Source of the DNA: Afipia sp. GAS231
GTDB lineage: Bacteria; Pseudomonadota; Alphaproteobacteria; Rhizobiales; Xanthobacteraceae
DNA: 64,000 nucleotides
Reading direction: 5' to 3'
Assembly: GCF_900103365.1 (NCBI RefSeq)
Contig: NZ_LT629703.1
Coordinates: forward strand, 7,240,501-7,304,500
The position numbers and the translations under genes were made by a program. The notes beneath the pieces are model-generated. The model was not told the origin of the DNA and made no database searches. It saw only the letters and a program-made list of their open reading frames with translations. Position 1 is the first letter of the stretch; each line of letters begins with the position of its first letter. Positions 1 through 64,000 of this stretch are shown here, one piece after another.

Positions 1-1938
1 GTCTATTTCGACAAGTCGGTGAACGAACTCACGGTGGCTGAAGCGGCTTATCTCGCGGCGATGCCGAAGGCGCCGGGCGCGCTGCATCCCGTGCGCAACC
101 GCGACCGCGCCGTCGAGCGCCGCAACTACGTGATCGATCGCCTGCTGGAAAACGGCTGGATCAAGCAGGCCGACGCCGACAAGGCCCGCAAGGATCCGCT
201 GATCGTCACCAACCGCAGCAACGGCGCGCATATCTTCGCCGGCGAATATTTTGCCGAGGAAGTCCGTCGCGACATCTTCGAGCGTTACGGCGAAAAGAAA
301 CTCTACGAAGGCGGACTGTCGGTCCGCGCCACGCTTGATCCGAAGATTCAGGTGATGGCGCGCAAGACCATGGTGGCCGGCCTCGTCAATTTCGACGAGG
401 CGACCGGCTGGCGTGGTGCGCCTTCGAAGCTGGACATCTCCGGTGATTGGGGCGTGAAACTCGCCGACATCAAATCGCTGAGCGACATCTCGCCCTGGCG
501 CATGGCCGTGGTGCTGGAGACGTCCGACCAGTCGGCACGGATCGGTTTTCAGCCGGCCCGCGAACTCGGTGGTGCGGTCAGTAAGCAGCGGCAGACCGGC
601 ATCATTGCGATCGACGGCGTGAAATGGGCCAAGGCCGCGTCGGGACCCCAAAAGGGCAAGACGCCGACCTCGGTGGCGCAGGTGGTGGCGGCGGGCGACG
701 TGATCTATGCCGATCCGCTGTTCGGCAAGGACGGCAACCCCGTCGAAGGTCAGTACCGGCTGCGTCAGTTGCCCGAAGTGTCCGGCGCGATGGTCGCGAT
801 GGATCCCTGGACCGGCCGCGTGCTGGCGATGGTCGGCGGCTTCTCGTTCGACCAGAGCCAGTTCAACCGCGCGACGCAAGCCTATCGGCAGCCCGGCTCG
901 TCGTTCAAGCCGCTGGTCTATTCGGCGGCGATGGACAACGGCTACACGCCATCAACCGTCGTGGTCGACGCCCCCATCGAAATCGACCAGGGGCAGGGCG
1001 CCGGCGTCTGGCGCCCGGAAAACTACTCGTCCGGCAAATACCAGGGGCCGGTGACGCTGCGTAACGCGCTGCGGCAGTCGCTGAACACGGTGACGGTGCG
1101 GCTGGCGCAGGACATCGGCATGCCCCTGATCGGCGAATATGCCCGGCGTTTCGGTGTCTACGACGAACTTCCGAATTTCCTGTCCTATGCGCTGGGCGCC
1201 GGCGAAACCACGGTCATGCGGATGGTCACGGCGTATTCGATGTTCGCCAATGGCGGCCGTCGCGTGAAGCCGACCTTGATCGATCGCATCCAGGACCGTT
1301 ACGGGCACACCATCTTCAAGCACGACGCCCGCGAATGCCGCGGCTGCGACGCGCCCGCCGGCTGGAAAAACCAGCCCGAGCCGCAACTGGTCGATCGCCG
1401 CGAGCAGGTGCTGGATCCGATGACGGCCTACCAGATCACGTCGATGATGGAAGGCGTGGTGCAGGCCGGTACGGCGATGGCCGTGAAGGAAGTCGGCAAG
1501 CCGATCGCCGGCAAGACCGGTACCACCAACGATGAAAAGGACGCCTGGTTCGTCGGCTTCTCGCCGGACCTCGTGGTCGGCATCTATGTCGGCTACGACA
1601 AGCCGCGCAACCTCGGCCGTGGCGCCACCGGCGGTCATCTGGCCGCGCCGATCGCCCGCGACTTCCTGAAACTCGCGCTGGCCGACAAGCCGCCGATTCC
1701 GTTCAAGGTGCCGGCCGGCATCAAGCTGGTTCGCGTCGATGCCAAGTCCGGCATGCGCGCCGGTCCCGGCGACGGCGGCCGCACTATCCTGGAAGCGTTC
1801 AAGCCGGGCACGGCGCCGCCGGATAACTACTCCGTCATCGGCGTGGCCGATGCCGACGGGCAGCGCACGATCATCCCGCAGGGCACCGCACCTGACGCCG
1901 GCAACATCATGCGGCCGGGAACCGGCGGGCTGTACTAG
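1..1938 (+). CDS. Penicillin-binding protein 1A, copy 1 (5' end outside window)
   Basis: Bifunctional class A PBP that polymerises and cross-links peptidoglycan at the inner membrane. The reading frame is open from base 1, so the N-terminal membrane anchor and catalytic part of the glycosyltransferase domain lie upstream of the window; what remains corresponds to about residue 190 onward of the neighbouring copy. The transpeptidase domain is complete: SSFK (active serine codon at 898), SLN near 1078 and KTGTT near 1513. The C-terminal tail ends in a Gly-rich RPGTGGLY. It is followed after 84 bases by a second, very similar gene, which suggests a tandem duplication. Function is certain at family level; whether both copies are needed cannot be told. 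Confidence 0.93.
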   Translation, partial: VYFDKSVNELTVAEAAYLAAMPKAPGALHPVRNRDRAVERRNYVIDRLLENGWIKQADADKARKDPLIVTNRSNGAHIFAGEYFAEEVRRDIFERYGEKKLYEGGLSVRATLDPKIQVMARKTMVAGLVNFDEATGWRGAPSKLDISGDWGVKLADIKSLSDISPWRMAVVLETSDQSARIGFQPARELGGAVSKQRQTGIIAIDGVKWAKAASGPQKGKTPTSVAQVVAAGDVIYADPLFGKDGNPVEGQYRLRQLPEVSGAMVAMDPWTGRVLAMVGGFSFDQSQFNRATQAYRQPGSSFKPLVYSAAMDNGYTPSTVVVDAPIEIDQGQGAGVWRPENYSSGKYQGPVTLRNALRQSLNTVTVRLAQDIGMPLIGEYARRFGVYDELPNFLSYALGAGETTVMRMVTAYSMFANGGRRVKPTLIDRIQDRYGHTIFKHDARECRGCDAPAGWKNQPEPQLVDRREQVLDPMTAYQITSMMEGVVQAGTAMAVKEVGKPIAGKTGTTNDEKDAWFVGFSPDLVVGIYVGYDKPRNLGRGATGGHLAAPIARDFLKLALADKPPIPFKVPAGIKLVRVDAKSGMRAGPGDGGRTILEAFKPGTAPPDNYSVIGVADADGQRTIIPQGTAPDAGNIMRPGTGGLY

Positions 1939-2022
1939 GCCCAATCGCCTGCTTGTCTGGAGCGTTCGCACCAGGACAGGCGCTGAAGGTTGCACTGCAA
2001 GAGTTGGAACGGAATTTCGGTA

Positions 2023-4515
2023 ATGCGCTTGCTGGTGCGGTTTTTTGGTTTCCTGTTCGCTGCGGGAACGGTGGTGTTTCTGGTCGGCGTTGCCGGCGCA
2101 GCCGGCGCGATCTGGCATTTCTCCAAGGACCTGCCGGACTATTCGCAGCTTCAGGATTACGAGCCGCCGGTGATGACCCGCGTGCACGCCTCCGACGGCG
2201 CGCTGCTCGGCGAATACGCCAAGGAGCGCCGGCTCTATCTTCCGATCCAGGCCGTTCCAAAGCTCGTCATCAACGCGTTCCTCGCCGCCGAAGACAAGAA
2301 CTTCTACGAGCATGGCGGCATCGATTTCTCCGGCATGGCCCGCGCCGTGGTGCTGTATGCGCAGAATTTCGGCTCGAACAGGCGTCCGCAGGGTGCCTCG
2401 ACGATCACCCAGCAGGTCGCGAAGAACTTCCTTCTCACCAATGAGGTGTCGTTCGCCCGCAAGATCAAGGAAGCGTTGCTGGCGATGCGCATCGAGCGCG
2501 CCTATTCCAAGGACCGCATCCTCGAACTGTACCTCAATGAAATCTACCTCGGGCTCGGCGCCTACGGAATCGGCGCGGCGTCGCTGGTCTATTTCGACAA
2601 GTCGGTGAACGAACTCACGGTCGCTGAAGCGGCTTATCTCGCGGCGATGCCGAAGGCGCCGGGCGCGCTGCATCCGGTGCGCAACCGCGAGCGCGCCATC
2701 GAACGCCGCAACTACGTGATCGACCGCCTCTTGGAAAACGGCTGGATCAAGCAGGCCGAAGCCGAGAAAGCCCGCAAGGACCCGCTGGTCGTCACCAACC
2801 GGTCCAACAGCGCGCGTACTTTCGCCGGCGAGTATTTTGCCGAGGAAGTCCGCCGCGACATCTTCGAGCGCTACGGCGAAAAGAAACTCTACGAGGGTGG
2901 TCTCTCGGTCCGCACCACGCTCGATCCGAAGCTGCAGGTGATGGCGCGCAAGACCATGGCCGCCGGCCTCGTCAACTTTGACGAGGCGCAGGGTTGGCGC
3001 GGTGCGATGAGCAAGCTCGATATATCCGGCGATTGGGGCGTGAAACTCGCCGACATCAAATCGCTGGCCGACATCTCGCCATGGCGGATGGCCGTGGTGC
3101 TGGAAACCAGCGACCAGTCTGCGCGGATCGGTTTTCAGCCGGGCCACGAACTGGGTGGCGCGGTCAGCAGGGACCGGCAAACCGGCCTCATCCCACTGGA
3201 CGGGGTCAAATGGGCGAAGCCGGTGGGTGCGGCACGCGGCAAGACGCAGGCCTCGGTGGCGCAAATTCTGTCGCCGGGTGACGTGATCTATGCCGATCCG
3301 CTGTTCGGCAAGGACGGCAACGTCGTCGAAGGCCAATATCGCTTGCGGCAACTGCCGGAAGTGTCCGGCGCCATGGTCGCGATGGATCCGTGGACCGGCC
3401 GCGTGCTGGCGATGGTCGGCGGCTTCTCGTTCGACCAGAGCCAGTTCAACCGCGCGACGCAGGCCTATCGGCAGCCCGGATCGACGTTCAAGCCGCTGGT
3501 CTATTCATCGGCCATCGACAATGGCTATACGCCCTCGAGCATCATGGTCGACGGGCCGATCGAGATCGATCAGGGACAGGCCGGCGTCTGGCGTCCGGAA
3601 AACTTTTCGGTCGGCAAATATCGCGGGCCCATCACCCTTCGCGAGGCTCTCAAGTGGTCGATCAACACCGTGACCGTGCGGCTGGCGCAGGACATCGGCA
3701 TGCCCTTGATCGGCGAATATGCCAAACGCTTCGGCGTCTATGACGAATTGCCGAACTATCTCTCCTATGCGCTCGGCGCCGGCGAAACCACGGTGATGCG
3801 GATGGTCACGGCCTATTCGATCTTCGCCAATGGCGGCCGCCGCGTGAAGGCGACCCTGATCGACCGCATCCAGGACCGCTACGGCCATACGATCTTCAAG
3901 CACGACGCGCGGGAATGCCGTGGTTGCGACGCGCCCGAGGGCTGGAAGAACCAGCCCGAGCCGCAACTGGTCGATCGCCGCGAGCAGGTGCTCGATACGC
4001 TGACGGCCTATCAGATCACGTCGATGATGGAAGGCGTGGTGCAGGGCGGCACCGCGTCGGTGATGCGGGAAGTGGGCAAGCCGATCGCCGGCAAGACCGG
4101 TACCACCAGCGACGGAAAGGATGTCTGGTTCGTCGGCTTTTCGCCGGACCTCGTCGTTGGTCTCTATCTCGGCTATGACAAGCCCCGCAGCCTGGGAAGA
4201 GCGGCGCAGGGCGGTCATACCGCGGCGCCCATCGCCAAGGATTTCATGAAGCTCGCGCTTGCCGACAAGCCGCCAACCCCTTTCAAGATTCCCGCCGGCA
4301 TGAGGCTGGTGCAGGTCGATCCCAAGACCGGCGCGCGCGCCAGGCCCGGCGACGGCACCAAAACCATCCTGGAGGCGTTCAAGCCGGGTACCGCGCCGAC
4401 GGATAGTTACGCCGTCATGGGCGTCGGCGCCGACGATGGCAGGCTGCTCCCGATGGGGACGCCGGGCGACGTCGGCAGCGACATCATGAGACCCGGAACC
4501 GGCAGCCTTTACTAG
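2023..4515 (+). CDS. mrcA: Penicillin-binding protein 1A, copy 2 (mrcA/ponA family)
   Basis: Complete 830-residue class A PBP. An N-terminal membrane segment (about residues 5-30) is followed by a GT51 glycosyltransferase domain with the EDKNFYEHGG motif near residue 90, and a transpeptidase domain with STFK (Ser487), SIN (546) and KTGTT (691). I chose the ATG at 2023, which gives the usual short basic N-terminus before the membrane segment and has a GGAACGGA-like ribosome site upstream; a TTG at 1990 is in frame but less likely. By eye about nine residues in ten match copy 1 across the shared part, including the tail. Likely acts in septal or side-wall peptidoglycan synthesis. Confidence 0.95.
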   Translation: MRLLVRFFGFLFAAGTVVFLVGVAGAAGAIWHFSKDLPDYSQLQDYEPPVMTRVHASDGALLGEYAKERRLYLPIQAVPKLVINAFLAAEDKNFYEHGGIDFSGMARAVVLYAQNFGSNRRPQGASTITQQVAKNFLLTNEVSFARKIKEALLAMRIERAYSKDRILELYLNEIYLGLGAYGIGAASLVYFDKSVNELTVAEAAYLAAMPKAPGALHPVRNRERAIERRNYVIDRLLENGWIKQAEAEKARKDPLVVTNRSNSARTFAGEYFAEEVRRDIFERYGEKKLYEGGLSVRTTLDPKLQVMARKTMAAGLVNFDEAQGWRGAMSKLDISGDWGVKLADIKSLADISPWRMAVVLETSDQSARIGFQPGHELGGAVSRDRQTGLIPLDGVKWAKPVGAARGKTQASVAQILSPGDVIYADPLFGKDGNVVEGQYRLRQLPEVSGAMVAMDPWTGRVLAMVGGFSFDQSQFNRATQAYRQPGSTFKPLVYSSAIDNGYTPSSIMVDGPIEIDQGQAGVWRPENFSVGKYRGPITLREALKWSINTVTVRLAQDIGMPLIGEYAKRFGVYDELPNYLSYALGAGETTVMRMVTAYSIFANGGRRVKATLIDRIQDRYGHTIFKHDARECRGCDAPEGWKNQPEPQLVDRREQVLDTLTAYQITSMMEGVVQGGTASVMREVGKPIAGKTGTTSDGKDVWFVGFSPDLVVGLYLGYDKPRSLGRAAQGGHTAAPIAKDFMKLALADKPPTPFKIPAGMRLVQVDPKTGARARPGDGTKTILEAFKPGTAPTDSYAVMGVGADDGRLLPMGTPGDVGSDIMRPGTGSLY

Positions 4516-4593
4516 AGCGTTGCGCTTTGCGGCATACGCCGCTACATCCGTCGCAACCATCCAGTGGCGGTCCAACCGCAGATCAGAGAGACC

Positions 4594-5725
4594 ATGCGCG
4601 CCGAAGTCGAACGCCTTGTTGAAGAGATCGAGCAGTCAGTCGGGCTGCTGAGGAGGCATCTTTGACGTCGATGCATCCACGGCACGCCTCGCGGAGCTGA
4701 ACAAGCTCGCCGAAGATCCCAATCTCTGGAACGATCCGCAGAAGGCCCAGAAGCTGATGCAGGAGCGCACCTCGCTGGTCGATGCGCTCGAAGGCATCGG
4801 CAAGGTCGAGCGCGAGCTCTCTGACAACGTTGAAATGATCGCGCTCGGCGAAGCCGAGAGCGATGAAGGCGTGGTCACCGAGGCCGAGAACGCGCTGAAG
4901 GCGCTGAAGAAGGAAGTCGCCCGCCGCGAGCTGGAAGCGCTGCTGTCCGGCGAGGCCGACAAGTTCGATTCCTATCTCGAAGTCCATGCCGGCGCCGGCG
5001 GCACCGAAAGCCAGGACTGGGCCTCGATGCTGCTGCGCATGTACACGCGCTGGGCCGAGAAGCACGGCTTCAAGATCGAATATCTCGAAGAGACCCCGGG
5101 CGAAGAAGCCGGCATCAAGTCCGCCACCATCCAGATCTCAGGGCACAACGCCTATGGCTGGCTGAAGACCGAAGGTGGCGTGCACCGGCTGGTGCGGATA
5201 TCGCCGTTCGATTCCAACGCGCGCCGGCACACCTCGTTCTCGTCGGTGGCGATTTTTCCGGTCGTCGACAACTCCATCAAGATCGACATCGCCGAGTCAG
5301 ACGTTCGCACCGATACCATGCGGTCGGGCGGCGCCGGCGGCCAGCACGTCAACAAGACCGAATCGGCCGTCCGGCTCACGCATATTCCGACCGGCGTCGC
5401 GGTGGTCTGTCAGGCCGGCCGCTCGCAGCACAAGAACAAGGCGCAGGCCTGGGACATGCTGCGCGCGCGCCTCTATGAAATCGAGTTGAAGAAGCGCGAA
5501 GAGCAGGCCGCCGCCGATCAGGCCGCCAAGACCGATATCGGCTGGGGCCACCAGATCCGCTCCTACGTGCTGCAGCCCTATCAGATGGTGAAGGACCTGC
5601 GCACCGGCGTGCAGACGTCGGATACGTCGGGCGTGCTCGACGGCGATCTCGATGAATTCATGGCGGCGACGCTGGCGCAACGCGCGTTCGGCACCTCGCC
5701 CGGCGCGGTCGAGGATATGGACTAA
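4594..5725 (+). CDS. prfB: Peptide chain release factor 2, with programmed +1 frameshift
   Basis: RF2 recognises UGA/UAA and triggers peptide release. Translation starts at ATG 4594, runs 23 codons to an in-frame TGA at 4663-4665, and must shift +1 to continue at GAC 4664 and finish at 5725, giving about 376 residues, normal for RF2. The shift site AGG AGG CAT CTT TGA C has the internal Shine-Dalgarno AGGAGG just upstream of CTT TGA, the classical autoregulatory arrangement. In the body, SPF (stop-codon recognition tripeptide, in [12 protein letters not shown]) and GGQ ([14 protein letters not shown], catalytic) are both intact. Annotating only the long open frame would start wrongly near 4757. 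Confidence 0.96.
4651..4666 (+). promoter_or_regulatory. prfB +1 programmed frameshift site
   Basis: AGGAGG (4651-4656), CAT, CTT (slippery codon 4660-4662), TGA (4663-4665), C. The internal Shine-Dalgarno, CUU slip codon and UGA followed by C match the known RF2 autoregulation signal, in which scarce RF2 lets the ribosome slip by one base. Confidence 0.93.
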
Positions 5726-5730
5726 CCGAT

Positions 5731-5862
5731 AGCGTTTTCGAGCGAAGTGGGTACCGGTTCGCATAGCAATCAAGTTTACGCAGATTGCGTAGACTTATCT
5801 GCGGTAGAAAACGCGTCAAACAAACTAAGAGCGTTTTCGAGCGAAGTCGCGTCAAAACAAAG
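5731..5862. repeat. Bradyrhizobium-type interspersed repeat (GCGTTTTCGAGCGAAG family)
   Basis: Two copies of GCGTTTTCGAGCGAAGT (from 5731 and 5830) flank a GTACCGGTTCGC block and AGAAAACGCGTCAAA, which pairs with the GCGTTTTC arm. The same modules occur in opposite orientation near 49930. The element fills most of the gap between prfB and the next gene and is probably a mobile or passively spread palindromic repeat. Confidence 0.7.
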
Positions 5863-5871
5863 AGTCTGATC

Positions 5872-6741
5872 ATGACCAAAGTCGCGTTCATCGGTCTTGG
5901 CAACATGGGCCATGGCATGGCCGGCCGCTATCTCGAAGCCGGCTTCGACGTCGCCGTATGGAATCGCAGCAGAGCGAAAGCCGAAGACCTGATCGCGCGC
6001 GGCGCACGCTGGGCATCAACGCCGGCAGATGCCGCCGACGGCGCCGATGCCGTGGTGACGATGGTGGCGGACGACGGCGCGTCGCGCAGCGTCTGGCTCG
6101 GCAAGGACGGTGCCGCTTCGAACATGAAACCGGGCAGCCTCGCGATCGAATGCTCGACCGTGTCGCATCAGCATGCGCTCGACATGGCGCGCGAACTGCG
6201 CGGACGTGGTCTCGTCTACATCGATTGCCCCGTGACCGGCCTGCCGGAAGCGGCCGCCGCCGGCAAGCTGACGCTCTTGGTCGGCGCCGACGCGGCCGAT
6301 CTGGAACGGGCGGCGCCATATCTGTTGCCGCTCAGTACGACCGTGCGCCATTTCGGTGCGGTCGGCAGCGGCACCGTGTTCAAGCTGATCAACAACCTGA
6401 TCGGGGCGGTGCAGATCGCAAGCCTCGCCGAGGGCGTTGCGATCGCCGAACAGGCCGGCCTCGACATGAAGCTGGTGGGCGAAGCGCTGGCGACGGGTGC
6501 TGTGGCGAGCCCGCAGGTGATCCGTCACTCCAAACGCATGATCGCGCGCGATTTCTCCGGCGCTTCTTTCACCTCCGCGCTGCGTCACAAGGATGCGGCC
6601 TATGCGGTGGCGCTGGCCGAGAGCCTGCTGCCCGGCGTGCCGGTCAGCCGCGCCGCGCTTGCCGCCTATGAGAAAGCGAAAGCCCACGCGCCCGACGAGG
6701 ACGAGGGCAGCATGATCGCGATCGTCTCACAGCCGAAATAG
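5872..6741 (+). CDS. NAD(P)-dependent oxidoreductase, 3-hydroxyisobutyrate dehydrogenase family
   Basis: A 289-residue beta-hydroxyacid dehydrogenase. The N-terminal Rossmann fingerprint GLGNMGHGMA is followed by the family signature CPVTGLPEAAAAGKLTLLVG (usually DAPVSGG...), and the catalytic lysine sits in LINNLIGAVQIAS (K in FKLINN). The C-terminal helical domain is complete. The start at 5872 places the GxGxxG loop at residue 8, as usual; an upstream in-frame start at 5785 would lie inside an intergenic repeat. Substrate is not determinable: 3-hydroxyisobutyrate, tartronate semialdehyde and glyoxylate reductases share this fold. Confidence 0.88.
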   Translation: MTKVAFIGLGNMGHGMAGRYLEAGFDVAVWNRSRAKAEDLIARGARWASTPADAADGADAVVTMVADDGASRSVWLGKDGAASNMKPGSLAIECSTVSHQHALDMARELRGRGLVYIDCPVTGLPEAAAAGKLTLLVGADAADLERAAPYLLPLSTTVRHFGAVGSGTVFKLINNLIGAVQIASLAEGVAIAEQAGLDMKLVGEALATGAVASPQVIRHSKRMIARDFSGASFTSALRHKDAAYAVALAESLLPGVPVSRAALAAYEKAKAHAPDEDEGSMIAIVSQPK

Positions 6742-6826
6742 CCGCGTCGCGAACGCGTGTCCGGGAATCGGGTGGGCATATCAGCCGCAGCGGAATAAAC
6801 CGGCGTCATTGCAGATAAGAATCGTG

Positions 6827-7732
6827 ATGATCGCTGATAACACGTCGATAGACGCCCGCGACTGGTCACTGCTCGGCCTGCTGTCGGTGCTGTGGGGCGG
6901 CTCGTTCTTTTTCAACGGCGTGGTGCTGCGAGAATTGCCGCCGCTGACGCTGGTTTTCCTGCGCGTGGCGCTCGCAACCGTCATGCTGTTGCCGCTGCTG
7001 TGGCTCTACCGGATCCGCTTTCCCAAGGGCGTGTCCGGCTGGAAGCCGTTTTTCGCGATCGGGCTTCTCAACAACGTGCTGCCGTTCTCGCTGATCGTAT
7101 TCGGGCAGACCTATATCCCAAGCGGGCTGGCTTCGATTCTCAATGCCACGACGCCGTTGTTCACCGTCATGGTGATGGCCGTGCCCGGCGAGGAGAAGTT
7201 GAAGTCGCACCGGATTGCGGGCGTCGTCGCGGGCCTGATCGGCGTAGCCATTCTGCATGGCAACGGCCTCGGGTTCGAGAGCGGGCAGGGTTTTGGCATC
7301 CTGCTCTGTCTTGCGGCGGCCCTCAGCTACGGATTGTCGGCGCTGGTGGCACGGCGGTGGCTTGCGAACTCGCCGCCGCTTGGCACCGCGACATTCCAGA
7401 TGCTGGCCTCGGCCGTGATGATGACTGTTGTCGCCGGACTGATCGAACGTCCCTGGCAATTGCCGATGCCGTCCGCCGTGACCTGGCTCGCGGTGATCGG
7501 TCTCGCGGCCCTGTCGACCGCGCTCGCCTACATCGTATTCTTTCAGATCCTGCGACGTTCCGGCGCCACCAACGTCATGCTGGTGACGCTCCTGATCCCG
7601 GTGACCGCGATCCTGCTCGGCTATCTCGTGCTGGGCGAAAAGATATCCGCGCAGGAGATTGCCGGCGCGCTGGTGATCGGCAGCGCGCTGTTGTTGATCG
7701 ATGGACGGGTTCTGAAATTCTTTCAGGGTTAG
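6827..7732 (+). CDS. EamA/DMT-family membrane transporter
   Basis: About 301 residues with ten predicted hydrophobic helices in two EamA repeats. The first carries LLSVLWGGSFFFNGV and LVFLRVALATVMLL; the second repeats the pattern from about residue 155. The C-terminal helix TLLIPVTAILLGYLVLGEKIS is characteristic of drug/metabolite exporters. The ATG at 6827 was preferred over upstream TTG 6809 and GTG 6824 because it removes a non-family extension, but the choice is uncertain. Probably an inner-membrane metabolite exporter; the substrate is unknown. Confidence 0.88.
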   Translation: MIADNTSIDARDWSLLGLLSVLWGGSFFFNGVVLRELPPLTLVFLRVALATVMLLPLLWLYRIRFPKGVSGWKPFFAIGLLNNVLPFSLIVFGQTYIPSGLASILNATTPLFTVMVMAVPGEEKLKSHRIAGVVAGLIGVAILHGNGLGFESGQGFGILLCLAAALSYGLSALVARRWLANSPPLGTATFQMLASAVMMTVVAGLIERPWQLPMPSAVTWLAVIGLAALSTALAYIVFFQILRRSGATNVMLVTLLIPVTAILLGYLVLGEKISAQEIAGALVIGSALLLIDGRVLKFFQG

Positions 7733-8056
7733 GCGTGGACAAGGCATACGCCGCGCAGTTCCCATTCGGAACTGGGCAAAGCCCACCGGTTCCCGGTGGC
7801 GGGTCTTCAGCCGTCACGCTTGCTTTGCAGAAGACAGCATTGCGGCCCAACGTGATGAGGTTGGTGGGCATGATGAGCTGGGGTGTTGGCAGGCCCGGCA
7901 ACCAAGTCTGACATATTGTGGATGGTGCATTTGTGCGGCTTATGGAAAGTGCACTTGTGCGGTGCACAATTCCATTGTTCAAAGCTGTGGAAAAGCGAGA
8001 CAAATCCGTTGATTTTGCTAAACTTCATTTGTTGTAACAACTTATGGAGTGTTCGT
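7733..8056. other. Intergenic region with short repeats
   Basis: No convincing gene. Contents visible: a 7-bp stem (CCACCGG/CCGGTGG, about 7784-7800) without a T-tract, a direct repeat GTGCA(T/C)TTGTGCGG at 7925-7938 and 7949-7962 (24-base period), and an AT-richer stretch with TTGTTGTAACAA just before the next gene, likely its promoter region. Confidence 0.5.
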
Positions 8057-8500
8057 ATGAGTGTTAGTACAGACGTCCTAACCCGTACCCCATTTGAGTT
8101 GGATCAATTGGAGCGCGAAATCAAAGGCACGGTGGGTCCATATCGGCCGCGCGGCGCGGTTCGGCCGCTCTCGCCGATGCCGGACTACGTCGCGCACCGG
8201 AACGGCGTCAACGAGGTTGGCAAGCTGTCGGCCGAGGCCGTGGTGCGCGAATACGAAGCGGCGGTGAATGAGATCGAGGCCCTCGGAACGGAACTGCAGG
8301 ACGCCGCCAACAAATGCGAGGCAATGGTGGCAGGCGTCCATAACGTGGTCGCCGAAATCAAGGAGATCGCTGCAGGGTATCGCGACCAGGGCAAGCGTTA
8401 CTTCCTGCAGATCGAGGCCGTTTCGTTGATGACAACAGAAGTTCGGAACACCTGCGAAAATCTCAAGAAGAAGATCGCGGCCGAGACATTGACCCAGTGA
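8057..8500 (+). CDS. Hypothetical coiled-coil protein
   Basis: A 147-residue protein of unrecognised family. The N-terminal 60 residues are Pro/Arg-rich (GPYRPRGAVRPLSPMPDY). From about residue 58 it is predicted almost entirely helical with heptad-like spacing (EYEAAVNEIEALGTELQDA), ending in a Lys-rich segment. It has no signal peptide or membrane segment. The ATG at 8057 follows a TATGGAGTGTTCGT leader with a GGAG ribosome site; the frame remains open upstream to 7883, but that part does not look coding. Likely a cytoplasmic structural or chemotaxis-associated protein, but I do not recognise it. Confidence 0.7.
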   Translation: MSVSTDVLTRTPFELDQLEREIKGTVGPYRPRGAVRPLSPMPDYVAHRNGVNEVGKLSAEAVVREYEAAVNEIEALGTELQDAANKCEAMVAGVHNVVAEIKEIAAGYRDQGKRYFLQIEAVSLMTTEVRNTCENLKKKIAAETLTQ

Positions 8501-8840
8501 TATTTCGGCTATGGCCGCAGCTTGTGATCAGCGGCCCGTAGTTATTGCTGTGATCGTGGGGCTAATCTGAGGTGAACGGTGTTGCGCCATCCCCGCGCCT
8601 AAATGTGGTTTGTTCTATTCAATACCCAAGTCGCTCGACGTCTTGCCCCCGCTTCGGCGGGGGTTTTTTCTGGTCATGAGAGGGACAATTACTGCGCGCG
8701 GCAAGGTAATCGAGTGACCGGGCACTTCCGTTCATGGCCCCTTTTCGGACCTGAGGCGATGTCCGATGTGAGTCCGCAATACCAGGGATAGCGGACATGA
8801 ATCGAGTTCGCGCACTAACCTCGATTGATGAGTACACGCC
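8501..8840. other. Gene-poor spacer
   Basis: No credible protein gene. It contains the strong terminator at 8646-8669. The remainder, up to the carbamoyltransferase remnant, shows no feature I can name; a weak resemblance to the sequence downstream of the intact carbamoyltransferase (11290-11350) is visible next to 8840. Confidence 0.5.
8646..8669 (+). terminator. Rho-independent terminator with UUCG loop
   Basis: Perfect 7-bp stem CCCCCGC/GCGGGGG closed by TTCG and followed by six T residues. It is a very strong terminator. It lies about 145 bases after the stop of the coiled-coil gene, so it ends that transcript or an unannotated small RNA. Confidence 0.88.
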
Positions 8841-8947
8841 CTAGCTGGCGCGGCTCGATTTCCACGCCGCATACCAGCCGGTGAATCGCCCGCTGTCGCG
8901 CTCGCCGGTAAAGGCGCCACGGTCGTGAATGACCCGGGCAAGTCTTG
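8841..8947 (-). pseudogene. Remnant of a carbamoyltransferase 3' end
   Basis: Read on the minus strand this encodes GERDSGRFTGWYAAWKSS and a stop, closely matching the C-terminus of the intact carbamoyltransferase 2.5 kb away (GERDSGRFTGWHPAWKSG). Over the first 67 bases (8841-8907) I count 58 identities with 11352-11418, about 87 percent. Similarity fades beyond that and TGA codons interrupt the frame just upstream near 8955, so only a fragment is left. Either a decayed paralogue or a duplication linked to arrival of the cassette in between. Confidence 0.75.
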
Positions 8948-9028
8948 CCGCGATCAGAAATTCACCTCATCATGGTAGACGATAAACGGGGCGTGGCCGA
9001 CGCCGATCGACTACGTCGACAGAGAGGA

Positions 9029-9664
9029 TCAAAAGTTGCTGTCAACCAGAGTCATTCCGCCGGATTGATCGGTACGCCAGCTCACCACCAGGAACTTCGG
9101 CCTGCCGAGCGCCTGCGCCGCAGATCGAGCAGCACTTTCAGATCGAAACACTGGCGTGAGCTTGAGTTCACAATGCGCGACATTGGTGTCGACCCCGCCG
9201 CCAATGAATAGCTCCATCGAATCGCTGATTCCCATGTTGGCTAGCAGCTGCTGCAGTGCGCCGGTTGCGGCTTGCATGGCCGCGGCGGGATCATCGAAAT
9301 GGGTTTGAAATCCGATCGACAAATCGATGATGAGCAGCACGGCACTGAAGATCGCGCCGCCGAACGCCTTGTGAAACAACTCCCTGCCGATCGTGATAGC
9401 CTCAAATCCCGCTGGGGTCAGGTCGAGCCCCGGGGGGCGCTCGGCATTGAGATCGACGCAGGCATCCGGAAAGACGTCCAAGCCGTTGGTTGCCGCGTCC
9501 TGCCCGGCTGCAACGCCCTGTTGAAAGGCGTCGGTGTCCTCGACATCGCCGGGCGTCGGTAGCGAGGCCGGCGGGCCTTGGAAGCCAAAGGCGAACCCGC
9601 GCCCCCAACTTCGCGATTGCGGGCTTTCCACTTGTGGTGGGAGCAGAAACGGATTCTCAAGCAT
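9029..9664 (-). CDS. Unrecognised 211-aa protein, partner of the MACPF-like gene
   Basis: I do not recognise the family. The N-terminus is Pro-rich with SWGRGFAFGFQGPP and DAFQQGVAAGQDAA. A hydrophobic stretch (AFGGAIFSAVLLIIDLSIGF, about residues 98-117) may be a membrane segment or buried helix, and the C-terminal 60 residues look like an alpha/beta fold ending SGGMTLVDSNF. The start at 9664 has an ideal AGGAGG five bases upstream; an in-frame TTG at 9721 is less likely. It lies about 60 bases downstream of the MACPF-like gene on the same strand, so the two are probably cotranscribed and may form a toxin/accessory pair. Function unknown. Confidence 0.75.
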   Translation of the reverse strand: MLENPFLLPPQVESPQSRSWGRGFAFGFQGPPASLPTPGDVEDTDAFQQGVAAGQDAATNGLDVFPDACVDLNAERPPGLDLTPAGFEAITIGRELFHKAFGGAIFSAVLLIIDLSIGFQTHFDDPAAAMQAATGALQQLLANMGISDSMELFIGGGVDTNVAHCELKLTPVFRSESAARSAAQALGRPKFLVVSWRTDQSGGMTLVDSNF

Positions 9665-9724
9665 GGGTGCCTCCTGGTGCGGCGTCGAGAAAGGCGCATG
9701 ACAAGGTAGACCGCCGGCCAATGG

Positions 9725-11017
9725 CTAGGTGTCGTGCGGGCCCGGGTTTCTTTGAATGGTGACGGTGACGGACGAGCCCCTGGGCACTAAGCTGCCCGGC
9801 GGAGGGCTGATGCCCATCACATCGCCCATACTGCCATGGCCAATGAGCGAGAATACCTCGATCAAACTGAGCCCCAGCGCAGGCGCAGAATCTGGCCCCT
9901 CTTCGGCATCGCGCATCCCGCTCCAATTCGGAATCGTCACTGGCGCGGTGTTGAAGGGCTTCTTTCTGAAGTTCAGGGGTGGCGGTGCCGGGTTGGCGAC
10001 GAACATCTGCGGTGGGTCCATCTTTCCGGTCGACACCTTGATGGCGTGCGCCATCAAGCCATTCAGTGCGCCTCGATATTGACCCTGGAATTTCAGCAGA
10101 TCCGTCTGTGGCGGCAGGTTCTCGAAAAACAAGTCCGCGTTCTCGCTGAGCAGGAAATCGAGGTCCGATAAGGCTTTGAGAAAACCCATCTTCTGATTGA
10201 AGCAGTCCTGCAGCACCAGCTGGCGATCTTCACGCTCTTCCGCCGTGGGTATCGGAATCGGAATGATGTCGTAGCTTGCGATCTCCACTTCGAAGCCGAC
10301 CGGATGGTCGTGGACGGAGGCCGGAAAATCGCTCAGCCGCTGGAGGATTTTGGTTGCGTCGGGGCCCGTGAACGAGGCCTGACCGCCGATGCCACCCGCT
10401 TGGCTCATGAAGACCGTAACTTCGGTGCGGTTGTTCGTGTCCCGCATCGCCTGATTGAACGACGCTTGGAACGAGCCGCTGGCCACCAGCCCGTTGTATT
10501 CAGCATGCAGGCTCGCGCTCAGGCTACTCTGGTGTTCCTCGCTCACCGAAGTGATCCGTGCCACCACATCGAATTCACCGCCCGTCTTCAGCGAGCGTAC
10601 GAACATGTCGCCGAACGCGGTCTTGAAATCGTCCATGCGTTGCGCTCTTACCAAGGCTGATGCGTCGTCGTTCAGCTTGAAGCCGTGGCCATGTCGAATC
10701 GCATTCTGCACATTGCAGCGGCCCGCGATGAACGATGAAAATGAGTTGACCGCATGCTGCTGAGCGAAATCAAACTTTGCGCCCCCAGAAAACAGGCCAT
10801 AGCGCACGTCCATCGACGCGGAAATCCCGAGCGACTCCATCAGGCTTTCCTGCGAGGTGACGCTTTCGAAAATCGTCGTCACCTGCTGGCCGTTTGCGGC
10901 CGGGTCTTCGGCGATGTTGGTGACGTCCAGCGCAGTGCCGATGCTTTCGCGGGTTTCGGTGTTGTAGCCTTGGCCGATTTCCTGTCCGTCATAGGGAATC
11001 ATTATCACTTGTGACAT
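9725..11017 (-). CDS. MACPF/CDC-superfamily-like protein with C-terminal PASTA-like domain
   Basis: A 430-residue protein. The N-terminal region (GQGYNTETRESIGTAL, then GISASMDVRYGLFSGGAKFDF) and the core FGDMFVRSLKTGGEFDVVAR (residues 135-154), followed by SLHAEYNGLVASGSF and a strand pair ending SYDIIPIPIP (249-257), resemble the MACPF/perforin-like fold seen in fungal, fish-toxin and scattered bacterial proteins. Residues 260-330 are helical. The end (about 359-423) fits a PASTA domain: VTIPNWSGM ... PPPGSLVPRGSSVTVTI. There is no signal peptide. It may be a pore-forming or membrane-binding protein; PASTA units bind peptidoglycan or beta-lactams in other proteins. Family assignment is by pattern recognition only. 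Confidence 0.6.
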   Translation of the reverse strand: MSQVIMIPYDGQEIGQGYNTETRESIGTALDVTNIAEDPAANGQQVTTIFESVTSQESLMESLGISASMDVRYGLFSGGAKFDFAQQHAVNSFSSFIAGRCNVQNAIRHGHGFKLNDDASALVRAQRMDDFKTAFGDMFVRSLKTGGEFDVVARITSVSEEHQSSLSASLHAEYNGLVASGSFQASFNQAMRDTNNRTEVTVFMSQAGGIGGQASFTGPDATKILQRLSDFPASVHDHPVGFEVEIASYDIIPIPIPTAEEREDRQLVLQDCFNQKMGFLKALSDLDFLLSENADLFFENLPPQTDLLKFQGQYRGALNGLMAHAIKVSTGKMDPPQMFVANPAPPPLNFRKKPFNTAPVTIPNWSGMRDAEEGPDSAPALGLSLIEVFSLIGHGSMGDVMGISPPPGSLVPRGSSVTVTIQRNPGPHDT

Positions 11018-11351
11018 GGCGATAGCCTCACTGCTCTGTTGCTAGGTCCGTGCCGGGACTTCGCCGATCCGCCAGCGGAATTTCCTATCGAACAAGCCTA
11101 CGCCCATCGGCTATTCTCGACTGTGAGCCAGCTAACAGTCCGGAAAATTGGTGCAGTCCGCCGTACTCGCCGCCGCATTTTCTATATTTCGAGCGTCGGC
11201 TCTGACAGCCGATCTTCGCAATGAACACGCGGGATACCGTAATGACTTTTGGTGGCACTTCACGACATGCCGTGTCGCCGCATGGTCTCGGTCAATTTGT
11301 GAGCGAAGCGGACAATGTCGCGTCCCGCCACCAAGCCTATGGGTAAACGGC
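11018..11351. other. Spacer between MACPF-like and carbamoyltransferase genes
   Basis: No supported gene. It must hold the promoter of the minus-strand MACPF-like gene and the end of the carbamoyltransferase transcript. I found no clear terminator hairpin. The 60 bases next to 11352 weakly resemble those next to the remnant at 8841, suggesting the duplicated segment included 3' flanking DNA. Confidence 0.45.
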
Positions 11352-13520
11352 CTAGTTGGGGCGGCCGGATTTCCACGCTGGATGCCACCCGGTGAACCGC
11401 CCGCTGTCGCGCTCGCCGCCGTGCCACGCCGCAAATACCGCGCCGTCGCCGGCGACCAGCAGCACGACGTCGAGGCCTTTCGAGCGCCGCAGGGTCTCGA
11501 TCGCCTGCTGCGGCGTCTGGGCGATCGGGCCTGCGACGTTGAAGGATGTATTGACCGATACCTCCACACCGATGTGACGGCCGAGCGCCTTCAGGTAGGC
11601 GTAGGTGAGGGGATCGTCGTCTTCGCGCACGATCTGGATGCGGCCGGTGCCGTCAGCGTGAATCACCGCCGGAATCTTGTCGCGCGCCTGCGGCTTCGAT
11701 TGCGCCGTCAGCACCATGTAATTGTAGGCGTTGTAGTCGGCGTCCGACGCGCCCGGCAGCAGATCGAAATACTCCTGTGCCGCTTCCAATGTCGCCATCG
11801 GCGCCAGCGGACGTATGGCCTCGCGGTATTTGACGCGCTCGTTGAGGCGCTCGCGCACCTCAGCGTCGCAGGGATTGGCGAGGATCGAGCGGTGGCCGAG
11901 CGCGCGCGGGCCGGTTTCGGCCGCACCCTGATGCAGCGCGATCACGCCGCCTTGGGCAACCATGAACGCCATCAGATCGGCGATAGCATCGCGGCCTTGC
12001 GGGGTCGAGACGTCGCCAATGCGCTCCGAGGCAATGTCATCGGCCTTGAGGGCGGACGTGATGTCGTCGGCCGATGGCGGCAGGCCGCAATGAAACGCAT
12101 GCGTCATCGGCGCGCCGCGCGGCGCGCTTGCCAGATGCGCGAACAGCCAGGCGGCGCCGATGGTGACGCCGGGATCGCCGGGCACCGGCGGCACCCATAG
12201 ATGCAGGCGGGCCTTGCGCTGCTGCGCTTGGGCGAACCAGCCCTCGTCGAAATGTTCGAGCAGCCGCATATTGCCGATTGCGTTCAGCGCCACGCCGCCG
12301 GTCAGCACCAGGCGGCTGGCACCGGTGACGCGCAACAGATGGTCGGTGACATGGATCATCGCATCCTCGAACACCAGTTGCGTCGCCGCCGCCTTGTCGA
12401 GGCGATCCCTGGTGTCGGGGCGATGATGGATGTCCTCGACCCGCAACACCGCATCCGGATTCCAGAGCTGGTCGGGCCGGAGCGGTTCGCCGAGGATGGC
12501 GGTCAGAGCCGGCTTGTAGGGGTGATCGAAGGGATCGCAATACCAGTTGGCCATCGCGCGGTTGATCCGCACTTCGCCGCCGTCGCCGAACTGCAGGACA
12601 TTTCGTAGCCGCGCATAGTACGGATTGCTGGCGCGGTTCATGTCGCCCCAGGCGGCGGCGCCCATATAGCGGCCTTCGCTGGACAGCCAGGTCCAACCGC
12701 CCTGCGTCGACGAGATCACGCTGTAGAACGCGCCGAGTGAATCGAACATGCTGTCGTTGCAATAGAGTTTTCGCATCGCGCCGTTTTCAACGACGTAGAG
12801 CGAAATCGAGCCCTGGTCGCCGGTGCCGTCGAGCACGGCGACCGCGACCGGTTCGCCGTTCTCAGTGAACGGCGAGGCGGCATAGGAAAACCAGGCGTGG
12901 TTGTCGTGGTGTGGCAGGCAGATCAGCGGCACGCGTTCCGATAGACCAAGCTGGCGCGCCAGAATTTTCGGCGTCCGGGTCATCTGCTCGAGGCGGCGGC
13001 TCTCGAAGCCGGCGGCTTCCGTGGTGCGGAGCAGTTTCAGGCTCTGCGGCAATTCCTCGAGCACCGAGCGCGCCAGCGTGCCCGCCAGCGTCGGATAATC
13101 CCAGCTCGTCAGCCAGGCGTCGATGTCGCCGATGTCGCGGCCGATGCCGCGCAGCGCTGAGACCATCGCGTCGATCGAGGCGCGCGGATATTCTGTCGTG
13201 TGCTTGTTGCCGGAAAAGCGCTCTTCCTCGTTGTTGACGATCAGGCGTGGTCCGCGCGCGCGGGTCACCTCGACCAGCGCCACGCCGGAATTGTGCGTGC
13301 CGGGCGCGCCGAGGCCCGCGAGATAGACGGTATCGCCGCGCGAAAGTTTTTCGCGGATGGCGGCAATGCGCGCATCGGCGAATTCCGAGCCGAGTTGATG
13401 AAAGCCCGCAGCCCCCATCGTCTTCGCCGCCAGCCAGCGCGCGGCGCGGAATCCGGCGGCAGCGAGCTTTGGATGTCGCGGACCAATTCGTGGGTTCAGT
13501 TCCAACCGCGGGCCTTGCAA
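11352..13520 (-). CDS. Carbamoyltransferase, NodU/CmcH family
   Basis: About 690-722 residues. The N-terminal Kae1-like/ASKHA half has AGLGAPGTHNSGVALVE, the metal-binding His motif LPHHDNHAWFSYAASPF and VAVLDGTGDQGSISLY. The C-terminal YrdC-like half has GAAETGPRALGHRSILANP and NTSFNVAGPIAQTP. The family transfers carbamoyl from carbamoyl phosphate to hydroxyls of nodulation factors, antibiotics or glycans; this one is not obviously a nod gene, since no nod neighbours are present. The start is uncertain: TTG 13520 gives the longest product, ATG 13418 a shorter one that loses part of a plausible helix. A second copy of its 3' end lies at 8841. Confidence 0.9.
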   Translation of the reverse strand: MQGPRLELNPRIGPRHPKLAAAGFRAARWLAAKTMGAAGFHQLGSEFADARIAAIREKLSRGDTVYLAGLGAPGTHNSGVALVEVTRARGPRLIVNNEEERFSGNKHTTEYPRASIDAMVSALRGIGRDIGDIDAWLTSWDYPTLAGTLARSVLEELPQSLKLLRTTEAAGFESRRLEQMTRTPKILARQLGLSERVPLICLPHHDNHAWFSYAASPFTENGEPVAVAVLDGTGDQGSISLYVVENGAMRKLYCNDSMFDSLGAFYSVISSTQGGWTWLSSEGRYMGAAAWGDMNRASNPYYARLRNVLQFGDGGEVRINRAMANWYCDPFDHPYKPALTAILGEPLRPDQLWNPDAVLRVEDIHHRPDTRDRLDKAAATQLVFEDAMIHVTDHLLRVTGASRLVLTGGVALNAIGNMRLLEHFDEGWFAQAQQRKARLHLWVPPVPGDPGVTIGAAWLFAHLASAPRGAPMTHAFHCGLPPSADDITSALKADDIASERIGDVSTPQGRDAIADLMAFMVAQGGVIALHQGAAETGPRALGHRSILANPCDAEVRERLNERVKYREAIRPLAPMATLEAAQEYFDLLPGASDADYNAYNYMVLTAQSKPQARDKIPAVIHADGTGRIQIVREDDDPLTYAYLKALGRHIGVEVSVNTSFNVAGPIAQTPQQAIETLRRSKGLDVVLLVAGDGAVFAAWHGGERDSGRFTGWHPAWKSGRPN

Positions 13521-13697
13521 TCAAAAGGAGGTGACGGCGCGATCCTGCATCAATCACAATTCACGTCAGGCAACAATGCCGTTTCATTGGGCGGAATAAC
13601 CACATGCTTGCCAGCGGGCGTGCTACTTGCGACACTTGAGCAAATAAAGGCTGGGGCAAAAAAGCCTTGGGCAAAATAATACATGCGGGAGAAGACG

Positions 13698-14933
13698 ATG
13701 CCGGTTCGTTCAAAAAACCTGTTGGCCCTGACGGCGTTTGCCGTCGCCGCTGTCGTTGCAACTTCGGCCAGTGCGCAGAAGAAATACGATGCCGGCGCCA
13801 CCGATAGCGAAATCAAGATCGGCAACATCATGCCCTATAGCGGCCCGGCGTCGTCGTATGGCGTGATCGGCAAGACCGAAGCCGCGTTCTTCAAGATGGT
13901 CAACGACAAGGGCGGCATCGGCGGCCGCAAGATCGATTTCATCTCCTACGACGATGCCTACAGCCCGCCCAAGGCGATCGAGCAGGCGCGCAAGCTGGTC
14001 GAGAGCGACGAGGTGCTCCTGATTTTCCAGCCGCTCGGCACGCCCTCGAATTCGGCGATCATGAAATACATGAACGCCAAGAAGGTGCCGCAGCTCTTCG
14101 TGGCCTCGGGCGGCACCAAGTTCGGCGATCCCAAGAATTTTCCGTGGACCATGGGCTTTCAGCCCAACTACCAGAGCGAGGGGCGGATTTACGCAAAGTA
14201 CATTCGCGACAATTTCCCCAACAGCAAGATCGCGGTGTTCTGGCAGAACGACGACGCCGGCAAGGACCAGTTCAAGGGCCTGAAGGACGGCCTCGGCGAC
14301 AAGGTCAACATGATCATATCAGACAAGTCCTATGAGGTCAGCGATCCCTCGATCGATTCGCAGATCGTGGCGCTGCACGATTCCGGTGCCGACATCTTCT
14401 TCTCCTGGGCCGCGCCGAAGGGATCGGCGCAGGCGATCCGCAAGGTCGGCGAACTCAACTGGAAGCCGAAATTCTTCCTCGCCAATACCGCGACCTCGGT
14501 GGCCTCGGTGCTGAAGCCGGCCGGTCTCGAATATTCCAAGGGGATCATCTCGACGGCCTATCTGAAGGACCCGACCGATCCGACCTGGGACAAGGACCCG
14601 GCCGTGGTGAACTGGCGCGCCTTCATGGACAAGTATTATCCTGATGGCGACAAAACCAACGCCAACAACCTCTATGGCTATGTCCAGGCCGAGGCGATGA
14701 TGCAGGTTCTCAAGCAATGCGGCGACAACCTGACGCGCGACAACGTCATGAAGCAGGCGGCCAGCCTGAAGAACTTCCACTCGGATCTGATGCTGCCGGG
14801 CATCATGGTCAATACGTCAGCCGACGATTACTTTCCGATCGAGCAGATGCAGTTGATGAAATTCAACGGCGAGGCCTGGGAACTGTTCGGTGACGTGATC
14901 ACGGGCGAGGTCGGTCACGAGATGACCCGCTAG
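13698..14933 (+). CDS. ABC transporter substrate-binding protein, branched-chain amino acid type
   Basis: Periplasmic ligand-binding protein of about 411 residues. A signal peptide (LLALTAFAVAAVVATSASA-Q) is followed by the Peripla_BP_6 fold beginning IKIGNIMPYSGPASSYG, with DKGGIGGRKIDF and GYVQAEAMMQVL typical of the LivK/HAAT family. The ATG at 13698 has GGGAGAAG upstream; the ATG at 13683 is five codons earlier. No permease or ATPase genes adjoin, so it is an orphan binding protein. The ligand could be an amino acid, amide or aromatic acid. Confidence 0.92.
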   Translation: MPVRSKNLLALTAFAVAAVVATSASAQKKYDAGATDSEIKIGNIMPYSGPASSYGVIGKTEAAFFKMVNDKGGIGGRKIDFISYDDAYSPPKAIEQARKLVESDEVLLIFQPLGTPSNSAIMKYMNAKKVPQLFVASGGTKFGDPKNFPWTMGFQPNYQSEGRIYAKYIRDNFPNSKIAVFWQNDDAGKDQFKGLKDGLGDKVNMIISDKSYEVSDPSIDSQIVALHDSGADIFFSWAAPKGSAQAIRKVGELNWKPKFFLANTATSVASVLKPAGLEYSKGIISTAYLKDPTDPTWDKDPAVVNWRAFMDKYYPDGDKTNANNLYGYVQAEAMMQVLKQCGDNLTRDNVMKQAASLKNFHSDLMLPGIMVNTSADDYFPIEQMQLMKFNGEAWELFGDVITGEVGHEMTR

Positions 14934-14970
14934 GTCAGCCCGGCTGGCCCCTTTACCGGAAGCCTGCGTC

Positions 14971-15441
14971 ATGACGATCAGGACTGAATATCTTGCGGAT
15001 CAGGAGATGCATCTTCCGCAAGTCGCCCAGTGGCAGCACGCGCAGTTCGGCTATCTGAATCCTGCCGGCACGCTCGAGCAGCGTGTCAGCAGGCTGCGCG
15101 ACGCCTTGCACAGGGATCGTGTTCCAATGGCGCTGATCGCGGTTTCGGAGGAGGGGGAGCTTGTCGGGTCGGCAAGCCTTCTAGCTGCCACGTTGACCCA
15201 CCAACATCTGACACCCTGGCTGTCGTCCGTATTCGTGCCGCCAGAAATGCGTGGCCGAAGCATCGCATCTGCGTTGTCGCTGCGCGCGGTCGATGAAGCG
15301 GCCCGTCTCGGATTCAAGACGCTCTATCTGTTCACGCCGCACAACGAATCGCTCTACGCGCGCCTGGGTTGGAAGACGTTCGACCGGACGGTTCACAACG
15401 GCCAGCCGCTCACCCTCATGGAACGCCCGATCGGGGCGTGA
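14971..15441 (+). CDS. GNAT family N-acetyltransferase
   Basis: A 156-residue protein with the GNAT core: beta strand MALIAVSEEGELVGSASLL, then WLSSVFVPPEMRGRSIASALSLRAVDEA containing the acetyl-CoA pyrophosphate-binding RGRSIA loop (Q/RxxGxG/A variant), and LYLFTPHNESLYARLGW, the motif B region. The acceptor substrate is unknown. It lies about 40 bases after the binding-protein gene and is followed by a good terminator, so it may share its transcript. Confidence 0.87.
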   Translation: MTIRTEYLADQEMHLPQVAQWQHAQFGYLNPAGTLEQRVSRLRDALHRDRVPMALIAVSEEGELVGSASLLAATLTHQHLTPWLSSVFVPPEMRGRSIASALSLRAVDEAARLGFKTLYLFTPHNESLYARLGWKTFDRTVHNGQPLTLMERPIGA

Positions 15442-15454
15442 GAGCAGAACGTCG

Positions 15455-15475
15455 AAGGTCCGGTTGGGCCTTTTT
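15455..15475 (+). terminator. Rho-independent terminator after the acetyltransferase gene
   Basis: AAGGTCC/GGGCCTT stem (one G-T pair), GGTT loop and five T residues, 13 bases after the acetyltransferase stop. Confidence 0.75.
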
Positions 15476-15543
15476 CGCGCCCCATTCTACTTTGCATGGG
15501 GTTGTTTTCGCGATTTTGTGTCAGCCCTGCCAGCGGCAGGTCT

Positions 15544-16905
15544 TCAGCCGGCGCTGAGCCGCACGCCGGCGCGCAGAAACTTCTGCGGATCGACCGCGTC
15601 ACCGTCGATCCGCGTTTCATAATGCAGATGCGGTCCGGTTGAGCGGCCGGTCGAACCGACCGCGCCGATCACTTGCCCGATCTTGATGACATCGCCGACC
15701 TTGACGTTGATTTCCGACAGATGGCCGTAGCGGGTCGAGAGCCCGTTGCCGTGGTCGATCTCGACCATCCGGCCGTAGCCGCCGGCCCATCCAGATGACG
15801 CCACCTTGCCATTCGCCGTCGCGCGCACGGGATCGCCCATTTGCGCGCGGAAATCGAGGCCGGTGTGCATGGCCGGGCGGCCGAGGAAGGGGTCGCTGCG
15901 GACGCCGAAGCCCGAGGTGAACTCGACCTCGCCGATGACGGGCTTGCGATACGGCACCAGCGCCAGCGTCCGGTTGAGACGCTCGACCTGGGCGCGGGTG
16001 GTGTTGATGCGGTAGAGCTGGCGTTCGAACGGGCCGGCGTCGGCCCCGAGCTTCACCGGCACGAACGGACCGCCGACGCCGGAGCGCGGTGTCGCGCCTT
16101 CCAGTTGCGCCATGTCGAGGCCGAGATCGGTGAACACGCCGCGCATCCGGCGAACGCGTGATTCCATGCCGTCCTCGACCGCGCTGAGCGCGGCCATCTG
16201 ACGCCGCTCGACCGAATCGAGCGAGGTCTGAAGCCGAACCAAAACGTTGTCGAAGCCTTGAACTTTGGCGAACTGGTTCGGTTGCACCTTGGCGGCAACG
16301 GGCGCGCGCGATTCGAGGCGGGCTTCGCGATCCGGCGGCGCCACGAAAATCACGGTGTCGCTGATCGGGGAGGGCTTTGGCGTGCCGGAGGCGGGCTGCT
16401 GATCTGCCGTGCCGGTACGGGCCTGCGGCCGAATCGAGCCGGTGGCTGCGGTATCCGGGATCGCGCCGAGCGCGGTGGCACGGGATTCCAGTGCGGTCTG
16501 GCGCCGCATGATCTGATCGAGCTTCTGGTCGAACTGCTCCTGATCCAGCAACTGCCGGCTGGTGGTGCGGTCGACCTTGGCCCGCAATTCGGCGATGCGG
16601 TCTTCATAGGCGTATTGCATCTCGGCCTGGCGGGCGATCAGCCGGGTCAGGACGTCGTCGCGAAACGCGAAATAGGTGGCGGTTGCGGCCGACCACATCC
16701 CGAGTACGACGACCGTGCCGACGACGATCCAGAACACCACCGGCCCGAACCGGACCTGCTTGCCGGCATGGACGATGGCATAGCCATCATTTGCCACCGC
16801 AGCCGGGTTTGCGACCGCGGCTTGCGCGCCCGCTGCGCGGCGAGGCGGGAACCGGTTTTGATCATGGTGCTGGTGGTCGGAATGATGACCAGTACGGTAC
16901 GACAT
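15544..16905 (-). CDS. M23-family peptidase / murein hydrolase activator-like protein
   Basis: A 453-residue envelope protein. The N-terminus is His/Gln-rich and cytoplasmic, followed by a membrane helix (FGPVVFWIVVGTVVVLGMW), a long coiled-coil periplasmic region, and a C-terminal LytM/M23 domain with TSGFGVRSDPFLGRPAMHTGLDF, HGNGLSTRYGHL and GRSTGPHLHYE. The zinc ligands (H in HTGLD, D, and HLH) are intact, so it may be an active endopeptidase rather than a degenerate EnvC-type activator. The start at 16905 has GGGAG six bases upstream; an earlier in-frame start at 16950 lacks this. Confidence 0.9.
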   Translation of the reverse strand: MSYRTGHHSDHQHHDQNRFPPRRAAGAQAAVANPAAVANDGYAIVHAGKQVRFGPVVFWIVVGTVVVLGMWSAATATYFAFRDDVLTRLIARQAEMQYAYEDRIAELRAKVDRTTSRQLLDQEQFDQKLDQIMRRQTALESRATALGAIPDTAATGSIRPQARTGTADQQPASGTPKPSPISDTVIFVAPPDREARLESRAPVAAKVQPNQFAKVQGFDNVLVRLQTSLDSVERRQMAALSAVEDGMESRVRRMRGVFTDLGLDMAQLEGATPRSGVGGPFVPVKLGADAGPFERQLYRINTTRAQVERLNRTLALVPYRKPVIGEVEFTSGFGVRSDPFLGRPAMHTGLDFRAQMGDPVRATANGKVASSGWAGGYGRMVEIDHGNGLSTRYGHLSEINVKVGDVIKIGQVIGAVGSTGRSTGPHLHYETRIDGDAVDPQKFLRAGVRLSAG

Positions 16906-17015
16906 CGGCACTCCCGTGCCGATCGGAGAGGAATTCCGGGACGGCCTCATTTGTGCGGCCGATTTGACCCTCTCATGGTTAATATTTGGGAAATGGGAAC
17001 CTCTAAAGCGCAGTA

Positions 17016-17822
17016 CTAGCTGGTCAGCTCGCGGGCGGCGGCGAGGACCTCGTCGGCATGGCCATCGACGCGGACATTGCGCCAGATTTTGGCGATCCGG
17101 CCGTCGGCGCCGATCAGAACCGTGGTCCGAATGATCCCCATGAAGCTCCTGCCATACATGGATTTCTCGCCCCAGGCGCCATAGGCCTCCAGCATCTCAT
17201 GGCGCTCATCCGAGATCAGAGGAACGGCAAGCTCATGCTTGTCTCGGAAGGATTCCTGGGCCTTCACCGTGTCGGCCGAGACGCCGAGCACGGCGGTTCC
17301 CGATTCGGCGAAGTCGCCCTGGAGGCGGGTAAAGTCGATCGCCTCCCGGGTACAGCCGGGGGTGTCGGCGCGGGGGTAGAAAAACAGCACGAGCTTCTGC
17401 CCGGCATAGTCGGCCAGCGAGATGCTGTCGCCGCCGTCGCGGGGCAGCCGGAAGCCCGGAGCCTTGCCGCCTTCGGTCCCGGTCGCCGTCAGTTCCGGCT
17501 TTGGGGCGGCGGGCTTTTGAGCGGCAACCTTTTGAGTGGCAACCTTTTGAGTGGCAACCTTTTGAGTGGATGGAGTGGACTTTAACGGTTTCGAGGCGGG
17601 CTTATGCGATTCTTTGGCTACGGCCGGTTTGACTTTGGCTGCGGCCGTTTTGGCCGACTTGGCGGATTTCTTGGCGACCGCCTTGCCGGCTTTGGCCTTT
17701 GTTTTGGCCGGGGCTTTGGCGGGTACCTTGGCGGTGGTGCGGACAGGCTTCGCCGCGGCGGGCTTTCCAGCGGATGTCTTGCTCGACGTCGTGGAGGATT
17801 TCTTGCGCGTTTTCTTGGACAT
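17016..17822 (-). CDS. bcp: Bacterioferritin-comigratory-type peroxiredoxin with Lys/Ala-rich N-terminal tail
   Basis: 268 residues, about 110 more than an ordinary Bcp. Residues 1-110 are Lys/Ala/Pro-rich and resemble histone H1 tails (KAPAKTKAKAGKAVAKKSAK), including three perfect TQKVA units. Residues 115-268 form a thiol peroxidase domain with PxxxTPGC (peroxidatic Cys157 in DTPGCTREA). The nearby resolving cysteine found in E. coli Bcp is absent (CTREAIDF), so it looks like a one-Cys variant. A GGAAGG ribosome site precedes ATG 17822. It reduces hydroperoxides; the basic tail could bind DNA or RNA, which is inference. Confidence 0.9.
   Translation of the reverse strand: MSKKTRKKSSTTSSKTSAGKPAAAKPVRTTAKVPAKAPAKTKAKAGKAVAKKSAKSAKTAAAKVKPAVAKESHKPASKPLKSTPSTQKVATQKVATQKVAAQKPAAPKPELTATGTEGGKAPGFRLPRDGGDSISLADYAGQKLVLFFYPRADTPGCTREAIDFTRLQGDFAESGTAVLGVSADTVKAQESFRDKHELAVPLISDERHEMLEAYGAWGEKSMYGRSFMGIIRTTVLIGADGRIAKIWRNVRVDGHADEVLAAARELTS
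17523..17567. repeat. 15-bp tandem repeat inside the peroxiredoxin gene
   Basis: Three perfect head-to-tail copies of GGCAACCTTTTGAGT encoding the TQKVA units of the basic tail. It is a likely site of copy-number variation. Confidence 0.9.
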
Positions 17823-17918
17823 ACGCCTTCCTTTCGTCGCTTTCCGCGGCTCAATCAATAGGGTATTGCGGGTCACGTCCCGAACCGTCGGATTCGCTCC
17901 GGCTGCTGGGCAAGTTTG

Positions 17919-20900
17919 ATGGCCTCGGAGTATGGTTACAAGGAATTCGACGAACCACCCGTCCGCCCCGTGAAGCGGCATCCCAAAGAGTCCTTGGGCC
18001 CGATCACGAGTAACAGTATTAATCGAGGATTGGCAGCGATGCCGGCACAGGAGCGCTCGATACCCATCGATGGGCGCGCCCTTGGCGGCGATCAACCTCA
18101 GCGCCTGCACCGAGAGGCAATGGCTAGGAATATTTCGCCCCAAGGATCTGCTGGAGGGTCGAATCCGCGTGCTGAGGCTCAAATCTCGCAATGGGATGAT
18201 GAGTCCGGCTGGGATCCGGAGAACGACGAGGCGGCGGGGCACCGCGCGCGGCGATTGCTGTCCCGTTCCGATTCCGGCTTTCACCGGATCGGCGATAATT
18301 TCACAGCCATCAATCGGTGGGTTACGGGCGGGCGCTGGGTCAAGCGCATCGCGATCGTCGTTGCGGTGCTGGCGGTCATCTTCGCCAGCTGTTTCGGCGG
18401 GCTGTGGTGGCGGCTCGGTGCCGGGCCCATCAATCTCGACATGGCGACGCCGTGGCTTGCGGCCGCGATCGAGGACAATATCGGCAACGGCAATACGGTC
18501 GAGGTCGGCGGCACCCAGATCGAGCGCGCCGGCCGGATCCGGATCGCGGTGCGAATCCGCGACATCGTGGTGCGCGATCGTGACCACGCCATCGTCGCCA
18601 CGGCGCCGAAGGCCGAGGTGAGACTGTCCGGCACCGCGCTCCTGATGGGCCGGCTCCGCGCCGAGAGCCTCAATTTGGTCGATGCCGAACTCGCGGTACG
18701 CATTACCCCGGACGGCCAGGTCTCGGTGTCGGCCGGTGACACCGCCAAGCCACTCGCTACCGGCGTTACCTCGAAGCGCGACGCCGGCATTGCCCCCACA
18801 TTCCCCCGCCAGGGCGCGCCATCCGCCGGCGCAACGACCCCCGAGAATACGCCGAACGGATTGCTGGCCGGGCTCGACTGGCTCGACAGCCTGAGCCTGA
18901 CTGGTCTCGACGGACAGAACCTCAACGAGATCGGTTTGAAGAACGGCAATCTGGTGGTCGACGACCAGCAGCGCGGCAACAAATGGACGTTCGAGAACAT
19001 CAGCCTCAGCATGCGCCGTCCGAGCGGCGGCGGGGTGGCGCTGAGCTTGGGCGAAGAGGGCGCCCGCCCGTGGTCGCTTCGGGTCCTGGTCGGTCCGCAG
19101 CAGAACGGCGTTCGATCGGTCGATCTTCGCGCCGACAAGGTGCCGACCGCCAATATTCTGCTGGCGATGCGGGTCAAGGATCTCACCTACAGCGCCGACC
19201 TGCCGCTATCGGGCGAACTGAAGGGCGAACTCGGCCGCGACGGACTGCCGACCTATTTCCGCGGCAAGGTCCTCGCCGGCGCCGGCCACATCATCGACAG
19301 CGATACGCCGGATTATCCGATGGCGATCGATTCGGCCGAGATGAACGTCGAATGGGATTCCGGCCGGCGCGTGCTGGTCGCTCCCTTCAAGATCGTTTCC
19401 GGCGCCAACCGGGTCACGTTGCTGGCCCATCTCGAACCGCCGAACGGCAATATCACGGACTGGCAGGCGGGCCTGAGCGGCGGCACCATCGTGCTGGCCG
19501 GCAACGACAACGACCAGCCGCTGATTTTCAACCGCATCGCGATCGGCATGCGGTTCGATACCGACAAGAAGCGCGTGCTGCTGACCCAGGCCGATATCAG
19601 CAATGGCGAGATCGGCATCGCCGGCACGGGCAGCATCGACTATGCGGGCGAAGCGCGCCTTCAGCTCGGCTTTGCGGGAACGCCGATGTCGGCCTCGGCC
19701 CTGAAACGGATCTGGCCGATCCTGATCGTGCCGGAAGTGCGCGAATGGGTGATCGAGCGGATCGAGCGCGGCACGCTCCAGCGCATCGAAGTCGGCGTCA
19801 ATTCGCCGGTGCGCAACCTGTCGCGCAAGGGGCCGCCGATTCCGGATGACGGGCTGTCCGTCAACATCGTCGCGTCAGGCGTCACCGTGCATCCGGTGGA
19901 CAACATGCCATCGGTTCGCGATGCCGATTTGAAGGCGCGGGTTACCGGGCGAACCGCGACGGTGACTATCGGGCAAGGCGTCGCCGACACGCCGGGCGGG
20001 CGCAAGATCAATATTTCGGATTTCAGCTTCGAGGTGCCGGATATGGCGCCGAAGCCAGTGTCCTCGCGGGTCAAGTTCAGGGTCGATTGTCCGGTGCCGG
20101 CCGCCGCCGAGATTCTCGCCTCTGATCGCATCAGCGACGTTTCCGGCACCCTGATCGATCCGAACAACAGCAAGGGGACGGTGACCGCCACGTTCTCGCT
20201 GGCGCTGCCGGTCGTTGGCGCGCTGACCAAGGCCGACACCGTTTACAGCGTAACCGCCGACCTCGGCGGATTTGCCGCCGACAAACTGGTGATGAACCAG
20301 AAGCTGGAAGCCACCACGCTGAAGGTGGTGGCCAACAACGCCGGCTATCAGGTCAAGGGTGACGTCAAGATCAACGGTCAGCCGGCCTCGCTGGATTATC
20401 GCAAGCCTGCCGAAGGCGACGCCGACATCAAGCTGCAGGCGACGCTCGATGACGCCAGTCGCGCACGCCTCGGGCTCGACCTTGGACCCGCTGTCTCCGG
20501 CGCCATCCCGATCAAGCTGATCGGCAAGATCGGCGATCGCGACAGCAAGGTCGGCATCGAGGCCGATCTGACGTCGTTGAAGCTCGACAACATCCTGCCC
20601 GGCTGGGTCAAGGTACCGGGCAAATCCGGCAGGGCGACCTTCACGGTGGTCAAGAAGGAGCAGTCGACCCTGTTCCAGGACATCGTCGTCGATGGCGGCG
20701 GCGTCTCGATCAAGGGATCGCTGGAAGTCGATGCGAACGGCGACCTGTTGAATGCGAACTTCCCGACCTACGCGCCGTCGGAAGGTGACAAGGCCACGCT
20801 AAGGGCGGAACGCGGCGCCGACGGCGTCGTCAAGGTCACGATGCGCGGCGACGTGTTCGATGGCCGCGGCTTCCTCAAATCGGCGATTTCCGGCAAGGAG

Positions 20901-21725
20901 GCCGACGCCAAGAGCAAGATCAAGAACATCGATTTCGATGTCGATCTCAAGCTCGGCGCGGTCGCGGGTTTCAACGGCGAGGCCCTGCGCAGCGTCGATG
21001 CCAAATTCTCGCGGCGCAGCGGATACATCAAGGCGTTTGCGATCACCGGCAAGGTCGGGCGCGATACGCCGCTGACGGCGGATTTGCGCTCCCGCGCGCA
21101 AGGGCAAGGGCAAGGCCGCGACGTGATCGTGCTGCAGACCGACGACGCCGGCGCGTTCTTCCGCTTCAACGACTTCTATTCCAAGATCGTCGGCGGCCAG
21201 CTCCAGTTGGCGCTGGAGCCGCCGACGCCGGAAAACAACCCCAAAGAGGGTGTGATCAACGTTCATAACTTCGCCATCAAGGGAGAGGCTTCGCTCGAGC
21301 GCGTGGCCGCAGGCGGCGCGCCCGGCAGCCAGGGCAGCGTGTCGTTTTCGGCGCTGCGCGCTGGATTCACCCGCCAGAGCGGCCAGCTCACCATCCGGGA
21401 CGGCGTCGTCAAAGGCCCGGCCATCGGCGCGACCATCGAAGGCAGCATCGACAGCGTCACCAACCAGGTCCGGATGAGCGGCACCTTCGTGCCGATGTAC
21501 GGGCTGAACAACATGTTCGGCCAGATTCCGGTGCTCGGACTTTTCCTCGGCAACGGCAACAACGAAGGCCTGATCGGCGTCACCTATGAAGTCGTGGGCA
21601 CGCCGGCCCAACCGGTGATGCGCGTCAATCCGATCTCGGCGATGGCGCCGGGCTTGCTGCGCAAGATTTTCGAGTTCAATACCGGCAAGCAGAACAACCA
21701 GATCGAATTCCCGCCGAATAATTGA
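17919..21725 (+). CDS. AsmA/YhdP-like protein (DUF3971 with AsmA-like C-terminus)
   Basis: About 1,268 residues. A polar N-terminal 140 residues is followed by one membrane helix (RIAIVVAVLAVIFASCFGGLWW) and a very long periplasmic region of repeated beta strands. The AsmA-like C-terminal part contains GRDVIVLQTDDAGAFFRFNDFYSKIVGGQL and VEGSID-like strands, ending TPAQPVMRVNPISAMAPGLLRKIFEF, which is typical of the YhdP/TamB bridge-like proteins thought to move phospholipid to the outer membrane. The start is uncertain: ATG 17919, or ATG 18039 preceded by CGAGGAT. It stands alone between the divergent bcp gene and a repeat element. Confidence 0.9.
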   Translation: MASEYGYKEFDEPPVRPVKRHPKESLGPITSNSINRGLAAMPAQERSIPIDGRALGGDQPQRLHREAMARNISPQGSAGGSNPRAEAQISQWDDESGWDPENDEAAGHRARRLLSRSDSGFHRIGDNFTAINRWVTGGRWVKRIAIVVAVLAVIFASCFGGLWWRLGAGPINLDMATPWLAAAIEDNIGNGNTVEVGGTQIERAGRIRIAVRIRDIVVRDRDHAIVATAPKAEVRLSGTALLMGRLRAESLNLVDAELAVRITPDGQVSVSAGDTAKPLATGVTSKRDAGIAPTFPRQGAPSAGATTPENTPNGLLAGLDWLDSLSLTGLDGQNLNEIGLKNGNLVVDDQQRGNKWTFENISLSMRRPSGGGVALSLGEEGARPWSLRVLVGPQQNGVRSVDLRADKVPTANILLAMRVKDLTYSADLPLSGELKGELGRDGLPTYFRGKVLAGAGHIIDSDTPDYPMAIDSAEMNVEWDSGRRVLVAPFKIVSGANRVTLLAHLEPPNGNITDWQAGLSGGTIVLAGNDNDQPLIFNRIAIGMRFDTDKKRVLLTQADISNGEIGIAGTGSIDYAGEARLQLGFAGTPMSASALKRIWPILIVPEVREWVIERIERGTLQRIEVGVNSPVRNLSRKGPPIPDDGLSVNIVASGVTVHPVDNMPSVRDADLKARVTGRTATVTIGQGVADTPGGRKINISDFSFEVPDMAPKPVSSRVKFRVDCPVPAAAEILASDRISDVSGTLIDPNNSKGTVTATFSLALPVVGALTKADTVYSVTADLGGFAADKLVMNQKLEATTLKVVANNAGYQVKGDVKINGQPASLDYRKPAEGDADIKLQATLDDASRARLGLDLGPAVSGAIPIKLIGKIGDRDSKVGIEADLTSLKLDNILPGWVKVPGKSGRATFTVVKKEQSTLFQDIVVDGGGVSIKGSLEVDANGDLLNANFPTYAPSEGDKATLRAERGADGVVKVTMRGDVFDGRGFLKSAISGKEADAKSKIKNIDFDVDLKLGAVAGFNGEALRSVDAKFSRRSGYIKAFAITGKVGRDTPLTADLRSRAQGQGQGRDVIVLQTDDAGAFFRFNDFYSKIVGGQLQLALEPPTPENNPKEGVINVHNFAIKGEASLERVAAGGAPGSQGSVSFSALRAGFTRQSGQLTIRDGVVKGPAIGATIEGSIDSVTNQVRMSGTFVPMYGLNNMFGQIPVLGLFLGNGNNEGLIGVTYEVVGTPAQPVMRVNPISAMAPGLLRKIFEFNTGKQNNQIEFPPNN

Positions 21726-21749
21726 AGCAGTCGCAGTCCAGCTCATCAA

Positions 21750-21857
21750 CGTCATTGCGAGCGAAGCAATCCATCTTTGCCGCATCAAGGAAGAATGGAT
21801 TGCTTCGTCGCTTCGCTCCCTTGCACAAACGCTTCGCGTTTGTTGCAGGCAATGACG
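21750..21857. repeat. Palindromic intergenic repeat (CGTCATTGCGAGCGAAGCAATCCAT family)
   Basis: The ends CGTCATTGC and GCAATGACG are inverted, and inner arms GCGAAGCAATCCAT and ATGGATTGCTTCG pair as well, so the RNA would fold into one long hairpin. I associate this family with Bradyrhizobium intergenic regions. Confidence 0.8.
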
Positions 21858-21909
21858 GCGGAGACACCCGCGCATTAGCCGGCGTGACGCGGGCAGCCGC
21901 TCGAAAGAC

Positions 21910-22350
21910 ATGCAAATGAATAAGCTCGGAATGACGTTGCTGTGCTCGCTGGTGCTGATCGTTTCAGCCGGAGCATCCGAGTTAGCGATCGAACCCGGGC
22001 AATGGAAAGTCACGTCAACGACAGTGATGAACGGCGCGACCTCGCCGCCGGGGGTGAAGGCGCGTTGCCTCACGCCCGAACAGGCCGGCGACGTCGCCAA
22101 AACCTTTGGCCCCGTGAGCGGCACCGTCAATTCGACGTGTGAACCCGCGGAATCCGAAGTGGCCGGCAGAACTCTGAAGTGGCATCTGCAATGCAGGGGA
22201 CAGTTGGATCTTGACGTCCTGGGCAGCTTCAACTTCGATAGTCCGTCCCACTACACCGCCACGGTCATCAGCAAGGGTCGGATGGCCGGGCAGTTGATCA
22301 GCGATGTGAAGACAGAGATCGAAGGCGAGCGTGTCGGCGAATGCCAGTGA
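21910..22350 (+). CDS. DUF3617-family secreted protein
   Basis: A 146-residue protein with a signal peptide (LGMTLLCSLVLIVSAGASE) and the DUF3617 pattern LAIEPGQWKVTSTTVMNG ... RCLTPEQ, with cysteines at CLT, STCEP, LQC and GECQ that probably form two disulphides. Function unknown; members are small periplasmic proteins. It stands alone between two palindromic repeats. Confidence 0.85.
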   Translation: MQMNKLGMTLLCSLVLIVSAGASELAIEPGQWKVTSTTVMNGATSPPGVKARCLTPEQAGDVAKTFGPVSGTVNSTCEPAESEVAGRTLKWHLQCRGQLDLDVLGSFNFDSPSHYTATVISKGRMAGQLISDVKTEIEGERVGECQ

Positions 22351-22369
22351 CACTGACCGCGCTCAGTTC

Positions 22370-22494
22370 GTCATGCCCGGGCTTGTCCCGGGCATCCACG
22401 TTATTTTTGGCCAGCAGCCACTAAGACGTGGTGGCCGGGCATAGGCGAGCGGTAGCGACGCCGTCCTTCGGACGGCTGTGCCCGGCCATGACGA
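22370..22494. repeat. Palindromic intergenic repeat (GTCATGCCCGGG family)
   Basis: GTCATGCCCGGGCTTGTCC at the left pairs with GGCCATGAC at the right, and inner CCACGT/ACGTGG arms and a CCGTCCTTCGGACGG hairpin are visible. It sits between convergently transcribed genes, where it could also act as a terminator. Confidence 0.75.
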
Positions 22495-22521
22495 ATAGTA
22501 CGAATTAGCCCAGCCAGGATC

Positions 22522-24216
22522 TCAGGCCGCGCGCACGCCGGCCAGAAACACATTGACTTCGCCGGAGAGTTGTTCGGCCTGCTTGGAGAGGTCGGACGCC
22601 GCCGTCAGCAACAGGCCGGCCGCGCCGCCGGTTTCATTCGCGGCGGCGCTGACGCCCCCGATATTGCTGGTGACTTCCTTGGTCGCCTCCGCCGTCTGCG
22701 TGACGTTGCGCGCGATCTCGGCGGTCGCAGCACCCTGTTCCTCGATCGCGGAGCCGATCGATGTCGCGATGGTGGAGACTTCCTCGATGGTGGCGGTGAT
22801 GCCCTGAATGGCCTCCACGGCCTCCTTGGTCGCGGCCTGAATCTGCGCGATGCGGGTGCCGATCTCTTTGGTCGCTTCGGCGGTCTGGCTGGCGAGGCTC
22901 TTGACCTCGACCGCGACCACGGCAAAGCCGCGGCCGGCTTCGCCGGCGCGCGCGGCCTCGATGGTCGCATTGAGCGCCAAAAGGTTGGTCTGGCTGGCGA
23001 TGCTCGAAATCAGTTCGGCGACGTGCTCGATCTGCTCGGCGCCTTCGGCCAGCGCCCGCACGGTGACGTCGGTGCGGCGGGCCGTCTCGACGGCCCGGCC
23101 GGTGATGGCGGCGGATTGCGCCATCTGACGGCTGATCTCGGTGATCGACGACGACAGCTCTTCGGCGGCGGCGGCCACCGTCTGAACGCGGGTGGAAGCC
23201 TCGCTGGCGGCCGAGCCGACCAGCGCGGCGCGCTGGTTGGTGCGCTCGGCCGTGCCGGTCATGGATTTGGCGGTGGTTTCCAGTTCGCTCGAGCCCGATG
23301 CCATCCGTCCGACCAGTTGGCCGACGGAAGCGTCAAACCGGTCGGCGAGCGCCATGATCGCCTGCCGCTTCTCGTTCTCGGACCTTTGTTTCGAGGCGAC
23401 CTGTTCCGCTTCCAGCGAACGCGCTGTCATTGCGGTCTGGCGCAGCACTTCCAGCGTTTCGGCCATGCGACCGATCTCGTCGCCGCGTCCGGTCTCCTCG
23501 ACGGGGTTGTCGAGATGACCCTCGGCAATGCGCTGCATCCGGGACTTCTGGCGGTCGAGTGCGCCGAGAATGTCACGGGCGATCAGCCACGACAGCAACC
23601 CCATCAGCACCAGCAGGCCGGCGCCGATCGCACCCAACCGCATCAGCAGCGCGCTGACGTCGGCATCGACGTCGTCGACATAGAGACCGTAGCTCATCAC
23701 CACGTTCCACGGCGCGAAGCTGCGGACATAGACCATCTTGCGAACCGCCTCGGTCTGTCCGGGGCGCGGATAGAGATACGACGTGGTACCGCCTTCGGGC
23801 GACTTCTGGGCGGCGGCGACCTGAGCATCGGCGATCACGACGCCGTTCGAATCTTTCGCACCGGTGATCTTGCCTTCGAGCTGCGGATTGGCGCCGTTGA
23901 GGAGTATCGAGGTGTCGGCGTTGTAGGTGACGGGATAGCCCTGGCCCTTGTTGAAGGACATCTTGCGGCCGCGTGCGCGGAACTGGGCCTGCGCCTCCGC
24001 CAGTGTCATCTTCCCGGCAGTAACTTCGTCCTGCAGCGATTGCGCCATGCCGAGCAGCAGATCGACCGCCGCGTGCATCTGCGTGACGCGGTCGTCGAGC
24101 ATCCGGCTGCGGCTGAGCGAGGCCGACACCGCGATCACCGTGCAGATGGTCACCGCAGCCAGCAGGACCATGCTGGCGAGTTTGGTGCGGATCTTCAATC
24201 GGCTGAGCGGGATCAT
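22522..24216 (-). CDS. Methyl-accepting chemotaxis protein (Cache sensor)
   Basis: 564 residues. A first membrane helix (about 12-32) is followed by a periplasmic single-Cache-type sensor ([35 protein letters not shown]), then a second membrane helix ([20 protein letters not shown]), HAMP (about 212-265) and a cytoplasmic signalling domain whose hairpin tip reads [30 protein letters not shown]. No C-terminal CheR/CheB tether pentapeptide is present. AGAGG precedes ATG 24216. It should sense a small extracellular ligand, often a carboxylate for this sensor class, and signal through CheA. Confidence 0.95.
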
Positions 24217-24350
24217 TTGCGACCTCTTCTGGAAAGTAACTGTTCAGCGGCGGATAACATGAATCAGATTAACAATCGTGAAAGTGGGCGAAAGCGTCCC
24301 TGGACACGTCAAGGATGCGTAGTTCTACCGAAGGATTTTCGCGGGATCGG

Positions 24351-25598
24351 CTAGCGCCGCAGCGCGGGAACAACCAGGAAGGGAATCAATCCCAGCACCA
24401 CGTTGACCAGCGCGAACGCGAACAGCGCGTTGTAGCTGTGGGTCCAGTCGTGGATCAGGCCGCCGCTCCACGAGCCCAGACCCGATCCGAGGCCGCTGCC
24501 GATCGAGATGGTGCCGTAGATGGTTCCTACCCGCTCGCCGCGAAAGATGTTGAGCGCGGTCGCCGTGATCAGCGGACCGCGCGAGCCGATCATGCTGCCG
24601 AAGCAGACCACGAAGCCGGTCAATAGCCAGTAGTTCGGGAAGTATTGCAGCAGCCAGAGCAGGCCGATCCCGAGGATCGAGACGCCGTAGCTGAACAGCA
24701 CCGACGGCCGGCGGCCGATCAGGCCATCGAGCGTGGAGATGCCGAGCATGCCGAACAGCAGTACGATGCCTGAAAAGCCCCAGGCGGTCGCGGCCTGCAA
24801 CGGCGGAAATCCGGCATCGATCAGGTAGGCGACGATCTGTGCCGTGATCGCGTACATCGCGACCGCCGTGAAGAAGAACGTCGCAAACAGCGCCCAAAAC
24901 GCGTGGTGGCGGATCGCGCTGACCAGCGTCCAGCCGGAGTCGACGAAATCTGGATCGGCTTTCTTGGCGATGTGCGGCGAGCCGCTGGCAAACAGCCGCC
25001 ATGGCATCAGGAGCAGCGGCACCAACAGGCACAACGTCACGACGCCGAACAGGTGATAGGCGTCGCGCCAGCCGATCCGGTCGATCAGTACCTGCGACGC
25101 CGGCAGCAGCACCAGGATGCCGGCGCCGGTCGCGGAATAGAGGATCGCCATCGCGGTCGGCAGCCGCGGGCCGAACCAGCGGCCGAGCAGGATCGAATTC
25201 GGGACGTTGCCGATAAAGGCAATGCCGAGGCCGACACAGAGGCCGACGCTGAGCTGGAACTGCCAGAGCGTTTGCGCGTGGGACGCAACCAGGAAGGATC
25301 CGCCGAGCAGCGCCAGGCCCAGCGCGTAGACGGTGCGGGGGCCGGAGCGATCGAACAGCCGGCCGACCAGCGGCGCCATCAGGCCGCCGGCCAGCCAGGT
25401 CAGCGAGTAGACCGAGACCACCTGGGCGCGGTCCCAGCCGAAATCTTCCGAGATCGGCTTGAGGAACACCGTAAAGCTCTCGCCGAGGCCGCGGCCGAGC
25501 ACGGACAGCGTAAAGCACAGCGCCAGCACGTTGAGCGCCACGCGCCCCGGCTTGAGCGGCTTCGCCGTCGTGTCTCCCCCTGGCGTCGCTTTATCCAT
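24351..25598 (-). CDS. MFS transporter, monocarboxylate/oxalate-formate type
   Basis: A 415-residue protein with 12 hydrophobic helices. The N-terminal helix pair reads FTLSVLGRGLGESFTVFLKPISEDFGWDRAQV, and the loop 2-3 motif GRLFDRSGPRTVYALG is the MFS signature. The EDFGW and GWRDAYHLFG segments are typical of the MCT/OFA subfamily of carboxylate carriers. It could import a small organic acid; the substrate is unproven. It is on the same strand as tyrS, 113 bases downstream of it. Confidence 0.9.
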   Translation of the reverse strand: MDKATPGGDTTAKPLKPGRVALNVLALCFTLSVLGRGLGESFTVFLKPISEDFGWDRAQVVSVYSLTWLAGGLMAPLVGRLFDRSGPRTVYALGLALLGGSFLVASHAQTLWQFQLSVGLCVGLGIAFIGNVPNSILLGRWFGPRLPTAMAILYSATGAGILVLLPASQVLIDRIGWRDAYHLFGVVTLCLLVPLLLMPWRLFASGSPHIAKKADPDFVDSGWTLVSAIRHHAFWALFATFFFTAVAMYAITAQIVAYLIDAGFPPLQAATAWGFSGIVLLFGMLGISTLDGLIGRRPSVLFSYGVSILGIGLLWLLQYFPNYWLLTGFVVCFGSMIGSRGPLITATALNIFRGERVGTIYGTISIGSGLGSGLGSWSGGLIHDWTHSYNALFAFALVNVVLGLIPFLVVPALRR

Positions 25599-25711
25599 CG
25601 CCTTACTTTTCCAAGCGCGATCGGACGCAAAACCGGAAGGCCACTTTTGCTGATCGCGCTTGTAGGGAGCGCATTTCCGCGTGCCCCGGCAAGGCTCAAA
25701 AACGAATACGC

Positions 25712-26965
25712 CTATGCAGGCTTGAGCAGGATGTGCTTCTTCCTGCCCATCGACAGCTTGATGACGCCTTCGGGCGTCAGGTGCGACGGCGCCAGCGTCA
25801 TCTTCTCGTCGGTAACGGCGGCGTCGTTGACGCGCAGGCCGCCGCCCTTGATCTGGCGGCGTGCCTCGCCGTTTGACGCGACCAGGCCGGCCTTGACGAA
25901 GGCCGCGAGCACGCCGATCCCGGTTTCGAGTTCGCCACGCGGAATATCCACGGTCGGCAGGTTCTCGGCGATCGCGCCTTGCTCGAACGTCTTCTGCGCG
26001 GTCTCCGCTGCCTCATTGGCGGCGTCGCGGCCGTGCAGCAACGCGGTCGCTTCGGTAGCCAGGATCTTCTTGGCTTCGTTGATCTCTCCGCCTTGCAACG
26101 CCGCGAGTTTGGCGATCTCGCTTATCGGCAGGATCGTGAACAGTTTTAGAAACTTCACGACGTCGGCGTCCTCGACGTTGCGCCAGTACTGCCAGAAATC
26201 ATAGGGCGAGAACTGGTCGGCGTTGAGCCAGACCGCGCCTTGCGCGGTCTTGCCCATCTTGGCGCCGGAGGCGGTGGTCAACAGCGGCGTCGTCAGCGCG
26301 AACAGTTGCGGCGTGCCCATGCGGCGGCCGAGATCGACGCCGTTGACGATGTTGCCCCATTGATCGGAGCCGCCCATCTGCAGGCGGCAGCCGGTGCGCC
26401 GCGACAGCTCGACGAAGTCGTAGGCCTGGCAGACCATGTAGTTGAATTCGATGAAGCTCATTTCCTGCTCGCGTTCGAGGCGCAGGCGTACCGAGTCCAT
26501 CGTCAGCATGCGGTTGACGGAGAAATGCCGGCCGATGTCGCGCAGCATCTCGATCCAGTTCAGCCTGGTCAGCCACTCGGCGTTATCGAGCATGATCGCG
26601 TCGCTGTGGCCGGACCCGTAGCGCAGCACCTTTGAAAACACGCCGCGGATCGAGGCCTTGTTGGCCTCGATTTCCGCCACGCTGCGGATCGCGCGCGATT
26701 CATCCTTGCCGGAGGGGTCGCCGACCATGGTGGTGCCGCCGCCCATCAGCGTGATCGGCTTGTTGCCGCTCTCCTGCAGCCAGTGCAGCATCATCATGGT
26801 GAGGTAGTTGCCGATGTGCAGCGACGGCGCGGTGCAGTCATAGCCGACATAGGCTGTCGCCTCGCCCTTGGCGGCCAGCGCGTCGAGGCCGTCGAAGTCG
26901 GAACATTGATGGATGAACCCGCGTTCGCTCAGGATGTTAAGGAAATCCGATTTAAATGCGGTCAT
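25712..26965 (-). CDS. tyrS: Tyrosyl-tRNA synthetase
   Basis: A 417-residue class I synthetase that charges tRNA-Tyr. It has [15 protein letters not shown] with the HIGH-type motif HIGN (50-53), the tyrosine-binding segment YMVCQAYDF...[10 protein letters not shown], and KMGKT (236-240) as the KMSKS motif. A C-terminal S4 RNA-binding domain ([15 protein letters not shown]) ends the protein. It is divergent from anmK, a common arrangement in alphaproteobacteria. Confidence 0.97.
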
Positions 26966-27140
26966 TGGTCTGCAGCTCTGATCATTCTATTTTCACGGTA
27001 ATTGTAGCAATCCGGGGAACCATAGCGGAACAGGCTGCCGCAATCGCGCCGATGTGGCATTATAAGATGTGTGTGTTTGGCACAAGCTGGTCGTCGTCGG
27101 CGGGACGGATCGAGCAGGGCGTTGCGAAGGCACGACGACA

Positions 27141-28241
27141 ATGATGTTGACGGCGTTAGGTCTGATGAGCGGCACCTCGCTCGACGGGGTGGACGTCGCC
27201 TTGATCGAAACCGACGGCCGCCGGGTGAGCGCCTTCGGGCCGTCCGGATACCGGCCTTATACCGAATCCGAGCGCAATCTGCTGCGTCAGGCGCTGTATG
27301 AGGCGGTCGACCTGCCGCAGCGCGATGCCCGGCCCGGCTGCCTGCGCGAGGCCGAGCGGGCCGTTACCGCGGCCCATGCCGAGGCGGTGGCCGCTTTTGT
27401 CGCGCAGCACCGCATGGCCTATTCGGACATCGATATTGTCGGCTTTCATGGCCAGACCGTGCTGCACCGGCCCGAGCGCCGGCTGACCGTGCAGATCGGC
27501 GACGCCGCCACGCTGGCCAAGGCGATCCATATCCCGGTCATGCATGATTTCCGCGCCGCCGACGTCGAGGCCGGCGGGCAGGGCGCGCCGTTCGTGCCGG
27601 TCTATCACCGGGCGCTGGCGCAGTCGCTGGAGCGCGAGGGCCCGATCATCGTGGTTAATATCGGCGGGGTCTCCAACATCACCTATATCGACGGCGACAC
27701 CCTGATCGCCTGCGACACCGGGCCCGGCAACGCGCTGCTCGACGACTACATGTCCAAGTTCCTCAATCAGCGTTTTGACAACGAAGGGCGTACCGCCGCC
27801 CAGGGCACGGTCGATGTGGGCTGGATCAACCGCGCGCTGAAACTGCCGTTCTTTACGCTGCCGCCGCCTAAATCGCTCGATCGCAACGACTTTGCTTCCC
27901 TCAAGCTCGGCGATAAGGACCCCTTGGATGGCGCGGCGACCCTGACTGCGTTCACGGCCGAGGCGATCGCCCGGGTGGTGCCGCTGCTGCCGAAGGAGCC
28001 CAAAAGCTGGATCGTGGCCGGCGGCGGCGCCCGCAACCTGACCATGATGCGGATGCTGCGCGAGCGGCTGCAGCCGGCAGTCGTACAGGCGGCCGACGCG
28101 CTTGGCTGGGCTTCCGATGCAATCGAGGCGCAGGCCTTCGGCTTCCTCGCCGCGCGCGGTCTGAAAGGCTTTCCGCTCAGCTATCCCACTACCACTGGGG
28201 TGCCGATCCCCATGACCGGCGGGGTCATCGCGCGACCGTGA
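27141..28241 (+). CDS. anmK: Anhydro-N-acetylmuramic acid kinase
   Basis: A 366-residue sugar kinase of the ASKHA fold that opens and phosphorylates 1,6-anhydro-MurNAc during peptidoglycan recycling. The signature GLMSGTSLDGVDVALIETDG starts at residue 7, followed by DIVGFHGQTVLHRP, NIGGVSNITYI, ACDTGPGNALLDDY and AGGGARNL. The ATG at 27141 directly precedes the family N-terminus; the longer frame from 27069 is unsupported. Confidence 0.96.
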   Translation: MMLTALGLMSGTSLDGVDVALIETDGRRVSAFGPSGYRPYTESERNLLRQALYEAVDLPQRDARPGCLREAERAVTAAHAEAVAAFVAQHRMAYSDIDIVGFHGQTVLHRPERRLTVQIGDAATLAKAIHIPVMHDFRAADVEAGGQGAPFVPVYHRALAQSLEREGPIIVVNIGGVSNITYIDGDTLIACDTGPGNALLDDYMSKFLNQRFDNEGRTAAQGTVDVGWINRALKLPFFTLPPPKSLDRNDFASLKLGDKDPLDGAATLTAFTAEAIARVVPLLPKEPKSWIVAGGGARNLTMMRMLRERLQPAVVQAADALGWASDAIEAQAFGFLAARGLKGFPLSYPTTTGVPIPMTGGVIARP

Positions 28242-28280
28242 AGGTGAGGCCCGTGGATCGATCTTGACGGCTACATGCAG

Positions 28281-28307
28281 ATGCATCTAGTTTCGATGCA
28301 GATGCAT
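28281..28307. promoter_or_regulatory. Candidate operator upstream of the glutathione S-transferase
   Basis: ATGCAGATGCAT occurs twice (28275-28286 and 28296-28307), 21 bases apart (two helical turns), and ATGCATCT (28281-28288) forms an inverted repeat with AGATGCAT (28300-28307). It ends 14 bases before the ATG, a good place for a repressor. The regulator is not known. Confidence 0.5.
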
Positions 28308-28321
28308 GGAGCGAGATCGTC

Positions 28322-28999
28322 ATGACGCCGAAATTGACCTTGATCAGCCACACCCTTTGTCCCTACGTGCAGCGCGCCGTGATCGCGCTGACCGAAAAGG
28401 GCGTGCCGTTCGAGCGCATCGACATCGACCTCGCCAACAAGCCGGACTGGTTCCTGAAAATATCGCCGCTCGGCAAGGTGCCGGTGCTACGGGTTGCGAG
28501 CGACGACGGCGAGGTGGCGTTGTTCGAGAGCAACGTGATCTGCGAGTACATCGAGGACACCCAAGGCGGCGCCAAACTGCATCCGCAGGACCCGCTGCAG
28601 CGGGCGCAGCACCGGGCCTGGATGGAATTCGGCTCGACGATCCTGGGCGAATTATGGGGTCTGGAGACCACCGGCGATCCGGCGGTGTTCGAAAGCAAGC
28701 GCAAGGCGGTCGCGGCCAAGTTCGCGCAGGTCGAGCGTACGCTCGGCGCGGGACCTTTCTTTGCCGGCGAACGGTTCTCCTTGGTGGACGCGGTGTTCGC
28801 GCCGATCTTCCGTTACTTCGATGTGTTCGATCGGTTGATCGATCTCTCGGTGTTTGCCGATACGCCGAAGGTGCGAGCGTGGCGCGAGCAGTTGGCCAAG
28901 CGCCCGAGCGTGCGGTCGGCCGTCGGCGCGGACTATCCGCAATTGCTGCATGCGTTCCTGGTCCGCCACGACGCGCATATGCTGAAGCTGGCGGCGTGA
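28322..28999 (+). CDS. Glutathione S-transferase
   Basis: A 225-residue two-domain GST. The N-terminal thioredoxin-like domain has SHTLCPYVQRAVIAL with Cys13 in a CPYV motif (omega/DHAR-like rather than Ser/Tyr type), then SPLGKVPVL and ESNVICEYIED, which bind glutathione. The helical C-terminal domain carries FFAGERFSLVDAVFAPIFRY. A cysteine-type GST is more likely a thiol transferase or dehydroascorbate reductase than a conjugating enzyme. Possible operator repeats lie just upstream. Confidence 0.92.
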   Translation: MTPKLTLISHTLCPYVQRAVIALTEKGVPFERIDIDLANKPDWFLKISPLGKVPVLRVASDDGEVALFESNVICEYIEDTQGGAKLHPQDPLQRAQHRAWMEFGSTILGELWGLETTGDPAVFESKRKAVAAKFAQVERTLGAGPFFAGERFSLVDAVFAPIFRYFDVFDRLIDLSVFADTPKVRAWREQLAKRPSVRSAVGADYPQLLHAFLVRHDAHMLKLAA

Positions 29000-29090
29000 C
29001 GTAGGGTGGTTAGCGAAGCGTAACCCACCGCGGTCTCGAGACGCGGTTGGCTCTGTCGGTGGGTTACGGCTTTGCCTAACCCACCCTACG
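29000..29090. repeat. Palindromic intergenic repeat (CGTAGGGTGG family)
   Basis: CGTAGGGTGGTTAGCGAAGC at the left pairs with GCTTTGCCTAACCCACCCTACG at the right. It lies between convergent genes. A related copy lacking the outer CGTAGGG is at 29785. Confidence 0.85.
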
Positions 29091-29098
29091 AAGCACCG

Positions 29099-29758
29099 TC
29101 ACGCCCGCAGCAGTGCGGCCATCTCGTTCCAGTGATAGATGCGCACCTTCTCCGTCTGATGTTGCGCGGCTTTGGCGATCGCCCGCGCGATCTCCTCGCC
29201 GTCCAGTCCGCGATACCGATCGACCGGTCCCACGAGCAGCGGATTGATCACGTTCCACACGGCGATGATCATTCGTTCCCCCGGCCGCTCCTCGTCGCGC
29301 TGTCCCATAATCATCGACGGACGAAAGATATGCGTATGATCGAAATCCAGCGCGAGAACATCGCGCTCCACTTCACCCTTGGTGCGGACATAGAACAGGC
29401 TTGATCCGGCGTTGGCGCCAACGGCCGTGACCAGGAACACCGACCTGGCGCCGTTCGCCTTGGCGATCTCGGCGGCCAGCACCGGATAATCGTGATCGAT
29501 TTTATAGTACTCCGCCTCATCGGGCGTATGTTTGCGCGTCGTGCCCAGCGCGATGAAGACCTCGTCCGCCACCAGTTGCGGTTTCAGTGCGGGCAGCAAG
29601 GCGAGGTCGCCAATCAGCGTAGTCAGCTTGGCGTGACTGAGCGCCAGCGGCTTTCGCACCACGGCGATGACCCGTTCGTAATCCGGGTTGCCCAGCAGTG
29701 CGCGCAGGAGATGCGAGCCGATAAATCCGGTCGCGCCGAAGACAATTGCCTTTTTCAT
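29099..29758 (-). CDS. Rossmann-fold NAD(P)-binding oxidoreductase (TIP30/HTATIP2-like)
   Basis: A 219-residue short atypical SDR. GATGFIGSHLLRALLG (TGxxGxxG, residues 8-23) binds the dinucleotide, and VADEVFIALGTTRKHTPDEAEYYKIDHDY and SVFLVTAVGANAGSSLFYVRTKGEVE contain the YxxxK-like YVRTK. Ends with a typical HWNEM segment. Family members include human TIP30 and uncharacterised bacterial epimerase-like proteins. Substrate unknown. Confidence 0.87.
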   Translation of the reverse strand: MKKAIVFGATGFIGSHLLRALLGNPDYERVIAVVRKPLALSHAKLTTLIGDLALLPALKPQLVADEVFIALGTTRKHTPDEAEYYKIDHDYPVLAAEIAKANGARSVFLVTAVGANAGSSLFYVRTKGEVERDVLALDFDHTHIFRPSMIMGQRDEERPGERMIIAVWNVINPLLVGPVDRYRGLDGEEIARAIAKAAQHQTEKVRIYHWNEMAALLRA

Positions 29759-29784
29759 GTCGGGCTGGTCTCGCAGTGAGCTGT

Positions 29785-29860
29785 ATGGGTTAGCGAAGCG
29801 TAACCCACCACCTTTTTCTTGCGCGTGTTGTGGTGGGTTACGGCTTCGCCTAACCCACCA
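29785..29860. repeat. Palindromic intergenic repeat, second copy of the TTAGCGAAGCGTAACCCACC family
   Basis: TGGGTTAGCGAAGCGTAACC pairs with GGTTACGGCTTCGCCTAACCCA. It lies between two genes of the same strand and shares its core with the repeat at 29000. Confidence 0.85.
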
Positions 29861-29863
29861 CAG

Positions 29864-30376
29864 CTACAATTCCGCCGCCATCTTGGCGAGCGCGGCGACC
29901 GTGTTCATGTTGCGCGCCGTGCCGGTCTTTGCCGCCGGCACGACCAGCTTCGACTGCCCCATGCCATCGCCGTAGTGAATGTAGATCTCGCGTCGGCCGA
30001 GCTTGATCGCTTCATCCTTGCGGCCCTTGACGGCTTTGAGCGTATCGCCGGGTGGCGGGGCATCGAGAAATACCGCCATGGTGCGGTTGGCCGGCGCTTT
30101 CGGAAATGGATTGTCTGATAGCACGGCCTGCATCTCGGCGAGCGTGCGCACCATGACGCCGACCGGTTTGCCGGCGTAGCTTTCAAGCGCTGCTTCCAGC
30201 GCCTTCTTCACGGCGGATTCGGATTTACGGCTGGTGAACACCACATTGCCGCTGGCGATGTAGGTGCGGACGCCGGCAAATCCCAGCGCCTCGCACATCG
30301 CCTTTAATTCGGTCATCGGCAGCTTGCCGGTGCCGCCGACATTCACCGCACGAAGCAAGGCAATGAAGGCGGCCAC
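29864..30376 (-). CDS. DUF1697-family protein
   Basis: A 170-residue protein starting with GTG and AFIALLRAVNVGGTGKLPM, the hallmark of DUF1697 (LLRGINVGG...), followed by GFAGVRTYIASGNVVFTS and ending in KTGTARNMNTVAALAKMA. No biochemical role is established for the family that I can name. Its stop and start context places it 15 bases from the alpha/beta hydrolase gene, so they probably form one transcript. Confidence 0.9.
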   Translation of the reverse strand: MAAFIALLRAVNVGGTGKLPMTELKAMCEALGFAGVRTYIASGNVVFTSRKSESAVKKALEAALESYAGKPVGVMVRTLAEMQAVLSDNPFPKAPANRTMAVFLDAPPPGDTLKAVKGRKDEAIKLGRREIYIHYGDGMGQSKLVVPAAKTGTARNMNTVAALAKMAAEL

Positions 30377-30391
30377 GGCGAACTCTATGGC

Positions 30392-31039
30392 TTAGCGGAC
30401 GTTGGCGAGCCGCATGTCGAGATAGCCGGTCACGGTTTCCATCAGCGGCTGCAGCTTGCCGTCGAAGAAATGGTTGGCGCCGGGGATGATCTGCTGATCG
30501 ATCACGATGCCCTTTTGGGTCTTCAGTTTTTCGACCAGCGTGTTGACGTCCTTTGGCGGCACCACCGCATCCTTTTCGCCGTGCACGATCAGGCCGGACG
30601 ACGGGCAGGGCGCGAGGAAGGAGAAGTCATAGAGGTTGGCGGGCGGCGCGATCGAGATGAAACCCTCGACCTCGGGCCGGCGCATCAAAAGCTGCATGCC
30701 GATCCAGGCGCCGAACGAAAAGCCCGCGACCCAGCAGGCGCGCGCTTCCGGGTTGATGGTCTGCGCCCAGTCGAGCGCGGAGGCCGCATCCGACAATTCG
30801 CCGGTGCCGTGATCGAACGAACCCTGGCTGCGGCCGACGCCGCGGAAATTGAAACGCAGCACCGAAAAGCCGCGATGCGCGAACGCGTAATAGCACTGGT
30901 AGACGATCTGGTGATTCATCGTGCCGTGAAACTGCGGATGCGGATGCAGGATCATCGCGATCGGCGCGTTCTTCTGCTTGGCCGGATGGTAACGGCCTTC
31001 GAGGCGGCCTGCGGGGCCGGTGAAAATAACTTCAGGCAT
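30392..31039 (-). CDS. Alpha/beta hydrolase (dienelactone-hydrolase-like)
   Basis: 215 residues. The oxyanion segment HPHPQFHGTM near residue 32, the nucleophile elbow GFSFGA, the acid in HGEKDAVVP and the His in GANHFF complete a plausible catalytic triad. It resembles the YtoJ/COG2945 group of small hydrolases. AGGGATCATCA precedes ATG 31039. Cytoplasmic; substrate unknown. Confidence 0.9.
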   Translation of the reverse strand: MPEVIFTGPAGRLEGRYHPAKQKNAPIAMILHPHPQFHGTMNHQIVYQCYYAFAHRGFSVLRFNFRGVGRSQGSFDHGTGELSDAASALDWAQTINPEARACWVAGFSFGAWIGMQLLMRRPEVEGFISIAPPANLYDFSFLAPCPSSGLIVHGEKDAVVPPKDVNTLVEKLKTQKGIVIDQQIIPGANHFFDGKLQPLMETVTGYLDMRLANVR

Positions 31040-31326
31040 TGATGATCCCTAGGCAACGGACGTGATCTGGCGGGGTGATACGATCAGGCGTCGTTGGGAG
31101 ATGCGCGAACGGCGCTTCCGGTGAATTGGTGGCGGCGTTCTAGCATGAGGCGAGGGGCAAAAAGCAAGCATCTTGAACATCCCGAAGTGTGTTCAAGGCG
31201 TTAGCCAAGAACTTGCTGGCCCCGGTTTGCAGAAGACGCGGCGATCCCCAATTGCCATAAGGCTGCTGGCAGCGATGCGGCAGGTGCACCATGTGTCGGC
31301 ATACGAATGAAGGTAATATTGTAGGG

Positions 31327-32484
31327 ATGTCTGAGCGAGTCTATCTCGACTGGAATGCGACCACGCCGCTGCGCCCTGAGGCGAAGCGGGCGATGACGGC
31401 CGCATGGGAGATCAGCGGTAACCCGTCCTCGGTCCATGCCGAGGGTCGCCAGGCGCGCCGGCTGGTCGAGGATGCCCGGGCTGCCATTGCGGCGGCGGTC
31501 GCGGCCCGGTCGCACGACGTGGTGTTTTGCTCAGGCGGCACCGAAGCCAACGCGCTGGCGCTGACGCCGGGGCTGCGCCGTGGGACGGGGCAAGGCGTGC
31601 AACGGTTGCTGGTCTCGGCCATCGAGCACACCTCGGTACTGGCAGGCGGGCGATTTCCGGCTGCATCGATCGGTACGATCAAGGTTACCGGCTCGGGGCT
31701 GGTCGACCTCAACCACCTGCGCACCTTGCTGGCCGCAGGGTCTCCGGCGCTGGTGTCGGTGATGCTCGCCAACAACGAGACCGGGGCCGTTCAGCCGGTC
31801 TCTGAGGTCGCTGATGTGGTGCATGAAGCAGGTGGCCTGCTGCATGTCGATGCGATCCAGGCATTGGGAAAAATATCTATTGATATCAATCTGTTGAAGG
31901 CTGATCTGCTGACGCTTTCTGCACACAAGATCGGCGGCCCGAAGGGCGCCGGCGCGGTGGTGCTGGCCGAGGGCGCGCACGGCCTGGAGCCGCTGTTGCG
32001 CGGCGGCGGCCAGGAACTGGGGCGCCGGGCCGGCACCGAGAACGTCGCTGGGATTGCGGCCTTCGGCGCCGCGACCAAAGCAGCCATCGCCGCTCTGCCT
32101 GGGGATGCGACCCGGCTAGGCGCGCTGAGGGAACGCCTCGAGCGGGGTCTGAAGCAGACGCCGGGAATGATCGTGTTTTCGGAGGCCGCGCCACGGCTGC
32201 CGAATACCACGCTGTTCACGGTTCCCGGGCTTAAGGCCGAAACGGCCGTAATCGGCTTCGATCTCGCCGGAATTGCGGTATCATCGGGTTCCGCCTGCTC
32301 TTCCGGCAAGGTCCAACCTTCCCATGTCCTTGACGCGATGGGGTTCCCCAAGGACCTGGCACAGGGAGCGGTGCGGCTCAGTCTGGGCTGGTCTACCTCC
32401 GAGGCAGACATTGATATGACCCTGGAGGCTTGGCGAAAGCTCGCCGATGGCTTACTTAGAGGACAGCGACGAAACACAGCTTGA
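31327..32484 (+). CDS. Cysteine desulfurase, NifS/IscS type
   Basis: A 385-residue PLP enzyme that takes sulfur from cysteine for Fe-S cluster building. It begins VYLDWNATTPLRPEA; the PLP lysine is K201 in LSAHKIGGPKG and the active cysteine is Cys324 in SSGSACSSGK, in the long loop that marks class I desulfurases. It stands first in the suf gene cluster, 91 bases ahead of sufB, which also carries a class II desulfurase (sufS) further down, so two sulfur donors are encoded together. The start at 31327 excludes a non-family N-terminal extension from 31291. Confidence 0.93.
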   Translation: MSERVYLDWNATTPLRPEAKRAMTAAWEISGNPSSVHAEGRQARRLVEDARAAIAAAVAARSHDVVFCSGGTEANALALTPGLRRGTGQGVQRLLVSAIEHTSVLAGGRFPAASIGTIKVTGSGLVDLNHLRTLLAAGSPALVSVMLANNETGAVQPVSEVADVVHEAGGLLHVDAIQALGKISIDINLLKADLLTLSAHKIGGPKGAGAVVLAEGAHGLEPLLRGGGQELGRRAGTENVAGIAAFGAATKAAIAALPGDATRLGALRERLERGLKQTPGMIVFSEAAPRLPNTTLFTVPGLKAETAVIGFDLAGIAVSSGSACSSGKVQPSHVLDAMGFPKDLAQGAVRLSLGWSTSEADIDMTLEAWRKLADGLLRGQRRNTA

Positions 32485-32504
32485 ACCGTTCTAAGCCGGT
32501 TTCG

Positions 32505-32533
32505 TCGCAAAACTTCGAATTCGACTTTTGCGA
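32505..32533. promoter_or_regulatory. Near-perfect inverted repeat upstream of sufB
   Basis: TCGCAAAA (32505-32512) and TTTTGCGA (32526-32533) flank the 10-base palindrome TCGAATTCGA (32515-32524). A second hairpin, CGCGGT/ACCGCG, lies just before the sufB ribosome site. These could be an operator or 5'-leader structures. A less convincing Irr-box-like element (CTTGAACCGTTCTAAG) is at 32480-32495. Confidence 0.45.
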
Positions 32534-32575
32534 TTGATCCACCGCGGTCCTTGAAACCGCGAGCGGAGGATAAGA

Positions 32576-34057
32576 ATGCCAGCCGTCCAAGAGACAGTCG
32601 AGCGCGTCAGGCGCATCGACGTCGATCAGTATCGATATGGGTTTGAGACCGATATCGAGTCCGACAAGGCGCCCAAGGGGCTGTCGGAAGACACTGTCCG
32701 CTTCATCTCCGCCAAGAAGAACGAGCCGGCCTGGATGCTGGAATGGCGGCTGGAAGCCTATCGCCGCTGGCTGACCATGACCGAGCCGACCTGGGCCCGC
32801 GTCGACTACCCCAAGATCGACTATCAGGATCTCTATTACTATTCGGCGCCGAAGCCGAAGAAGCAGATCGGCTCGCTCGACGAGATCGACCCTGAAATCC
32901 TGAAAACCTACGAGAAGCTCGGCATTCCCCTTCGTGAGGTCGAGGTGCTGGAAGGCGTCGTGCGCCCCGAAGGCGAGCGGCGAATCGCTGTCGACGCGGT
33001 GTTCGACTCGGTTTCGGTCGCGACCACCTTCCAGAAGGAACTGAAGGCGGCCGGCGTGATCTTCATGCCGATCTCGGAAGCGATCCGCGAGCATCCCGAA
33101 CTGGTGCAGAAGTATCTCGGCACTGTCGTGCCGACCACGGACAACTATTTCGCGACGCTGAACTCGGCTGTGTTCTCCGACGGCTCGTTCGTCTACGTGC
33201 CGCCCGGCGTGCGCTGCCCGATGGAATTGTCGACCTATTTCCGCATCAACGAGCGCAACACCGGCCAGTTCGAGCGCACGCTGATCATCGCCGACAAGGG
33301 CGCCTACGTCAGCTACCTCGAAGGCTGCACCGCGCCGCAGCGCGACGAGAACCAGTTGCACGCTGCCGTGGTCGAACTCGTCACACACGACGACGCCGAG
33401 ATCAAGTATTCGACGGTGCAGAACTGGTACCCCGGCAATTCCGAAGGCAAGGGCGGCATCTACAATTTCGTCACCAAGCGTGGCGACTGCCGCGGCAGGA
33501 ATTCGAAGATCTCCTGGACTCAGGTCGAGACCGGATCGGCGATCACCTGGAAATATCCGAGCTGCATCCTGCGCGGCGACAATTCGCGCGGCGAATTCTA
33601 TTCGATCGCGATCTCGAACGGTCATCAGCAGGTCGACTCTGGCACCAAGATGATCCATCTCGGCAAGAACACCACCAGCCGGATCATCTCCAAGGGCATC
33701 GCCGCCGGCGTGTCGCAGAACACCTATCGCGGCCTCGTCACGGCGCACCGCAAGGCCACCGGCGCCCGCAACTTCACCGCCTGCGACTCATTGTTGATCG
33801 GCGACAAGTGCGGCGCGCATACGGTGCCATACGTCGAAGCGAAGAATTCCTCGGCGCTGTTCGAGCACGAAGCCACCACGTCGAAGATTTCAGAAGACGT
33901 GCTGTTCTACTGTGTGCAGCGGGGCTTGAGCCAGGAAGAAGCCGTCGGTCTCGTGGTCAATGGTTTCGTGAAAGACGTGCTGCAGCAACTGCCGATGGAA
34001 TTCGCAGTTGAGGCGCAGAAGCTGATTTCGATCAGCCTCGAAGGTTCGGTTGGATAA
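32576..34057 (+). CDS. sufB: Fe-S cluster assembly scaffold SufB
   Basis: A 493-residue scaffold component of the SufBC2D complex. It has the conserved N-terminal segment ([16 protein letters not shown], then [16 protein letters not shown]), the beta-helix core with [40 protein letters not shown], and the C-terminal [20 protein letters not shown] and [27 protein letters not shown] lies 8 bases before ATG 32576. It is followed by sufC with a 61-base gap. Confidence 0.97.
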
Positions 34058-34118
34058 ACCCATCGCCCTGTGAGCCGCGCCTACGGCGCTGCTCGGGCGA
34101 GAATGAACGGATGAAATA

Positions 34119-34871
34119 ATGTCACTACTCGAAGTCAAAAATCTGCAGGTTCGTGTCGAGGAGCGTGAGATTCTCCACGGGCTGTCGCTGACCGTAAATC
34201 CAAGCGAGGTGCACGCGATCATGGGGCCGAACGGCTCCGGCAAGTCGACGCTCTCCCACGTCATTGCCGGCAAGCCGGGCTATGAAGTGACCGGCGGCGA
34301 AATCCTGTTCAAGGGCGAAGACCTCCTGGAAATGGCGCCGGACGTGCGCGCCGCCAAGGGCGTGTTCCTGGCGTTCCAGTACCCGGTCGAAATCCCCGGT
34401 GTCGCCACCATGAATTTCCTGCGCACGGCGCTCAACGCGCAGCGCAAGGCGCGCGGCGAGAGCGAGTTCTCGACGCCGGACTTCTTGAAGAAGGTGCGCG
34501 AGGTCGCGGCTTCCCTCAATATTCCGCAGGACATGCTTCGGCGTGGCGTCAATGTCGGCTTCTCCGGCGGCGAGAAGAAGCGCAACGAAATACTGCAGAT
34601 GGCGCTGTTCCAGCCCAGCCTGTGCATCCTCGACGAAATGGATTCCGGCCTCGACATCGATGCGCTTCGTGTCGCCGCCGACGGCGTCAACGCGCTGCGC
34701 TCGCCCGATCGCGCGATGGTCGTGATCACCCATTACCAGCGCCTGCTCAACTACATCGTGCCTGATTTCGTGCACGTGATGTCGAAGGGGCGGGTGGTGA
34801 AGAGCGGCGGCAAGGAACTCGCGCTGGAGCTCGAGGCTTCCGGCTACACCCAGTTCGAAGACGCGGCCTGA
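34119..34871 (+). CDS. sufC: Fe-S cluster assembly ATPase SufC
   Basis: A 250-residue ABC-type ATPase that drives conformational change in SufBC2D. Walker A GPNGSGKST (36-44), signature SGGEKKR (149-155) and Walker B CILDEMDSGLD (169-179) are all present, with the E of DEMDSGLD typical of SufC. It ends eight bases before sufD. Confidence 0.97.
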   Translation: MSLLEVKNLQVRVEEREILHGLSLTVNPSEVHAIMGPNGSGKSTLSHVIAGKPGYEVTGGEILFKGEDLLEMAPDVRAAKGVFLAFQYPVEIPGVATMNFLRTALNAQRKARGESEFSTPDFLKKVREVAASLNIPQDMLRRGVNVGFSGGEKKRNEILQMALFQPSLCILDEMDSGLDIDALRVAADGVNALRSPDRAMVVITHYQRLLNYIVPDFVHVMSKGRVVKSGGKELALELEASGYTQFEDAA

Positions 34872-34879
34872 GCATTCCG

Positions 34880-36205
34880 ATGAACGTAGCTGTGGCAAAA
34901 AATGAGACCGGACGCCCGCTCAGCGACAGCTTTGCGATCGCGAGCGACCGCCTGCCGGGCGCCGGCAAGGCGGCGGAGGCGCGACGCGCGGCGTTCGAGG
35001 CCTATGAGCGCACCGGTCTGCCGAACCGCCGGATGGAGGACTGGAAGTACACGGATTTGCGCGCGCTGATGCGCGAAGTGCTGCCGCTGGCGCCTGCGCC
35101 GGATGCGGCGGCGCTGAAGCGAGCCGCTGCCGCCTTGAAGCTGCAGGCGGTGAGGGGCGCGCGCCGACTGGTGCTGGTGGACGGCGTGTTCGCGCCGAGG
35201 CTTTCCGATCTGGTCGGATTGGAAAAGGGCCTTGCCATCCGCACCCTGCGCGAGGTGCTGGAGGCCGGCGATGCCGCGCTGCAGGCGCAACTGTTCTCGC
35301 TCGATAGCGCCAATCCGATGGTCGCGCTCAACAGCGCCATGATGACCGACGGCGTGGTGATCGAGATCGCCAATGGCGTGGTGCTGACGCAGCCGCTGCA
35401 GATCGTGCACATCGCCACGGGTGCTCTACCTGTCGCCATGTTCACGCGCTCGATGCTGCGGCTCGGCAAGGACGCCGCAGCGACGCTGGTCGAAAGCTAT
35501 ATCGCGGCCGACGGCGCCAAGGCCTATCAGGCCCATGATTCCCTGGTGGTGGCGATCTCTGACAATTCCAGGCTCGATCATGTTCGACTGGTCGAGGACA
35601 GCCGCGAGGCCGTCAACATTTCCTCCGCTTTGCTGACGCTGGGCGCGCATGCGCACTTCAATACCTTCGGCATGGCGTCGGGTGCCGGCGTCAGCCGTTA
35701 CCAGGCGACCATCGCGTTTGCCGGTGAGGGCTCGAAGGTCGAGACCAACGGCGTCAACCTGCTCAACGGCAAACAGCACGCCGACACCACCTTGTTCATG
35801 GACCACGCGGTGCCGCACTGCTCCAGCCGTGAAATCTTCCGCGCGGTCGTTGATGACAGCGGCCATTCGGTGTTCCAGGGCCGCATCATCGTGCGTCCGC
35901 ATGCGCAGAAGACCGACGCCAAGATGATGACGCGGGCGCTGCTGCTGTCCGACGATGCCGAGGCCGACAACAAGCCGGAACTCGAAATCTTCGCCGACGA
36001 CGTCACCTGCGGCCATGGCGCGACCACCGGCGCACTCGACGAAAGCCTGTTGTTTTACCTGCGCGCCCGCGGGCTTTCCGAGAAGGAAGCCCAGGCGCTG
36101 CTGATCCAGGCGTTTGTCGGCGAGGCGATTGAATCCATCGTCAACGACGACTTGCGCGAGCTCGCGATCACGGCGGCGCAGCGCTGGCTGGAGGCGAGGG
36201 CATGA
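34880..36205 (+). CDS. sufD: Fe-S cluster assembly protein SufD
   Basis: A 441-residue SufB paralogue. The N-terminus includes LPNRRMEDWKYTDLRALMRE, a SufD hallmark, and the C-terminal beta-helix ends in HGATTGALDESLLFYLRARGLSEKEAQALLIQAFVGE. It pairs with SufB in the scaffold complex. Its stop overlaps the sufS start (ATGA), implying translational coupling. Confidence 0.96.
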   Translation: MNVAVAKNETGRPLSDSFAIASDRLPGAGKAAEARRAAFEAYERTGLPNRRMEDWKYTDLRALMREVLPLAPAPDAAALKRAAAALKLQAVRGARRLVLVDGVFAPRLSDLVGLEKGLAIRTLREVLEAGDAALQAQLFSLDSANPMVALNSAMMTDGVVIEIANGVVLTQPLQIVHIATGALPVAMFTRSMLRLGKDAAATLVESYIAADGAKAYQAHDSLVVAISDNSRLDHVRLVEDSREAVNISSALLTLGAHAHFNTFGMASGAGVSRYQATIAFAGEGSKVETNGVNLLNGKQHADTTLFMDHAVPHCSSREIFRAVVDDSGHSVFQGRIIVRPHAQKTDAKMMTRALLLSDDAEADNKPELEIFADDVTCGHGATTGALDESLLFYLRARGLSEKEAQALLIQAFVGEAIESIVNDDLRELAITAAQRWLEARA

Positions 36206-37449
36206 CCCAGCATCCCGCGGTCAGGAACGGCACGTATGACGTGGCGCAGGTGCGCAAGGATTTCCCGGCGCTGGCGCTGAAGGTCTACGGCAAGCCGCTG
36301 GTCTACCTCGACAACGCCGCCTCCGCGCAGAAGCCGAAGGCCGTGCTCGATCGCATGATGCAGGCCTACACCAGCGAATACGCCAACGTGCATCGCGGCC
36401 TGCATTACCTCGCCAACGTCGCCACCGAGGGCTACGAGGGCGGCCGCGAACGGGTGGCAAAATTTCTCAATGCCGGCCGCAACGAGGAGATCATTTTCAC
36501 CCGCAGCGCGACCGAGGCGATCAACCTGGTTGCATCCTCCTGGGGTGAGCCGAATATCGGTGAGGGCGACGAGATCGTCATTTCGATCATGGAGCACCAC
36601 TCCAACATCGTGCCGTGGCATTTCCTCAGGGAGCGTCACGGCGCCGTGATCAAGTGGGCGCCGGTCGATGACGAAGGCAATTTCCTGATCGACGAGTTCG
36701 AAAAACTGCTGACGCCGCGGACCAAGCTGGTCGCGATCACCCAGATGTCCAACATGCTCGGCACCATCGTGCCGGTGAAGGAAGTGGTGCGGATCGCGCA
36801 TGCCCGCGGCATCCCGGTGCTGGTCGACGGCAGCCAGGCCGCGGTGCATCTGGCGATCGACGTGCAGGATATCGACTGCGACTTCTACGTCTTTACCGGC
36901 CACAAGCTCTACGGCCCGACCGGCATCGGCGTGCTCTACGCCAAGTATGACCACCTGGTCGCGATGCGGCCGTATAACGGCGGTGGCGAGATGATCCGCG
37001 AAGTGACCAAGGATTTGGTCACCTATGGCGACCCGCCGCACAAATTCGAGGCCGGCACGCCCGCGATCGTCCAATCGATCGGGTTGGGCGCTGCGATCGA
37101 TTACGTCAATTCGATCGGCCGGGAGCGCATCGCGGCGCACGAACACGACCTGACGCGGTACGCCCATGAACGTCTGGGCGAAATCAACTCGTTGCGCCTG
37201 ATCGGTACCGCGCGCGACAAGGGCGGGGTGGTGTCGTTCGAGATGAAGGGCGCCCATCCCCACGACGTCGCCACCGTGATCGACCGGCAGGGCATCGCCG
37301 TGCGCGCCGGCACCCATTGTGTGATGCCGCTTTTAGAGCGGTTCAATGTCACAGCCACCTGCCGGGCGTCGTTTGCAATGTATAATACCCGTGAAGAAGT
37401 CGACCATCTGGCACAGGCGCTGATCAAGGCGCGGGAATTGTTCTCATGA
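36202..37449 (+). CDS. sufS: Cysteine desulfurase SufS
   Basis: A 415-residue class II desulfurase. PLP lysine K235 in FTGHKLYGPTGIGVLY and active cysteine C373 in RAGTHCVMPLLERF sit in the short SufS-type loop. The start overlaps sufD by four bases and the stop overlaps sufT by four. No sufE is visible in the cluster; SufE or another acceptor must be elsewhere or replaced. Confidence 0.96.
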   Translation: MTQHPAVRNGTYDVAQVRKDFPALALKVYGKPLVYLDNAASAQKPKAVLDRMMQAYTSEYANVHRGLHYLANVATEGYEGGRERVAKFLNAGRNEEIIFTRSATEAINLVASSWGEPNIGEGDEIVISIMEHHSNIVPWHFLRERHGAVIKWAPVDDEGNFLIDEFEKLLTPRTKLVAITQMSNMLGTIVPVKEVVRIAHARGIPVLVDGSQAAVHLAIDVQDIDCDFYVFTGHKLYGPTGIGVLYAKYDHLVAMRPYNGGGEMIREVTKDLVTYGDPPHKFEAGTPAIVQSIGLGAAIDYVNSIGRERIAAHEHDLTRYAHERLGEINSLRLIGTARDKGGVVSFEMKGAHPHDVATVIDRQGIAVRAGTHCVMPLLERFNVTATCRASFAMYNTREEVDHLAQALIKARELFS

Positions 37450-37817
37450 GTGACACAGCCGAAGTCAAAACCGCCAACATGGAAACCGTCTCGGCGCTGC
37501 CGCCGGAGGAGACCGAACGGCTGGGGACCGAGATCGTCGCCGCGCTGAAGACGGTGTTCGACCCGGAAATCCCGGCCGACATCTACGAGCTCGGTCTGAT
37601 CTACAAGGTCGACCTCAAGGACGATCGCGCCGTCGACGTCATGATGACGCTGACCACGCCGAACTGTCCGGCGGCCGGCGAGCTGCCGACCATGGTGGAG
37701 AACGCGATCGCCAGCGTTCCCGGCGTCGGCGTCGTCAATGTCAATCTGGTGTGGGACCCGGCCTGGACGCCGGATCGCATGTCCGACGAGGCCCGCCTCG
37801 TCCTCAATATGTGGTGA
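37446..37817 (+). CDS. sufT: SUF system assembly factor SufT (DUF59/MIP18)
   Basis: A 123-residue MIP18-family protein with FDPEIPADIYELGLIYKVDL and the conserved LTTPNCPAAGELP motif, ending VNLVWDPAWTPDRMSDEARLVLNMW. It acts as an auxiliary factor in Fe-S protein maturation. It is coupled to sufS by an ATGA overlap. Confidence 0.95.
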   Translation: MSDTAEVKTANMETVSALPPEETERLGTEIVAALKTVFDPEIPADIYELGLIYKVDLKDDRAVDVMMTLTTPNCPAAGELPTMVENAIASVPGVGVVNVNLVWDPAWTPDRMSDEARLVLNMW

Positions 37818-37885
37818 AGCGTTAAAAGCCTGGAGCTTAATCTATTACGGAAGACCGGCATTGATTGGCCGTCGGGAATGACCAA

Positions 37886-38290
37886 ATGACTGACATGACA
37901 CCCGCTGCACCCACGCCCGCATCCAAGCCGAAGCCGCGTCCGCGCCCGCAGGTCATGCGCCTGACCGAGGCGGCCGCCCAGCGCATCACGGAACTGACCC
38001 AGCGCGCCGATTCCGAGATCGTGGGCCTGCGCGTCGGCATCAAGAACGGCGGCTGCGCCGGCCAGTCCTACACCGTCGAATACGCCCATGACGTGAAGCC
38101 CACCGACGAGGTGGTCGAGGACAAGGGCGTCAAGATCCTGGTCGATCCCAAGGCGGTGCTGTTCCTGCTCGGCACCGAGATGGACTACAAGGCCGACAAG
38201 ATGCAGGCCCAGTTCATCTTTAACAATCCCAACCAGGTCTCGGCCTGCGGTTGCGGCGAGTCGGTGCAGCTGACGGCTGCGAAGCTGTAG
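37886..38290 (+). CDS. sufA: A-type Fe-S carrier protein (SufA/IscA/HesB family)
   Basis: A 134-residue protein with a Pro/Lys-rich N-terminal 25 residues and the HesB fold. The three cluster-binding cysteines are in GGCAGQSY and ACGCGES. The start at ATG 37886 has GGGAAT upstream; an in-frame TTG at 37865 is possible. Last gene of the suf operon; an interspersed repeat follows directly. Confidence 0.94.
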   Translation: MTDMTPAAPTPASKPKPRPRPQVMRLTEAAAQRITELTQRADSEIVGLRVGIKNGGCAGQSYTVEYAHDVKPTDEVVEDKGVKILVDPKAVLFLLGTEMDYKADKMQAQFIFNNPNQVSACGCGESVQLTAAKL

Positions 38291-38422
38291 CCTCTTGTCC
38301 CGGACGCGCTGCAGCGTTTACGCTGCTGCGCAGAGCCGGGACCCACGCAGGTGCTGGCGAAACTCCTAGGCCCCGGCTCAGCAGCGCACCGCTACGCGCT
38401 GCGCTGCGTCCGGGGCACGAGC
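38291..38422. repeat. Palindromic intergenic repeat (TCCCGGACGCGCTGCAGCG family)
   Basis: GTCCCGGACGCGCTGCAGCG at the left pairs with CGCTGCGCTGCGTCCGGGGC at the right, and inner GAGCCGGGAC/GCCCCGGCTC arms also pair. It fills the gap between sufA and the next gene. Confidence 0.75.
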
Positions 38423-38429
38423 GCCCACC

Positions 38430-38855
38430 ATGGATCGCGATTACCTGATCGACCTGTTCGCCGATTTCGGCCCGGTCACCATCCGCAAAATGTTTTCCGG
38501 CTTCGGCATTTCCGCCGACGGTACCAACTTCGCGCTGGCGCTGCGTGCCGGCCTGTATTTCCGCGCCGATGAGCAATCGATTCCGCAATTCGAGGCGGAA
38601 GGCTCAAAACCGTTTCAATACCAGACGCGAGCCAAGACGGTCACCGTGAACTCGTATTGGGAATTGCCGGCACGGCTGTTCGACGATTCCGAGGAGCTCA
38701 GCGTATGGGCGAGGACGGCGCTGGCGGCAGCGCAGCGCGCGGCGATGAAAAAGCGGCCGAAGGTGCGGAAGGCGGTGAAGGTTGCGGTCAAGAAAGCCGC
38801 GGCCTCGAAAAAGAAGAAGGCGGTCAAAAGAAAACCGCCGTCGTCCCGGCCTTGA
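38430..38855 (+). CDS. TfoX N-terminal-domain protein with Lys-rich tail
   Basis: 141 residues. The first 95 match the TfoX/Sxy N-domain: LFADFGPVTIRKMFSGFGISADGTNFAL ... YWELPARLFDDSEELSVWARTAL. The last 40 residues are strongly basic (KKAAASKKKKAVKRKPP). The C-terminal helical domain of full competence regulator Sxy is lacking. It may bind nucleic acid, but its function is not established. Confidence 0.87.
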   Translation: MDRDYLIDLFADFGPVTIRKMFSGFGISADGTNFALALRAGLYFRADEQSIPQFEAEGSKPFQYQTRAKTVTVNSYWELPARLFDDSEELSVWARTALAAAQRAAMKKRPKVRKAVKVAVKKAAASKKKKAVKRKPPSSRP

Positions 38856-38966
38856 GCACAGATGTGCAATTGCACATCGGGGGACCCATACGCCGCGGCG
38901 GATATGATCCGGGCGGGATGGTTGACGGCTTTTTCCAACAAATGGTGGCGGTGGCTATGGGTCCCC

Positions 38967-39996
38967 TGAGTTCACAAACGAAGTGCAACACTTCCTGCTG
39001 GAGGTGTTGCCATGGGGCGGAGTTACGGCCAGCTTTCCCTCGAAGATCGATGCGAGATTGCCCGGCTTTCTGCCAATGGCAGCTCGATCCGGCAAATCGC
39101 GACAGCTCTGGATCGCCCGCCATCAACGATATCTCGGGAACTGAAGCGCAATGGTGGGGCGCGGGTGGGATACAAGCCCAGCTACGCCCAGCAGCAAACC
39201 CAGGCGCGGCGCTGGAAGGGGTCGCGCCTGGAACGCGATGAGAGCTTGCGAGCAGCCGTCATTGAGCGGCTCGCAAGCGGTTGGTCGCCAGAGCAGATCG
39301 CCGGTCGGCTCGAGCGTGATCAGGGCCGCAAGGTGATCTCCTACGAGACGATCTACCGCTTCGTCTATGCCCAGCTGGCCCGCACCAGGGATTATCGTTG
39401 GCGGCGCTATCTGCCGCGCGGCAAAAGCAAACGCGGATGCCGGGGCAGGAAGGGCGGCGGATCGCAAAACTTCATTGAAGGCCGTGTTCCCGTGGCAAAA
39501 CGACCGATCGAGGTCGCCGACCGCACCACCTGCGGTCACTGGGAAGCCGACCTGATGATGTTCGCAAAATACGGTCAGGCGATCCTCACCGTGCACGAGC
39601 GCAAGTCCCGTCTTCTGCTCGCGATCCGGCTGACCAGCAAAGCTGCCAACGGCGTCGCCCGTCATCTGCTCAATCTATTCGGCAGTCTGCCGCAACCACT
39701 TCGTCAGACCGTCACCTTCGACAACGGCACTGAGTTCGCGCGTCATCATCGGCTGCACCGCCTGGCGATCGAGACCTTCTTCTGTGATCCCTACGCGCCC
39801 TGGCAAAAGGGCGGTATCGAGAACGCGATCGGACGGATGCGCCGCTTCATGCCCCGCAAAACCGATCTGGCAACCCTCTCAACCCGCCGCTTCCGCCAGC
39901 TCATGGCCGTCTACAACAACACCCCGCGCAAGTGCCTTGACTTCCGGACCCCTGCCGAGTCCTTTGCCCAAGTGTTGCACTTCGAGTGTGAATCCA
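38967..39996 (+). mobile_element. IS30-family insertion sequence
   Basis: Imperfect inverted repeats of 27 bases, 23 matching: left TGAGTTCACAAACGAAGTGC (from 38967), right the complement of TGGATTCACACTCGAAGTGC (ending 39996). It is about 1.03 kb and carries a single transposase. Possible 4-base target duplication TCCC at 38962-38965 and 39999-40002; joining the flanks there recreates the hairpin GTCCCTGCGTTCGCAGGGAC, indicating insertion into a pre-existing palindromic repeat. IS30 elements usually give 2-3 bases, so the exact ends are tentative. Confidence 0.87.
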
Positions 39997-40379
39997 CCTC
40001 CCTGCGTTCGCAGGGACGACGGTGGAAGGGATGCCTACGCCACCTGGCTGCGGGTCTCGGCGGCGTATTCGGGGTCGACTTCGCAGATCACGCGGTTGCG
40101 GCCGTTGCGCTTGGCGGCATAGAGGCAGGCGTCGGCGCGCTCGATCAAGGAATCGGTGTCGTCGCCCGGCTTCAGCATCGATACGCCGACCGAGATGGTG
40201 ACGCGGCCGAGGATTTCGCCTGTCGATTTCTTCTTCAATTCCTTTGCCATCACGGCGCGGCGGATGTGGTCGGCCACCGTCAGCGCCTGGCGCAGCGCGG
40301 TGTTGGGCAGCACGACTGCGAATTCCTCGCCGCCGTAGCGGGCGGTGATGTCCTGGCCCTTGATGGTCTGCTTCAATGA
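39012..40379 (+). CDS. IS30-family transposase, frame running past the element
   Basis: The transposase proper covers about residues 1-328. It starts with helix-turn-helix regions (LSLEDRCEIARLSANGSSIRQIATALDRPPSTISRELKRNGG) and has a DDE core: D in GHWEADLMM, D in TFDNGTEF, and E in WQKGGIENAIGRMRRFMPRKTDL, all intact. GGAGGTGTTGCC precedes the ATG. There is no stop inside the right inverted repeat, so the frame continues about 127 codons through flanking DNA and antisense to the diguanylate cyclase gene, stopping at 40379. That tail is not native transposase; activity may be altered. Confidence 0.88.
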   Translation: MGRSYGQLSLEDRCEIARLSANGSSIRQIATALDRPPSTISRELKRNGGARVGYKPSYAQQQTQARRWKGSRLERDESLRAAVIERLASGWSPEQIAGRLERDQGRKVISYETIYRFVYAQLARTRDYRWRRYLPRGKSKRGCRGRKGGGSQNFIEGRVPVAKRPIEVADRTTCGHWEADLMMFAKYGQAILTVHERKSRLLLAIRLTSKAANGVARHLLNLFGSLPQPLRQTVTFDNGTEFARHHRLHRLAIETFFCDPYAPWQKGGIENAIGRMRRFMPRKTDLATLSTRRFRQLMAVYNNTPRKCLDFRTPAESFAQVLHFECESTSLRSQGRRWKGCLRHLAAGLGGVFGVDFADHAVAAVALGGIEAGVGALDQGIGVVARLQHRYADRDGDAAEDFACRFLLQFLCHHGAADVVGHRQRLAQRGVGQHDCEFLAAVAGGDVLALDGLLQ

Positions 40380-41102
40380 CATGCCGACCAGCCGCAACAC
40401 CTGATCGCCGGTGAGGTGGCCGTAGGAATCGTTGAACGACTTGAAGTGGTCGATGTCGAACATCAGGAGCGACAGCGGCTCGCCGGTGGCTAGCGCGGTC
40501 TGCACCGCCATGTCGATCGAGCGGTCGAAATATTTGCGGTTGCCCAATCCGGTCAAGGGATCGGTCAGGCTCTCGGCGCGGATCGCCTCGAGACTGTGCT
40601 GCAGATTGCTGATCTCGGTCTTCGACAGCGCCAGCCGGTTTTCCAGCGCCTTGTTGGTCTCGCGCATTTCGCGGGTGGATTTCATCAGTTGCTCGACCAC
40701 CGCCCTGACCTGGTCCGGCTGCTGCGCAACCGCCAGTTTCTGGCTGGCGCCGGTCAAGCTGGCGTCATAGCTCGCCGACATCCCGAGCGCCTCGGTGATC
40801 AGCGTCATCACGTCGTCGATTTCGCCGATCACGCGCGCGCCGACCTTGTCGATGCGGTCGGAGGTCTTGATGTGGGAGAGATAGGTTTCGTAGATCTGTT
40901 CGAGATCGGACTCGCTCAGCCTGCCGTTGCGCGCCAGTGTCTCGTTGATGATCTTGTTGAGCGGAGCATTGTATCCGGTCGCATAGACGTACCAGATTTC
41001 GTAATTGCGCGGCACGGCGGTTTGCCGGAGGGACTTGATCTGGCCCAACGCCACCTCGGCGAACGCCAGCGTGCGTTCGTGTTCGTCCAGCAGCTTGACC
41101 AC
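40035..41102 (-). CDS. GGDEF-domain diguanylate cyclase
   Basis: A 355-residue c-di-GMP synthase. The N-terminal 165 residues are helical with no recognised sensor (EIWYVYATGYNAPLNKIINETLA), then a coiled-coil leads to the GGDEF domain: TDPLTGLGNRKYFD, FDIDHFKSFNDSYGHLTGDQVLR and active-site RYGGEEF. The inhibitory RxxD upstream of GGEEF is not evident. The GTG at 41102 is the best start I see, but the frame is open further up. It is cytoplasmic, without membrane segments. The IS30 frame reads into its antisense 3' end. Confidence 0.9.
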   Translation of the reverse strand: MVKLLDEHERTLAFAEVALGQIKSLRQTAVPRNYEIWYVYATGYNAPLNKIINETLARNGRLSESDLEQIYETYLSHIKTSDRIDKVGARVIGEIDDVMTLITEALGMSASYDASLTGASQKLAVAQQPDQVRAVVEQLMKSTREMRETNKALENRLALSKTEISNLQHSLEAIRAESLTDPLTGLGNRKYFDRSIDMAVQTALATGEPLSLLMFDIDHFKSFNDSYGHLTGDQVLRLVGMSLKQTIKGQDITARYGGEEFAVVLPNTALRQALTVADHIRRAVMAKELKKKSTGEILGRVTISVGVSMLKPGDDTDSLIERADACLYAAKRNGRNRVICEVDPEYAAETRSQVA

Positions 41103-41260
41103 TGATCCGTCCCCAATATCGAGCAGCGCCGCTCGTCGCCGTGCAGCAATGACTAAATTAACGCTGCCAAGTTAGCTGGGGAGAATGAACACCGGGTAAA
41201 CATGGGTTCCCTGGCAGTTTCCTGCCAGGATTGCCCTTAAATTTGCTCAATACACGCGGC

Positions 41261-42913
41261 TCAGATGCGGGCGCGAACCGGCCGCAACAGGAACGCCGGA
41301 AGATGCGAGTGATCGGCGGGCTCCGATTCGACCTCGCGCTGGGCGCGCCGCGGTTCGGGGCGACCGATCGAGGGGACGCGGGAAGCCGGTGCGGGAGCCG
41401 GAGGCGTGAACGATTCGGTCGCGGCTTGCGGCTGCGGGCTTCGGTTACGGCCGCCCCTGGGGTGCCGTGGTTCCGAATGCTTTGATTCCGAATGCCTGGG
41501 CACTGAATGGCCTTGTTCGGCAGCTCTCGGCTCCGAATGCCTCGGTTCAGAATGTCTTGTCTCAGAAGTTCTCGGCTCGGAAGCTCTCGGTTCGGAAGCT
41601 CTCGGTTCGGAGTGTCGCGGCTCGCGTTCGGCGCCCTTGGCGTGGCGCGGTTCGCGCTCACCGTGGCGCGCCTCGCGCTCACCACCGCGCCGCGGCTTGC
41701 GGCCGCCGCGTGAGCCGTCCCGCGAACCCTCGCGGGAGCGGTGTTCGCGCGGCTGGTCGCCGTCGCCGGCAGCTTCGGTGCTGACCGAATAGTCGCCTTC
41801 GGCGCGCGGGATCGGTTGCCCGATCAGCCGTTCGATCGCGGCGATCGACTTGGTATCGAGCGAAGTGACGATCGAGATCGCGGTGCCGGCACGGCCGGCG
41901 CGTCCGGTGCGGCCGATACGATGCACGTAATCGTCGGCGTGATGCGGAACGTCGAAATTGAACACGTGGCTCACGATCGGAATGTCGAGGCCGCGGGCGG
42001 CGACATCGGAGGCCACCAGCAACGGGATTTCACCCTTGCGGAATTGGTCGAGCGCGGCGGTGCGGGCCGACTGGTCCATGTCGCCATGCAGGGCGCCGAC
42101 GCTGAAGCCGTGCTTCTGCAGCGATTTGTAGACGACCGCGACTTCACGCTTGCGATTGCAGAAGATGATCGCGTTCTGAAGGTCCTTGGCGTCGCGCAGC
42201 AGGCGGCGAAGCACGTCGCGCTTGTCGTGGGCCTCGCGGCCGCCGGGGACCTGGAATTGCGACACGCCGACCGCCGTGGTGGCGGGCTTCGAGACTTCGA
42301 TCCGTTCGGGATTGTGCAGGAACGCTTCGGAGATGCGGCTGATTTCGGGCGGCATCGTCGCGGTGAAGAACAGGGTCTGGCGCGTGAACGGTACCAGCTT
42401 GCAGACCCGCTCGATGTCGGGAATGAAGCCCATGTCCAGCATGCGGTCGGCTTCGTCGATGACCAGCAGTTCGACGCCGGTGAGCAGCAGGCCGCCGCGC
42501 TCGGTATGGTCGAGCAGCCGGCCCGGGGTTGCGATCAGCACGTCGACGCCGCGGGTCAGCTTGACGTCCTGGTCGCCGAACGAGACGCCGCCGATCAAAA
42601 GCGCGACGTTGAGTTTCTGGCCGACACCGTATTTGTCGAAGTTTTCTTTGACCTGGGCGGCGAGTTCGCGGGTCGGCTCCAGGATCAGGGTGCGCGGCAT
42701 GCGTGCCCGGGCGCGGCCCTTTTCCAGCATGGTGAGCATGGGCAGGACGAAGGCGGCGGTCTTGCCGGTGCCGGTCTGGGCGATGCCGAGAACGTCGCGG
42801 CGGGCCAGAACGTGCGGGATTGCCTGTTCCTGAATGGGGGTAGGGGTGGTGTAACCGGTGGCCGCAACCGCGGCGAGGACCTTATCGGAAAGGCCGAGAT
42901 GGGAAAAAGACAT
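41261..42913 (-). CDS. DEAD-box RNA helicase with repetitive C-terminal tail
   Basis: A 550-residue RhlE-like helicase. Q motif (PTPIQ, about 25-29), motif I AQTGTGKT (45-52), DEAD (153-156), TAT (184-186) and the C-terminal motif VI HRIGRTGRAGRAG are intact. From about residue 385 the protein is basic and low complexity, with about ten tandem R(H/A/T)SEP-type pentads. It unwinds RNA in ribosome assembly or mRNA decay. The start at 42913 (MSFSHLGLSD) is the family N-terminus; upstream frame to 43099 is non-coding. Confidence 0.93.
   Translation of the reverse strand: MSFSHLGLSDKVLAAVAATGYTTPTPIQEQAIPHVLARRDVLGIAQTGTGKTAAFVLPMLTMLEKGRARARMPRTLILEPTRELAAQVKENFDKYGVGQKLNVALLIGGVSFGDQDVKLTRGVDVLIATPGRLLDHTERGGLLLTGVELLVIDEADRMLDMGFIPDIERVCKLVPFTRQTLFFTATMPPEISRISEAFLHNPERIEVSKPATTAVGVSQFQVPGGREAHDKRDVLRRLLRDAKDLQNAIIFCNRKREVAVVYKSLQKHGFSVGALHGDMDQSARTAALDQFRKGEIPLLVASDVAARGLDIPIVSHVFNFDVPHHADDYVHRIGRTGRAGRAGTAISIVTSLDTKSIAAIERLIGQPIPRAEGDYSVSTEAAGDGDQPREHRSREGSRDGSRGGRKPRRGGEREARHGEREPRHAKGAEREPRHSEPRASEPRASEPRTSETRHSEPRHSEPRAAEQGHSVPRHSESKHSEPRHPRGGRNRSPQPQAATESFTPPAPAPASRVPSIGRPEPRRAQREVESEPADHSHLPAFLLRPVRARI
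41469..41630. repeat. 15-bp-period repeats encoding the helicase pentads
   Basis: Degenerate 15-base units (for example CTCGGTTCGGAAGCT) repeated about ten times, specifying (R/K)(H/A/T)SEP pentads on the minus strand. It is likely prone to copy-number change. Confidence 0.8.
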
Positions 42914-43324
42914 TGAGCCTCTAGTCGACACCGCCGTTCGGAATCGAGGGTAAAAAGGCTGTCGCGTTATGCCCCGAAACGGCGCGCTTTCTGGAAGCTG
43001 GGGGCTCTGACTGACGCAGACGAGCGGCAAACCAGGGAATCGCGTTTCGATCCAAGGCCGCGTTGAAGCGAAACATAGGGTCGAAATGGCCAAAGTCAAT
43101 CTGGCAACCGATCATATAGCCGAAAAAGCTTAATGTTTTCGCACAAATAACCGCCAAACCGTCATTTCGCCGTCAAACGCCTGCAAGCTTCCTGCGGCTC
43201 TTGAACCGTGGGACAGGGCTTGCCGACTATGGCATGAGGCGGTCTACCCGGGTCCCCAAGGACAGATTTGAGAACAGGTTTGACAGACCACACGACCAGA
43301 AGAGCATTCGCGCAGGGGAACTTG
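42914..43324. other. Divergent promoter region between helicase and caspase-like genes
   Basis: 411 bases without a supported gene. It should hold the promoters of both divergent genes; the helicase leader could be up to about 240 bases long. An AT-rich stretch near 43118-43150 (AGCTTAATGTTTTCGCAC) is the most promoter-like part. No hairpin or repeat stands out. Confidence 0.4.
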
Positions 43325-44830
43325 ATGACCGCACGGCTTTCGAGACTCATTTCAGCGCTCGGCGTCGTCGCGGCACTGCTGTCGCTGGCTGCACCCGCGC
43401 ATGCCGAGAAGCGCGTCGCTTTGGTGGTCGGCAACAACGACTACAAGAACGTGCCGAAGCTGCAGAAGGCGGTCAACGACGCCCGCACCATGGGCGACAC
43501 GCTCAAGCAACTCGGTTTCACTGTGATGGTGGCGGAAAACCAGAACCGGCAGGCGTTTTCCGAAACGTTGCTGGCGTTCGACCGCGCGGTCGGCCCGGGC
43601 GATACCGCGTTCTTCTTCTATGCCGGGCACGGCTTTGAGATCGCGGGGCAGAATTTCCTGTTGCCGACCGACGTGCCGGCCGCGACCGAAGGCCAGGAAG
43701 AGCTGGTGCGTGATGCTTCCGTTCTCGCCGACCGCGTCATCGAGCGGTTGCAGAATAAAAAAGTCCGAACCGCCATTCTGGTGTTCGATGCCTGCCGCAA
43801 CAATCCGTTCGAGCGCTCCGGCACCCGCGCGGTGGCCGGCGGCGGCGGGCTGGCGCCGATGACGCAATTGCCGGAAGGCGTGTTCTCGGTGTTTTCGGCA
43901 GGTCCCCGGCAGACCGCGCTCGATCGGCTCTCCAACGATGACGGCAATCCCAATTCAGTGTTCACGCGGACCTTTGCCAGGGAGTTGACGGCGCCCGGTG
44001 TGAACCTGGTGCAGGTCGCGCAACGCACGCGGCGCCTCGTCAGCGAGATGGCGGAGACCGTCCACCACAAGCAGATCCCGGTCTATTTCGACCAGATGGT
44101 CGACGACGTGTTTCTCAACGGGCAGTCGAAGGGGCCGGCGGCCGCTGCGGACGCCGTGAAGCCCGCCGCACCGCCGCAGCAGCTTGCCGCGCTGCCGCCG
44201 GTGCAGCAGCTCAAGCCGCAGGGCGACAGCGTCAACGCGCCGATCGCCTCGTTCTCGCGCCACAACGGCGGCTGGAGCGTGGTGTTCTCGATTGCCGATC
44301 CGACGCTCGGCATTTCCTGGCGGATGGGGGAGGCCGGCGACTTCCGCGAAACCGGCTTCATCGACACGCTCGATCCGCGCACCCGCAAGCGAATGCCCAA
44401 TCCGTCGATCGAGCTGCCGGCCGACGCGCCGGCGGCGACCATCCAGGTGCGCTACGTCGACACCAATGGCGAGACCCAGGGACCGTTCCCGATCAGGTTC
44501 GATCCGGAAGCTGCCCTCATTCGCGACCAGCGCAAGATCCTCGACCTGACCGCGACGAGCTGGCTGTCGTTTCGCGAGTTCAACGGGCTCTTGGTCTATT
44601 ACACCCAGCTGATGTCGTTTCGCTGCGCGATCCGCGAGGCCCGGATCGGCATCGATAGCGCCGTGCCCGACAAGGTCCTGAAGATGCCGCCGTGCGATCC
44701 CAGGGACCCCAGCTCCATTCCGCACGACGCGCTGCCTTATTTGAAGCTGACGCCGTCGACTAAATCGGTCTCGGTGGAATTGACCTACCGCGACGGCAGC
44801 CTGTCGGAGATCAAGACGTTCCGGCGCTAG
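43325..44830 (+). CDS. Secreted caspase-family (peptidase C14) protein
   Basis: 501 residues. A signal peptide (LGVVAALLSLAAPAHA) is followed by a caspase-like domain with the His/Cys dyad in YAGHGFEI (His102) and FDACRNNPF (Cys157). After about residue 270 there is a Pro/Gln linker and then an uncharacterised C-terminal domain (FSRHNGGWSVVFSIADP ... LSFREFNGLLVYYTQLMSFRC) with three cysteines. AGGGGAACTTG precedes ATG 43325. It is likely a periplasmic Arg/Lys-specific cysteine protease or a non-proteolytic homologue; partners are unknown. Confidence 0.9.
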   Translation: MTARLSRLISALGVVAALLSLAAPAHAEKRVALVVGNNDYKNVPKLQKAVNDARTMGDTLKQLGFTVMVAENQNRQAFSETLLAFDRAVGPGDTAFFFYAGHGFEIAGQNFLLPTDVPAATEGQEELVRDASVLADRVIERLQNKKVRTAILVFDACRNNPFERSGTRAVAGGGGLAPMTQLPEGVFSVFSAGPRQTALDRLSNDDGNPNSVFTRTFARELTAPGVNLVQVAQRTRRLVSEMAETVHHKQIPVYFDQMVDDVFLNGQSKGPAAAADAVKPAAPPQQLAALPPVQQLKPQGDSVNAPIASFSRHNGGWSVVFSIADPTLGISWRMGEAGDFRETGFIDTLDPRTRKRMPNPSIELPADAPAATIQVRYVDTNGETQGPFPIRFDPEAALIRDQRKILDLTATSWLSFREFNGLLVYYTQLMSFRCAIREARIGIDSAVPDKVLKMPPCDPRDPSSIPHDALPYLKLTPSTKSVSVELTYRDGSLSEIKTFRR

Positions 44831-44851
44831 GCATTGCGTAGCGCTGTTGGT

Positions 44852-44950
44852 CGTCATACCCGCGTGCATGCGGGGAATTACGCTGCGGCCTTTCGGTTCC
44901 GCCACTGCTGCCTCGGAATACTTCATCACCCGCTTTCGCGGGCGATGACG
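44852..44950. repeat. Palindromic intergenic repeat with TCATCACCCGC hairpin
   Basis: CGTCATACCCGCG at the left pairs with CGCGGGCGATGACG at the right, and the right end alone forms TCATCACCCGC/GCGGGCGATGA around TTTC. It lies between convergent genes, so it may also terminate transcription. Confidence 0.6.
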
Positions 44951-45014
44951 GGCGAAGGTCAACCACTTTCTGGCTGTCGCGATCCCCTCCAGCGTCAATC
45001 CTTATGCGGGATAG

Positions 45015-45524
45015 TCACCCCTGCTCGAACGCCTCAATAAAGCGAGATAGGAACTCACGAAAGGCGGCCATATCTTTCGGCGAGAAGACGCCGAATACCC
45101 GCCGCTCGATCGGATCAACCCGCTCACGCGCGACTTGAAGCGCCTCCCGTCCGACCTCGGTCATGTGCAGCTCGAGCACATTTTGGTGCCGTGGGTGCGA
45201 TGATCGCGTGATTAGGCCCTGCTGCTCCATGGACTTCAGCAGGATCATCATGGCTTGCGGCGTAACCAGACAGGCACGCGCCAGCGTCGCGGCGGTGATT
45301 CCCGACTGCTGATCAAGTTCGTACAGCGCGACATATTGCGATGGGCTCAACCCAACAGATTTCAAGACCGCGCTTTTGGTTCGCACCATTGCCTGCTCGG
45401 CGCGCTTCACCAGCATGCCAAGGCGCTCCTGCTCGGAAGACGGGTGCGGACGGGGCTTTTGGCCGACAGGTTTGCGTGAGGAAGCTTTCTCCCCAGATAA
45501 TTTGCTTTTGCGCTTCACTTCCAT
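45015..45524 (-). CDS. MarR-family transcriptional regulator
   Basis: A 169-residue winged-helix regulator. The first 35 residues are basic and Pro/Ser-rich. The core shows SPSQYVALYELDQQSGITAATLARACLVTPQAMMILLKSMEQQGLI (recognition helix region) and the wing RSSHPRHQNVLELHMTEVGRE. ATG 45524 overlaps the end of the upstream SDR gene by about ten bases, so the two are translated from one message. A perfect palindrome just ahead of the SDR gene is a likely operator, implying autoregulation of both. Confidence 0.9.
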   Translation of the reverse strand: MEVKRKSKLSGEKASSRKPVGQKPRPHPSSEQERLGMLVKRAEQAMVRTKSAVLKSVGLSPSQYVALYELDQQSGITAATLARACLVTPQAMMILLKSMEQQGLITRSSHPRHQNVLELHMTEVGREALQVARERVDPIERRVFGVFSPKDMAAFREFLSRFIEAFEQG

Positions 45525-46387
45525 GGCACGATCGACCCGCTGCGTACCACCGAGCCAAAAGGGCCTGGCTCTTCCCGGCCGACGTGGACGAGTTCGCCAT
45601 AGAAGGCTTCGTGCGGCGAGGAGTCGAGCGCGAGGTCCAAAAGGGGGCCTGCAACCTCGTCTGGTTGGGGAGCGCTGGACAGATCGAGCCAGGCGCGAGA
45701 CGCTCCAGTATCGATCAGCCCCGGCGAGATCGATGCGATCAAGATCCCGCGGCGCAAATCGTCGGCGCGACGTTGGCCCGCGACCGCGCGCACTGCGGCG
45801 ACCTGACCGATCTTGGACGGAATGTTGATCCAGGCCGGCCACGCCTGACCTGGCGCGCGGCCGGAGCGCACCGCATCGCGCCAGCTGCAGACCGCACGAT
45901 CGACATCGTCGAGCGATTGCAGGTTTTCGAACCGCGGATGCAGGACAGGCGCCAGCGCGCGCAGGCTGCCGGCGCGGCTTGCAACCACAAACAGCCGCCC
46001 ACCATCGCGGAGCAAGGGAGCGAAGCTGCGCAGAACGTGCGTCGTGCCCAAATTGTTGGCCTCGACATAATGATCGATTGCGGCGCGCGGATCGTCGTCA
46101 GGCTGTACTCGCGTATAATGATTGGAAAAGACGATATCGACGCCGCCATGGCGCTCGGCCAGCAGGTCTGCGAAACGTTCGACTGCGCCGGGCTTGGCAA
46201 CGTCCAGGAGTTCGCCGCGCACCTCCGCCCTAGCGTCCGACAGCCGATGCAATGATTCAGCGACGCGAACTGAGTCGCGTCCTGTCAAATACACGGTGTC
46301 GGTGGGCTCAAGCCGCTGCGCCAAGCCTTTAGCGAGCGAGAAGCCAAGGTTGCGCGTTGCACCAGTTATCAAGGCTATTCTATTCAT
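45515..46387 (-). CDS. Short-chain dehydrogenase/reductase
   Basis: A 290-residue SDR beginning MNRIALITGATRNLGFSLAKGLA (TGxxxxLG cofactor motif). The segment following has NHYTRVQ rather than the usual NNAG, NNLGTTHVLRSFAPLL, and VVASRAGSL as the serine strand. The canonical YxxxK is not obvious, which may mean a carbonyl-reductase-like or atypical enzyme. It is the first gene of an SDR-marR operon. Start 46387 was chosen because the NAD motif follows within ten residues. Confidence 0.85.
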   Translation of the reverse strand: MNRIALITGATRNLGFSLAKGLAQRLEPTDTVYLTGRDSVRVAESLHRLSDARAEVRGELLDVAKPGAVERFADLLAERHGGVDIVFSNHYTRVQPDDDPRAAIDHYVEANNLGTTHVLRSFAPLLRDGGRLFVVASRAGSLRALAPVLHPRFENLQSLDDVDRAVCSWRDAVRSGRAPGQAWPAWINIPSKIGQVAAVRAVAGQRRADDLRRGILIASISPGLIDTGASRAWLDLSSAPQPDEVAGPLLDLALDSSPHEAFYGELVHVGREEPGPFGSVVRSGSIVPWK

Positions 46388-46398
46388 ACCCTTATTGT

Positions 46399-46414
46399 TA
46401 TCAACATGTTGATA
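46399..46414. promoter_or_regulatory. Perfect palindrome, probable MarR operator
   Basis: TATCAACATGTTGATA is a perfect 16-base palindrome, extended by TTGT and ACAA on the flanks. It ends 12 bases ahead of the SDR start, where a MarR dimer would block transcription of the SDR-marR operon. Confidence 0.75.
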
Positions 46415-46500
46415 CAAGTCAATCCCATTTCGACCTCCTCTACAGATTTCCCGGCGCCCGCAATTACCCCATGTCAGTATGTCTTGGCGCCAGGAAGTCG

Positions 46501-46806
46501 CTACTTCTTCAATCGACCGCATGTCGCGTCGAGGACACGGGCGAGGAACGTGCCGCGAACTAGCTGAAAAGTCTGCGGATCGTCCGAGGGGACAACGGTT
46601 CTGTTGACATTGCTGCCGAGCACGACCTTGTTTTCGTAAAGCACGATCCACTTGCCGTCGTCTTGCCGCTGATATGCCGAGCAATCCACATCAATCAGAG
46701 GTACTTGAATCCTCTGAGCATGGCTGGCGGTGATCGTCGCTGCCGTCATGGCAATGGAGATGGCAATCCGTCGATAGCCTCGCGCCGGAGATCGCACTAT
46801 CCTCAT
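46501..46806 (-). CDS. Small secreted hypothetical protein
   Basis: 101 residues with a signal peptide (RRIAISIAMTAATITASHAQ) and a short mature part with two cysteines (VDCSAYQ and ATCGRLKK), probably a disulphide. GGAGGCGTGAC precedes ATG 46806, a very good ribosome site. Family not recognised; KWIVLYENKVVLGS suggests a small beta-rich periplasmic protein. Confidence 0.75.
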   Translation of the reverse strand: MRIVRSPARGYRRIAISIAMTAATITASHAQRIQVPLIDVDCSAYQRQDDGKWIVLYENKVVLGSNVNRTVVPSDDPQTFQLVRGTFLARVLDATCGRLKK

Positions 46807-46933
46807 GTCACGCCTCCAACGCCGCCGGGTTGGACCGAAAAAGCCGCGCGAGCGTTCCTAATCCGACGCGGATTGATCCCGTTCCCGCCATAAAAGCCTT
46901 TCACGCTGGCGTGACAAAAAAGGGGGGACGATC

Positions 46934-47167
46934 ATGCGGGCTCAGCCGGTTTGGAAGCAATCCGAAGCCGATCACCGTGCTGAAATCGAACGGCTTTATT
47001 TTCGGCTTGCGGCGGTCAATGAAAGAATAGCTGAGCTTGACCGGATACACCCGGAAAGCGAGGCGCTGGAAAGCCTGAAAGCCAGCGCGCTCACGCTCAC
47101 TCGTCAGATCGATGACATCAGGTGTTCCATCGCAGACGAGCAACTGACGGGCTTGCTGGCAAGATAA
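46934..47167 (+). CDS. Small hypothetical coiled-coil protein
   Basis: 77 residues, largely helical with heptad-like pattern (ADHRAEIERLYFRLAAVNERIAEL). GGGGGGACGATC precedes ATG 46934, supporting translation. It is similar in style to small DUF465-type proteins but not clearly a member. Function unknown. Confidence 0.65.
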   Translation: MRAQPVWKQSEADHRAEIERLYFRLAAVNERIAELDRIHPESEALESLKASALTLTRQIDDIRCSIADEQLTGLLAR

Positions 47168-47302
47168 CCGATCGGTGGAACTGCGGGCACGGAGGTTGCG
47201 CCGGCCAAAATCGCACGTGTCATTCGTCAATCATATTCCCTAAGGGATTGGTGACGTACTCGGGCGAAGTTGCTCTTCAAGGGGAAACTTGGGGAGCAGG
47301 AC

Positions 47303-48076
47303 ATGTTCAATTCGAGATTGATGACGGCATTGGCTTTCACGGCGCTTGGCGCCGGCGCGGCTTCGGCTGCGGACCTGTCGCGGCCCTACTTCAAGGCGCC
47401 GGTTTTCGCTGAATCCTACTACAACTGGAGCGGCTTTTACGTCGGCGGCCAGTTGGGCGGCTCCTGGACCAACCAGAGTTGGGTCAATACCGCTAATAAC
47501 TCCATCTTTGGCGACCTCGCGCCGGGGCAGGGTTTTGGACAGCGCTCGTCGGGCATCTTCGGCGGGGGCCAGATCGGCTACAACTGGCAGGCCAGCAATT
47601 ATGTGTTCGGCCTCGAAGGCTCGATATCAGGCATGAACAACCGCGGCACCGTGACCAACACCGTGTTCGGGCCGGCGCGCGACGACGTCTTCAACTGGCG
47701 GACCGACTGGTTGGCCACCGTGACCGGCCGCGTCGGTTACGCCTTCGCGAACAACTTGATCTACGCCAAGGGTGGCTATGCCGGCGTCAACAACCGCCTC
47801 GCGGTCTCCGACACGACCCCGCCGTTCACCGGTGCCGGTTCTGCGAGCGCGTGGCACAATGGCTATACGGTCGGTGCAGGCTGGGAGTACGGCGTAACCC
47901 AGAACTGGATCGTCGGTCTCGAATATGATTATGCGGCGTTCCAGACCAAGAGCTATCAACTGGCGGGCGCCGCGGCGCCATTGGTGTACACGTTCGACGC
48001 CAAGCCCCGCGACATCCAGTCGATCGTCGCCCGCGTCAGCTACAAGTTCGATCCGCCGCTGATCTCGCGATACTGA
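47303..48076 (+). CDS. Outer-membrane beta-barrel protein (Omp25/31-like porin family)
   Basis: A 257-residue protein with a signal peptide (LMTALAFTALGAGAASAADL) and alternating hydrophobic strands: YYNWSGFYVGGQLGGSW, GGGQIGYNWQASNYVFGLEG, VTGRVGYAFANNLIYAKGGYAG and a C-terminal VARVSYKFDPPLISRY ending in an aromatic residue as needed for BAM insertion. GGAG lies before ATG 47303. It resembles rhizobial and Brucella small outer-membrane proteins. A strong terminator follows. Confidence 0.93.
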   Translation: MFNSRLMTALAFTALGAGAASAADLSRPYFKAPVFAESYYNWSGFYVGGQLGGSWTNQSWVNTANNSIFGDLAPGQGFGQRSSGIFGGGQIGYNWQASNYVFGLEGSISGMNNRGTVTNTVFGPARDDVFNWRTDWLATVTGRVGYAFANNLIYAKGGYAGVNNRLAVSDTTPPFTGAGSASAWHNGYTVGAGWEYGVTQNWIVGLEYDYAAFQTKSYQLAGAAAPLVYTFDAKPRDIQSIVARVSYKFDPPLISRY

Positions 48077-48096
48077 TCACGGCAGCATCTGCTCTG

Positions 48097-48123
48097 AAAA
48101 GCCCCGGTCTGCCGGGGCTTTTT
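48097..48123 (+). terminator. Rho-independent terminator of the porin gene
   Basis: AAAAGCCCCGG/CCGGGGCTTTT stem with a TCTG loop and a T-run, 20 bases after the stop codon. Confidence 0.93.
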
Positions 48124-48239
48124 GTTGCCGGGGCGCTTTGGCGGTCCGACCAAAGCCTAATAGTGCCGAAGCTATCTCCGGTGGATATTATTGTGAGGTT
48201 CCACCGGAAATCCCTCGGCCAAAGAAAAAGGGTGACCGC

Positions 48240-48668
48240 ATGATGCCAGATCCCGTCCTCCTGTTCGCCACCGTGATCCTGTTGCTGCCGATGGGCTATT
48301 GCCTCTTGGCGGCGCCGGCTTTTCTGCTGGTGAGGCTCGACATCCCACCGGTCACCCAGCTGCTGCGTGGGCTGTTCAATGCCTATTTCGTCCTGCTGGC
48401 CATTGCCGGCGTCATCGGCACAGTCGCCTTCGCGGTGGAGGGGCGGCTGGTTGCTGCCGTCGGCGTCGGCGTGATCGCGGCTTTCGCGGTGCTGGCGCGC
48501 CGCTGGTTTCTGCGCCGGATGGATGCCGACCTTGACGCCAGGGACGCCGGCGATCCCGATGCGGTGCGGCGGCTGCGCCGGCTGCACTGGGGTGGCATGC
48601 TGTGCAACGCGGTCGAGCTTGTCACCATCGTGAGCAGCATTCCCTATATCGTGGTCGCGCCGGCATAG
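48240..48668 (+). CDS. Small integral membrane hypothetical protein
   Basis: 142 residues with four predicted hydrophobic helices: VLLFATVILLLPMGYCLLA, LFNAYFVLLAIAGVIGTVAF, LVAAVGVGVIAAFAVLA and a last one near LVTIVSSIPYIVV. A charged loop (RRMDADLDARDAGDPDAVRR) separates the last two. AAGGGTGACC precedes ATG 48240. It ends 35 bases before the monooxygenase gene, with which it is probably cotranscribed. Family not recognised. Confidence 0.75.
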   Translation: MMPDPVLLFATVILLLPMGYCLLAAPAFLLVRLDIPPVTQLLRGLFNAYFVLLAIAGVIGTVAFAVEGRLVAAVGVGVIAAFAVLARRWFLRRMDADLDARDAGDPDAVRRLRRLHWGGMLCNAVELVTIVSSIPYIVVAPA

Positions 48669-48703
48669 CCGATAGCGCGGCCGCGGTGCGAACGAGGTGA
48701 ACC

Positions 48704-49930
48704 ATGAAAGTGCGTTGCTGCATCGTCGGTGGCGGGCCGGCCGGCATGATGCTCGGCTATCTGCTCGGACGCGCCGGCATCGACGTCGTGGTGCTGGAAA
48801 AGCATCCGGATTTCTTCCGCGATTTTCGCGGCGACACCGTGCACCCCTCGACCCTGCAGGTGATGGACGAGCTCGGGCTGATCGACGGTTTCCTGAAACT
48901 GCCGCACCAGCGCTTGCAGAAGATGGAGGGCATGTTCGGCGGCACGTCGGTGCGGCTCGCCGATCTCAGCCGTCTCGACGTGAAATATCCCTTCATCGCC
49001 TTCATGCCGCAGTGGGATTTTCTCAATTTTCTGCGCGAGAGCGGCAAGCGGTTTGCGTCGCTGAAGGTGATGATGAGCGCGGAGGCGGTCGACCTGATCC
49101 GTGACGGCGATCGCATCGCCGGCGTGAAGGTGAAGACGCCGGAAGGTATCGTCGACATCGAGGCCGATCTGACCGTTGCCAGCGACGGGCGTCATTCGCT
49201 GGTGCGCGAGCGCGCAGGGCTTCCGATCGAGGAGATCGGTGCGCCGATGGACGTGTTGTGGTTTCGCGCCGGCAAGCGCGAGAACGAGAACGAGAACGAA
49301 AGGCCGTTTGCCCGCGTCGATCCCGGCAAGATGATGGTGACGTTCGATCGCGGCGACTATTGGCAGTGCGCCTACGTCATCGCCAAGGGCCAATACGATG
49401 CCGTGAAGGCGAGGGGCCTGCCGGCGCTGCTCGACGACATCGCGCGGATGGCGCCGATCCTCAAATCCGGACTGGCTGACGTGAAGAGCTGGGACGACGT
49501 CAAGCTGCTGACGGTGGCGATCAACCGGTTGCAGCGCTGGACGCTGCCGGGGCTGCTGTGCATCGGCGACGCCGCGCATGCGATGTCGCCGATCGGCGGC
49601 GTCGGCGTCAATCTGGCGGTTCAGGATGCGGTGGCGACCGCCAACCTGCTGGCCGCGAAGCTAAAGACCGGCTGTCCGTCGGTCGATGAACTCGATGCGG
49701 TGCAGCGGCGCCGCGCGTTTCCGGTGCGGTTGACGCAGCGGATGCAGGTCGTGGTGCAGAACAACATCGTCAATGCGGCGCTGAAACCGGGCAACCAGCC
49801 GCTCAAGCCTCCGCTCGTGATGCGACTGGTCACCGCGGTGCCGTGGTTGCAGGGCGTTACCGCGCGCTTCGTCGGCCTCGGCGTTCGTCCCGAGCACGTG
49901 CAGTCGCCGGTCGCGCCGGATCGGTCTTGA
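48704..49930 (+). CDS. FAD-dependent monooxygenase (PHBH/UbiH-like)
   Basis: A 408-residue flavoprotein. N-terminal GGGPAGMMLGYLLGRAGIDVVVLEKH binds FAD, the DG motif is in VASDGRHSLVRE, and the GD motif LCIGDAAHAMSPIGGVGVNLAVQDA is intact. The family hydroxylates aromatic rings or oxidises related compounds with NAD(P)H and O2. A short N-E repeat (KRENENENERPF) sits in the middle. The exact substrate cannot be told. Confidence 0.92.
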   Translation: MKVRCCIVGGGPAGMMLGYLLGRAGIDVVVLEKHPDFFRDFRGDTVHPSTLQVMDELGLIDGFLKLPHQRLQKMEGMFGGTSVRLADLSRLDVKYPFIAFMPQWDFLNFLRESGKRFASLKVMMSAEAVDLIRDGDRIAGVKVKTPEGIVDIEADLTVASDGRHSLVRERAGLPIEEIGAPMDVLWFRAGKRENENENERPFARVDPGKMMVTFDRGDYWQCAYVIAKGQYDAVKARGLPALLDDIARMAPILKSGLADVKSWDDVKLLTVAINRLQRWTLPGLLCIGDAAHAMSPIGGVGVNLAVQDAVATANLLAAKLKTGCPSVDELDAVQRRRAFPVRLTQRMQVVVQNNIVNAALKPGNQPLKPPLVMRLVTAVPWLQGVTARFVGLGVRPEHVQSPVAPDRS

Positions 49931-49999
49931 CGCGTTTTCTTTACGCGAACCGGAGCCCACCCTCGGATCAAGTCCGAGGGCATGCTTCGCTCGAAAACG
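49930..49999. repeat. Interspersed repeat, GCGTTTTC family, inverted orientation
   Basis: CGCGTTTTCTTTACGCGAACCGG and CTTCGCTCGAAAACG match, in reverse complement, modules of the repeat at 5731. Between them lies a CCCTCGGA/TCCGAGGG hairpin. It separates convergent genes. Confidence 0.7.
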
Positions 50000-50007
50000 T
50001 TATGCCG

Positions 50008-50778
50008 TCAGCCCATGATCGAGTAGCCGCCGTCGACGGGAATGGCGGTGCCGGTGACGAAGTCGGAGGCGGGGGAAGCGAGAAACACCGCGATGCCTGC
50101 GAAGTCGCCGATCGCGCCCCAGCGCGCCGCCGGTGTGCGCCCCAAGACCCGGTCGTGCAGGCCGTCGATCTCCTGGCGGGCGCGCTTGGTGAGATCGGTG
50201 TCGATCCAGCCCGGCAGCACCGCGTTGGCCTGGATGTTGTCGGCAGCCCAGGCCACCGCGCAGGAGCGCGTGAACTGAACGATGCCGCCTTTGCTCGCGG
50301 CATAGGCCGGCGCAAAACTGGCGCCGAAGATCGACATCATGGATCCGATGTTGATGATCTTGCCGCCGCCCGCTTCCTTCATCGCCGGGTGTACCGCCTG
50401 CGAGCACAGAAAGGCGCTGGTGAGGTTGGTTTGGATCACGCTGTTCCACTCGGCGATGTCGAGCGCATGCGGGGCTTTGCGGATGTTGATGCCGGCATTG
50501 TTGACGAGAATATCGATGCGGCCGAGTTCGCTGGCCACGCGGGCGGTCATGGCTGCGACCGCCTCCTTGTCGGTGACGTCGGTGACCACGGATATCGCCT
50601 TGGCGCCGCCTTGCGTCAGTTCGGCCACCGCAGCCGCCGACTTCGCCTCGTTGCGGCCGACGATCGCGACCGCAGCCCCAGCCGCCGCCAATCCCCTGGC
50701 CATGCCAAGTCCGATGCCGCCATTGCCGCCGGTGACGATCGCCACCTTGCCGGTGAGGTCGAACAGTTCTGCCTTCAT
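50008..50778 (-). CDS. Short-chain dehydrogenase, 2-deoxy-D-gluconate 3-dehydrogenase-like
   Basis: A 256-residue classical SDR. TGGNGGIGLGMA (16-27) binds NAD(P), NNAGINIR and IINIGSMMS supply Asn and Ser, and YAASKGG the catalytic Tyr and Lys. It ends FVTGTAIPVDGGYSIMG, the usual C-terminus. The closest groups I recall are KduD/gluconate 5-dehydrogenases of sugar-acid catabolism, though no such pathway genes adjoin. Confidence 0.9.
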   Translation of the reverse strand: MKAELFDLTGKVAIVTGGNGGIGLGMARGLAAAGAAVAIVGRNEAKSAAAVAELTQGGAKAISVVTDVTDKEAVAAMTARVASELGRIDILVNNAGINIRKAPHALDIAEWNSVIQTNLTSAFLCSQAVHPAMKEAGGGKIINIGSMMSIFGASFAPAYAASKGGIVQFTRSCAVAWAADNIQANAVLPGWIDTDLTKRARQEIDGLHDRVLGRTPAARWGAIGDFAGIAVFLASPASDFVTGTAIPVDGGYSIMG

Positions 50779-50841
50779 GCGTGTTATCCGTTACTTGCCG
50801 TTATTCTTGGAGCTGCCGCCTTAGCGGCTCAGCGGTTGCCT

Positions 50842-51027
50842 TCAGCGGTTTCCCTGCCAGATCAGGATCAGTCCGATGGCGCCAAGCAGCGCGCCATATC
50901 CGGCCCATTGCAACTGGTTGATCATGAAGCTCACGCGCGGCCAGGCAATCGTGCCGGTGCCCTGACCGATCCAGAGCAGCCCGATGGCGAGCGCGACAAA
51001 GCCGATGATCGAAAGCGATCTCGCCAT
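50842..51027 (-). CDS. Small two-helix membrane protein
   Basis: 61 residues with helices IIGFVALAIGLLWIGQGTGTIA and WAGYGALLGAIGLILIWQG, joined by a loop with SFMINQLQ. AGGGGGAAAGTCC precedes ATG 51027. Similar short ORFs occur in rhizobial genomes, but no function is known to me. Confidence 0.7.
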   Translation of the reverse strand: MARSLSIIGFVALAIGLLWIGQGTGTIAWPRVSFMINQLQWAGYGALLGAIGLILIWQGNR

Positions 51028-51258
51028 GGACTTTCCCCCTGTTGCCGCTTTCGGGCGCGGCGTGCCGGACGGTGCCGCGCGGCTTGACCGCTATCCCGGG
51101 AAACCATGGCCCGGAGAACGATCACTGTCGATCGAATACAATGCCTGTCAGTCCGGCAAGGGCGGAATTGTCGGCGAGGCCATATCAACCCGCCGTTAAG
51201 GGATTGCGGTCGGGCGGGGCGATACCGAACCATCGGCAGTGTGCCTGTCTTCAGGCAC

Positions 51259-51288
51259 AAAAAAGCCCCGGACGATGCCGGGGCTTTT
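51259..51288. terminator. Bidirectional rho-independent terminator
   Basis: AAAAGCCCCGG/CCGGGGCTTTT stem with ACGATG loop and A/T runs on both sides. It lies 36 bases downstream of the minus-strand porin gene, which it ends. Confidence 0.9.
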
Positions 51289-51324
51289 GAGCTGATGACT
51301 TAGCTAATCTCAGTACTTCAAATC

Positions 51325-52128
51325 TCAGTACTTGGCGACGACCGGGCCACCCCAGTTGAAGCGGTAGACCAGCTCGCTGCGAACGCTCTGTTCCCACTTC
51401 TGGGAGTCGTACGAGCTGACGGTCCGCAGGCCGGTGGTGGTGTTGAACAGCGGGTTGGTCTTGGTATCGAATTGCGAGAAGCGGTATTCGGTCTTCCAGA
51501 ACAGGCCGGGCAGGAAGTTCAGCGCGTATTCGTCGCCGGCGCCGATGAAGTAACCCTTGTAGGTATTGCTGTTGAAGAAGTTGACCGAACCGGGGATCAG
51601 GTTGATGTTGAAGTCAACGCGATCGAACTTGGCTTCGGTATAGCCGCCCGAGAAGTAGGTCAGCAGGTTCGGGGTCACCAGCCAGCCGATACGGCCGCCG
51701 ATTGCCCACTTCGAGCTCAGCTTCTCCTGGCCGAACAGGGTCGAAACCGGCAGGTTGAGCTGGCCCTTCTCGCTGGCGAAATCATAGTCGCCGAACGCGC
51801 CGACAACCAGGTTGTAGCCGCCGAGAGCGAACTGATAGTCGCAACCGCCCTGGACCGTGCCGAAGTAGCCGCGGCCACCCGCCGTTGCCCGCTGCGTGGT
51901 CTGAACGCGAGGACCCGTTCCACGGATCACCGCGCTATCGTCGAAGCCGGTGTTGTCCTGGTTCCAGATGCCGAAGCCGCCGCCGCCGCCAACGTAGCAA
52001 CCGGTCCAGTTGGCAACCGCCACGACCGGCGCCGGAGCCTTGGTGTAGGCGCGGGGCGCCATGTCAGCCGCAACGGCCGATCCGGTGAGTGCCGCCAGAG
52101 CGGTCAAAGCGATCGCAATCTTTTTCAT
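51325..52128 (-). CDS. Outer-membrane beta-barrel protein (Omp25-like)
   Basis: A 267-residue protein with signal peptide (KIAIALTALAALTGSAVAAD), a short Pro/Ala-rich linker, then barrel strands beginning NWTGCYVGGGGGFGIW and ending YRFNWGGPVVAKY. Two cysteines (GCYVG, GGCDY) could form a disulphide. The ATG at 52128 follows AGGGAATTTGAAG; a TTG two codons upstream is also in frame. It is distinct from the porin at 47303 but of the same superfamily. Confidence 0.93.
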   Translation of the reverse strand: MKKIAIALTALAALTGSAVAADMAPRAYTKAPAPVVAVANWTGCYVGGGGGFGIWNQDNTGFDDSAVIRGTGPRVQTTQRATAGGRGYFGTVQGGCDYQFALGGYNLVVGAFGDYDFASEKGQLNLPVSTLFGQEKLSSKWAIGGRIGWLVTPNLLTYFSGGYTEAKFDRVDFNINLIPGSVNFFNSNTYKGYFIGAGDEYALNFLPGLFWKTEYRFSQFDTKTNPLFNTTTGLRTVSSYDSQKWEQSVRSELVYRFNWGGPVVAKY

Positions 52129-52383
52129 CTTCAAATTCCCTCAGTGTAGAAGCGTCGACTTCGACTGCCCCAGAGTGTGCGCGAGCACCGATTCCCGAAA
52201 CCCAGTAGCGCGACTATACGCAGTTCCACCCAAAATGCTGTTGCGGGGGAAACACACCCGCCCAGAAACGAACCGCCGGGAAAAGCCGCAAAAACGGGCA
52301 GAATCCGGGCTCAATCCGCCTCGGATCCGCGAAATGGCGTGAAAAAGCCGGTTCTTGGTGGTTCTTGGTGGTTTTTGGCGGGA

Positions 52384-54441
52384 CTAGACGTCCAGCAGGT
52401 CGTCGCTGGCGAATTCGGCCTTGTCCGAGATGAAGGCGAATCTCGCTTCGGCCTTGGTGCCCATCAGCCGTTCGACCGAATCGGCGGTGCCTTCGCGGTC
52501 GTCGGCCAGCAGCACCACGCGCAGCATGGTGCGCCGGGCCGGATCCATGGTGGTTTCCTTGAGCTGCGCCGGCATCATCTCGCCAAGACCTTTGAAGCGG
52601 CCGACATCGACCTTGGCGTTGGCGTTGAATTCGCTCTTCAGCAGCGCGTCCTTGTGGGCGTCGTCGCGGGCGTAAACCGTCTTGCTGCCATGGGTGAGGC
52701 GATAGAGCGGCGGCACCGCCAGATAGAGATGGCCTTCGTCGATCAGCCGCGGTGTCTGGCGGTAGAAGAACGTGATCAGGAGCGAAGCGATGTGCGCGCC
52801 GTCGACATCGGCGTCGGTCATGATGATGATGCGCGAGTAACGCAAATCTTCTTCGCGGTATTGCGCGCCGGTGCCGCAGCCGAGCGCCTGCATCAGATCG
52901 GCGAGCTGGGCGTTGGCGGTGAGCTTGTCCCTGGTGGCGGAGGCGACGTTGAGGATCTTGCCGCGCAACGGCAGGATCGCCTGGGTCTTGCGGTCGCGTG
53001 CCTGCTTGGCGCTGCCGCCGGCCGAGTCACCCTCGACGATGAACAGTTCAGAGCCTTCGGTTGCACTGTTGGTGCAATCCGAAAGCTTGCCGGGCAGGCG
53101 CAGCTTCTTCACCGCAGTCTTGCGCGAGGTTTCCTTCTCGGCGCGGCGGCGCAGCCGTTCGTCGGCGCGTTCGATGACGAAATCCAGGAGCTTGTTGGCC
53201 TGCAGCGGATTGCCCGACAGCCAGTGGTCGAACGGGTCCTTGATCGCCTGTTCGACGATGCGCTGGGCCTCCGCGGTGGCAAGCCGATCCTTGGTCTGGC
53301 CCTGAAACTCCGGTTCGCGCACGAACACCGAGAGCATCACGGCAGCCCCCACCATCACGTCTTCCGAGGTGATGGAGGAAGCGCGCTTGCCCTGGCCGTT
53401 GCGCTCAGCATGGTCTTTGAGGCCGCGCAGCATGGCGCTGCGCATGCCGGATTCGTGGGTGCCGCCATCAGGCGTCGGCACGGTGTTGCAGTAGGAGGAG
53501 AGGAAGCCGTCGGCGTCGGCGGTCCACGCGACCGCCCATTCGCAGGCGCCGTGCCCGCCGTTGCGGCCCGATTTGCCGGAGAAGATATCCGGATGCACCA
53601 GCGTGTCGGCGTGAATGGCGGCGGCGAGATAATCCTTCAGGCCGCCGGGGAAATGAAACTCATCCTCGGCCGGAACGTCCTCGATGCCTTTCAGCAGTTC
53701 GGGATCGCAACGCCAGCGGATTTTGACGCCGCCGAACAGATAGGCCTTCGAGCGCGTCATCTTGAACAGACGCTGCGGCCTGAACGCCGCCTTGGCGCCG
53801 AAGATATCGGTATCCGGCTTGAAGCGGATGGTGGTGCCGCGGCGGTTGTTGACCTTGCCGAGGTCTTCGAGCTTGCCCTTGGGGTGGCCGCGCTCAAAGC
53901 TCATCTTGTAGAGCTTCTGGCTGCGGGCGACCTCGACTTCGAGCCGCGAGGAGAGGGCGTTGACGACGGAGACGCCGACGCCGTGCAGGCCGCCCGAGGT
54001 CTCGTAGACCTTGGAGTCGAACTTGCCGCCGGAATGCAGCGTGCACATGATGACTTCGAGCGCGGATTTCTTCGGGAATTTCGGGTGCGGATCGACCGGA
54101 ATGCCGCGGCCGTTATCGGTGACCGTCAAAAATCCGTCGGTGCCCAAATGCACCTCGATGAAGGACGCATGCCCCGCCAGCGCCTCGTCCATGGCGTTGT
54201 CGATGACTTCGGCGAACAGATGGTGCAGCGCCTTTTCGTCGGTTCCGCCGATATACATGCCGGGGCGGCGGCGCACCGGCTCGAGCCCTTCGAGCACCTC
54301 GATATCGGCGGCGGTGTAGGCGTCTTCGGCGCCACCCGAGCGGGAGGCGGCCTTCGCGGGCGCGCGGCCCTTGGCGTCAGGCGCCCCAAACAAGTCGTTG
54401 GCAGTCTTGGCTTTGGCGTTTGATTTCAATGCTTTGGACAT
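52384..54441 (-). CDS. parE: DNA topoisomerase IV subunit B
   Basis: A 685-residue type IIA topoisomerase ATPase subunit that decatenates daughter chromosomes with ParC. The GHKL ATPase has EVIDNAMDEALAG, DNGRGIPVDPHPK and GGLHGVGVSVVNALS; the TOPRIM region has IVEGDSAGGSAKQARDRKTQAILPLRGKILNV and ImIMTDADVDGAHI. The N-terminal 40 residues are low complexity. Shorter than GyrB, and HPKFPKKSALEVIMCTLHSGGKFD is the ParE-type sequence. parC is not in the window. Confidence 0.95.
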   Translation of the reverse strand: MSKALKSNAKAKTANDLFGAPDAKGRAPAKAASRSGGAEDAYTAADIEVLEGLEPVRRRPGMYIGGTDEKALHHLFAEVIDNAMDEALAGHASFIEVHLGTDGFLTVTDNGRGIPVDPHPKFPKKSALEVIMCTLHSGGKFDSKVYETSGGLHGVGVSVVNALSSRLEVEVARSQKLYKMSFERGHPKGKLEDLGKVNNRRGTTIRFKPDTDIFGAKAAFRPQRLFKMTRSKAYLFGGVKIRWRCDPELLKGIEDVPAEDEFHFPGGLKDYLAAAIHADTLVHPDIFSGKSGRNGGHGACEWAVAWTADADGFLSSYCNTVPTPDGGTHESGMRSAMLRGLKDHAERNGQGKRASSITSEDVMVGAAVMLSVFVREPEFQGQTKDRLATAEAQRIVEQAIKDPFDHWLSGNPLQANKLLDFVIERADERLRRRAEKETSRKTAVKKLRLPGKLSDCTNSATEGSELFIVEGDSAGGSAKQARDRKTQAILPLRGKILNVASATRDKLTANAQLADLMQALGCGTGAQYREEDLRYSRIIIMTDADVDGAHIASLLITFFYRQTPRLIDEGHLYLAVPPLYRLTHGSKTVYARDDAHKDALLKSEFNANAKVDVGRFKGLGEMMPAQLKETTMDPARRTMLRVVLLADDREGTADSVERLMGTKAEARFAFISDKAEFASDDLLDV

Positions 54442-54656
54442 GGTTCTTTATGTGTTGCGCGCGACATGGCGCAGCGAATCGGTTTCCCTGACTATGCCAT
54501 GGATGAGCCAAGATAGTGACGGCAGGGCAGCCACGGTTCGCTGCGGCCGCGGGGTGTAGCGCTGAAGCCCAGCAGTCCCGCAAGGTCCTTTGCCAAGGGT
54601 GCAAACGACTAAGCTACCGGTCGAGGATCGCAGGCTGGTGTTTGAAGGGGCAGCTA

Positions 54657-55034
54657 TCAGGTGCCCGGCGGACGCTGTCCCTGGAACTGGATATTACATT
54701 TCTTCGCAATCGAGGCCTGCTCGACTGCAACCATCTGGCCCTTCATTTGAGCGAGTTCGGCAGCCGTTTGCTTGTCACCGCCGACAAAGAATGCTGCTGG
54801 CCAGAAGATCACGACAGCCGCCGCCGTTGCTAAGCCGTCCTTGGTGCGCTGACTGTCTTGTGCGCCGGACAAGTTGGCGGCTCTGGTCGAAATTGACTGG
54901 GCCTCCATTGCCAGCTGCTGGCAGGTATATGATTGATAGGCCACCGGTGAGACATAGGCCGGAGTAATATCAGCCGCAGAGGACGCACATCCCCCAAGCG
55001 CGGCGGCGAGCGCCACGATTCTCAATTTATGCAT
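54657..55034 (-). CDS. Hypothetical lipoprotein
   Basis: 125 residues with a lipobox (VALAAALGGC) and a mature part with a helical hydrophobic segment (LATAAAVVIFWPAAFFVGGDKQTAAELAQMKGQM) and cysteines at YTCQQLAMEA and KKCNIQF. The pattern TCxQLxxEAxxxxxRxxxLxGxQ is common in small rhizobial lipoproteins. GGGGGAAACAATCG precedes ATG 55034. Function unknown. Confidence 0.82.
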   Translation of the reverse strand: MHKLRIVALAAALGGCASSAADITPAYVSPVAYQSYTCQQLAMEAQSISTRAANLSGAQDSQRTKDGLATAAAVVIFWPAAFFVGGDKQTAAELAQMKGQMVAVEQASIAKKCNIQFQGQRPPGT

Positions 55035-55282
55035 CGATTGTTTCCCCCAAAGGCATTCAAGCGCAACCGACGGTGGAGAGCAAGCCCGCGTCCGGCAAGG
55101 CCGCGCCCGCCGAAACGGCCGCAGCCGGTGAGTTGAACCCTGCCGGGAAGTGCCTGCGACCCCGTCATCAACCGTATTCACGGCCCGTGTCCGCCTTTGT
55201 GACTTGATGTCACGCAACCGGCTAGCGTACCTGTCCTAGGCTGTGAACCCGGGGCATACGGGGCGGGGAAGGCATTCAAGGA

Positions 55283-55813
55283 ATGGAAGATTTTGCGCGC
55301 GCCCTGACCGACTTCGTGCGCGACCATCAGGGCTGGGCCGCGCCGATCGTGCTGGCGCTGGCGTTCGGCGAGTCGCTCGCCTTCATCTCGCTGCTGATCC
55401 CGGCCTGGGGGGCGCTGGTGGCGATCGGCGCCTTGATCGGTGTGACCGGCATCAGCTTCTGGCCGGTCTGGATCGCCGGCGGCATCGGCGCAGCACTTGG
55501 CGACTGGGTCTCCTACTGGTTCGGCTTTAAATACAAGGAACAGGTCGCCCAGATGTGGCCGCTGTCGCGCTTTCCCGAGATCCTGCCGCGCGGCGAAGCC
55601 TTTGTGCGGAAGTGGGGCGTGCCCTCGATTTTCATCGGCCGTTTTTTCGGGCCGCTGCGCGCCTCGGTGCCGCTCGCCGCCGGGATTTTCGAGATGTCGT
55701 ACTGGCAATTCCAGATCGCCAATTTCGTCTCTGCGCTGGTCTGGTCGGCCGCCCTTCTGGTGTTCGGCGACGTGATCGGAAAACTTGCCGAATGGCTGTG
55801 GCGGGTGGTTTGA
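55283..55813 (+). CDS. DedA-family membrane protein
   Basis: 176 residues of the DedA/SNARE-associated fold. It has FGESLAFISLLIPAWGALVAIGAL with the acidic residue near the re-entrant loop, GDWVSYWFGFKYKE, and the FIGRFFGPLRASVPLAAGIFEM motif containing the conserved arginines. DedA proteins flip undecaprenyl phosphate or phospholipids and support envelope homeostasis. Immediately after the stop is an AGAGCG-AAAA-CGCTCT hairpin without a T-run. Confidence 0.93.
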   Translation: MEDFARALTDFVRDHQGWAAPIVLALAFGESLAFISLLIPAWGALVAIGALIGVTGISFWPVWIAGGIGAALGDWVSYWFGFKYKEQVAQMWPLSRFPEILPRGEAFVRKWGVPSIFIGRFFGPLRASVPLAAGIFEMSYWQFQIANFVSALVWSAALLVFGDVIGKLAEWLWRVV

Positions 55814-55976
55814 GAGCGAAAACGCTCTGCCGGAATAAGCCTGCGATACAGGGGTTAGCCGACAAGACAGCGTCATCGCATTACCGGTCAAACGCTGCTA
55901 AAAATGACGCTGACGACATCAAAAAACGCGGGAAAAGCCGCTGACAGCATCGATCGTCTCACAGGGAGGACACCCC

Positions 55977-56966
55977 ATGGAATTGACACGACGTCACGTT
56001 CTGGCCGGCGCTGCCGGCATCGCCGCTGCGCCAATGTTGCCGGCAATGTCAGCCAATGCGGCCGCGCCGATGGCCGACAAGCAGGCGCCGAGCTTCTATC
56101 GCTACAAGGTCGGCGATATCGAGGTGAATCCCATTTTCGACGGCTCGACGACATTTCCGCTGGCCGAAAGCTTTATCCCCAACGCCAAACTGGACGATGT
56201 CAAAGCGGCGCTCGACAAGGCGTTTCTGCCTCAGGACAAGATGACGCTCCTGTTCACGCCGCTTGCCATCAAGACCGGCGGCAAGGTGGTTGTGCTCGAC
56301 ACCGGCATGGGTCCCGACGGATTTGCCGCCAGCAAGGGCACCAACGGCCAGTTCCAGACCAATCTGATCGCTTCGGGGATACCGCTCGAGGCGGTTGATA
56401 CCGTGGTGATCTCGCATTTCCATGGCGATCATATCAACGGGTTGCTGACCGCGGACGGCAAGCTCGCCTTCCCGAACGCGGAAGTGTTGGTGCCGGCCGT
56501 GGAATGGAAGTTTTTCATGGACGACGGCGAGATGAGCCGTGCGCCGGAAGGCCGGATGCAGGGTGTTTTCAAGAACGCCCGGCGCGTTCTCGAAGCAGGG
56601 CTGAAAAAGAAGGCCACGCCTTACGAGTGGGGCAAGGAAGTCGTGCCGGGATTGCTCGCGATGGAAACTCCCGGTCATACCCCCGGACATACGTCCTATG
56701 TGCTGTCTTCCGGCGCCGACAAGGTCTTCATCCAGTCCGATGTCACCAATCATCCGGCGCTGTTCGTTGCCAATCCGGGCTGGCGTGCGTTCTTCGACCA
56801 GGATGCGGCGATGGCCGAAGCCACCCGCCGCAAGGTCTACGACATGCTGGCCGCTGAAAAAATGCGGGTTCAGGGCTTCCACTACCCGTTCCCGGGGCTC
56901 GGCAACATCGTCAAGGAAGGCAGCGGTTACCGGCTGGTGCCCGCCCAATGGAGCCCGGTGATCTGA
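55977..56966 (+). CDS. Tat-exported metallo-beta-lactamase-fold hydrolase
   Basis: 329 residues. N-terminal TRRHVLAGAAGIAAAPM is a twin-arginine-like signal (RR in TRRHVL). The zinc-binding HFHGDH starts at His147, with downstream METPGHTPGHTSY and SDVTNHPAL as further ligands. The family includes lactonases such as AHL- or organophosphate-hydrolysing enzymes; the closest look is of the AiiA/MPH-like group. A periplasmic location is inferred. GGGAGGACACCCC precedes ATG 55977, a strong ribosome site. Confidence 0.92.
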   Translation: MELTRRHVLAGAAGIAAAPMLPAMSANAAAPMADKQAPSFYRYKVGDIEVNPIFDGSTTFPLAESFIPNAKLDDVKAALDKAFLPQDKMTLLFTPLAIKTGGKVVVLDTGMGPDGFAASKGTNGQFQTNLIASGIPLEAVDTVVISHFHGDHINGLLTADGKLAFPNAEVLVPAVEWKFFMDDGEMSRAPEGRMQGVFKNARRVLEAGLKKKATPYEWGKEVVPGLLAMETPGHTPGHTSYVLSSGADKVFIQSDVTNHPALFVANPGWRAFFDQDAAMAEATRRKVYDMLAAEKMRVQGFHYPFPGLGNIVKEGSGYRLVPAQWSPVI

Positions 56967-56974
56967 CGCGAGAG

Positions 56975-57050
56975 CGTCATTCCGGGGCGCGAAGCGAACC
57001 CGGAATCTCGAGATTCCGGGTTCGATGCTTCGCATCGCCCCGGAATGACG
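56975..57050. repeat. Palindromic intergenic repeat (CGTCATTCCGGGGCG family)
   Basis: CGTCATTCCGGGGCG at the left pairs with CGCCCCGGAATGACG at the right; the inner arms GAACCCGGAATCTCGAGATTCC and its partner GGGTTC form a second perfect hairpin. It lies between two same-strand genes. Confidence 0.85.
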
Positions 57051-57061
57051 GCGAACCAGCC

Positions 57062-57089
57062 TTGACGAAAACCGGGCGCGGCCTTATAG
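57062..57089 (+). promoter_or_regulatory. Putative sigma-70-type promoter
   Basis: TTGACG (57062-57067), 16-base spacer, TTATAG (57084-57089). The spacer and -10 also lie in the perfect hairpin GGGCGCGGC-CTTATA-GCCGCGCCC (57074-57097). Expected transcription start is around 57096-57098, directly at an ATG. Confidence 0.5.
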
Positions 57090-57097
57090 CCGCGCCC

Positions 57098-57172
57098 ATG
57101 ATCAACGCCTCGACCATTCTGACCGCTCGCCGCCGCCGCATTCTCGCGGTATGGGCGGTCGTCTGCGTTTAA
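57098..57172 (+). CDS. Possible leaderless leader peptide with four Arg codons
   Basis: A 24-codon ORF starting where the putative promoter would begin the transcript, with no ribosome site. Its middle reads TARRRRIL (four consecutive CGC codons) and the end is AVWAVVCV. It precedes paiB and argC, the latter an arginine biosynthesis gene. Downstream, GACCGC/GCGGTC (57121-57160) and GCCGC/GCGGC (57186-57208) could form alternative hairpins. It resembles rhizobial trpL-type leaderless leaders in layout, but runs of CGC are common in GC-rich DNA and the terminator is weak. Treat as a candidate only. Confidence 0.3.
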   Translation: MINASTILTARRRRILAVWAVVCV

Positions 57173-57269
57173 GATAGTCGCCTCTGCCGCCGGATCCGGT
57201 CCCGCGGCTTCTCACTTTCCAAAAAACGCGGTCTGATCTGGTGGCTCCTACGTCAAGCAGGAGTTTCAC

Positions 57270-57956
57270 ATGTATACGCCTCCGATGTTCAAATCCGATC
57301 GCGCCGCAAGCCTTGCGTTTGCGCAAACGCGCGGCTTTGGCCTGGCCTGCGCGTGGGATGGCATCAAGCCGATTGCCTCGTCGCTGCCGTTCTATCTTTC
57401 CTTTGCCGATGACGGCACGCCGCGCGCGTTGTTTCACGTCGCCCGTCACAATCCGCTGATAAAGCTGGCCGACGGGACCACGTCCTGGTTGCTGGCGGTC
57501 AGCGGCGCCGACGCCTATGTGTCACCCGACTGGTATGTCTCGCCGGATCAGGTGCCGACCTGGCTCTATCAGGTGGTACATCTGACCGGCACGGTGCGGA
57601 CCTTGTCCGACGATGAACTCGCCGAGCAGATTGAAACGCTCAGCGCCAAGTTCGAGGACCGGCTGTTGCCGAAGAAGCCCTGGGTGTCGTCGAAGATGAC
57701 GGCCGGTCGTCTGGAGGCGATGAAGAAGGCGATCGTGGGTATGGTGATGACGGTGGATAGCATCGAAGGCAGTTTCAAACTGAACCAGCACAAGTCGGAC
57801 GCCGACTACACCGCGCTGACCGAAGCCTTGGCCGTGCAGCCGGAGGCCGATGCCCATGTGATCGCGGGCCTGATGCGTGAATTGCGTCCGCAGGCTTTCG
57901 CCGCAGACGCCGCTCAAACCAATCAAACGATTTCGCCTGAAAGGAACGCCCAATGA
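57270..57956 (+). CDS. PaiB-family FMN-binding negative transcriptional regulator-like protein
   Basis: A 228-residue FMN-binding split-barrel protein. It starts MYTPPMFKSDRAASLAFAQ (PaiB hallmark), has HVARHNPLIK and WLLAVSGADAYVSPDWY, and GSFKLNQHKSDADY near the C-terminus. In Bacillus PaiB affects sporulation and protease genes; in proteobacteria the role is unclear. AGGAGTTTCAC precedes ATG 57270. Its stop overlaps argC by four bases (ATGA), so argC is translationally coupled. Confidence 0.9.
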   Translation: MYTPPMFKSDRAASLAFAQTRGFGLACAWDGIKPIASSLPFYLSFADDGTPRALFHVARHNPLIKLADGTTSWLLAVSGADAYVSPDWYVSPDQVPTWLYQVVHLTGTVRTLSDDELAEQIETLSAKFEDRLLPKKPWVSSKMTAGRLEAMKKAIVGMVMTVDSIEGSFKLNQHKSDADYTALTEALAVQPEADAHVIAGLMRELRPQAFAADAAQTNQTISPERNAQ

Positions 57957-58942
57957 GCCTCACCGATACCAAGTCGCCGCAAGGTCAGGCCCAGACCACC
58001 GGCGCCGCAAAGAAGCCCGTCGTATTCGTCGACGGCGGCTCCGGGACCACGGGTCTCGGTATTGCCGAGCGGCTCGGCGCGCAGAATGACGTGACGGTGG
58101 CGAGCATTGCCGACGACAAGCGCAAGGATCCGGAAGCGAAGAAGGCGCTGATGGCGGAAGTGGATCTGGTGATCCTCTGCCTGCCGGACGATGCCGCCAA
58201 GGAGACGGTCAAGCTGATCGACGGCATGGGCAATGCCGCGCCCAAGGTGCTGGATGCCTCGACCGCGTTTCGCGTTGCGCCCGACTGGACTTACGGCTTT
58301 CCGGAACTCGCAGCCGACCAGGCCGACAAGATCCGCAACGCCCGGAAAGTCTCGAATCCCGGCTGCTATCCGACCGGGGCGATCGCGCTGTTGCGGCCGC
58401 TGGTCGATGCCGGTCTTGTCCCTGCGGACTACCCCATCACCATCAATGCGGTGAGCGGCTATTCCGGTGGCGGCAAGACCATGATCGCCAGTTTCGAAGA
58501 CGGCACCGCGCCTTCCTTCGAACTCTACGGTCTGGGTTTTGAGCACAAGCATCTGCCGGAGACGCAGCTTTACTCGCATCTGACGCGGCGGCCGATCTTC
58601 GTGCCGTCGGTCGGCAACTACCGGCAGGGCATGCTGGTGTCGGTGCCGTTGCATCTCGACACGCTGCCGGGCAAGCCTGACGGCGCTGCGCTGCAGGCGG
58701 CGCTGGCGAAGCGTTACGCCGGGAACAAATACGTCTCCGTCAAGCCGCTCGACGACGCGACCAGGAACGGAAAGCTCGAGCCGGAGGCGCTGAACGAAAC
58801 CAATATGCTCGAGCTCTATGTGTTCGCCAGCGTGAAGCACCGGCAGGCGGTTCTGGTGGCGCGGCTCGACAATCTCGGCAAGGGCGCGTCGGGTGCTGCG
58901 GTGCAGAACATGCGGCTGATGCTGGGTCTTGCGGACAGTTGA
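57953..58942 (+). CDS. argC: N-acetyl-gamma-glutamyl-phosphate reductase, short type
   Basis: A 329-residue enzyme that reduces N-acetylglutamyl phosphate in arginine biosynthesis. After a 20-residue polar N-terminus it has VFVDGGSGTTGLGIAERL (NADP-binding), LDASTAFRVAPDWTYGFPEL, and active-site Cys138 in VSNPGCYPTGAIAL. The shorter length and GSGTTG pattern mark the type-2 ArgC. Coupled to paiB by an ATGA overlap. Confidence 0.95.
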   Translation: MSLTDTKSPQGQAQTTGAAKKPVVFVDGGSGTTGLGIAERLGAQNDVTVASIADDKRKDPEAKKALMAEVDLVILCLPDDAAKETVKLIDGMGNAAPKVLDASTAFRVAPDWTYGFPELAADQADKIRNARKVSNPGCYPTGAIALLRPLVDAGLVPADYPITINAVSGYSGGGKTMIASFEDGTAPSFELYGLGFEHKHLPETQLYSHLTRRPIFVPSVGNYRQGMLVSVPLHLDTLPGKPDGAALQAALAKRYAGNKYVSVKPLDDATRNGKLEPEALNETNMLELYVFASVKHRQAVLVARLDNLGKGASGAAVQNMRLMLGLADS

Positions 58943-58954
58943 GGAAGCCGGCCG

Positions 58955-59548
58955 GTGGACGAAGACACGCTCCAATTCTACCGGCGCAACGCCGAGGCCT
59001 ATGCGCAGCGCGAGATCACCTCGCGCCACGCGCGGATGGCGCGGTTTCTCGAACCGCTGCCGCCGGGTGCGGCCATCCTTGAACTTGGATGCGGTGCCGG
59101 CGGCGATACCGCGGAAATGCTGGCGAGGGGTTTCGACGTTCGTGCGACCGACGGGTCACCGGAATTGGCCGACATCGCCGCGAAGCGTCTCGGCCGTCCG
59201 GTCGAGACGCTGCTGTTCGGGGATCTCAATGAAGTCGAGGCCTACGACGCGGTCTGGGCCAATGCCTGCCTGTTGCACGTTCCCCGCGATCAGCTTGCCG
59301 ACGTCCTGGCGCTGATCTGGCGCGCGCTTAGGCCCACCGGATATTTCTACGCCAGCTACAAGGCAGGCGACGCCGATGGACGCGATACGCTCAATCGCTA
59401 CTACAATTACCCGTCGCCGGACTGGCTGCGTGCCACTTACGCGCAGGCAGGGAAGTGGAATTCACTGGATATCGAGAGCGGCGAAGTCAGGGGCTTCGAC
59501 GACAAACAGGCTTCGATGCTGTTTGTCGTCGCCCGGAAGGACGCCTGA
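58955..59548 (+). CDS. Class I SAM-dependent methyltransferase
   Basis: 197 residues. Motif I ILELGCGAGGDTAEMLARGFDVRATDGSPELA, then AVWANACLLHVPRDQLADVLALIWRALRPTGYFYASYKAG, is a standard methyltransferase fold. GTG 58955 is preceded by GAGGAAG overlapping the region just past the argC stop, so it is probably in the same operon. Substrate unknown. Confidence 0.9.
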   Translation: MDEDTLQFYRRNAEAYAQREITSRHARMARFLEPLPPGAAILELGCGAGGDTAEMLARGFDVRATDGSPELADIAAKRLGRPVETLLFGDLNEVEAYDAVWANACLLHVPRDQLADVLALIWRALRPTGYFYASYKAGDADGRDTLNRYYNYPSPDWLRATYAQAGKWNSLDIESGEVRGFDDKQASMLFVVARKDA

Positions 59549-59560
59549 ACGCAGGATTGC

Positions 59561-59959
59561 TCAGACGATCTTGAAGATCGCCAGCGCCAGCACAGCCTGG
59601 GCGATGAAGCCGACGGTGAAGGCCAGCGTGCGGAACACCGGCAGGCCGAGCGTATAGACGATCAAGTGCGCGACGCGGGCCCAGAAATACACCGCACAGG
59701 CGAGCACGGTCCATTTGGTGGAATAGTCGGCCGCGTTGAGGATCAAAACCAGCGGCGCAAAAATGATGAGGTTCTCGATCGCATTGTCATGTGCGAACAT
59801 CAGCCGGTTGGCCCATTCCGCATGCGGCTTGTCGTTGCGCGACGGGTTGGCCATGGCGCCGCCGAGGCCGCGCACCTGGCAGCGATTGAGTATGTAGGGG
59901 ACCCACAGCACGCCGGTCAAAATCACGGTCAGAGTCAGCCAGAACAATTCACGCGTCAT
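59561..59959 (-). CDS. MAPEG-family membrane protein
   Basis: 132 residues with four hydrophobic helices: LFWLTLTVILTGVLWVPYIL, AIENLIIFAPLVLILNAA, WTVLACAVYFWARVAHLIVYTLG and the C-terminal LAFTVGFIAQAVLALAIFKIV. HDNAIENLIIFAPLVL matches the MAPEG signature. Eukaryotic relatives handle glutathione and eicosanoids; bacterial ones are mostly uncharacterised. AGGGGGAACC precedes ATG 59959. Confidence 0.9.
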   Translation of the reverse strand: MTRELFWLTLTVILTGVLWVPYILNRCQVRGLGGAMANPSRNDKPHAEWANRLMFAHDNAIENLIIFAPLVLILNAADYSTKWTVLACAVYFWARVAHLIVYTLGLPVFRTLAFTVGFIAQAVLALAIFKIV

Positions 59960-60030
59960 TGGTTCCCCCTTGGATGATTTCGAATCCCGGCACGGGATTG
60001 ATTGCTTATACCGAACCGCGCGAGCGAACG

Positions 60031-61836
60031 CTACGCGCGAACCCGGACATAGCTGCCGGGCGCGTCCTCGATCGGCGGCATCGCCTCGGAGCCGACCGCG
60101 CGCGCCGGCACCCGCTCGGCGTCGAGCCCGTCGAGCCATTGCAGCCAGTCCGGCCACCACGATCCCTTGTGCTCGGTGGCGCCCTTGATCCAGTCGGCGA
60201 GCTTGATGTCCTTGATGTTGTCGTTGGTCCAGTACTGGTACTTGCCGCCCGCCGGCGGGTTGACGACGCCCGCGATATGACCCGATCCGGACAGCACATA
60301 TTTGACCGGGCCGCCGAAGAACTGCGAACCGTAGAGCACCGAATCCGCCGGCGCGATGTGATCCTCGCGCGTCGCCAGATTGTAGACGGGCACCTTGACC
60401 TTCGACAGGTCGAGCAAGGTGTTGTCGAGCACCATGCTGCCGGATGACAACCGGTTCTCCAGGTAGCAGTTGCGCAGGTAGAACGAATGGTTGGCCGCCG
60501 GCATCCGCGTCGCGTCGGAATTCCAGTGCAGCAGGTCGAACGCGGAGGGCGTCTGTCCCTTCAGGTAGTTGCTGATGACATAGGACCAGATCAGGTCGTT
60601 CGAGCGCAGCATGTTGAAGGCCATTGCCATCTTGCCGCCGTCGAGCACGCCGGACGCCTCCATGTCGCGTTCCAGCGCCGAGAGTTGGCCCTCGTCGACG
60701 AACACGAGCAGATCGCCGGCATGGGTGAAGTCGACCTGGGCCGCAAAGAACGTCGCCGAGGTCACGCGCTGGCGCCGCTTTTCGGCGAGCCATGCCAGCG
60801 TCGAGGCGAGCAGGGTGCCGCCGACGCAATAGCCGGCGGTGTGAACCTTCAGTTCGCCCGTCACCTTCTCGATCACGTCCATCGCGGTCAGCGGGCCTTG
60901 GGTCATGTAATCGGCCCAGGTCTTCTTGCCGAGTTCCTTGTCCGGGTTGACCCAGGAGATCACGAACACGGTGATGCCCTGATCGACGCACCACTTGATG
61001 TAGGATTTTTCCGGCTTGAGATCGAGAATGTAGAACTTGTTGATCCACGGCGGCACGATCAGGAGCGGCGTGCGCAGCACGGTCTCCGTGGTCGGGGTGT
61101 ACTGGATCAACTGCATCAGTTCGTTCTGGAAGATCACCTTGCCGGGGGTCGTCGCCATGTTGACGCCGACGACGAGGTTCGACGGATCGGACTGGCGGAT
61201 GCGCAGCGTGCCGTGACCGGCTTCGATATCCTCCGCCAGCATCTTCATGCCGCGAACGAGGTTGCCGCCGTTCGAGGCCAGCGTTTCGCGCAGCACTTCC
61301 GGATTGGTGAAGACGAAATTCGACGGCGCGATCGCGTTGGTGATCTGCTGCACGTAGAACTCGGCCTTCTTGCGGGTGTGGGGATCGACGCCTTCGGCAT
61401 TCTTCACCAGCTCCTGCGCCCACTGCGTGGTGAGCAGATAGAGCTGCAGCACGAAGTCGAAGAACTGGTTCGAGCGCCACTCCGGATCCTTGAAGCGCTT
61501 GTCGCGCGGCGACGGCTCGATCGCAGGCTTGGTCTCTTCGCCGGCCATGCGGCGCGCCGCCGAACCCCAGAGATCGAGATAGGCCTTGCCCATCTTGGTC
61601 TGCAGATCCGAAGCGCGGTTCTGATCGGACAGCCAATATTCGGCGACCGTCGAAAAAGTCTTGATGACCTCACCGATTTCGTTCGGCGGCTTGTCCTTTG
61701 CGTCGCCGTTCTCGCGCGGCTTGAGGTAGGCCGCAAGCGCCTGGCCGCTGGTCTCCATCGCCTTCGCGATGTTCATGGCGAAGGCTTCGGCGTTGAACGC
61801 TTTCGGAGCCTGGGTTTCGGTGTTAACGTCAGTCAT
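60031..61836 (-). CDS. phaC: Class I poly(3-hydroxyalkanoate) synthase
   Basis: A 601-residue enzyme that polymerises 3-hydroxyacyl-CoA into storage polyester on granules. The lipase-like box GYCVGG has the nucleophile Cys337, and Asp492 (REDHIAP) and His520 (GSGHIAG) complete the triad. The N-terminal domain with MEWRSNQFFDF-type sequence (DPEWRSNQFFDFVLQLYLL) is typical of class I. PhaA, PhaB and phasin genes are not adjacent. Confidence 0.97.
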   Translation of the reverse strand: MTDVNTETQAPKAFNAEAFAMNIAKAMETSGQALAAYLKPRENGDAKDKPPNEIGEVIKTFSTVAEYWLSDQNRASDLQTKMGKAYLDLWGSAARRMAGEETKPAIEPSPRDKRFKDPEWRSNQFFDFVLQLYLLTTQWAQELVKNAEGVDPHTRKKAEFYVQQITNAIAPSNFVFTNPEVLRETLASNGGNLVRGMKMLAEDIEAGHGTLRIRQSDPSNLVVGVNMATTPGKVIFQNELMQLIQYTPTTETVLRTPLLIVPPWINKFYILDLKPEKSYIKWCVDQGITVFVISWVNPDKELGKKTWADYMTQGPLTAMDVIEKVTGELKVHTAGYCVGGTLLASTLAWLAEKRRQRVTSATFFAAQVDFTHAGDLLVFVDEGQLSALERDMEASGVLDGGKMAMAFNMLRSNDLIWSYVISNYLKGQTPSAFDLLHWNSDATRMPAANHSFYLRNCYLENRLSSGSMVLDNTLLDLSKVKVPVYNLATREDHIAPADSVLYGSQFFGGPVKYVLSGSGHIAGVVNPPAGGKYQYWTNDNIKDIKLADWIKGATEHKGSWWPDWLQWLDGLDAERVPARAVGSEAMPPIEDAPGSYVRVRA

Positions 61837-62159
61837 GTCAGGGACACTATAACTTCATTTCGGGTTCGTCACCGCGTCGATTGGCGCAGCGACGGTCCAG
61901 GGGTTCTTGGGGTTAATCCTGTTGCATTGCGATATGATTTCGCCGTTCTGACACATTGAAGCCGCACCGGTCGGATTTGTTCTTTGGGCTTTAATCGTTT
62001 CGAACGACAATTATTTGAACGGTTGAAGGTTGCGGCTGACTGGGACACTACCGCACAACTTTTGCTCTGCAAGGCTCGTACCAGTGAGACGCAAACGTCC
62101 GCGGTGAGCAGAGCAAAGATTGCAAGCGACGGGACGATGAGCAGGGGACTTCCGGGCGG
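61837..62159. other. Divergent spacer between phaC and a lipoprotein gene
   Basis: 323 bases with no supported gene. It is AT-richer than the neighbours between about 61920 and 62030 and should contain both promoters. I saw no strong inverted repeat. Confidence 0.4.
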
Positions 62160-62468
62160 ATGCCGGTGGATCGGACGATAAGGCTTCGGACCTTGAAGCT
62201 GTGGTCGATGGCGGCGCTGTTTGCATCAGCGCTGGCTGTCGGCGGCTGCTCGACCCAGATCGCCGATATGCCCGGCGTCGGCCTGCCCACAGATGCGCCG
62301 CAGCGTCCGAAAGAAGCCGGCGCCTACCTTCCCGTCCACGATCTACCGCCGGATCGCGAGGAGGAGGCGATGAAGCCGGCCGAGCTGGCCAAAATTCAGG
62401 CAGAATTGACGGCGGCGCGTGACCGGCAGGCCTCCACCGGTACGGCGGCAAAAGCCGGCACAAAATGA
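62160..62468 (+). CDS. Hypothetical lipoprotein
   Basis: 102 residues with a signal sequence and lipobox (ALFASALAVGGC) and a hydrophilic mature part rich in Pro, Lys and Glu (LPPDREEEAMKPAELAKIQAELTAARDRQ), mostly a single helix. Small lipoproteins of this kind are common in the family; function unknown. Confidence 0.78.
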   Translation: MPVDRTIRLRTLKLWSMAALFASALAVGGCSTQIADMPGVGLPTDAPQRPKEAGAYLPVHDLPPDREEEAMKPAELAKIQAELTAARDRQASTGTAAKAGTK

Positions 62469-62666
62469 GCTAATCGCTGGCGCTGCCCGGCTCCCGTGAT
62501 AAAAAGAACCTCAGTTCAACCGCATTGCGGGTCCGGGGTCTGGACCTTGCGCATGAATTCGCTCTAAATCCTTGATTAAGCGCGACTTCTGGACGGAGCC
62601 GAATTCGGCTTCGAAACGCCAAGGTTCCCGCGATTCTGTCTGACCGGTTGTCGGAGCAAGGGTCCC

Positions 62667-63887
62667 ATGGAAGATTTTTACCGTATCCGCCGTCTGCCGC
62701 CTTATGTGTTCGAACAGGTCAACCGGGCCAAGGCGGCCGCGCGGAACGCCGGCGCCGACATCATCGACCTCGGCATGGGCAACCCGGACCTGCCGACGCC
62801 GCCCCATGTGATCGAAAAGCTGAAGGAAACGCTCGGCAAGCCGCGGACCGACCGCTACTCGGCCTCGCGCGGCATCACCGGTCTGCGCAAGGCGCAGGCC
62901 GCCTATTACGCGCGGCGGTTCGGCGTGAAGCTTAATCCCGAAACCCAGGTGGTGGCGACGCTCGGTTCCAAGGAAGGCTTTGCCAACGTCGCGCAGGCGA
63001 TCACGGCGCCCGGCGATGTCGTGCTGTGTCCCAATCCGAGCTATCCGATCCACGCCTTCGGCTTCCTGATGGCCGGCGGCGTGATCCGCTCGGTGCCGTC
63101 GGAACCGACACCGCAGTTCTTCGAAGCGGTGGAGCGCGCCATCATCCACTCGATCCCGAAGCCGATCGCGCTGATCGTCTGCTATCCCTCCAATCCGACC
63201 GCCTATGTCGCCGATCTCGATTTCTACAAGGACCTGGTGGCGTTCGCGAAGAAGCACGAGATTTTCATCCTGTCGGATCTCGCTTATGCGGAAGTCTATT
63301 TCGACGACAAGAACCCGCCGCCCTCGGTGCTGGAAGTTCCCGGTGCGATCGACGTCACCGTCGAGTTCACCTCGATGTCGAAGACGTTTTCGATGGCGGG
63401 CTGGCGCATGGGATTTGCCGTCGGCAACGAACGCATCATCGCTGCGCTAGCGCGGGTGAAGTCCTATCTCGATTACGGCGCGTTCACGCCGGTCCAGGTC
63501 GCTGCCACCGCCGCGCTGAACGGGCCGGACGATTGCATCAAGGAAATGCGCGATACCTATCGCAAGCGCCGCGACGCACTGGTGGAGAGTTTTGGCCGGG
63601 CAGGGTGGGATATCCCGCCACCCCAGGCCTCGATGTTCGCCTGGGCGCCGCTGCCGAAGGCGTTCGAGAGCGTCGGCAGCATGCAGTTCGCGACCCTGAT
63701 GGTGGAGAAATCCGGCGTCGTGGTTTCGCCTGGCGTGGCCTTCGGCGAGCACGGCGAGGGCTATGTTCGCATCGCCATGGTGGAAAACGAGCAGCGAATC
63801 CGCCAGGCGGCGCGCGGCGTGCGGCGCTTCCTTGAAAGCGGCATTGAAACGTTGCACAACGTGGTTCCTCTCGCCAACCGGCGCTAA
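62667..63887 (+). CDS. Class I/II aminotransferase (AlaC/LL-DAP-AT-like)
   Basis: A 406-residue PLP enzyme. GNPDLPTPPHV, SRGITGLRKAQAAYYARRFG, CYPSNPTAYVA, LSDLAYAEVYFDD and the PLP lysine in TSMSKTFSMAGWRMG (Lys239) are present. It ends YVRIAMVENEQRIRQAARGVRRFL. This subgroup includes glutamate-pyruvate transaminases (AlaC) and is often annotated as an LL-diaminopimelate aminotransferase homologue. The next gene, 24 bases on, is homoserine dehydrogenase, and this pair is a frequent alphaproteobacterial arrangement. Confidence 0.93.
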   Translation: MEDFYRIRRLPPYVFEQVNRAKAAARNAGADIIDLGMGNPDLPTPPHVIEKLKETLGKPRTDRYSASRGITGLRKAQAAYYARRFGVKLNPETQVVATLGSKEGFANVAQAITAPGDVVLCPNPSYPIHAFGFLMAGGVIRSVPSEPTPQFFEAVERAIIHSIPKPIALIVCYPSNPTAYVADLDFYKDLVAFAKKHEIFILSDLAYAEVYFDDKNPPPSVLEVPGAIDVTVEFTSMSKTFSMAGWRMGFAVGNERIIAALARVKSYLDYGAFTPVQVAATAALNGPDDCIKEMRDTYRKRRDALVESFGRAGWDIPPPQASMFAWAPLPKAFESVGSMQFATLMVEKSGVVVSPGVAFGEHGEGYVRIAMVENEQRIRQAARGVRRFLESGIETLHNVVPLANRR

Positions 63888-63911
63888 TTCCTTCAGCAGG
63901 TTCTTTCAGTC

Positions 63912-64000
63912 ATGGTCGCACCCCTCAGAGTGGGCATTGCGGGGCTCGGCACCGTTGGCGCCGCGGTCGTCCGCACTATCGAAGAGCAGGCGAGAACGCT
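63912..64000 (+). CDS. hom: Homoserine dehydrogenase, 5' part only (cut by window end)
   Basis: Starts ATG GTC GCA and reads VAPLRVGIAGLGTVGAAVVRTIEEQ; GLGTVGAAVV is the NAD(P)-binding loop of homoserine dehydrogenase, the branch enzyme to threonine and methionine. Only about 29 codons are in the window. It closely follows the aminotransferase, so the two are likely cotranscribed. Confidence 0.85.
   Translation, partial: MVAPLRVGIAGLGTVGAAVVRTIEEQART

What the first reader, a model, noticed from the sequence alone, without database searches (positions are those of the whole stretch)
9725..11017. MACPF-like protein fused to a PASTA-like domain in a rhizobial-type genome
Residues 1-257 show a recognisable pattern of the MACPF/perforin-like superfamily (GQGYNTETRESIGTAL, FGDMFV..L..GGEF, SLHAEYNGL), and the last 65 residues fit a PASTA domain (VTIPN..GM ... 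PPPGSLVPRGSSVTVTI). PASTA units are best known from Gram-positive serine/threonine kinases and PBPs, so joining one to a pore-forming-like fold in an alphaproteobacterium without a signal peptide is unusual. It could be a membrane-acting effector targeting bacteria or a eukaryotic host, or an internal structural protein. The domain calls are by eye.
Basis: partly seen in the sequence, partly recalled or inferred. Interest (0 to 1): 0.72.

Follow-up and report, generated by a model that had tools for sequence, protein, structure and literature searches.

The report
Pore-forming protein with swappable tail
A soil bacterium carries a perforin-like protein whose membrane-punching core is shared with relatives in distant bacteria but whose tail differs from relative to relative, which looks like a re-aimable weapon with a helper gene beside it.

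The parts
9725..11017 (-). MACPF-core / helical linker / PASTA protein, 430 aa
10253..11017 (-). MACPF/CDC-fold domain, residues 1-255
   Evidence: Foldseek; second aligner (model range about 5-255)
10739..10858 (-). TMH1-equivalent segment, residues 54-93 (between strands 45-53 and 94-104)
   Evidence: secondary structure; beta moment reached by 1 of 300 shuffles
10577..10615 (-). MACPF-signature-like motif FGDMF-x6-GG, residues 135-147
   Evidence: relaxed motif in 99 of 99 aligned members, strict motif in 0 of 99
10427..10546 (-). TMH2-equivalent segment, residues 158-197
   Evidence: beta moment reached by 10 of 300 shuffles
9968..10252 (-). conserved helical linker, residues 256-350
   Evidence: helices 259-289 and 304-329; conserved columns in A1
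9743..9949 (-). PASTA-fold tail, residues 357-425; the part that differs between relatives
9029..9664 (-). partner gene, 211 aa, unnamed family, ATG at 9664
   Evidence: 132 proteins at E<=0.001, itself included; linkage; start and AGGAGG read
9670..9675 (-). Shine-Dalgarno-like AGGAGG of the partner
   Evidence: read directly from the sequence printed
9308..9364 (-). hydrophobic segment of the partner, residues 101-119
   Evidence: 19-residue Kyte-Doolittle maximum at least 1.6 in 87 of 87 aligned partners; the MACPF set reaches 1.6 in 9 of 99
8840..8907 (.). left copy of the direct repeat (matches the 3' end of the carbamoyltransferase gene)
   Evidence: 59 of 68 identical to the right copy
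11351..11418 (.). right copy of the direct repeat, in the intact 3' end of the carbamoyltransferase gene
11352..13520 (-). carbamoyltransferase gene at whose 3' end the pair sits
   Evidence: Pfam Carbam_trans_N/C; matches of at least 1957 of 2101 bases in 30 of 60 same-genus genomes, own included
6809..7732 (+). EamA-type transporter gene, the other neighbour of the insertion
   Evidence: Pfam EamA 3e-44

Best explanation
The gene encodes a MACPF/CDC-superfamily pore-forming protein of a branch found mostly outside the classic MACPF annotation. The core (residues 1-255) most likely assembles into rings and unfolds its two helical segments (54-93, 158-197) into membrane-spanning beta-hairpins. 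The tail behind a proline-rich hinge (here PASTA) most likely binds the target surface and is exchanged between relatives to change the target; a PASTA tail would suit cell-wall ligands. The co-encoded 211-aa protein with a conserved hydrophobic segment is a functional partner in part of the family: a second membrane component, or a guard that protects the producer. Shown here by computation: fold, hairpin amphipathicity, tail exchange, insertion, and partner linkage (partly indirect). Inferred: pore formation, tail as target binder, release by lysis or an unknown route, partner role.
For: Fold. The order of elements in the model is that described for Bth-MACPF in PMC2954219 (passages read): strand, TMH1, strand, motif strand, TMH2, strand 198-207, helical insertion 221-237, strand 240-248. 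Hairpin amphipathicity: TMH1 1 of 300 and TMH2 10 of 300 shuffles as high; five other segments 113 to 203 of 300. G136, G146, G147 in 99 of 99. Tail exchange: 25 BLAST clusters among the 95 of 99 tails that have 30 aa or more; at least 7 changes among four tail classes where 3 is the least possible; P0009 core 296 of 353 identical, tail 9 of 68 aligned positions; GON, beta/gamma-crystallin and LRR tails, hemopexin. Precedent: for BSAP-1 the C-terminal domain alone drives receptor recognition, PMC12853789 (abstract, passages and section 9 read). Partner: beside the core in Dyella L007, and 11 shared contig lengths besides the window's own against 1.4 expected.
Against: The window protein has no PF01823 match and the exact MACPF signature (T/S-H) is in 0 of 99. 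Some MACPF-fold proteins form no pores (recalled; compare title of PMC5483515, listing). The TMH segments (40 residues) are shorter than the ~60 of C8 alpha, C9 and perforin, though longer than the ~30 of CDCs (PMC2954219). The best TMH2 window (0.56) is no higher than a motif-strand window (0.57) or a linker-helix window at 308-318 (0.57), so TMH2 is the weaker case. No T6SS TssK (PF05936) and no contractile sheath (PF04984) were found in the genome, so the export route is unknown. Among 11 fetched loci with long flanks the partner family is clear in 1 (L007), weak in 3 (L009-L011) and not detected in 7 (L008, L012, L013, L032-L035), so the family as a whole does not need it.
Confidence: 0.68

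Rival explanations
1. Two-component pore like pleurotolysin: the partner binds the membrane first and recruits the MACPF protein; the tail only stabilises or regulates.
For: Adjacent co-directional genes 60 bp apart with a strong Shine-Dalgarno; hydrophobic segment in 87 of 87 aligned partners; an aegerolysin plus pleurotolysin B is a known bi-component MACPF pore (abstract starts in the listing).
Confidence: 0.2
2. Toxin plus immunity: the partner sits in the producer's membrane and blocks the MACPF protein.
For: Small downstream gene with a TM-like segment, linked by shared contig lengths to cores with PASTA tails (e.g. P0003, P0004, P0016) and with GFDIG-type tails (P0028, P0029, P0083).
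Against: The partner family is not detected beside LRR-tail (L012, L013), GON-tail (L035) and one GFDIG-tail (L008, tail type checked) relatives; no evidence that self-targeting happens.
Confidence: 0.2
3. Non-lytic MACPF protein: an internal or structural protein in which the fold is kept without pore formation.
For: No signal peptide by eye; strict MACPF motif absent; perforin-like proteins with alternative mechanisms are reviewed in PMC5483515 (title and abstract start only, listing).
Against: Hairpin segments keep beta amphipathicity against shuffles; sporadic distribution and recent insertion are unlike a housekeeping protein.
Confidence: 0.15
4. Chance resemblance: neither MACPF nor PASTA is real.
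For: Single-sequence searches were marginal (PDB E=0.048; PASTA under its cut-off).
Against: Structure and profile evidence.
Confidence: 0.02

Closest known systems
Bacteroidales secreted antimicrobial proteins (BSAPs)
   Same: Conserved MACPF core followed by highly diverse C-terminal domains; for BSAP-1 that domain alone drives receptor binding (PMC12853789; abstract, passages, section 9).
   Different: BSAPs are Bacteroidota surface lipoproteins with PF01823. This family was met in Pseudomonadota and a few other phyla, shows no lipoprotein signal by eye, has no PF01823 match in the window protein, carries a conserved helical linker and PASTA/LRR/hemopexin/GON tails, and in part of the family a partner gene.
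Insecticidal bacterial MACPFs (GNIP1Aa, Mpf2Ba1, Plu-MACPF)
   Same: MACPF core plus a C-terminal domain; for Mpf2Ba1 a beta-prism with the membrane-binding site (PMC10344926, passages); among the fold matches.
   Different: Their tail is a beta-prism; no tail here matched one in Pfam. No helical linker plus PASTA is known to me for them (recalled); no insect activity is known here.
Aegerolysin / pleurotolysin B two-component pores
   Same: MACPF protein working with a small co-produced partner; pleurotolysin B is among the fold matches.
   Different: The partner here shows no aegerolysin match by sequence or fold; its model is weak.
PASTA domains of Ser/Thr kinases and PBPs
   Different: One PASTA unit on a MACPF core in a Gram-negative; no kinase or transpeptidase match and no 19-residue stretch over 1.27 on the Kyte-Doolittle scale.

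Membership tests
MACPF/CDC superfamily (fold level) | Bent central four-stranded sheet with two flanking helical clusters | tested here: met
   (45 matches at E<=0.001: 44 MACPF/CDC superfamily by title, plus 9uj0)
MACPF/CDC superfamily (fold level) | Signature skeleton aromatic-G-x-x-F/Y-x6-GG on the motif strand | tested here: met
   99 of 99 in A1; the motif Y/W-G-T/S-H-F/Y-X6-GG is quoted in PMC2954219
Pfam PF01823 MACPF | Gathering score reached; exact signature | tested here: not met
   No PF01823 hit for the window protein at E<=1; 3 of 99 members at E<=0.1, best 0.0044; L032 17.5 and L013 18.8 bits against 21.5; strict motif 0 of 99. Not filed as a PF01823 member.
MACPF/CDC superfamily (functional) | Ring-shaped transmembrane pore | not testable with these tools
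   Only indirect: hairpin amphipathicity
PASTA domain | PASTA topology | tested here: met
   30 of 99 members match PF03793 at E<=0.1; the window protein itself is 1.6 bits under the cut-off
PASTA domain | Muropeptide or beta-lactam binding | not testable with these tools
   -
BSAP | N-terminal lipidated cysteine with surface export signal | tested here: not met
   By eye: N-terminus MSQVIMIPYDGQEIG, first cysteine at residue 101. Works like, is not filed as.
Aegerolysin-MACPF pair | Partner with aegerolysin fold | tested here: inconclusive
   No aegerolysin among Pfam matches of 87 partners, no Foldseek match at E<=0.001, but the model is weak (pLDDT 74)

The most novel reading that the evidence does not exclude
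A previously undescribed, horizontally moving pore-forming system of soil bacteria: a constant MACPF core plus helical linker, an exchangeable tail drawn from bacterial and animal-like binding modules (PASTA, LRR, hemopexin, GON, beta/gamma-crystallin), and in part of the family a dedicated membrane-associated partner of new fold that gates, recruits or neutralises the pore.
Probability: 0.4. Interest if true: 0.78.

Novelty: new variant of a known kind. Interest (0 to 1): 0.62.

Why it matters
C-terminal-domain targeting of a MACPF toxin has been shown for BSAP-1 of gut Bacteroidales. The same constant-core, exchangeable-tail plan in another branch, under the Pfam MACPF threshold and, where a source names it, mostly labelled hypothetical protein or PASTA domain, would mean that re-aimable MACPF proteins are more common than annotation shows. 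The partner family gives a concrete test of whether some bacterial MACPFs use dedicated partners.

Full report
What is there. The ORF lies at 9725-11017 on the minus strand, 430 aa. The protein search gives 128 proteins at E<=0.001 (itself included), 120 listed, from 7998 scored candidates. The genome is a Bradyrhizobium: locus L002 of a same-genus genome is contained letter for letter in L012, a record titled Bradyrhizobium sp. AUGA SZCCT0283.

Could it make pores? On the alignment mean, the four strongest strand-type amphipathic windows of residues 1-353 lie within 62-75, where the model shows no strand. As whole segments TMH1 (54-93) is matched by 1 of 300 shuffles and TMH2 (158-197) by 10 of 300; five control segments by 113 to 203 of 300. 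TMH2 is the weaker case: its best window (0.56) is equalled by a motif-strand window and by a linker-helix window, 0.57 each. This is indirect evidence.

Tail exchange. Tails after residue 353 were cut from the 99 aligned members; 95 have 30 aa or more and fall into 25 single-linkage BLAST clusters, 18 of them single. Four of the single tails are only 39-47 aa, several look PASTA-like by eye, and one (P0117) looks frameshifted beside P0115, so the number of real tail types is lower. Clear types: PASTA (30 of 99 match Pfam at E<=0.1), a double repeat with GFDIG-like motifs (24 tails; P0009 without Pfam match), a ~104-aa unnamed type (13; P0044 without Pfam match), LRR (10), hemopexin (1). More distant relatives carry GON (L003, L035) and beta/gamma-crystallin (L032) tails; L035 is a weak relative (tblastn E 1e-4). 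On a core-only tree (quick method, 99 rows, 69 classed and 30 unclassed, with a warning that two long branches meet) the four main classes need 7 changes, the least possible being 3; starred branches force at least 2 for PASTA and 3 for the GFDIG type, while the ~104-aa type and LRR each need only 1. P0009 is 84% identical to the query over the core (296 of 353), with 9 of 68 aligned tail positions identical and a tail of 174 aa.

Partner. The next gene (9029-9664, 211 aa; AGGAGG before the ATG) is in a family of 132 proteins at E<=0.001, itself included. It lies next to the core gene in Dyella tabacisoli (L007, 65% identity). Between the two listed sets of 120 proteins, 12 longest-contig lengths coincide, one of them the window's own; jittered lengths give a mean of 1.4 and a maximum of 7 in 2000 trials. 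This is indirect, as those contigs could not be fetched. In L011, L010 and L009 a short stretch after the core carries the partner's N-terminal W..GF..GY pattern at weak scores (E 0.004, 0.01, 0.24). Of 11 fetched loci with long flanks, the partner is thus clear in 1, weak in 3 and not detected in 7 (L008, L012, L013, L032-L035). All 87 aligned partners have a hydrophobic 19-residue stretch at or over 1.6, against 9 of 99 in the MACPF set. Its model is middling (pLDDT 74) and has no clear fold match.

Mobility and spread. In same-genus genomes the EamA transporter gene (Pfam) and the carbamoyltransferase gene are often neighbours: of 28 genomes entered, 23 have both on one contig and strand, with gaps between matched stretches of 49-63 bp in 12, 181-438 in 3 and 1312-1377 in 8, against 3669 in the window's genome. 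The core-partner pair is bracketed by a direct repeat of the carbamoyltransferase gene's 3' end, 59 of 68 identical; the resident sequence of G035 matches the left copy in 59 and the right in 56 of 68, so which copy arrived is open. No integrase is evident among the ORFs between the copies (by eye). Relatives of the MACPF protein were found in 6 of 100 near genomes (own included; the others at 20-42% identity) and in 5 of 398 genomes of the phylum (own included); the partner in 1 of 100, the own genome. Named sources include Archangium, Streptomyces and a Leptolinea MAG, Dyella, Methylocystis, Mesorhizobium MAG and Duganella, and plasmids of Streptomyces, Paracoccus, Indioceanicola and Deinococcus.

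How it most likely works. BSAPs give the precedent: the C-terminal domain of BSAP-1 alone drives receptor binding, and a network of 214 C-terminal domains was split into 12 groups, with orphans besides (PMC12853789, abstract, passages, section 9). The present family has the same plan in another branch. I therefore favour a pore former with an exchangeable target-binding tail (0.68). The partner's role is left open between second component and immunity. Export is unknown: no PF05936 and no PF04984 match in the genome.

Verdict. The wider pattern is a new variant of a known kind. Interest 0.62.

Noticed in passing
window 8840-8907 and 11351-11418: Imperfect direct repeat of the carbamoyltransferase 3' end brackets the MACPF-partner pair; no integrase evident between the copies (by eye).
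   Followed up: partly
L025 (G035 C275) 897-5697 and 3272-3405: A related genome holds different content between the same two genes (alpha/beta hydrolase and acyltransferase ORFs, Pfam) with a partial copy of the EamA 3' end inside it: the spot may be an insertion hotspot.
   Followed up: partly
L026 and L029 between the EamA and carbamoyltransferase genes: About 1.35 kb with a helix-turn-helix plus cupin regulator ORF (Pfam) in these two; gaps of 1312-1377 bp in 8 of 23 genomes.
   Followed up: partly
L033 6184-6645: A 153-aa protein without Pfam match starts 1 base after a short-tailed MACPF-like gene ends on an Indioceanicola plasmid; possibly a different partner.
   Followed up: partly
L032 4430-4948: LGFP-repeat protein encoded just upstream of a beta/gamma-crystallin-tailed MACPF-like gene on a Streptomyces plasmid.
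   Followed up: partly
window 7883-8500: ORF of 205 aa without Pfam match in a low-GC stretch (7733-8500 GC 0.56, window 0.63).
   Followed up: partly
P0009, P0021 tails: A ~175-aa tail made of two repeats with GFDIG-like and GPG motifs, in 24 of 95 tails; P0009 has no Pfam match.
   Followed up: no
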